23,797 nt of DNA from a virus, in the IMG/VR virus record IMGVR_UViG_3300028025_000195, positions 1 to 23,797 of that record; one strand, 5' to 3'. Numbering within the stretch: the first letter of the stretch is position 1; the number at the start of each line of letters is the position of its first letter. A program made the position numbers and the translations under genes. Below are positions 1 to 23,797 of this stretch, piece after piece. Below the pieces are notes generated by a model. The model searched no databases. It saw only the letters and a program-made list of their open reading frames with translations, and was not told where the DNA came from.

Positions 1-21
1 AGACCCAAGGGAAGCGTCAAG

Positions 22-348
22 ATGACCATACAGAGGTTTGCTGACAACCCACCCTTAGTACTGCCCAAGACAGACCACCAGAGGCTTAAGGAGCTTAAGG
101 AGTTGATGATTAGGAGTGGAGGTAAGGATGTGGCTCAGAAGGTGATAGAGATAGCATTGAATGATGACCATCCCCATCAATTGGTAGCTTTGAAGATGTG
201 TCTTGATAGGACTCTTCCTATTAGCATGTTTGAGAAGGATAAGAGCCAGAGGTCAGCAGTCACCATTAACATAACAGGGTTGGGACAAGAGCCAACAATA
301 ATCGACACCTCTGAACAACCTGAAGACATCGAGGCAAAGTATGGCTGA
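22..348 (+). CDS. Possible small terminase subunit or DNA-packaging accessory protein
   Basis: This 108-residue protein lies directly upstream of the large terminase and overlaps it by 8 bases, the usual place for a small terminase that recognises DNA and regulates the motor. The middle is helical and charged, with a segment (VALKMCLDRTLP, about residues 55-66) of a kind I associate with small DNA-packaging proteins of environmental phages. The C-terminal third is acidic and probably flexible. The start is uncertain: the frame is open to base 1 and encodes RPKGSVK before the ATG at 22, and RPKGS is common near the N-terminus of such proteins, so the gene may begin outside the window. A purine-rich AGGGA at 8-12 could instead be the ribosome site for the ATG at 22. 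The function is inferred mainly from position. Confidence 0.6.
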   Translation: MTIQRFADNPPLVLPKTDHQRLKELKELMIRSGGKDVAQKVIEIALNDDHPHQLVALKMCLDRTLPISMFEKDKSQRSAVTINITGLGQEPTIIDTSEQPEDIEAKYG

Positions 349-1600
349 TCTCAATTTCTCTCTACTGCCCTGGCAACAGCAAGTCTTTGCTGACAAAACA
401 AGGTTCAAGGTTGTGGCTGCTGGGCGTAGATGCGGTAAGTCTAGAATGGCGGCAGTTACCCTACTGATAGAAGGATTAAAGTGTCCACAAGGCTCTGCGG
501 TTCTTTATGTGAGTCCCACTATGGGACAGAGTCGTCAAATCATTTGGGACTTACTGCTAGACCTTGGAAGAGAGGTTATTCAGTCTTCTCATGTGAACAA
601 CTTAGACATTACCCTGATAAACGGGGCTAGGATATACGTCCGTGGTGCGGATAGACCTGATACCCTTCGTGGAGTCTCATTGACCTATGCCGTTCTTGAC
701 GAGGTTGCCGACATTAAGCCCGAAGCATGGGAACAGGTCATTCGAGCCAGTTTGTCTGATAAACGGGGGAGAGCACTCTTCATCGGCACTCCAAAAGGGC
801 GCAATTGGTTCTATGACACCTTTAAGTTGGGCGAGAGTGAAGATGATCCGGATTGGAAGTCCTGGCACTTCACTACCGCTGATAACCCCTTGATTGACGC
901 AAAAGAGATAGAAAGTGCTAAGAAGACCCTAAGTACCTTTGCTTTTAAACAAGAGTACATGGCTTCGTTTACCAATGCTGGTTCAGACATCTTTAAAGAA
1001 GAGTGGATTAAATACGGGGTTAAGCCTGAACATGGAAGCTATTACATCGCAGTTGACCTTGCAGGATTCGAGGAAGTTGCCAAACAAGCTGCCAACTCTA
1101 AGAAGCGTCTGGATGAGTCTGCTATCTCGATAGTGAAGGTCACAGACGATGGGAAGTGGTTTGTTGAGAAGATTGAACACGGGCGTTGGGATATCCGTGA
1201 GACTGCCTCAAAGATTCTGATAGCTATTCGGGACTACCGCCCTTTAAGTGTGGGGATAGAGAGGGGGGCGCTAAAGAACGCTGTTTTGCCCTATCTGAGC
1301 GACCTTATGAGGAAAAACAACACCTATGCCCATATCGTAGATTTGACCCACGGGAATAGAAAAAAAGCGGATCGAATCATCTGGGCTTTACAAGGTAGGT
1401 TCGAGCATGGCAGAATTGTGTTAAATTCGGAAGAAGATTGGGATGAGTTCGTAGACCAGTTAATCCTGTTTCCCGCACAAGGGGTTCACGATGACTTGCC
1501 TGACTCCCTTAGTTACATTGACCAACTTGCTGTCACTTCGTATATGGAAGAAGATGACTCCGAGGAGTGGGAACCAGTAGATATTATTAGTGGGGTATAA
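341..1600 (+). CDS. terL: Terminase large subunit (packaging ATPase and nuclease)
   Basis: This is the motor that pumps DNA into the prohead and cuts it. The ATPase domain has Walker A AGRRCGKS at residues 27-34, Walker B YAVLDE at 116-121 with the catalytic Glu121, and a coupling motif with GTPKG at 149-153. The C-terminal RNase H-like nuclease domain shows its acidic residues in three places: Asp239 in IAVDLAG, Glu307 in VGIERG, and the Asp384/385/388 cluster in HDDLPDS. At 419 residues it is slightly short for the family but has both domains. The ATG overlaps the preceding gene by 8 bases, which suggests translational coupling. The next gene begins 2 bases after the stop. The identification is secure; the packaging type (cos, pac or terminal repeat) cannot be told from this alone. 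Confidence 0.96.
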   Translation: MADLNFSLLPWQQQVFADKTRFKVVAAGRRCGKSRMAAVTLLIEGLKCPQGSAVLYVSPTMGQSRQIIWDLLLDLGREVIQSSHVNNLDITLINGARIYVRGADRPDTLRGVSLTYAVLDEVADIKPEAWEQVIRASLSDKRGRALFIGTPKGRNWFYDTFKLGESEDDPDWKSWHFTTADNPLIDAKEIESAKKTLSTFAFKQEYMASFTNAGSDIFKEEWIKYGVKPEHGSYYIAVDLAGFEEVAKQAANSKKRLDESAISIVKVTDDGKWFVEKIEHGRWDIRETASKILIAIRDYRPLSVGIERGALKNAVLPYLSDLMRKNNTYAHIVDLTHGNRKKADRIIWALQGRFEHGRIVLNSEEDWDEFVDQLILFPAQGVHDDLPDSLSYIDQLAVTSYMEEDDSEEWEPVDIISGV

Positions 1601-1602
1601 GG

Positions 1603-2007
1603 ATGGATGACCCGATAAGCAATGCTAGACCTGATGGTTCACCAAAAGGAACTGGGTTTTTTGGCGCATTGAAAAGGCCAGATGGTAAGGTATCTACAGA
1701 AATATCTATTGGGTTAGATGTTGATGGTAAGCAAATAAACGTTCCATTACTTGTTCCATCCCTTACTTTTGAAGAGCTGAATTACTTGCTTCAAAGCAAT
1801 GTTGATTCAAAAGACTTCCTGAAAAACTTGCCCCCTTCTATAATGGACAAAGCCTATAATCACGCAGAACAGCGTATTAAGGCGGGAATGTCACCTTTTG
1901 CGTTGCCTAACGAGGTCTTTAAGCCTCCAGTTGCACCAAAAGCACAACAAATGCCTGAAGCTGCGAATATTCAGTATCAAGACCCTTTTGGCGACACTAC
2001 AAGGTAA
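1603..2007 (+). CDS. Small phage protein with conserved SPKGTGFFG / IGLDVDG domain
   Basis: This 134-residue protein sits between the large terminase and the portal. Residues about 10-100 form a compact domain with RPDGSPKGTGFFG, then EISIGLDVDGKQINVPLLVPSLT, then a helical end with IMDKAYNHAEQRIKAG. I recognise this domain from many environmental phages, where it is also found fused to larger virion proteins, but I know of no assigned function. The last 25 residues are Pro/Gln-rich and look unstructured. The ATG is 2 bases after the terminase stop, with GGGGTATAAGG before it as a plausible ribosome site. The portal start follows 4 bases after the stop. A minor virion or head-tail role is inference. 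Confidence 0.7.
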   Translation: MDDPISNARPDGSPKGTGFFGALKRPDGKVSTEISIGLDVDGKQINVPLLVPSLTFEELNYLLQSNVDSKDFLKNLPPSIMDKAYNHAEQRIKAGMSPFALPNEVFKPPVAPKAQQMPEAANIQYQDPFGDTTR

Positions 2008-2011
2008 TATC

Positions 2012-3982
2012 ATGGAATATCAAGAACCAACCGAGTCCGACAAGGAAATAGTTAACTTTGTTGTTAACCATTGTGATCGTTGGAGGGATTGGAGAGATGT
2101 TAACTGTCTTGATGATTGGCTAGAGTACGAGCGCATCTTTAATGGTGAGTGGGATGTCCAAGACAAAACCCGTGAATCCGAGAGAAGCCGTATCGTTACC
2201 CCCGCTACCCAACAAGCCGTAGAGACACGCCATGCCGAGATCATGGAAGCCATCTTCGGTCAGGGTGAGTTCTTTGACATTCAAGACGATATTCGTGATG
2301 TTAACGGAAGCCCCCTCGATGTTGCTGCCATCAAAGCACAACTCATGGAAGACTTCAAAGTAGACAAGATTCGCAAGTCTATTGACCAGATTGAGCTGTT
2401 GGCAGAGATTTATGGCACTGGCATCGGTGAGATTGTTGTCAAAACAGAGAAAGTCTTTGTTCCCGCTACTCAGGCAATACCTGGTCAAATGGGACAAGCG
2501 GCTATCGGAGTGGTAGAACAAGACCGCATTGCAGTCAAGATTGTTCCTGTAAACCCCCGTAACTTCTTGTTTGATCCCAATGGAACATCTATTGATGACT
2601 GTATGGGTGTGGCTATCGAGAAGTATGTCTCTATCCACAAGGTCGTTAAAGGTCAAGAAGAAGGCATCTACCGCAAGGTAAAAGTCGGTACTGACTCGAT
2701 GGATACAGACTTAGAGCCTACCCAAGAGATTACTCAGTACGAAGACGATAAAGTTAAACTTTTGACTTACTATGGTTTAGTTCCTCGTGAGTATCTTGAA
2801 GAACTAGAAGAAGATGGTGCTGAAGTAGAAGACTTGTTCCCTGAAGATTCTCTACAAGATGAGTATTCCGATCTGGTTGAGGCTATCGTAGTGATTGCCA
2901 ATGATGGTGTTCTTCTGAAGGCAGAAAAGAACCCATACATGATGAAGGATCGCCCAATCCTTGCTTATCAGGACGATACAGTTCCTAATCGTTTGTTGGG
3001 TCGTGGTACTGTCGAGAAGGCTTACAACTCACAAAAGGCTATAGATGCCCAAGTTCGTTCACATTTAGATTCACTAGCCCTGACAACTAGCCCAATGATG
3101 GCTATGGATGCCACTCGCCTCCCCCGTGGTGCTAAGTTTGAAGTAAAGCCAGGTAAGGCTATCCTGACAAACGGCAATCCCAATGAGATTCTGTTCCCGT
3201 TCAAGTTTGGTAATACTGATGGTTCTAACCTGACAACTGCCAAAGAGTTTGAGCGTATGCTTTTGATGGCAACAGGAACTCTTGACTCTCAGGGAATGAT
3301 TACTGCGGTGTCCAGAGATGCTGGTCAGGGTGGTATTTCGATGGCTACTGCCTCAATTATCAAGAAATACAAGCGTACCTTGGTGAACTTCCAAGAGGAT
3401 TTCATGATCCCCTTCATCACCAAAGCCGCCTATCGGTATATGCAGTTCGATCCAGAGCGTTATCCTACTGTGGACATGAAGTTCATTCCTACGGCAGCAC
3501 TTGGAATCATTGCTAGAGAGCATGAGCAACAACAATTTATCGCTTTATTGCAGACTCTTGGCCCTAATACACCTGTTTTGCCTATCATTTTGAAGGGCAT
3601 CATGGCTAATTCTTCTCTATCAAACAGATTTGAATTGATTGAGATGCTCGACAAGATGGCTGTTGCTGATCCACAAGCCCAACAAGCGGCTCAGATGCAA
3701 CAACAATTGGCTATGCAACTGGCACAGGCTCAGATTGCTGTCCAAACGACTCAAGCAGAGCAAAACAAGGCAGAGGCTCAGAAGTTGTTAACAGAGGCTC
3801 AGTTGATGCCTATTGAATTGCAAGCAAAGAGTATGGCGGCTAACACGAAGAACCTCCCAACTGATGACGCTTTGGCTTCCAGAGAGTTTGATAAGCGGGT
3901 CAAGGTTGCTGAATTGATGCTAAAAGAAGCAGATATTCAGAACAAGGCTAAGATTGTTGAAAAACAAATGACTAGACAATGA
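2012..3982 (+). CDS. Portal protein (head-tail connector)
   Basis: This 656-residue protein forms the dodecameric ring through which DNA enters and leaves the head. Size, position after the terminase and sequence style fit podovirus portals: an acidic helical N-terminus, an early segment with SRIVTPATQQAVETRHAEIMEA that is typical of the family, a wing and stem core with PVNPRNFLFDP and KDRPILAYQ, and a long Gln/Ala-rich C-terminal coiled coil at roughly 550-630, which could form a barrel. The frame is open upstream to 1898, but that stretch overlaps the previous gene by more than 100 bases. The ATG at 2012 (MEYQEPTESD) comes just after the previous stop and gives the expected N-terminus. The stop overlaps the next gene by an ATGA. 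Confidence 0.92.
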   Translation: MEYQEPTESDKEIVNFVVNHCDRWRDWRDVNCLDDWLEYERIFNGEWDVQDKTRESERSRIVTPATQQAVETRHAEIMEAIFGQGEFFDIQDDIRDVNGSPLDVAAIKAQLMEDFKVDKIRKSIDQIELLAEIYGTGIGEIVVKTEKVFVPATQAIPGQMGQAAIGVVEQDRIAVKIVPVNPRNFLFDPNGTSIDDCMGVAIEKYVSIHKVVKGQEEGIYRKVKVGTDSMDTDLEPTQEITQYEDDKVKLLTYYGLVPREYLEELEEDGAEVEDLFPEDSLQDEYSDLVEAIVVIANDGVLLKAEKNPYMMKDRPILAYQDDTVPNRLLGRGTVEKAYNSQKAIDAQVRSHLDSLALTTSPMMAMDATRLPRGAKFEVKPGKAILTNGNPNEILFPFKFGNTDGSNLTTAKEFERMLLMATGTLDSQGMITAVSRDAGQGGISMATASIIKKYKRTLVNFQEDFMIPFITKAAYRYMQFDPERYPTVDMKFIPTAALGIIAREHEQQQFIALLQTLGPNTPVLPIILKGIMANSSLSNRFELIEMLDKMAVADPQAQQAAQMQQQLAMQLAQAQIAVQTTQAEQNKAEAQKLLTEAQLMPIELQAKSMAANTKNLPTDDALASREFDKRVKVAELMLKEADIQNKAKIVEKQMTRQ

Positions 3983-4218
3983 ACCCAGAACTTCAAAAGT
4001 ACTACGAAGAGAGATTCTCCACAATGTCCACACAAGGTTGGATAGATTTGATGGAGGATGTTGACAAAATGATAGAACCTTTGAATAATATTTCAACGAT
4101 TGCAGATGAAAAAAGTCTACAATTCAGAAAAGGTGAGTTATCTATACTTATTTGGCTGAAAAACTTGAAACAAGTCAGCGAAAGAGCATTTGAGGACTTA
4201 AATGAGAAGAATGTATGA
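3979..4218 (+). CDS. Small hypothetical protein following the portal
   Basis: This 79-residue protein is translationally coupled to the portal through an ATGA overlap. It looks all-helical: MNPELQKYYEERFSTM, then a Trp- and acid-rich helix (GWIDLMEDVDKMIEPL), then FRKGELSILIWLKNLKQ. It has no cysteine motif, signal peptide or membrane segment. I do not recognise a family with confidence. Its place between the portal and a zinc ribbon protein, in a fully head-related operon, suggests an assembly or minor head role, but that is only context. Confidence 0.75.
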   Translation: MNPELQKYYEERFSTMSTQGWIDLMEDVDKMIEPLNNISTIADEKSLQFRKGELSILIWLKNLKQVSERAFEDLNEKNV

Positions 4219-4429
4219 ATTTGCCTGTATAAACGGGCATAAGACAGAGAGATTTGTTGTTTATGAGACAACAAGTCTGAAGTGTGAGTGTGGTGAGGAT
4301 TCTCATCGCATTCTTTCAGCGCCAGCTTTTAAGTTAGAAGGGTGGTCTGGAGCGTTTCCATCATCGCATGGGAAGTTCGAGAAAAGCCATTTGGATAAGT
4401 TAAAGGCTGAACGCAAAATCAACTCATAA
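4202..4429 (+). CDS. FmdB-like zinc ribbon protein
   Basis: This 75-residue protein has the layout of the FmdB-type small zinc ribbon: an aromatic start (MYEFACINGH), a short beta segment, a second cysteine pair (LKCECG), and the RILSAPAFKLEG segment after the ribbon that is characteristic of the family. The likely metal ligands are Cys9, His13, Cys28 and Cys30, so the first CxxC knuckle of typical members has become Cys-x3-His. The C-terminus is basic (KLKAERK). A second in-frame ATG at 4211 would give a start (MYEF) closer to the usual family N-terminus. The gene overlaps the preceding one by 17 bases. The role in the phage is unknown; binding nucleic acid or a protein partner is inference. 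Confidence 0.78.
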   Translation: MRRMYEFACINGHKTERFVVYETTSLKCECGEDSHRILSAPAFKLEGWSGAFPSSHGKFEKSHLDKLKAERKINS

Positions 4430-4487
4430 GCAATTATGCCGAGTTGAATCTCCTACAACCGATTGACGGCAGGAAAAGGAAAAAAGT

Positions 4488-5228
4488 ATGTTGATTGATG
4501 ATGACAAAGAAGAGTTGGGTGAGTTAGAGATCGAAGAGCAGAAGATCGAGCAAAAGCCTGAACTTCCTGAGAAATACAGGGATAAAAGTTTAGACGAGAT
4601 TGTGAAGATGCACCAAGAGGCTGAAAAGCTCATTGGAAAGCAAGCACAAGAGGTAGGCGAGGTCAGGAAGCTAGCCGATGAACTCATCAAACAGAACCTT
4701 GGTTCACGACAACAGACTAGGCAGGAAGAGCCTGAAGTAGATTTCTTTGAGAATCCACAGAAGGCAATTCAGAGGACTGTTGATAATCACCCCGACATCC
4801 AAGCGGCTCGCATGGCGACTCTTGAGATGAAAAAGGCACAAATTCAGCAGAGGTTAGCGCAAGAACATCCTGATTTTGGCGACATCGCTAAAGATCAAGA
4901 TTTTGCAAATTGGGTGAAGTCTAGCCCTGTTCGCATTAAGTTATTTGAGCAAGCCGATGCGGGATATGATTATGACTCTGCCAATGAATTGCTATCGACC
5001 TATAAACAGCTACGAACTGTAAAAAGTAAGCAAGTAAGTGATGAGGGTGAGGTAACTCGCAAGCAGAACTTAAAGGCAGTAGGTGTTGATGTAGGTGGTT
5101 CTGGTGAATCATCAAAGAAGGTATATAGAAGGGCTGACCTTATTCAGCTTCAGTTGAGAGACCCAGATCGTTATGCAGCGCTAAGTGATGAAATCATGCA
5201 AGCGTACATAGAGAAACGGGTTCGTTAA
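4488..5228 (+). CDS. Capsid scaffolding-like protein
   Basis: This 246-residue, highly charged protein precedes the major capsid gene, the expected place for a scaffold that shapes the prohead and then leaves. It begins with an acidic stretch, followed by LPEKYRDKSLDEIVKMHQEA and KLIGKQAQEVGEVRKLADEL at about residues 28-68, a motif and coiled coil I associate with scaffold proteins of podoviruses. The middle is helical (IQAARMATLEMKKAQIQQRL). The C-terminal 60 residues are basic (KVYRRADLIQLQLRDPDRY), as expected for a capsid-binding end. A 58-base spacer precedes it, with a purine-rich AGGAAAAGGAAAAAAG before the ATG. I see no convincing promoter in that spacer. Confidence 0.82.
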   Translation: MLIDDDKEELGELEIEEQKIEQKPELPEKYRDKSLDEIVKMHQEAEKLIGKQAQEVGEVRKLADELIKQNLGSRQQTRQEEPEVDFFENPQKAIQRTVDNHPDIQAARMATLEMKKAQIQQRLAQEHPDFGDIAKDQDFANWVKSSPVRIKLFEQADAGYDYDSANELLSTYKQLRTVKSKQVSDEGEVTRKQNLKAVGVDVGGSGESSKKVYRRADLIQLQLRDPDRYAALSDEIMQAYIEKRVR

Positions 5229-5238
5229 AATTTGTTTT

Positions 5239-5244
5239 AGGAGA
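5239..5244 (+). promoter_or_regulatory. Strong ribosome binding site of the major capsid gene
   Basis: AGGAGA lies 7 bases before the ATG at 5252. It matches the anti-Shine-Dalgarno sequence well and fixes the capsid start, in line with a highly expressed protein. Confidence 0.8.
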
Positions 5245-5251
5245 TTTAATC

Positions 5252-6214
5252 ATGGCATATCCAACACCAGCGGTAACCACAACCACCGCAGCAACGTTCA
5301 TTCCAGAAATTTGGAGTGATGAAATCGTAGCCGCTTACAAGAAAAACCTTGTATTGGCTAACATCGTTATGAAGATGAACTTCAAGGGCAAGAAGGGTGA
5401 CACAGTTCACATTCCAGCTCCTACCCGTGGTTCAGCTTCTGCAAAAGCCGCCTCTACTGCCGTCACTCTGATTGCAGATACTGAGACAGAAGTTTTGGTT
5501 TCTATCAACCAACACTTTGAATACTCACGTTTCATTGAGGACATCGTTGAAGCCCAAGCCTTGAACAGCTTGCGCCAGTTCTATACTGCTGATGCTGGCT
5601 ATGCGCTTGCCAAGCAAGTAGACACTAGCTTGATCCAGTTGGGTCGTGCATTCAATGGTGCTACTGTCGGTACTAACGACTACGCAACAAGCAATACATC
5701 CACCAAAGCCTTCATCGGTTCTGATGGCACTACTGCTTACAACAGCACATCTTCCAATGCAGCCGCATTGACTGACGCTGCTATTCGTCGCACTATTCAG
5801 CGTTTGGACGACAACGACACTCCTATGGATGGTCGCTTCTTTATCATTCCTCCTTCAAGCCGCAATACGTTGATGGGTCTTGCCCGTTACACAGAACAGG
5901 CTTTTGTGGGTAATGGCAATGCAATCCGCAATGGTGAAATCGGTCAACTGTATGGTATCCCCGTGTTCACAACAAGCAATGCTGATACTGGTGCTGGTAA
6001 CTCTGGCGCTGATCGTATCTGCTTGATGGGCCACAAGGACTCTATGGTTTTGGTTGAGCAAATGGGCATCCGTTCACAGACTCAATACAAGCAAGACTAC
6101 TTGGCTACCTTGTTCACATCTGACACACTTTATGGTGTGAAAGCAATGCGTACAGCCGCCACAACTGGTGCAGCTTTGTCTTCTAGCGCATTTGCGTTGG
6201 CAGTTCCAGCCTAA
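5252..6214 (+). CDS. Major capsid protein
   Basis: This 320-residue protein builds the icosahedral shell. Position after the scaffold, size, a strong ribosome site and a terminator close behind all fit. Recognisable elements are an N-terminal arm (AATFIPEIWSDEIVAAYKKN, about residues 14-33), the GKKGDTVHIPAPTRG segment (46-60) typical of HK97-fold coat proteins of podoviruses, VSINQHFEYSRFIEDI in the spine region, and FFIIPPSSRNTLMG in the axial domain. The Ala/Ser-rich C-terminus is probably short and exposed. Codon use looks smooth and unlike the AT-rich, Lys-rich small genes nearby. I would place it with HK97-fold coats of P22/T7-like environmental podoviruses, but I cannot choose the exact family by eye. 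Confidence 0.93.
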   Translation: MAYPTPAVTTTTAATFIPEIWSDEIVAAYKKNLVLANIVMKMNFKGKKGDTVHIPAPTRGSASAKAASTAVTLIADTETEVLVSINQHFEYSRFIEDIVEAQALNSLRQFYTADAGYALAKQVDTSLIQLGRAFNGATVGTNDYATSNTSTKAFIGSDGTTAYNSTSSNAAALTDAAIRRTIQRLDDNDTPMDGRFFIIPPSSRNTLMGLARYTEQAFVGNGNAIRNGEIGQLYGIPVFTTSNADTGAGNSGADRICLMGHKDSMVLVEQMGIRSQTQYKQDYLATLFTSDTLYGVKAMRTAATTGAALSSSAFALAVPA

Positions 6215-6226
6215 TAGTTGCCACTT

Positions 6227-6260
6227 TCCCCTCATCTTCACGGGTGGGGGGATTTTTTCT
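6227..6260 (+). terminator. Rho-independent terminator after the major capsid gene
   Basis: TCCCCTCA at 6227-6234 pairs with TGGGGGGA at 6245-6252 (8 bp with one G-U), around a 10-base loop, followed by six T residues at 6253-6258. It begins 13 bases after the capsid stop. It probably lets part of transcription through to the next gene. Confidence 0.85.
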
Positions 6261-6265
6261 AATCT

Positions 6266-6271
6266 AGGAGG
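6266..6271 (+). promoter_or_regulatory. Consensus ribosome binding site of the decoration-like gene
   Basis: AGGAGG, 8 bases before the ATG at 6280, is a full Shine-Dalgarno consensus and one of the strongest in the window, suggesting high translation of the 107-residue protein that follows. Confidence 0.8.
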
Positions 6272-6279
6272 AATTTATT

Positions 6280-6603
6280 ATGGCAGCAGCATCAGCAGTC
6301 GTTTCCCGCAGGGGTAATGACCAGTTTCGTGGTCTATTTACAGACACTTGGGACGTTACCTGTACTCTTGATAGCGCATCAGTAGCTACTACTGCAACCG
6401 CTACAGATACAGTTACAGTTCCAGGCGTTGCATTGGGCGACATGGTTATCGGTATGGCAATTGGCGTTTCTGAGGCAGGTTTGGTTCGTAGAGCCTATGT
6501 TTCAGCCGCTAATACAGTTACTATCGTGACTTACAACCCTACAGCAGGTTCTGTAGACTTGGCATCAACCACATTGAACCTTATTGTGGCTCGTGCGGTG
6601 TAA
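6280..6603 (+). CDS. Probable head decoration or minor capsid protein
   Basis: This 107-residue protein directly follows the major capsid gene and is bracketed by two terminators. It is rich in Ala, Thr and Val and reads as alternating beta strands: TATDTVTVPGVALGDMVIGMA, RRAYVSAANTVTIVTYNPT, then GSVDLASTTLNLIVARA. This looks like a small beta-sandwich of a kind seen next to coat genes in many environmental phages. A consensus ribosome site and its own terminator suggest high-level expression, which suits a protein used in hundreds of copies on the shell. Decoration protein is the best inference; a fibre-like or stabilising role is possible. It ends with tandem stops TAATAA. Confidence 0.72.
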   Translation: MAAASAVVSRRGNDQFRGLFTDTWDVTCTLDSASVATTATATDTVTVPGVALGDMVIGMAIGVSEAGLVRRAYVSAANTVTIVTYNPTAGSVDLASTTLNLIVARAV

Positions 6604-6604
6604 T

Positions 6605-6632
6605 AAAAGGGGGCTAATACCCCCCTTTTTTT
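6605..6632 (+). terminator. Rho-independent terminator after the decoration-like gene
   Basis: AAAAGGGGG at 6605-6613 pairs with CCCCCTTTT at 6621-6629 around the loop CTAATAC, with a run of seven T residues. It is a perfect 9-bp stem and begins just past the TAATAA stops, 28 bases before the next gene. The A- and T-rich base makes it potentially active on both strands. Confidence 0.9.
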
Positions 6633-6641
6633 GGAGTTCTT

Positions 6642-6836
6642 ATGGCGACCTTTAGATGTTTAACAAGTGGACAGACAGTCACTTTTACCTATCAGCACGA
6701 TATTGATTCGATGAAAGGTCATCAAGGTTACGTCAGAATTGATGAAGTTGAAGAAGAAACTTCTGAAAAGCAAATAGTCTTGCAACCTCCAGTACCTGTT
6801 AAGAAGATGGGTCGTCCAAGGAAATCAAATGTCTGA
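6642..6836 (+). CDS. Small hypothetical protein with C-terminal AT-hook-like motif
   Basis: This 64-residue protein follows the second terminator and has a GGAG ribosome site just ahead of its ATG. The N-terminal half looks like a small beta domain (FRCLTSGQTVTFTYQHDID, then HQGYVRID). The middle is acidic (EVEEETSEKQ) and the end is Pro-rich and basic with KKMGRPRKSN, which resembles an AT-hook minor-groove binding core (GRPRK). Small proteins with this arrangement are familiar beside phage capsid genes, but I know no proven function. DNA binding through the hook is inference from the motif. It overlaps the next gene by 8 bases. Confidence 0.75.
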   Translation: MATFRCLTSGQTVTFTYQHDIDSMKGHQGYVRIDEVEEETSEKQIVLQPPVPVKKMGRPRKSNV

Positions 6837-7032
6837 GATTGATCCACGAGAATTTGGCAAGTTAGAGGCTCAAGTTGAGGCTCTACAAACAGAAGTTCAC
6901 GCACTTCGCCAAGATATTAAGACGCTTTTAGAAATGGCTAACAAATCTAAAGGCGGTTTTTTCGTTGGAATGGCGATAGCCTCCGTTGTTGGCGGCATCA
7001 TTTCTTTCATTGCAACCAAGCTAGTTCGATAA
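6829..7032 (+). CDS. Small coiled-coil membrane protein (XhlA/holin-like)
   Basis: This 67-residue protein has two parts. Residues 8-40 form an amphipathic coiled coil (LEAQVEALQTEVHALRQDI), and residues 44-64 form one Gly-rich membrane helix (FFVGMAIASVVGGIISFIA) ending in a short basic tail. This is the architecture of XhlA-type haemolysin or holin-accessory proteins. It lies in the head region, far from the lysis genes at 22787-23797, so a membrane role in lysis or in virion assembly cannot be decided. It overlaps the preceding gene by 8 bases and precedes the basic miniprotein cassette by 8 bases. Confidence 0.75.
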   Translation: MSEIDPREFGKLEAQVEALQTEVHALRQDIKTLLEMANKSKGGFFVGMAIASVVGGIISFIATKLVR

Positions 7033-7040
7033 GGATTTAT

Positions 7041-7226
7041 ATGCCACAAGTTGGAAACAAGAAATTCCCATACACAGAAAAAGGCGAGAAAGAAGCCAAA
7101 GAGTATGGCAAGAAGAAATCTATGCCTGTTACTGTAATGATTGCTATTGGTAAGCCTAAAGCTATGCCTACTCGTGGTGGTCGTACTGCTTCGAACATGA
7201 TGAAAAAAGCAGGTCGTGGCAAATGA
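7041..7226 (+). CDS. Basic miniprotein 1 (VGNKKFPYTEKG type)
   Basis: This 61-residue protein has 16 Lys/Arg and 4 acidic residues by hand count (about +12). It starts with MPQVGNKKFPYTEKGEKEA, a signature I recognise from small phage proteins near capsid genes, and ends with the basic GRTASNMMKKAGRGK. A good ribosome site (AAGGA at 7031-7035) lies 5 bases before the ATG. It is the first of four consecutive short basic genes joined by ATGA overlaps. No enzymatic motif is visible. Binding to DNA or RNA, or packaging with the genome, is inference from charge and location. Confidence 0.82.
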   Translation: MPQVGNKKFPYTEKGEKEAKEYGKKKSMPVTVMIAIGKPKAMPTRGGRTASNMMKKAGRGK

Positions 7227-7366
7227 AACCCGCCACCAAGATCAGGAAAGTAATGCGTGAGTTTAAGGAAGGAACTCTCCACTCTGGCAAAAAAGGCCCT
7301 GTGGTGAAGAATCCTAAACAAGCGATTGCCATTGCCATTTCAGAATCTAAGAGGAAGAAGAAATGA
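7223..7366 (+). CDS. Basic miniprotein 2 (DUF6496-like)
   Basis: This 47-residue protein has 15 Lys/Arg against 3 Glu (about +12). It contains KVMREFKEGTLHSGKKGPVV followed by NPKQAIAIAISESKRKKK. I recognise this pattern (KVMxEFKxGxLxSGKxGPVVKxxxQAIAIALSE) as the small domain catalogued, as I recall, as DUF6496. It is found across phages and some bacteria and has no known function. The ATG overlaps the preceding stop (ATGA), and its own stop overlaps the next ATG in the same way. At 47 codons it is easily missed by automatic gene calling. Confidence 0.85.
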   Translation: MKPATKIRKVMREFKEGTLHSGKKGPVVKNPKQAIAIAISESKRKKK

Positions 7367-7509
7367 AACAAGGTCTTTATAGCAACATCGCAGCAAAGAG
7401 AGAACGCATCAAAGCGGGTTCTAAGGAAAAGATGCGTAAGGTTGGCTCTAAAGGCGCTCCTACTGAGGCGGCATTTAAGGCTGCGGCTAAGACCGCAAAG
7501 AAGAAATGA
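7363..7509 (+). CDS. Basic miniprotein 3 (KRERIKAGSKEKMRKVGSKGAPT type)
   Basis: This 48-residue protein has 15 Lys/Arg against 3 Glu (about +12). It has the run GLYSNIAAKRERIKAGSKEK, followed by MRKVGSKGAPTEAAFKAAAKTAKKK. I recognise this from small proteins shared by many tailed phages; I recall no function. It starts and ends in ATGA overlaps with its neighbours, so its translation probably depends on ribosomes finishing the upstream gene. The Ala/Lys-rich end resembles histone-tail or nucleoid-protein tails in composition only. Confidence 0.83.
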   Translation: MKQGLYSNIAAKRERIKAGSKEKMRKVGSKGAPTEAAFKAAAKTAKKK

Positions 7510-7796
7510 AAACTCCTGCTTGGCAAAGAAAAGAAGGACAAAATCCCAAAGGGGGCTTGAATGCCAAGGGTAGAGCATCGTATAATGCAGAAACTGGTGG
7601 CAAATTGAATGCCCCAAAAAAGTCGGGCGATAACCCTGCAAGGGCCTCCTTTTTAGCACGTATGGGCAATATGCCTGGCGCTGAGATGAAAGATGGGAAG
7701 CCTACCCGACTCCTATTATCTCTTAGAGCTTGGGGCGCATCGTCCAAGGAAGACGCTAAAGCGAAGGCTAAAGCGATCTCTAAGAGGAATAAATGA
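7506..7796 (+). CDS. Basic miniprotein 4 (DUF6321-like)
   Basis: This 96-residue protein has 22 Lys/Arg against 7 acidic residues (about +15). The N-terminal KTPAWQRKEGQNPKGGLNAKGRASYNAETGG, seen in two adjoining pieces at residues 2-32, and the central NPARASFLARMGNMPG are signatures of a small domain I recall as DUF6321, found in phages and bacteria and of unknown function. The C-terminus is a Lys/Ala-rich helix (SSKEDAKAKAKAISKRNK). It is joined to both neighbours by ATGA overlaps and closes the basic cassette. Why four different basic domains are kept together and in this order is unknown. Confidence 0.85.
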   Translation: MKTPAWQRKEGQNPKGGLNAKGRASYNAETGGKLNAPKKSGDNPARASFLARMGNMPGAEMKDGKPTRLLLSLRAWGASSKEDAKAKAKAISKRNK

Positions 7797-8128
7797 GACC
7801 TGTATCTGTCGGAATTAGCCCAACAGCGGATACGCTGACTACTGTTTACACAGTACCTACGGGTTATTACGCCAAATTTACTGTCATGTATATCCACAAT
7901 ACTGGTGGAAATACAAAGCACATCACAGTCCAATGGTATGACGCAAGTACTGCTGCAACCTTGGACATTCTTACTGCATATACCTTGGCTTCAAAAACAT
8001 ACCTTCAATTTGATGGTGCGGCTTATATCGTTTTAGAAGAGGGCGATAAATTACAAATTACAACTGAAGCGGCAAGTTCATTCAGTTTTATTGCAACATT
8101 TGAGGTTCAGGGAGCACAACGAACATGA
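7793..8128 (+). CDS. Small beta-rich structural protein
   Basis: This 111-residue protein is joined to the basic cassette by an ATGA overlap and to the adaptor gene by another. Composition and pattern suggest a beta-sandwich: LTTVYTVPTGYYAKFTVMYI, then KHITVQWYDAST, then YIVLEEGDKLQITTE and SFSFIATFEVQG. This is typical of small phage virion proteins that decorate heads or join head and tail. I do not recognise a named family. The position between head and tail genes makes a head-tail joining or minor virion component likely, as inference. Confidence 0.72.
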   Translation: MRPVSVGISPTADTLTTVYTVPTGYYAKFTVMYIHNTGGNTKHITVQWYDASTAATLDILTAYTLASKTYLQFDGAAYIVLEEGDKLQITTEAASSFSFIATFEVQGAQRT

Positions 8129-8769
8129 CCTACTTAGAACTTGTTAACGATGTGCTAGTTCGCTTGCGTGAAAGCACAGTATCTACTGTTGGCGAAACAA
8201 CCTATTCTTCTCTGATTGGCAAGTTTGTCAATGATGCTAAGAGACAGATTGAAGACTCTTATAACTGGAATTGCCTTGCTCAAACAATCACAGTAACGAC
8301 TACTGCTGGTACAAGTTCCTATGCTTTGACAGGTGCGGGACAGAAGTTTCGTGTCAATGATGCTCTGAACACAACAAGTTTGATTGGTCTTCGCAATATT
8401 GAGTTTGTGGACATGAACCGCAAACTAAACCTTGGCGCACCTTCTCAATCTATTCCTTCAGAGTTCTGCTTTAGCGGTGTGGATGGTAGTGGAGACACCA
8501 AGGTAGACCTGTTTCCTGTTCCTTCTGGTGCTTTTACTCTGTTGTTTGACCTGACTATCCCACAGGCTGCTTTGTCTGCTGATGGCACATCTGTCAAGGT
8601 TTTGGACTACTTGGTGACTCAAAGCGCCTATGCTCGTGCTTTGATTGAGCGTGGTGAGGATGGTGGTACTGCTTCTAATGAGGCTTATGCCTTGTTCAGA
8701 GGAATGCTCTCTGATGCGATTGCATTGGAGTCCACTCGTTATCCTGAAGACAACTTTGTGGCGGTCTAA
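8125..8769 (+). CDS. Head-tail adaptor protein (T7 gp11 / SU10-adaptor-like)
   Basis: This 214-residue protein probably forms the adaptor ring below the portal. Its start, TYLELVNDVLVRLRE, and the segment LIGKFVNDAKRQIEDSYNWN (about residues 29-48) match the SU10-type adaptor or T7 gp11-like group, in which a helical bundle with an invariant DxYNW-like motif docks to the portal. The middle is a beta domain (TITVTTTAGTSSYALTGAG) and the end is a long helix (ALIERGEDGGTASNEAYALF) followed by a short arm. It precedes the nozzle-like gene with a 1-base TAATG overlap, the usual adaptor-nozzle order in podoviruses. Confidence 0.84.
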   Translation: MTYLELVNDVLVRLRESTVSTVGETTYSSLIGKFVNDAKRQIEDSYNWNCLAQTITVTTTAGTSSYALTGAGQKFRVNDALNTTSLIGLRNIEFVDMNRKLNLGAPSQSIPSEFCFSGVDGSGDTKVDLFPVPSGAFTLLFDLTIPQAALSADGTSVKVLDYLVTQSAYARALIERGEDGGTASNEAYALFRGMLSDAIALESTRYPEDNFVAV

Positions 8770-10313
8770 TGGCATCAGCACTTCAAAGTTATAGTCTCTC
8801 AGCACCAGGCTTTTATGGCCTGAATACTGAAGATTCCCCCCTTGATTTAGGGGCTGGCTTTGCTTTGGTTGCGACTAACTGCATCTTGGATCAGTATGGT
8901 CGTATTGGTGCTAGAAAAGGTTGGTCAAGGGTTAACTCTTCCTCTGGCAATCTAGGCGCTAACGATGTTGGTGTCATCCATGAATTAGTCCAGACTGACG
9001 GGACTCTTACAGTTCTGTTTGCTGGCAACAACAAGATATTTAAACTTGGCACTTCTAATGCGGTAACTGAGTTGACCTATGGTGGTGGCGGTACTGCTCC
9101 TACTATCACGGCATCTAACTGGCAATGTGCCTCTTTGAATGGCATTGCTTACTTCTTTCAAACAGGTCACGATCCATTGATTTATGACCCCGCAGTAAGT
9201 ACTTCTACGTACCGCAGAGTGTCAGAGAAGTCTGGTTATGTAGCTACAGTTCCTCAAGCCAACATCGCTATTTCAGCATTTGGTCGTCTGTGGGTGGCTA
9301 ATACATCTACAGATAAGGTGACTATCAGCTTCTCTGACCTGATTGCTGGTCATGTATGGTCTGGTGGCACTTCAGGCTCTTTAGATGTTTCTCGTGTATG
9401 GCCTAATGGTGCAGATGAAGTCATGGGATTGGCAGCACACAATGATTTCTTGTTTATCTTTGGTAAGAAGCAAATTCTTGTTTACTCTGGTGCTTCAACA
9501 CCTGCATCTCTCGTTCTGAGCGACACAGTAGGTTCTATTGGATGTATTGCTAGGGATACCATACAAAGTATTGGTACTGATGTTGTTTTCTTGTCAGACT
9601 CAGGTGTTCGTTCATTGATGAGGACTATCCAAGAGAAGTCTGCACCTTTGCGTGACCTATCTAAGAATGTTCGTTTCGATCTAGAATCATCCTTGGCAGG
9701 TGAAACACTAGCCAATATCAAGTCTGTTTACTCAGAGAAGAACGCTTTTTATCTGCTTGTTTTACCCGCTACTTTGCAAGTTTACTGCTTTGATACGAAG
9801 CAATCCTTGCAAGATGGTGCTTCCCGTGTAACCAAGTGGGATTCTATTTCTCCAACTTGTTTGAAATCACTAAGAAATGGTGATTTATACATTGGTAAGA
9901 ATGGATACATTGGTAAGTATGGAACTTATCTTGATGACACATTGAGTTATCGGTTTTCTTACTACACCAACAATGCTGACTTAGGAAACCCTAATCAGAT
10001 TTCCATCCTGAAGTCCATTACTGCCGTGGTGATTGGTGGTTCTAACCAGTTCCTCACAATCAAGTGGGCTTTTGACTACTCGGGCGCTTATCAGTCAGAG
10101 AACGTCTTTATTCCACCTCAAGGCTATTTTGAGTATGGAGTTGGTGAGTATGCAATTGCAGACTACGCAAGTGGCATACCAATTAAAGCATTGACAAGTA
10201 ATGCTTCAAGTGCAGGTAAAATTGTGCAAACTGGTTACGAAGCCACTATCAATGGCACTCAGTTGTCAATTCAGAAAATTGAACTTCAAGCCAAAGAAGG
10301 CAAGATAGGATAA
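8769..10313 (+). CDS. Tail nozzle-like protein
   Basis: This 514-residue protein follows the adaptor. It is beta-rich with several repeated blade-like strands (GTLTVLFAGNNKIFKL, DFLFIFGKKQILVYSG, NGDLYIGKNGYIGKYG), consistent with a beta-propeller as in podovirus nozzles. The N-terminus (GFYGLNTEDSPLDLGAGFAL, then NCILDQYGRIGARKGW) is a signature I recognise from environmental podoviruses, where the protein is usually called a tail or stabilisation protein. The role proposed here, forming the distal end of the short tail, is inferred from gene order and fold appearance. It is coupled to the adaptor gene by TAATG, and the first fibre gene starts 4 bases after its stop. Confidence 0.78.
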   Translation: MASALQSYSLSAPGFYGLNTEDSPLDLGAGFALVATNCILDQYGRIGARKGWSRVNSSSGNLGANDVGVIHELVQTDGTLTVLFAGNNKIFKLGTSNAVTELTYGGGGTAPTITASNWQCASLNGIAYFFQTGHDPLIYDPAVSTSTYRRVSEKSGYVATVPQANIAISAFGRLWVANTSTDKVTISFSDLIAGHVWSGGTSGSLDVSRVWPNGADEVMGLAAHNDFLFIFGKKQILVYSGASTPASLVLSDTVGSIGCIARDTIQSIGTDVVFLSDSGVRSLMRTIQEKSAPLRDLSKNVRFDLESSLAGETLANIKSVYSEKNAFYLLVLPATLQVYCFDTKQSLQDGASRVTKWDSISPTCLKSLRNGDLYIGKNGYIGKYGTYLDDTLSYRFSYYTNNADLGNPNQISILKSITAVVIGGSNQFLTIKWAFDYSGAYQSENVFIPPQGYFEYGVGEYAIADYASGIPIKALTSNASSAGKIVQTGYEATINGTQLSIQKIELQAKEGKIG

Positions 10314-10316
10314 ACC

Positions 10317-12383
10317 ATGTCAAATTACTCAAAAAGTACGAATTTCGCAACCAAAGATAACCTTTCGCCTGGCAATCCTCTAAAGATTGTTAAAGGTACT
10401 GAGATTGATACAGAGTTCAATAACATTGCAACTGCCATTGCGACTAAGACAGATAACTCATCTGCCACCATTACTGGGGGTACGATAAATGGTGCGGTAA
10501 TCGGTGGAACTACTGCTGCTGCGGGAACTTTTACTAACCTTACTGTTAGCACAGCCGCTACGATTGCTTCTGCCGCCATTAGTGCAGGGACAATCAATGG
10601 TGCAGTCATTGGTGGCTCATCTCCACTTGCTATTACTGGCACGAACATCACCGCCAATACAGGCTTTAGTGGCCCATTGACAGGTGCAGTAACTGGTAAC
10701 GTCACAGGTAATGTAACGGGTGACGTAACGGGCAATGTCACGGGTAACGTAACTGGCAATCTGACAGGCAATGTAACTGCGGCTTCTGGTACTTCTACGT
10801 TCAACAATGTGACCATCTCTGGTTCATTGGACATGGATTCTGGTACATCGGCAACCATTACTGGTTTGGCGAGTCCCACAAACGATTCTGATGCGGCTAC
10901 GAAGGGTTATGTTGACTCACTAGCCCAAGGTATTGATGCTAAAGCCTCGGTAGTTGCGGCTACTACTGCAAACATCACATTGTCTGGCACACAAACGATT
11001 GATGGCGTATCGGTTGTTGCTGGTGACCGAGTATTGGTCAAGGATCAGTCTAGTCAGTCTAACAATGGCATTTACTTGGTTGCTTCAGGTTCTTGGACAC
11101 GAACAACTGATGCTGATTCATGGACAGAATTGACTGCGGCTTTTACCTTTGTTGAAAAAGGCACTACTAACGCTGATTCAGGTTGGATTTGTACAGTAGA
11201 TGCAGGTGGGACATTGGGAAGCACATCTGTTACTTGGGCACAGTTCTCTGGTGCAGGTCAGATTACCGCAGGTGATGGTCTTACAAAGACAGGTAACACT
11301 CTCAATGTAGGAACTGCATCATCTAGCCGTATTGTTGTCAATGGCGACAACATTGATTTGGCTACTTCTGGCATTTCGGCAGGAACATACCAATCTGTCA
11401 CTTTTGATGCTTATGGTCGTGCAACAACAGGAACGAATCCTACGACTATTGCTGGCTATAACATCTCAAATGCTTATACCAAAACTGAGATAGATTCGAT
11501 CTTTGGCTCGACTACTGCGGCAGCTACATCTGCATCTAATGCGGCTACCTCTGCTTCCAATGCGGCAACAAGTGCTTCCAACGCTTCAACAAGTGCAAGC
11601 AATGCGGCTACTAGCGAAACCAATGCGGCAGCTTCCTATGATGCTTTTGATGACAGATACTTAGGTTCTAAGTCAACTGCTCCTAGTGTTGACAACGATG
11701 GAAATGCTCTGTTGACGGGTGCTTTGTACTGGAACAACTCAGTAAACACTCTTTATGTTTGGACAGGATCGGCTTGGACTCAGGCGGCATTTACAGCTAG
11801 TGGATTCTTAACTGCTTCTAATAACTTATCCGATGTTGCTAGTACATCTACTGCTCGTACTAACTTAGGTTTGGCAATCGGTACTGATGTACAAGCCTAT
11901 AACGCTAACAATGCAGTAACTAATTCAGCGCAGACCTTTACTGCTACACAAACCTTTAGCGGTACATCTTCTGCTACTGCCATTGTTCTAAACGATGCAG
12001 CAGAGGTAGCAACAGTATCAGCAACAGCAGCCACTGGCACGATTAACTACGACATTACAACTCAGTCAGTCCTGTACTACACAAGTAACGCAAGTGCTAA
12101 CTGGACAGTTAACTTCAGAGCCTCTAGCGGTACTTCATTGAATACTTTGATGAGTACAGGTCAGTCAATGACTGTGGCTTTCTTGGTCACTCAAGGCTCT
12201 ACTGCTTACTACAACTCTGCTGTGCAAGTTGATGGCACTACGTCAGGAGTAACTACTAGGTGGCTAGGTGGTGCGCCTACTGCAGGTAATGCTAGTGGCA
12301 TTGATAGCATAAGGTATCTCATAATTAAAACGGCTAGTGCTACTTTCACAATTCTTGCTTCAGTTACACAGTTCAAGGCTTAA
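10317..12383 (+). CDS. Tail fibre protein 1 (modular, repeat-bearing)
   Basis: This 688-residue protein is a tail fibre assembled from modules. The N-terminus (NYSKSTNFATKDNLSPGNP, KGTEIDTEFNNIATAI) is the kind used by podovirus fibres to attach to the tail. Residues about 123-154 are eight tandem Gly-Asn-Val-Thr repeats, probably a beta-helix or fibrous shaft. Residues about 185-320 form a module with TKGYVDSLAQGIDAKASV and VVAGDRVLVKDQ, found in many phage fibres. Residues about 402-436 are five tandem ATSASNA heptads, probably a coiled stalk. Next comes DDRYLGSKSTAPSVDNDG with GALYWNNSVNTLYVWTG, another fibre module. The end is a Ser/Thr-rich beta region, perhaps the receptor tip. The ATG follows the nozzle stop by 4 bases. 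Confidence 0.9.
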   Translation: MSNYSKSTNFATKDNLSPGNPLKIVKGTEIDTEFNNIATAIATKTDNSSATITGGTINGAVIGGTTAAAGTFTNLTVSTAATIASAAISAGTINGAVIGGSSPLAITGTNITANTGFSGPLTGAVTGNVTGNVTGDVTGNVTGNVTGNLTGNVTAASGTSTFNNVTISGSLDMDSGTSATITGLASPTNDSDAATKGYVDSLAQGIDAKASVVAATTANITLSGTQTIDGVSVVAGDRVLVKDQSSQSNNGIYLVASGSWTRTTDADSWTELTAAFTFVEKGTTNADSGWICTVDAGGTLGSTSVTWAQFSGAGQITAGDGLTKTGNTLNVGTASSSRIVVNGDNIDLATSGISAGTYQSVTFDAYGRATTGTNPTTIAGYNISNAYTKTEIDSIFGSTTAAATSASNAATSASNAATSASNASTSASNAATSETNAAASYDAFDDRYLGSKSTAPSVDNDGNALLTGALYWNNSVNTLYVWTGSAWTQAAFTASGFLTASNNLSDVASTSTARTNLGLAIGTDVQAYNANNAVTNSAQTFTATQTFSGTSSATAIVLNDAAEVATVSATAATGTINYDITTQSVLYYTSNASANWTVNFRASSGTSLNTLMSTGQSMTVAFLVTQGSTAYYNSAVQVDGTTSGVTTRWLGGAPTAGNASGIDSIRYLIIKTASATFTILASVTQFKA
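10683..10778 (+). repeat. 12-bp tandem repeat, eight units, in fibre 1
   Basis: Eight in-frame units of the form GGN-AAY-GTN-ACN encode Gly-Asn-Val-Thr with minor changes (GAVT first, then GNVT, GNVT, GDVT, GNVT, GNVT, GNLT, GNVT). Units differ mostly at third codon positions. This suggests repeat expansion followed by drift under selection for the peptide, and a site prone to length change. Confidence 0.9.
11520..11624 (+). repeat. 21-bp tandem repeat, five units, in fibre 1
   Basis: Five in-frame 21-base units encode the heptad Ala-Ala-Thr-Ser-Ala-Ser-Asn and variants (AATSASN three times, then ASTSASN and AATSETN). Units have diverged mainly at synonymous sites. A heptad period fits a coiled-coil or stalk segment whose length can change by whole units. 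Confidence 0.88.
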
Positions 12384-12385
12384 AG

Positions 12386-13060
12386 ATGTGTATCTGCAAA
12401 AGATGTAATGTTGACAAGCCTTTGGATGAATTCCAAATGGATAAGCGCAGAAACAAGCACTATGGTACTTGTAGGGTTTGTCGTGTTAAAGCGCAGAACG
12501 ACAGAAGACTTGCAAACATTGACGAATATAGAAAGAAGACTCGTGAGTATTTGCGTGAGTGGAGGGCTAAAAATCCTGAGAAACAAGCCGCCATCTGCAA
12601 AACATATGATGAGAAAAATAGGGACAAGCGTAGTGCCTATGCCAAACAATATCGTAAAGACAATCCTGAGAAAGTAAAAGCATTACTTCAATCATGGGTT
12701 AAAGCCAATCCTGAGAAAATGAAAGGCTATATGCAGAAAGCATCAAAGGCTTGGCATGAACGTAATCCTGAGTATCTTAAAGAGCATTACAAGGCCAACA
12801 AAGAGCGTTATGTAGCGGCTAGAGCAAGGCGTAGGGCGGCTCAAGAGTCAGCTACACCAACTTGGTTAACAGCCATTGATAAAGCTATGATTCAAGAAAT
12901 GTACGATGTTTCTGAAGCAAGGTATATCCAAACTGGTATAAAACACCATGTTGACCACATTGTTCCAATTAACGGCAAAGGCGTAGCTGGTATGCACGTT
13001 CCTTGGAATTTACAAGTTATAACTGCTCACGAGAATTTGAGCAAAGGTTGGAGGTTCTAA
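12386..13060 (+). CDS. Free-standing HNH homing-type endonuclease with zinc knuckle
   Basis: This 224-residue protein has an N-terminal zinc knuckle (Cys4-x2-Cys7 and Cys29-x2-Cys32), a long Lys/Arg-rich helical middle with NPEK/NPEY repeats at about 18-20-residue spacing (residues 60-130), and a C-terminal HNH nuclease domain. The domain shows HVDHIVPINGKGVAGMHVPWN with catalytic His190-191 region, Asn208 and a final ENLSKGWRF. This is a well-known mobile phage endonuclease type; the repeats probably follow the DNA. It is wedged 2 bases after fibre 1 and overlaps fibre 2 by a TAATG, with the fibre 2 ribosome site inside its end. It probably spreads neighbouring fibre alleles, which is inference. 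The start ATG has weak upstream signals. Confidence 0.92.
   Translation: MCICKRCNVDKPLDEFQMDKRRNKHYGTCRVCRVKAQNDRRLANIDEYRKKTREYLREWRAKNPEKQAAICKTYDEKNRDKRSAYAKQYRKDNPEKVKALLQSWVKANPEKMKGYMQKASKAWHERNPEYLKEHYKANKERYVAARARRRAAQESATPTWLTAIDKAMIQEMYDVSEARYIQTGIKHHVDHIVPINGKGVAGMHVPWNLQVITAHENLSKGWRF
13050..13054 (+). promoter_or_regulatory. Ribosome binding site that sets the fibre 2 start
   Basis: GGAGG lies 5 bases before the ATG at 13060 and inside the 3' end of the HNH gene. It supports 13060 rather than the further-upstream in-frame ATG at 13003. Confidence 0.78.
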
Positions 13061-15030
13061 TGCCATTACAAGCAACAAGTGGTGCGGCTTCTTATGATGC
13101 CTTTGGTGGTGGTGTTCCTGCCGTAGCTAAATATATAGAAGATTATTTCTCCACGTTTTTGTATTCTGGTACTGGTGCTGCTCAAACAATTACTAATGGT
13201 ATTGATTTATCTACCAAAGGTGGTTTAGTTTGGATTAAGGATAGAAGTGCAACTAGGTCGCACTGCTTAGCTGACACTGCCAATGGCGCTTATTACAATC
13301 TATTTTCTGATTTGACTAATGGATTGTCTGGCCCTGATTTTCAAAGGCTTACAGCTTTCAATTCAAATGGTTTTAGCATTGGTTCTGCTGGCTTGGTTAA
13401 CAATAGCGGTGGTACATACACAAGTTGGTCTTGGGCAAAAGCTCCAAAGTTCTTTGATATTGTGACTTATACGGGGAATGGGACTTCTGGCAGAACTGTG
13501 GCGCATAACCTTGGGTCTGTGCCAGGTTGCATCATCGTTAAAAGAACATCTGGTGACCCAATTGATTGGTTGGTTTATCACCGAGGAACTGATGCAACAT
13601 CTCCGCAAAACTATGATTTAAAGTTAAACACAACTGCGGCTAGGGTTCTTCAATCAGGTTCTTGGAATGATACTGCCCCTACATCTACAGTATTTACTTT
13701 AGGCGATAGCGGAACAGGAAACACAAATGGTGAAACCTATGTCGCCTACCTATTCGCCCACAACGCAGGAGGCTTTGGCCTAACTGGTACAGACAATGTG
13801 ATTTCGTGTGGGAGTTTAGTAAGTGGCACAGTACAAGACATAAATCTTGGTTATGAGCCACAGTGGATTATGTATAAAAACGCTAGCGGATCTACTGGCG
13901 GCTGGACAATGTTTGATACTATGCGTGGCATGACCACAGATGGGTCTGGTGCGTATTTACAAGCAAACACATCAGCAGCAGAAGTAACAGCATCAGCACA
14001 GCCATCGCCACTAGCAACAGGATTTAGATGGAATTACACAGGTAACTCTGGTCAAACATTCATCTACATAGCCATTCGTAGAGGCCCGATGAAAGTGCCT
14101 ACGAGTGGGACTAGTGTGTTTGCGGTTAGTACGGCATCTGGAGAACCTGCTTATTCACCGCTGTTTACGGCTGGTTTTTCGGACATGACTTTGCACAGCC
14201 CAAGAGTATCTGAATCTGGCAATGGCCATTTAATTACGGATAGATTAAGAGGCAATGGGGTTATTCTTGAAACACCATACACCAATGCCGAAAATACAAT
14301 TTCCACATATTTTAAATATGATTCAAATAATGGTGCATACATTCCAAATCTTGGATATTTTAATAATACTGGTGGTACGTCAAAACCTTATGCGTTACGT
14401 GCTTTTAGACGTGCCCCCAGCTTCTTTGATGAGGTTTGCTATACAGGGACAGGAAGTGCAAGGACTGTGACGCATAACTTAGGTGTAGTGCCTGAGTTGA
14501 TGATTGTGAAAGCCAGAAGCTCCGCTGGTTATGCTTGGTGCGTATACGCAGCTCCTCTTGGCGCAAGTTATGTTGCGTTTTTAAATCTGACATCTGAGTT
14601 TTTTAGTGGCGCAGCTCAATGGAATAGCACAACACCAACAAGTTCTGTTTTTTCTTTATCAAACAATGTTGCCGTAAACAACTCAGGCACAACCTATGTC
14701 GCCTACCTATTTGCTACTTGTGCAGGTGTAAGTAAGTGCACCGCCTTTACTGGTACAGGAACACTACAGACTATTAACTGCGGGTTTACTTCGGGGGCGA
14801 GGTTCGTTCTCATAAAAAGAACTGACTCTACGGGTGATTGGTACGTCTGGGATTCAAGCAGGGGGTTATCGTCATCTACAGACCCATACCTTTTATTAAA
14901 CTCTACAGCCGCAGAAGTAACTTCAACAAATTGGGTTGATACAACATCAACAGGATTTCAAGTTACAGCCGCTTCAGGTAATAATGTAAACATTAACGGA
15001 GCCAGTTACATAGCGCTGGCTATAGCCTGA
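13060..15030 (+). CDS. Tail fibre or receptor-binding protein 2 with duplicated module (DUF7483-like)
   Basis: This 656-residue protein is a beta-rich fibre. After a Ser/Gly-rich start it has two copies of the same double module. Copy 1 (residues about 127-347) runs from KAPKFFDIVTYTGNG through RTVAHNLGSVPGCIIVKR and TYVAYLFAHNAGG to an end with WTMFDTMRG and YIAIRRG. Copy 2 (about 451-656) repeats this with RAPSFFDEVCYTGTG, RTVTHNLGVVPELMIVKA, TYVAYLFAT, WYVWDSSRG and YIALAIA. The VPxxxIVKR element is characteristic of phage tail proteins that I recall as DUF7483. A receptor-binding role is inferred from gene order. The frame is open upstream to 13003, but GGAGG at 13050-13054 favours the ATG at 13060. 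The stop overlaps the GIY-YIG start. Confidence 0.86.
   Translation: MPLQATSGAASYDAFGGGVPAVAKYIEDYFSTFLYSGTGAAQTITNGIDLSTKGGLVWIKDRSATRSHCLADTANGAYYNLFSDLTNGLSGPDFQRLTAFNSNGFSIGSAGLVNNSGGTYTSWSWAKAPKFFDIVTYTGNGTSGRTVAHNLGSVPGCIIVKRTSGDPIDWLVYHRGTDATSPQNYDLKLNTTAARVLQSGSWNDTAPTSTVFTLGDSGTGNTNGETYVAYLFAHNAGGFGLTGTDNVISCGSLVSGTVQDINLGYEPQWIMYKNASGSTGGWTMFDTMRGMTTDGSGAYLQANTSAAEVTASAQPSPLATGFRWNYTGNSGQTFIYIAIRRGPMKVPTSGTSVFAVSTASGEPAYSPLFTAGFSDMTLHSPRVSESGNGHLITDRLRGNGVILETPYTNAENTISTYFKYDSNNGAYIPNLGYFNNTGGTSKPYALRAFRRAPSFFDEVCYTGTGSARTVTHNLGVVPELMIVKARSSAGYAWCVYAAPLGASYVAFLNLTSEFFSGAAQWNSTTPTSSVFSLSNNVAVNNSGTTYVAYLFATCAGVSKCTAFTGTGTLQTINCGFTSGARFVLIKRTDSTGDWYVWDSSRGLSSSTDPYLLLNSTAAEVTSTNWVDTTSTGFQVTAASGNNVNINGASYIALAIA
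13734..13754 (+). repeat. Exact 21-bp direct repeat, copy 1, inside fibre 2
   Basis: These 21 bases encode part of TYVAYLF in the first module and are identical to 14691-14711, which is 957 bases downstream and in the same frame. The surrounding module copies are much more diverged, so this patch is either strongly constrained or recently converted. Confidence 0.85.
14691..14711 (+). repeat. Exact 21-bp direct repeat, copy 2, inside fibre 2
   Basis: This is identical to 13734-13754 and lies in the equivalent place of the second module. Recombination between the two copies would remove 957 bases (319 codons) in frame, leaving a single-module fibre. Confidence 0.85.
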
Positions 15031-15836
15031 TGGAATACATTTATATTATTGAAAACACCAACACAGGGAAGTTCTACATTGGTAGAACGAATGACCCTGC
15101 ACAACGCAAACGTGCGCATTTCTCTGAACTTCGCAGAGGTGCTCATGGCAATCCAAGGCTTCAGTATTCATTTAACAAGCATGGTGAACAAGCGTTTGAG
15201 TTTAAAGTAGTTGATAGTGCTGAGTCGGATAAGATTTGTGACAAAGAGGCTGAGTGGTTTTCTGCTTTTGATGAAGATAAATCATATTTGTACAACTGCC
15301 ATTTTCAAACTTATGGTGGCCCAAAAATATGGAAGCCACATACACCAGAATCGAAGCTAAAGATTTCAGAAGCTATTAAAGATGGCACACGTAAGTACAT
15401 CTTTAATATTCTTGATGAGCGTTATGCTGGTGCGAGTGTGAAGGCTTTGGCAAAGAAACATAGTGTATCTACAGAAACAATACTTTCATACAATGCAGAG
15501 TGGGAACAACTGCGTGGCCTAAAAATGCCAAAGAGCGTACAAGAGGAATCATCAAAGCAACGAGTTGCTGAGTTTGTTAGGTTGTTTATGGTTGCTGGTG
15601 ATGCTGCTTTACACGAACTAAAGACTATTGGTGTTTCTCGTAGGTCTTTGATTAAGTACCTACCTGACTACGGCTTATCTTTTAAGGACATTAACTTAAT
15701 TAAATGGCGTGACGATGCAAAGAATAGAGCATTAGAAGCTATCAAAATGGTTAATGAAACAGGTTGCACAGCTTTACACGCCATGAGAGAGTGCAATGCT
15801 ACTGTCTCAAGCTATTACAAATACCGAGGAGTTTAA
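15030..15836 (+). CDS. Free-standing GIY-YIG homing-type endonuclease
   Basis: This 268-residue protein begins with a GIY-YIG nuclease domain: YIY at residues 3-5, YIG at 16-18, a probable catalytic Arg26 with His30, conserved Asn41, and the metal-binding Glu73 in KEAEW. A NUMOD3-like DNA-binding motif (HTPESKLKISEAIKDG) follows at about 104-119. The rest is helical and reads as several helix-turn-helix units (VKALAKKHSVSTETILSY, ELKTIGVSRRSLIKYL, ATVSSYYKYRGV). This is the I-TevI-type layout of nuclease, linker motif and DNA-reading tail, without an intron. It starts in a TGATG overlap with fibre 2 and ends 1 base before the chaperone ATG, so it is inserted without disturbing the operon. Confidence 0.93.
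   Translation: MEYIYIIENTNTGKFYIGRTNDPAQRKRAHFSELRRGAHGNPRLQYSFNKHGEQAFEFKVVDSAESDKICDKEAEWFSAFDEDKSYLYNCHFQTYGGPKIWKPHTPESKLKISEAIKDGTRKYIFNILDERYAGASVKALAKKHSVSTETILSYNAEWEQLRGLKMPKSVQEESSKQRVAEFVRLFMVAGDAALHELKTIGVSRRSLIKYLPDYGLSFKDINLIKWRDDAKNRALEAIKMVNETGCTALHAMRECNATVSSYYKYRGV
15826..15831 (+). promoter_or_regulatory. Ribosome binding site that sets the tail-chaperone start
   Basis: GAGGAG lies 6 bases before the ATG at 15838. It supports that start over the in-frame ATG at 15796, which lies inside the GIY-YIG gene. Confidence 0.75.
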
Positions 15837-15837
15837 A

Positions 15838-16344
15838 ATGCAAATTCGTTTACGTTCAACAGGGCAAGTAATGTACGAAAGTGAATTTCGTGCATACACA
15901 AAAGCCAATGGTGGCCCATCATGGGACGCAACAACAACTGAAGTCTTAGAGGCTTTGGGTGCTGATGTAGTCTTTGAAGGCCCACAAGCTACGGGTGGTA
16001 CTGTTTACCAATACTCTCAAGCCTCTGGCGTTGAGCAAGTAGATGGTAAATGGTACACAAAGTATATCCTTGGCCCTGTCTTTGTAGATACACCCGCCAC
16101 AGAAGAAACACCTGCTAAAACAGCCCTTGAGCATGAGACTGCTTACAAGGCTTCCAAGGATGCTGAACAGGCTAAGAGTGTTCGTGCTTCAAGGGATGAG
16201 AAGTTGAAAGACTGTGATTGGACACAAGTGGCTGATGCCCCTGTTGACAAAGCAGTATGGGCTACCTATCGTCAAGCCTTGCGTGATGTCACTACGCAGA
16301 CAGGTTTCCCTTGGACAATTACATGGCCTGATGAGCCAAAATAA
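15838..16344 (+). CDS. Tail (fibre) assembly chaperone-like protein
   Basis: This 168-residue protein ends with RDEKLKDCDWTQVADAPVDK, then AVWATYRQALRDVTTQTGFP and WTITWPDEPK. That is the hallmark of the phage tail assembly chaperone family (DWTQxxDAP...W..YRQALRD...FP...WP), usually encoded just after a fibre gene. The N-terminal half (MQIRLRSTGQVMYESEF) is a separate small domain that resembles the start of many environmental fibre-associated proteins. The middle (VDTPATEETPAKT) is a flexible linker. A GAGGAG ribosome site sets the start at 15838. The natural partner would be the fibre upstream; the GIY-YIG gene now separates them. Confidence 0.83.
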   Translation: MQIRLRSTGQVMYESEFRAYTKANGGPSWDATTTEVLEALGADVVFEGPQATGGTVYQYSQASGVEQVDGKWYTKYILGPVFVDTPATEETPAKTALEHETAYKASKDAEQAKSVRASRDEKLKDCDWTQVADAPVDKAVWATYRQALRDVTTQTGFPWTITWPDEPK

Positions 16345-16353
16345 GGAGTAATC

Positions 16354-18174
16354 ATGGCTGTAACTAGCGCACAAATTGTAGATTTCTTAGTAGCAAACCC
16401 TGGCATGAGTGATGCCCAGATCGTCACGGCTATGGAGACTTATGGAGTCTCTCCTGCTCAAATGGCTCAAGCAGTTGGACTAAATGAAGGTGAAGTTGCT
16501 TCCCGTGTGGCGGCTACTATTCCTCAAGGTCAAACAATTACTTTGGGAGACACCATTGTCCAACCTCAGTATCAAGTTATTGGTGATGGTGAGAATCAGC
16601 AGATCGGTGGTCTTGAGAATGTCTATACCTATAAAGTTGGTGAAAACCAAGCAGGTGGTGGCTATCAACAATACACACCTACTGGTGAACTTCAGAGAAC
16701 TGGTGTTCAACAAGAAGTTAATGCTGGTCAAGACTTTCTGAAGTTCTTGGCAGGTTCTGCAGGTTTGTTTGGTGGACTAGGTGGTGGTTTTGAGAGTCTA
16801 TTTGGTGGTGGTGCAGGAACAACCTTTGCTGGCGAAGCATTAGCCGATGCGGGATTACTTGCAGGTACTGGTGGAGCAGGTGCTTTAGGTACTGTTGCAG
16901 GAATGGGTGCTGGAACTGGTTTAACAGTAGGTGGAGCAGGTGGTCTTGGCGGTGTTAGTGGTGCGGCTGGTTTGGGCGGTTCTTTAGGAACAGGACTTAC
17001 AACTGCGGGTGCTGGAGGTCTTGGTGGTCTTACGGGTGCAGCAGGTCTTGGTGGTTCTTTAGGTGCAGGTTTGACAACTGTTGGTGGTTTGGCAGGTGCA
17101 AACACTTTGCTTGGTGGTGCTACCCTTGGTTCTACTTTGGGTAATCTTGGTGCTGGTGTTGGCGGTTCTCTTTTGGGTTCTAAGGTTGGGACAGGATTAA
17201 CTGCGGGAAATCTTGCAAATCTATTCTCTGGTGGTTTGGGTACTGCGGGTAGTTTGCTTCAGATGCAACAATCTAAGGAAGCGGCTCAACAAGCGCAAGC
17301 CCGTATTGATGCTGAAACTGCTGCTGCCAAAGCCGCTGCTCAGTTCCGACCTGTTGGCATGACTACTCGATTTGGCACTTCACAGTTCCAAGTTGATCCT
17401 GTAACTGGTCAATTGACAAGCGCAGGATACACACTAAGCCCTGAAGCTAAGAATGCTCAAGACCGCTTGGTTAAGTTGGCTGAACAAGGTTTGGTACAAG
17501 CAGAAGGCGCTCAACAAGCATTTGAACCACTACAAACTGGCGCTCAGAGTCTATTTAAACTAGGTCAAGGGTATCTTGCTGAAACTCCTGAAGCAGTTGC
17601 GGCAAATTACTTGAAGAGTCAAATGGCTCTCTTGCAACCAGGCAGAGAGATAGAGTTAGCTAATCTGCAAAACAGACTCGCTCAACAAGGTCGTACTGGT
17701 CTTTCTGTGGCTCAAGGAGGCACTATGGGTGCTACTACTCCTGAATTACAGGCTCTGTTTAATGCTCGTGCTAGACAAGAGGCTGAGTTAGCGGCTAATG
17801 CTCAACTTGCTGGTCAAGCGCAAATTCAGTATGGAGCAGGATTGCTTGGTCAAGGTGCTGGCGCTATGGGTCAATACTATGGTGGTCAACAACAGGCTTA
17901 CGCTCCTTATACGACTGCTTTGGGACAAGTGCAAGGTCTTGAGACTGCTGCACAACAACCACTCACAATGGGCTTGGCTCTTGGTAAAGAAGCGTCTACC
18001 GCAGGTGCAAGGGCTGGCGAGTTGGGATTAGGTGGTGCTAGATTAAGTACAGCTTTGGCAACAAGTGCAAATGCTACTGCTAATCCTTATGCTCAAGCAT
18101 TGATGGCGGCAGGAAATCCTAACGCTATGTTTGGTCAATCACTTGGTAATGTGTTTGGCGGTTTATTTTCGTAA
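16354..18174 (+). CDS. Large Gly/Ala-rich internal virion or ejection protein 1
   Basis: This 606-residue protein is the first of three large proteins in the place where podoviruses encode their ejection apparatus. Residues 1-60 form a small helical domain (SAQIVDFLVANPGMSDAQIV, then VSPAQMAQAVGLNEGEV). Residues about 125-300 are Gly/Ala/Leu-rich with a 25-residue tandem repeat at 187-236; this stretch is hydrophobic enough to insert in membranes. Residues 300-600 are helical and Gln/Ala-rich, with RIDAETAAAKAAAQF and the end NPNAMFGQSLGNVFGGLFS, typical of ejection-type proteins of environmental podoviruses. AAGGAG before the ATG is the ribosome site. The role in DNA delivery through the envelope is inferred from position and composition. 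Confidence 0.75.
   Translation: MAVTSAQIVDFLVANPGMSDAQIVTAMETYGVSPAQMAQAVGLNEGEVASRVAATIPQGQTITLGDTIVQPQYQVIGDGENQQIGGLENVYTYKVGENQAGGGYQQYTPTGELQRTGVQQEVNAGQDFLKFLAGSAGLFGGLGGGFESLFGGGAGTTFAGEALADAGLLAGTGGAGALGTVAGMGAGTGLTVGGAGGLGGVSGAAGLGGSLGTGLTTAGAGGLGGLTGAAGLGGSLGAGLTTVGGLAGANTLLGGATLGSTLGNLGAGVGGSLLGSKVGTGLTAGNLANLFSGGLGTAGSLLQMQQSKEAAQQAQARIDAETAAAKAAAQFRPVGMTTRFGTSQFQVDPVTGQLTSAGYTLSPEAKNAQDRLVKLAEQGLVQAEGAQQAFEPLQTGAQSLFKLGQGYLAETPEAVAANYLKSQMALLQPGREIELANLQNRLAQQGRTGLSVAQGGTMGATTPELQALFNARARQEAELAANAQLAGQAQIQYGAGLLGQGAGAMGQYYGGQQQAYAPYTTALGQVQGLETAAQQPLTMGLALGKEASTAGARAGELGLGGARLSTALATSANATANPYAQALMAAGNPNAMFGQSLGNVFGGLFS
16912..17080 (+). repeat. 75-bp tandem repeat, two full units and a partial one
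   Basis: Units at 16912-16986 and 16987-17061 encode 25-residue Gly-rich peptides with 21 of 25 residues identical (GTGLT...GAGGLGG...GAAGLGGSL). A partial third unit (GAGLTT) follows at 17062. Many codons differ at the third base, so the repeat is old and kept at the protein level. Confidence 0.86.
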
Positions 18175-18183
18175 GGATTCATC

Positions 18184-19476
18184 ATGGCAGACAATATAGT
18201 AGCGGGTCTATTTGGATTGACTCCTGAGATGTATCAGGGTCAACAATACCAACAAGACTTAAAAAGGGGCTATGAATTGGCTCAACTCGATCCTGGTGCT
18301 GCGGCTAGAGCACAGTTGGGTGCAAGTGTTGGTCAACTTGGTCGTGGCTTTGCAGGTGCTATGGGCATAGAAGACCCTCAGTTAAAGCTAATTAGCGCTA
18401 GAAACTCTATTGCCCAACAAATAGACCAGACTGATCCTGAGTCGATCCTAAAAGGCGCTCAGATGTTGTCTCAGATGGGCGATCAACAAGGTGCTATGGC
18501 TCTTGCAGAATACTATCGCAAGGCTCAAAGTGAAATGGCTTTGGCGGCACAGCGTAATGCTGCGGCTACTCGTGAGCGTGTTCAGTCAACTCCAGAAAAG
18601 ATTTTGATTGCTAATCAACTTGCTCAATTAAACACTGAGTTAGATGTCTTAACTCAACAGCCATCATCTCCAGAAAGAGATGCAAAACTAAATCTTACAA
18701 CTAGAAAACTTCAAGCCCTTGAGCAACAGGTTGAAAAACCAAATAAAACAGTTGTTGTTGGAAATTCTTTGGTTGATGCTGTTACTGGTTTTGAGTTATA
18801 TAAAGGCCCTGATGCTCAGAAATACTCTGAGTTTGCCAAAACATTGATTGATGCGGGACTCAAACCAGGCACTGAACCTTTCCAAAAACGTATGCTTGAA
18901 TACGCAACAAAGAAAGTCGAAGGCGCTGGAAAAGGCACTGGTAACGTGACTATTGGTGGTATCAATGTTGATACAGGTGCGGCAGCTAAAGCGGCTGGCA
19001 AAATTGTTGGTGAAAATGTAGCCAATGTTGAAAATCAATTCTCATTGGAAACCGCCTATAAAGATGCACTTTCTCTGTTAAACAAAGGCATCTATAGCGG
19101 TGCTTTTGGCCCTGAACAGGCGGCAGCAACTAAGTATTCGCTTGGTTTGCTTGGTAACCAAAAGAAGCTCGAAAACACAGAAGTGTTCTTGGCAAACATT
19201 GGCGAAATTGTAATTCCTCGTTTGGTGCAATTTGGTGGAAATGACTCTAACGAAGAACTTAAATACTTGCAAAATGTTGTGGCTGGAAATCAACGTCTTG
19301 AGCCAGAATCTATGAAGCGTATTTTGGCTAGCGCAGAAAAGAAAGTTCAAAACAATATTAAACGTTTGAATCTACAAGCACAAGCGGCTAAAGGTGGTAC
19401 TGAGCTACCAATTGCACCTGTTACAAATGCACCTCTTGGCTCTCCTCAGAATCCAATCAAGTTGAAGGATAAGTAA
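18184..19476 (+). CDS. Internal virion or ejection-like protein 2
   Basis: This 430-residue, mostly helical protein starts with NIVAGLFGLTPEMYQGQQYQ, a signature I associate with internal virion proteins of environmental podoviruses. Its Ala/Gln-rich stretches include GAQMLSQMGDQQGAMALAEY and KAQSEMALAAQRNAAATRER. The middle, from TPEKILIANQLAQLNTELDV, looks like a coiled coil. The C-terminal end is Pro-rich and probably flexible (SPQNPIKLKDK). No enzymatic motif is visible. It lies between two other large virion-type genes, starts 9 bases after the first and ends 1 base before the third. The ejection role is inference from the group of three. Confidence 0.72.
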   Translation: MADNIVAGLFGLTPEMYQGQQYQQDLKRGYELAQLDPGAAARAQLGASVGQLGRGFAGAMGIEDPQLKLISARNSIAQQIDQTDPESILKGAQMLSQMGDQQGAMALAEYYRKAQSEMALAAQRNAAATRERVQSTPEKILIANQLAQLNTELDVLTQQPSSPERDAKLNLTTRKLQALEQQVEKPNKTVVVGNSLVDAVTGFELYKGPDAQKYSEFAKTLIDAGLKPGTEPFQKRMLEYATKKVEGAGKGTGNVTIGGINVDTGAAAKAAGKIVGENVANVENQFSLETAYKDALSLLNKGIYSGAFGPEQAAATKYSLGLLGNQKKLENTEVFLANIGEIVIPRLVQFGGNDSNEELKYLQNVVAGNQRLEPESMKRILASAEKKVQNNIKRLNLQAQAAKGGTELPIAPVTNAPLGSPQNPIKLKDK

Positions 19477-19477
19477 T

Positions 19478-21175
19478 ATGGCTACTATTTACGAATACAA
19501 AGGTGTTTCCTATGAGTTGCCTGATGGACTGAGCGAAGATGATGCGTTGTCAAGAATTAAGAGTTCTTTGCAACCTGAACCTTCTCAACCAGATGTAAAA
19601 GCACCCTCATCTGGTTTCTTAATGGGTTTAAAAGACCCTATCACTGCTGGCGCACAAATGATTCCTCGTGCTTTAGGGGCAGTAGCCAGTTTGGGTGGCA
19701 CTAAGCCTAACTCCTTGAGTGAGTTGCTTTATAGAGAAGCAAAACGTATAGATGAGATGGCTAAAGCTGAAGAGCAATCCTATCAAGCCCAACGTGAACA
19801 GGCGGGTGAATCTGGCTTTGATGTGGCTCGTTTAGGCGGCAATATTCTTAACCCTGCCAGTCTTGTTCCTGCGACTCGTGTGGCTCAATTGGCTAGGGCA
19901 AGAGGCTTGTCTACTGTTGGTCAAGCGGCAACTGCTGGCGCTGTAGGCGGTGCTATGCAACCAGTAGTCGGAGAAGGTGAGTTTGGTGAGCAGAAGACTA
20001 AACAAGTGGTTTTAGGTGGAGTTACTGGCCCTATCGGTGAAAAGGTTGTTGCGGGCGCAGGGCGAGTTCTCAACCCATTAGTCTCCAAAGCAGAGAAAAC
20101 CATGCGTGAGCTTGGAATTACGCCTACCACTGGTCAAACCCTTGGTGGACAATTTAAGACACTTGAGGAATTTGCTGAGAACATTCCTTTAGTTGGTCAA
20201 AGCATTCAAAATGCAAAACAACGTGTACTCTTTGATTTTAACAAGAGTGTAATTAACAAGGCATTAGCTAAAGCAAGTGACCCAACAAAACAAGATAAAT
20301 TAAGTCTTCCTGCTGATGTAATTGGTAGAGATGCAATCGAATATGCATCAAAAACAGTATCTGATAAATATGACGATGTTTTGTCAAAAATAACATTTGA
20401 CTTAGATTTTGCAACCACTAGCAATATTTTAGGTGAACTTGCTAAGGCTAAAAGTTTATCAGCAGACCAAAGAGAAAAGGTCGCTGCAGCTTTGAATGAC
20501 ATCGTTTTAAGTAAATTCTCAGGTCAAAAACTTGATGGTAAAACATACAAAGGTATTGAGAGTGATTTACGAAAGAAGGCAAGCGATTATGTTAACAGTC
20601 AAAGTGCTTCGGAAAAAGAAATTGGATATGCGTTAAGCGATGTTCTTGGCGTACTTAAAAAAGAATTGTATTTCCAAAATCCCAAGCAAACACCTACATT
20701 GCGTAGAGTTGATGCTGCCTTTAGTGATTTATCTGTAATCAATGTAGCTGCGGCTAATTCTGGGGCAAAAAGTGGTGTATTCACACCGCAACAATTTTCC
20801 ACTGCTGTGCGCCAACAAGACCCAACGAGACGCAAATCTTCGTTTGCTAAAGGTAAAGCTAAAGGCCAAGACATCTCGGATGCCGCACTTGAAGTCATTG
20901 GCGACCCCACAGGGGCATCTCAAACAGGTCGGCTTGCGCTTGGAATAGGTGGTGGGTATGGCTTACTATCTGAACCTACAGTTGGTACAGCAACGGCAAT
21001 TGGAGTCCCCGCTGCCTATAGCCAAGGTGGACAAAAGCTAATTGATGCGTTGTTGCGTAACCGCCCAGAGTTATTGCAACGTGTAGGCGGTATGCTTTCT
21101 CAACAATCAGCGCCTTTTGGTAGTGTTGTTGCACCGAGTGCTGTTGGACAGTACAACCTTTCTGAGAGAAGGTAA
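19478..21175 (+). CDS. Internal virion or ejection-like protein 3
   Basis: This 565-residue protein begins with a short domain, TIYEYKGVSYELPDGLSEDD followed by ALSRIKSSL (residues 3-31). I recognise this leader from phage internal virion and lytic transglycosylase fusions, where it may be an attachment tag. A Pro-rich linker follows, then a Gly/Ala-rich amphipathic region (ARLGGNILNPASLVPATRVA, GAVGGAMQPVVGEGEFGEQ) and a long helical part from about residue 210. The C-terminal 120 residues are Gly/Ala-rich again. I see no catalytic lysozyme or transglycosylase residues. It fits the third ejection protein by order. The stop overlaps the next small gene by TAATG. Confidence 0.72.
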   Translation: MATIYEYKGVSYELPDGLSEDDALSRIKSSLQPEPSQPDVKAPSSGFLMGLKDPITAGAQMIPRALGAVASLGGTKPNSLSELLYREAKRIDEMAKAEEQSYQAQREQAGESGFDVARLGGNILNPASLVPATRVAQLARARGLSTVGQAATAGAVGGAMQPVVGEGEFGEQKTKQVVLGGVTGPIGEKVVAGAGRVLNPLVSKAEKTMRELGITPTTGQTLGGQFKTLEEFAENIPLVGQSIQNAKQRVLFDFNKSVINKALAKASDPTKQDKLSLPADVIGRDAIEYASKTVSDKYDDVLSKITFDLDFATTSNILGELAKAKSLSADQREKVAAALNDIVLSKFSGQKLDGKTYKGIESDLRKKASDYVNSQSASEKEIGYALSDVLGVLKKELYFQNPKQTPTLRRVDAAFSDLSVINVAAANSGAKSGVFTPQQFSTAVRQQDPTRRKSSFAKGKAKGQDISDAALEVIGDPTGASQTGRLALGIGGGYGLLSEPTVGTATAIGVPAAYSQGGQKLIDALLRNRPELLQRVGGMLSQQSAPFGSVVAPSAVGQYNLSERR

Positions 21176-21267
21176 TGAAAGACGGGCTGTTTGCTATCTC
21201 AGTAGCGGCCCTTCTTCTTGGTTTTGTAATCTTTTGTAGTTATATTATTGTTTGGGCATTTCCGTGA
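21175..21267 (+). CDS. 30-residue single-span membrane protein
   Basis: The gene starts in a TAATG overlap with the preceding stop and ends in a GTGA overlap with the next start. The protein has a short charged start (MKDGLF) and one hydrophobic helix (ISVAALLLGFVIFCSYIIVW, about residues 8-27), ending at FP. A membrane miniprotein in this place could belong to the lysis or ejection set, but there is no family evidence. It is too short for routine gene calling; support comes from the clean overlaps on both sides and from the membrane-helix composition. Confidence 0.6.
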   Translation: MKDGLFAISVAALLLGFVIFCSYIIVWAFP

Positions 21268-21377
21268 TCGCCTTTCTCTTGGCGGCAACCATAGAGTACC
21301 GATGTATTAAATGGACTTGGACTGGTGATGTTTACAACCGAAGGGTTGTGTGCATTAAGTGGGAGAGAAAGAAATGA
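21264..21377 (+). CDS. 37-residue protein with YRCIKWTWTGDVYNRRVVC motif
   Basis: This uses a GTG start that overlaps the previous TGA (GTGA) and ends in an ATGA overlap with the next gene. After a short hydrophobic lead (MIAFLLAATIE) comes YRCIKWTWTGDVYNRRVVC and the end IKWERKK. I recognise this Trp- and Cys-containing motif (YxCxxWxWTGDVYNRxVVCxxW) from small proteins of many tailed phages, which strongly supports a real gene despite its size. The two cysteines could form a disulfide across a beta-hairpin. The function is unknown. Confidence 0.72.
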   Translation: MIAFLLAATIEYRCIKWTWTGDVYNRRVVCIKWERKK

Positions 21378-21871
21378 TTGATCCGATAACGGCTCTAGCT
21401 GGCATACAGTCAGCTATTTCGATGGTCAAGAAGGCGGCTAATGTTGCCAATGACTTAGGCTCACTAGCGCCCATGATTGGCAAGCTATTTGACGCTAAGT
21501 CTGTAGCTACAAAAGCCATGCTTCAGGCTAAACAGTCTGGCAAAGGCTCAAACATGGGTACGGCTTTGCAGATTGAGATGGCTTTAGAACAGGCCAGAGC
21601 GTTTGAGGAAGAGTTAAAAATGCTCTTTATGCAGACAGGCAAGATTGATGTTTGGAACAAGATTAAGGCTCGTCAAGCAGAGATGGACTTGGCAGATGCC
21701 AAAGAGATAAGTGCTTTAAAGAGAGCAGAGAAAGAAGCCAAAGAGAAAGAGCAAGAACAACTAGAGATTGGCTTGGCAATAGGTGGAATCTGTTTTGTGT
21801 TGTTTTTAGTCTTTGTTGGCGTGAATGAGATGATGGATTTCTGTGCAACTACTCGTAGATGTGGCAGATGA
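21374..21871 (+). CDS. Coiled-coil protein with C-terminal membrane helix (MIDPITA type)
   Basis: This 165-residue protein starts MIDPITALAGIQSAISMVKK, an N-terminus I recognise from a widespread tailed-phage protein family with no assigned function. Residues 60-128 form a charged coiled coil (EMALEQARAFEEELKMLF, ISALKRAEKEAKEKEQEQ) and residues 132-150 one membrane helix (IGLAIGGICFVLFLVFVGV), followed by a short tail with Cys157 and Cys163. An in-frame GTG at 21359 would add five residues, but the ATG at 21374 gives an ATGA junction and the familiar N-terminus. It may be anchored in the inner membrane with the coiled coil in the cytoplasm. A lysis or ejection role is inference. Confidence 0.8.
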   Translation: MIDPITALAGIQSAISMVKKAANVANDLGSLAPMIGKLFDAKSVATKAMLQAKQSGKGSNMGTALQIEMALEQARAFEEELKMLFMQTGKIDVWNKIKARQAEMDLADAKEISALKRAEKEAKEKEQEQLEIGLAIGGICFVLFLVFVGVNEMMDFCATTRRCGR

Positions 21872-22023
21872 ATGAGTATCAAAAGACCTTTGACTTGTGC
21901 TTAAAAATCTTCGTTTACGGGGTGGTAGCGCTTTATTTCTTGGGGTTTCTGAAGTTCTTACCTGATGACTTGTCAGACAGAATTGTTAATCTTTTACTTG
22001 GAAAGGTTGGATTGGGCAAATGA
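21868..22023 (+). CDS. 51-residue small membrane protein
   Basis: The gene starts in an ATGA overlap with the preceding gene and ends in another with the next. The protein has a short polar start (MNEYQKTFDLC), a hydrophobic helix (LKIFVYGVVALYFLGFLKFL, residues 12-31), and a C-terminal amphipathic part (PDDLSDRIVNLLLGKVG). I do not recognise it. One membrane segment with an amphipathic tail is compatible with a small holin or membrane-active accessory protein, but this is only a structural impression. Confidence 0.66.
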   Translation: MNEYQKTFDLCLKIFVYGVVALYFLGFLKFLPDDLSDRIVNLLLGKVGLGK

Positions 22024-22187
22024 GAATCACCACTTACCAACAGAATGCTCAAATGTTGTCAGAGGCTCACCGAGTGATCCACCAACAGAATATGAAGCGT
22101 TTGGCAGAGTTAAACCACCAAGCTCAACAACAACAGAAAGCCCAAGAGATTAAGACTCAATGGGCTAAAGTGGATGTTAAGGCATGA
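22020..22187 (+). CDS. 55-residue Gln-rich helical protein
   Basis: The gene starts in an ATGA overlap with the preceding gene. The protein is soluble-looking and almost entirely helical: TYQQNAQMLSEAHRVIHQQN, then KRLAELNHQAQQQQKAQEIK and TQWAKVDVKA, giving a likely coiled coil rich in Gln. I do not recognise a family. It is the last gene before a 96-base spacer and the inserted HNH endonuclease. Support comes from the exact overlap and a sensible composition. The function is unknown. Confidence 0.66.
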   Translation: MRITTYQQNAQMLSEAHRVIHQQNMKRLAELNHQAQQQQKAQEIKTQWAKVDVKA

Positions 22188-22226
22188 GATTGCTTGCTAT
22201 TTAATTTGACAAGAGTAAAATGCGAA

Positions 22227-22254
22227 ATGCCAAGTGGCTGTAACTACTTGGCAT
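22227..22254 (+). other. Perfect stem-loop before the HNH-AP2 gene
   Basis: ATGCCAAGT at 22227-22235 pairs perfectly with ACTTGGCAT at 22246-22254. G36-U45 and G37-C44 extend it to 11 pairs around a CTGTAA loop. No T run follows, so it is not a standard terminator. It lies 30 bases before the endonuclease ATG and could be a processing site, operator or translational control element. A TTGACA at 22206-22211 lies just upstream but has no good -10 partner. Confidence 0.7.
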
Positions 22255-22283
22255 CTCTAACCTAAATGATGAAAGGACATCAA

Positions 22284-22790
22284 ATGGCTGAAATTAGTTT
22301 ATCACGTGAGCGTTTGTGCGAGTTGCTAGAGGTGGATACTGAAAAAGGTATCTTTACGTGGCGAAACACAATGGGTGGCAAAGCGCAAAAAGGTCAGCAA
22401 GCTGGTTCAAAACAAAAGATTGGATACATTTTAATAAGGCTTGACCAAAAAGATTACTACGCACATAGATTGATGTGGCTGTATGTTTATGGTGCAACAC
22501 CACTATTACAGATAGACCATATCAATCGGGACAAAGAAGATAACAGACCTGTTAATTTGAGATTGGCAACACAAAAGCAAAATAGTGAAAATGTATTTAG
22601 GGCAAAACAGAACACTTCAGGGTTTCGTGGTGTTCGATTTGAAGCTAGGTTGAAGTCAAAACCTTGGTCTGCTTGCATAACAAACAATTACAAGCAGAAG
22701 CATTTGGGATATTACGCAACAATGGAAGAAGCGATTACTGCAAGACAAACTGCTGAAGATGCACTTTTTACACATCACATAAGACAATGA
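22284..22790 (+). CDS. HNH endonuclease with AP2 DNA-binding domain
   Basis: This 168-residue protein is a free-standing homing-type endonuclease. The N-terminus (LCELLEVDTEKGIFTWRNTM) is typical of the group. The HNH core is YYAHRLMWLYVYG (His61), LLQIDHINRDKEDNR (Asp78-His79) and PVNLRLATQKQNSEN (Asn91). The C-terminal AP2 domain (about residues 112-160) shows SGFRGVRFEARL, KPWSACITNN and HLGYYATMEEAITA and should bind DNA. In-frame ATGs at 22266 and 22269 exist, but AAAGGA 6 bases before 22284 favours MAEISLS. It ends in an ATGA overlap with the lipoprotein gene. It carries the only sizeable spacer in the 21175-23797 block, which suggests it arrived as a unit with its upstream sequence. 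Confidence 0.93.
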   Translation: MAEISLSRERLCELLEVDTEKGIFTWRNTMGGKAQKGQQAGSKQKIGYILIRLDQKDYYAHRLMWLYVYGATPLLQIDHINRDKEDNRPVNLRLATQKQNSENVFRAKQNTSGFRGVRFEARLKSKPWSACITNNYKQKHLGYYATMEEAITARQTAEDALFTHHIRQ

Positions 22791-23005
22791 AAAACACTAT
22801 TCTGGTTGCTATTGTTGGACTTTTTTTATCTGGATGCTTAGAAGACAGGTATCGGTACTTTTGCCAAAACCCAGATAACTTTCATGCTGAACAATGCCAG
22901 AAACCTAAATGTTTGTTTACCCAACAATGTCCTGAATACTTAGTAGCCCCTATTTTGGAAAAGAAAATCAATGACATCCAACCAGAAACCAAACCTAACA
23001 ACTGA
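22787..23005 (+). CDS. Cys-rich phage lipoprotein
   Basis: This 72-residue protein has a lipoprotein signal peptide: Lys2, a hydrophobic run, and lipobox Leu14-Ser-Gly-Cys17. The mature part carries RYRYFCQNPDNF and four more cysteines (26, 37, 42 and 48) in a QCQKPKC...QQC pattern, enough for two disulfides in the periplasm. Similar small lipoproteins (RYxCQxPxNWxxxxCxxPxC) are familiar from tailed phages near lysis genes, with no proven function. The next residue after Cys17 is Leu, not Asp, so outer-membrane sorting would be expected. It starts in an ATGA overlap and overlaps the holin-like gene by 35 bases. Confidence 0.82.
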   Translation: MKNTILVAIVGLFLSGCLEDRYRYFCQNPDNFHAEQCQKPKCLFTQQCPEYLVAPILEKKINDIQPETKPNN

Positions 23006-23510
23006 AGAATTTGAGGTTCGTGTATGGGGATTTGTGGTCATTGTCGTGACCTGTATCCTGTGCTTTATCGTCATTGCTTTGCTCTATTCTGTCACCTTTG
23101 TGACTCAGCCCATCAAAAGTATGGCTCCGATTGACCAAGCCTATACCAAGATGCTGAACGACATTGTTCTTTTGATTGTTGGCGGTATCGGTGGTGTGAT
23201 GACTAAAAGAGCCGCTGGAGCAGTTTCTAAGGCTTTTGGAGCGCCTCAACCTCCGATGCAACCAATGTGTCAACCAATGGGTTATCAAGGCTCTATGGGC
23301 GGTTTTAACCCTTCCTATGGGTCTTCCTACGCACCTCCGCAATCTGCGTATGGTTTGCCTAGTCAACCATTCGGTGCTATGCCTGTTTGGACTAATCCTG
23401 AGTTGGATGAATCTTGGACACCTGGCCCTCCACCGACTACCCCTCCTGACCACCTAGAAGACGACCATGAGCGTGAAGAGTTGGCTCAAGCAAGAAAAGA
23501 GGCTGAATAA
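22971..23510 (+). CDS. Holin-like membrane protein with long Pro/Gly/Gln tail
   Basis: This 179-residue protein has two likely membrane helices, at about residues 19-43 (FVVIVVTCILCFIVIALLYS) and 61-77 (MLNDIVLLIVGGIGGVM), with basic residues after the second (TKRAAGAVSK). The NDIVLLIVGGIGG segment resembles class II-type phage holins. Unlike them it has a long C-terminal region: Pro/Met/Gln/Tyr-rich from 90 to about 160, then a charged helix (LEDDHEREELAQARKEAE). Position before the spanins supports holin, the protein that forms lethal membrane holes. The start ATG is inside the lipoprotein gene. Another membrane protein is possible. Confidence 0.72.
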   Translation: MTSNQKPNLTTEEFEVRVWGFVVIVVTCILCFIVIALLYSVTFVTQPIKSMAPIDQAYTKMLNDIVLLIVGGIGGVMTKRAAGAVSKAFGAPQPPMQPMCQPMGYQGSMGGFNPSYGSSYAPPQSAYGLPSQPFGAMPVWTNPELDESWTPGPPPTTPPDHLEDDHEREELAQARKEAE

Positions 23511-23797
23511 TGTTACCTTTACCTCTCCCGTGGCTTATTGTGGGTGTTCTAGTGTCTTTATTTGGGTCTTACAGGGTAGGACACCACTATGGATGGCTAG
23601 AACGTGATGGAGACATGAAGATCGCTATTGCTAAAAAGAACGAAGAATCCCGTAAAACAGAACAGAAATTGACTGAAGAACTGAACCTAAATGCTACTAA
23701 ATTATTGGAGGCAAACAATGCTATCAATCAAAAGACTTCTGCCCTTAGTGCTGCCAATCGTGCTGGCAAGTTGCGCCTCTGCCCCTCAAGTAACGTA
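23510..23797 (+). CDS. Rz: Inner-membrane spanin subunit, Rz-like (cut by the right edge)
   Basis: Ninety-six codons are visible and the frame is still open at the window end. The protein starts with a membrane helix (LPWLIVGVLVSLFGSY, about residues 6-21), then a periplasmic coiled coil rich in Lys, Glu, Asn and Gln (KKNEESRKTEQKLTEELNLN, ATKLLEANNAINQKTSALSA), and the basic segment ANRAGKLRL that is typical of Rz proteins near the end of the coiled coil. Rz spans the periplasm and, with its outer-membrane partner, fuses the membranes at the final step of lysis. It starts in a TAATG overlap with the holin-like gene. A second spanin reading frame lies inside it. Confidence 0.85.
   Translation, partial: MLPLPLPWLIVGVLVSLFGSYRVGHHYGWLERDGDMKIAIAKKNEESRKTEQKLTEELNLNATKLLEANNAINQKTSALSAANRAGKLRLCPSSNV
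23707..23711 (+). promoter_or_regulatory. Internal ribosome binding site for embedded Rz1
   Basis: GGAGG lies inside the Rz gene, 6 bases before the ATG at 23718. It is in the right place to start Rz1 in the other frame. Confidence 0.8.
23718..23797 (+). CDS. Rz1: Outer-membrane spanin lipoprotein, Rz1-like, embedded in Rz (cut by the right edge)
   Basis: In the +1 frame relative to Rz, 26 codons are visible: a start MLSIKRLLPLV, a hydrophobic run PIVLAS, then lipobox Leu16-Ala-Ser-Cys19, and ASAPQVT. This is a complete lipoprotein signal peptide followed by the Pro-containing start typical of Rz1. It has a strong internal GGAGG ribosome site. Rz1 would be anchored in the outer membrane and bind Rz across the periplasm. 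The embedded arrangement is known from lambda-like Rz/Rz1 pairs. The gene runs past the window end, so its length is unknown. Confidence 0.85.
   Translation, partial: MLSIKRLLPLVLPIVLASCASAPQVT

Follow-up and report, generated by a model that had tools for sequence, protein, structure and literature searches.

Gene organization at the end of the record

The window analysed here is the whole stretch of 23 797 nucleotides of the IMG/VR virus record IMGVR_UViG_3300028025_000195. The record is a linear viral fragment ending at position 23797, and the 3' ends of two overlapping genes, Rz and Rz1, fall beyond it. The following features are assigned at its right end.

23510–23797, + strand: i-spanin (Rz) gene, of which 96 of about 165 codons precede the record end (reading frame open to the window end; closed at 165 aa in the relative L002; PHROG matches)
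23707–23711, + strand: GGAGG Shine-Dalgarno sequence of Rz1, with a 6-nt spacer to the ATG (sequence; relatives)
23718–23797, + strand: o-spanin (Rz1) gene in the +1 frame within Rz, likewise truncated by the record end after 26 of about 66 codons (sequence; closure at 66 aa in L002; weak PHROG matches; conservation)
23763–23774, + strand: lipobox codons LASC, Rz1 residues 16–19, L16-A17-S18-C19 (sequence; relatives)

As the original prediction stated, the GGAGG and the ATG at 23718 open a second frame within Rz, the lipobox LASC at residues 16–19 is complete, and both frames stay open to 23797. The second frame is +1 to the Rz frame of 23510, with an offset of 208 nt. The 26 visible residues of Rz1 are MLSIKRLLPLVLPIVLASCASAPQVT, and C19 is predicted to be the lipidated residue; the signal peptide and the lipobox were called by sequence pattern. 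Another in-frame ATG, at 23691 upstream, was considered as the start of Rz1 and rejected. No ribosome site precedes it, and in many relatives this ATG is absent or is separated from the Rz1 start by a stop.

The sequence was extended rightward using near-identical relatives. Rz closes at 165 aa and Rz1 closes at 66 aa, and the early stop in the 23718 frame that would have spoken against the prediction was not found. The Rz of L002 is identical to that of the window across the 96 visible residues. The complete Rz1 of L002 (66 aa) is MLSIKRLLPLVLPIVLASCASAPQVTYQPPQIPPLPPQIQKQPVNLTDRLTNLLMPKEQPSKPSQK, and its stop is located 89 nt ahead of the Rz stop, Rz1 being wholly within Rz. The distance between the two stops is about 86–92 nt in the complete relatives, and 116 nt in the one with a shortened Rz1. 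Mature Rz1 contains 11 Pro in 48 residues, and no Cys other than the lipidated one. This would leave Rz as the site of any stabilising homotypic disulfide. Among 66 distinct Rz sequences, C91 and C150 are invariant, and they could be the periplasmic Cys residues for such disulfides. The hydropathy of Rz peaks at the N-terminus, corresponding to a single N-terminal transmembrane (TM) segment. In the structure model of Rz (low confidence, pLDDT 58.5), a helix of residues 6–84 is followed by a coil and a helix of residues 124–162.

Upstream genes

The 179-aa protein encoded at 22971–23510 begins with a strong TM segment at its N-terminus, contains another hydrophobic stretch and ends in a proline-rich tail. 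It is located directly before Rz in 158/158 loci with room and matches phrog_25359, a family of unknown function. This protein is a holin candidate by position only. A small Cys-rich putative lipoprotein of 72 aa with the lipobox LSGC is encoded at 22787–23005, and is found upstream of Rz in 158 of the 160 loci. Its match to the Cor PHROG (E 0.042) covers only the signal peptide region.

The 174-aa ORF at 22190–22790, a putative HNH endonuclease, lies between two small ORFs that adjoin each other directly in L002. When L002, L003 and L004 are aligned to the window, the alignments are interrupted at 22190 and continue from 22819–22850. From the sequence, this ORF looks like an inserted free-standing homing endonuclease, which would have displaced the start of the lipoprotein gene at 22787. 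A further ORF of 54 aa with a single TM segment (L002:2001–2165, corresponding to about 21860–22021 of the window) is conserved in 157/160 loci; the family search (PHROG, Pfam and NCBIfam) gave no match for it, and it is a candidate holin or membrane protein. Far upstream, the ORF at 8769–10313 has its best match to phrog_5107, labelled amidase (E 6.9e-26), and also matches profiles for virion structural and head-closure proteins. Its annotation as a lysis gene may be erroneous.

Conservation among relatives

Relatives were found on 104 distinct contigs by scans of viral contigs. The inner frame with its Shine-Dalgarno sequence and lipobox is present in all of the first-scan loci with complete Rz (75/75). 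A broken inner frame was looked for in these loci and none was detected. Rz1 is 66–67 aa in the relatives, the one-residue difference depending on which of two adjacent ATGs is taken as the start in part of them, with one exception of 57 aa that has a shortened tail. The lipobox is LASC in 69 and LVSC in 6 of the 75 relatives, and its Cys is located at 19 or 20 in every case, depending on which of the two adjacent ATGs is chosen. The ribosome site is GGAGG in 48 relatives and GGAAG in 27. Over all loci (104 distinct viral contigs and the GenBank record MW202462, some loci being counted twice), Rz1 was detected in 159 of 160, and the sole locus lacking Rz1 is on a contig that breaks off at Rz codon 80.

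A search of bacterial genome contigs found no relative, and thus gives no prophage or host link. Terminase similarity gave distant matches only (<60% identity), which indicate no host.

Family identity and the neighbouring endolysin

According to the PHROG profiles, both proteins belong with the Rz-like spanins. Rz matches phrog_2466 (E 3.6e-7) and phrog_1327 (E 9.1e-7), and Rz1 shows weak matches to phrog_3198 (E 0.0016) and phrog_812 (E 0.0022). In the Pfam and NCBIfam searches, nothing was above the cut-off for Rz or Rz1. Both phrog_2466 and phrog_1327 are also matched by the Rz of lambda. A direct profile comparison (hhalign) with lambda Rz was not significant. Therefore, the kinship to lambda Rz rests on the shared PHROG profiles. 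A GH19 endolysin gene is located directly downstream of the spanin pair in 140/140 loci with room; here, it would lie beyond the window end. In L002, the endolysin start is located within the last Rz codons.

Other small TM and lipoprotein ORFs are present just upstream of Rz (22787–23510), and we considered that the two products are real membrane proteins with a role other than lysis, such as an outer-membrane lipoprotein that acts in superinfection exclusion or in the envelope. This is very unlikely, as the spanin profiles match both Rz and Rz1, the helix-linker-helix and proline-rich architecture resembles that of lambda, and the endolysin gene is directly downstream.

Two-frame constraint

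Diversity at the wobble positions of Rz was measured in those codons that encode the commonest residue, and is 0.069 in the overlap vs 0.331 outside. This is an approximately five-fold drop exactly over Rz1 (Mann-Whitney p 3.5e-15). Substitutions were counted between nearest-neighbour pairs, which share ancestry, and the counts are not fully independent. The proportion silent in Rz is 72% upstream of the overlap and 60% downstream of it. In the overlap, only 23% of the substitutions are silent in Rz, whereas the proportion silent in Rz1 is 67% (random placement would give about 31%). No new stop in the Rz1 frame is produced by the 402 overlap substitutions, vs 36 by the 582 substitutions in the same frame upstream. 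Outside Rz1, the +1 frame contains about 5.8 stops in the 69 codons upstream and about 3.3 stops in the 28 codons downstream. The synonymous variation across relatives thus behaves as two-frame coding predicts.

The constraint alternates along the overlap. The proline-rich region of Rz1 (diversity 0.073) is encoded over the variable Rz linker (0.434), and the more variable C-terminal tail of Rz1 (0.156) over the conserved second helix of Rz (0.051). As a chance test, the L002 Rz was recoded synonymously 40,000 times. A +1 ORF of at least 60 aa arises in 24% of the recodings, and one that reaches at least 55 aa and also has its lipobox in the right place arises in 0.9%. Because of this 0.9%, the embedded Rz1 is suggestive only when observed in a single sequence; with the conservation across relatives, the evidence is decisive. 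One alternative is that Rz is the sole gene and that the inner ORF and its lipobox arose by chance. At these frequencies one sequence would not exclude it, but it is exceedingly improbable and is ruled out by the two-frame substitution pattern. The start, ribosome site, lipobox and length are conserved in all 75 complete relatives, silent variation in Rz is suppressed only where Rz overlaps the inner frame, and the substitutions there create no stop in that frame and favour positions silent in Rz1.

Proposed function

The gene anatomy, the two-frame constraint, the family match and the endolysin neighbour in relatives are directly supported here, and they bear out the embedded Rz/Rz1 spanin pair originally predicted. 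We estimate a probability of about 0.95 that the right end of the window holds the left part of an operon for an embedded two-component spanin of the lambda Rz/Rz1 class, from a tailed phage of a Gram-negative host, the lysis function being taken from lambda.

In the case of such a pair, the products of Rz and Rz1 very likely break the host outer membrane at the end of infection. The outer frame would give Rz, anchored in the inner membrane by its N-terminus and continuing as a long helix that a flexible linker joins to a C-terminal helix. From its own ribosome site, the inner frame would give Rz1 as a small proline-rich lipoprotein, which would be sent to the outer membrane. The GH19-type endolysin encoded directly downstream would degrade the peptidoglycan first. 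After wall removal, Rz, held in the inner membrane, and lipidated Rz1, held in the outer one, would meet in the periplasm. The collapse of the Rz-Rz1 complexes spanning the periplasm would disrupt the outer membrane, probably by fusion to the inner membrane. For translation, lipidation, complex formation and membrane fusion, the model is the lambda system.

Comparison with known systems

The same arrangement is found in MW202462.1, an uncultured tailed phage from Manatee Spring (GenBank). It has the nested Rz/Rz1, the upstream TM and lipoprotein genes and the downstream GH19-like gene, whereas the identity is 51% for Rz and 73% for Rz1. Both spanin genes lack annotation in this record, and o-spanin CDSs were missing from the annotation in 196 of 528 two-component systems (PMC6139136). 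These results agree with the earlier remark that annotation often misses the inner gene, and indicate that both genes of such spanin pairs can escape annotation in deposited phage genomes.

As in lambda, Rz1 is fully nested in the +1 frame of Rz, Rz consists of an N-terminal anchor, helix, linker and helix, and Rz1 is proline-rich. Embedded systems were found in 182 of 677 phages (PMC6139136). Two periplasmic Cys residues are present in both Rz proteins, C91 and C150 here and C99 and C152 in lambda (PMC6139136). In lambda, either Rz C152 or Rz1 C29 is sufficient (PMC6139136), whereas the mature Rz1 here lacks any Cys beyond the lipidated one. Unlike lambda, the pair shows no significant direct sequence similarity to lambda Rz, Rz1 has PPxxPPLP in contrast to the penta-proline stretch, and the spanin genes precede the endolysin (the lambda order is S, R, Rz). 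Rz1 here ends at about 0.82 of the Rz length, whereas the usual range is 0.9–1 (PMC6139136).

In lambda Rz, CC1 (27–87) and CC2 (121–150) are separated by a linker, and the sensitive parts of each protein overlap silent parts of its partner (PMC5295617). The helix, coil and helix of the low-confidence Rz model match this layout. The conserved parts of one protein likewise lie over variable parts of the other here, and the two-frame pattern agrees with the lambda mutagenesis. The more than 100 viral contigs are a clean natural data set for two-frame coding, in which two proteins share DNA site by site. It is rather unlikely that the embedded Rz1 of these uncultured phages was acquired independently of lambda; the nested +1 arrangement and the alternating constraint would then be convergent. 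The lineage is not closely related to lambda Rz, and the type of pair is already well known from lambda and is an expected finding.
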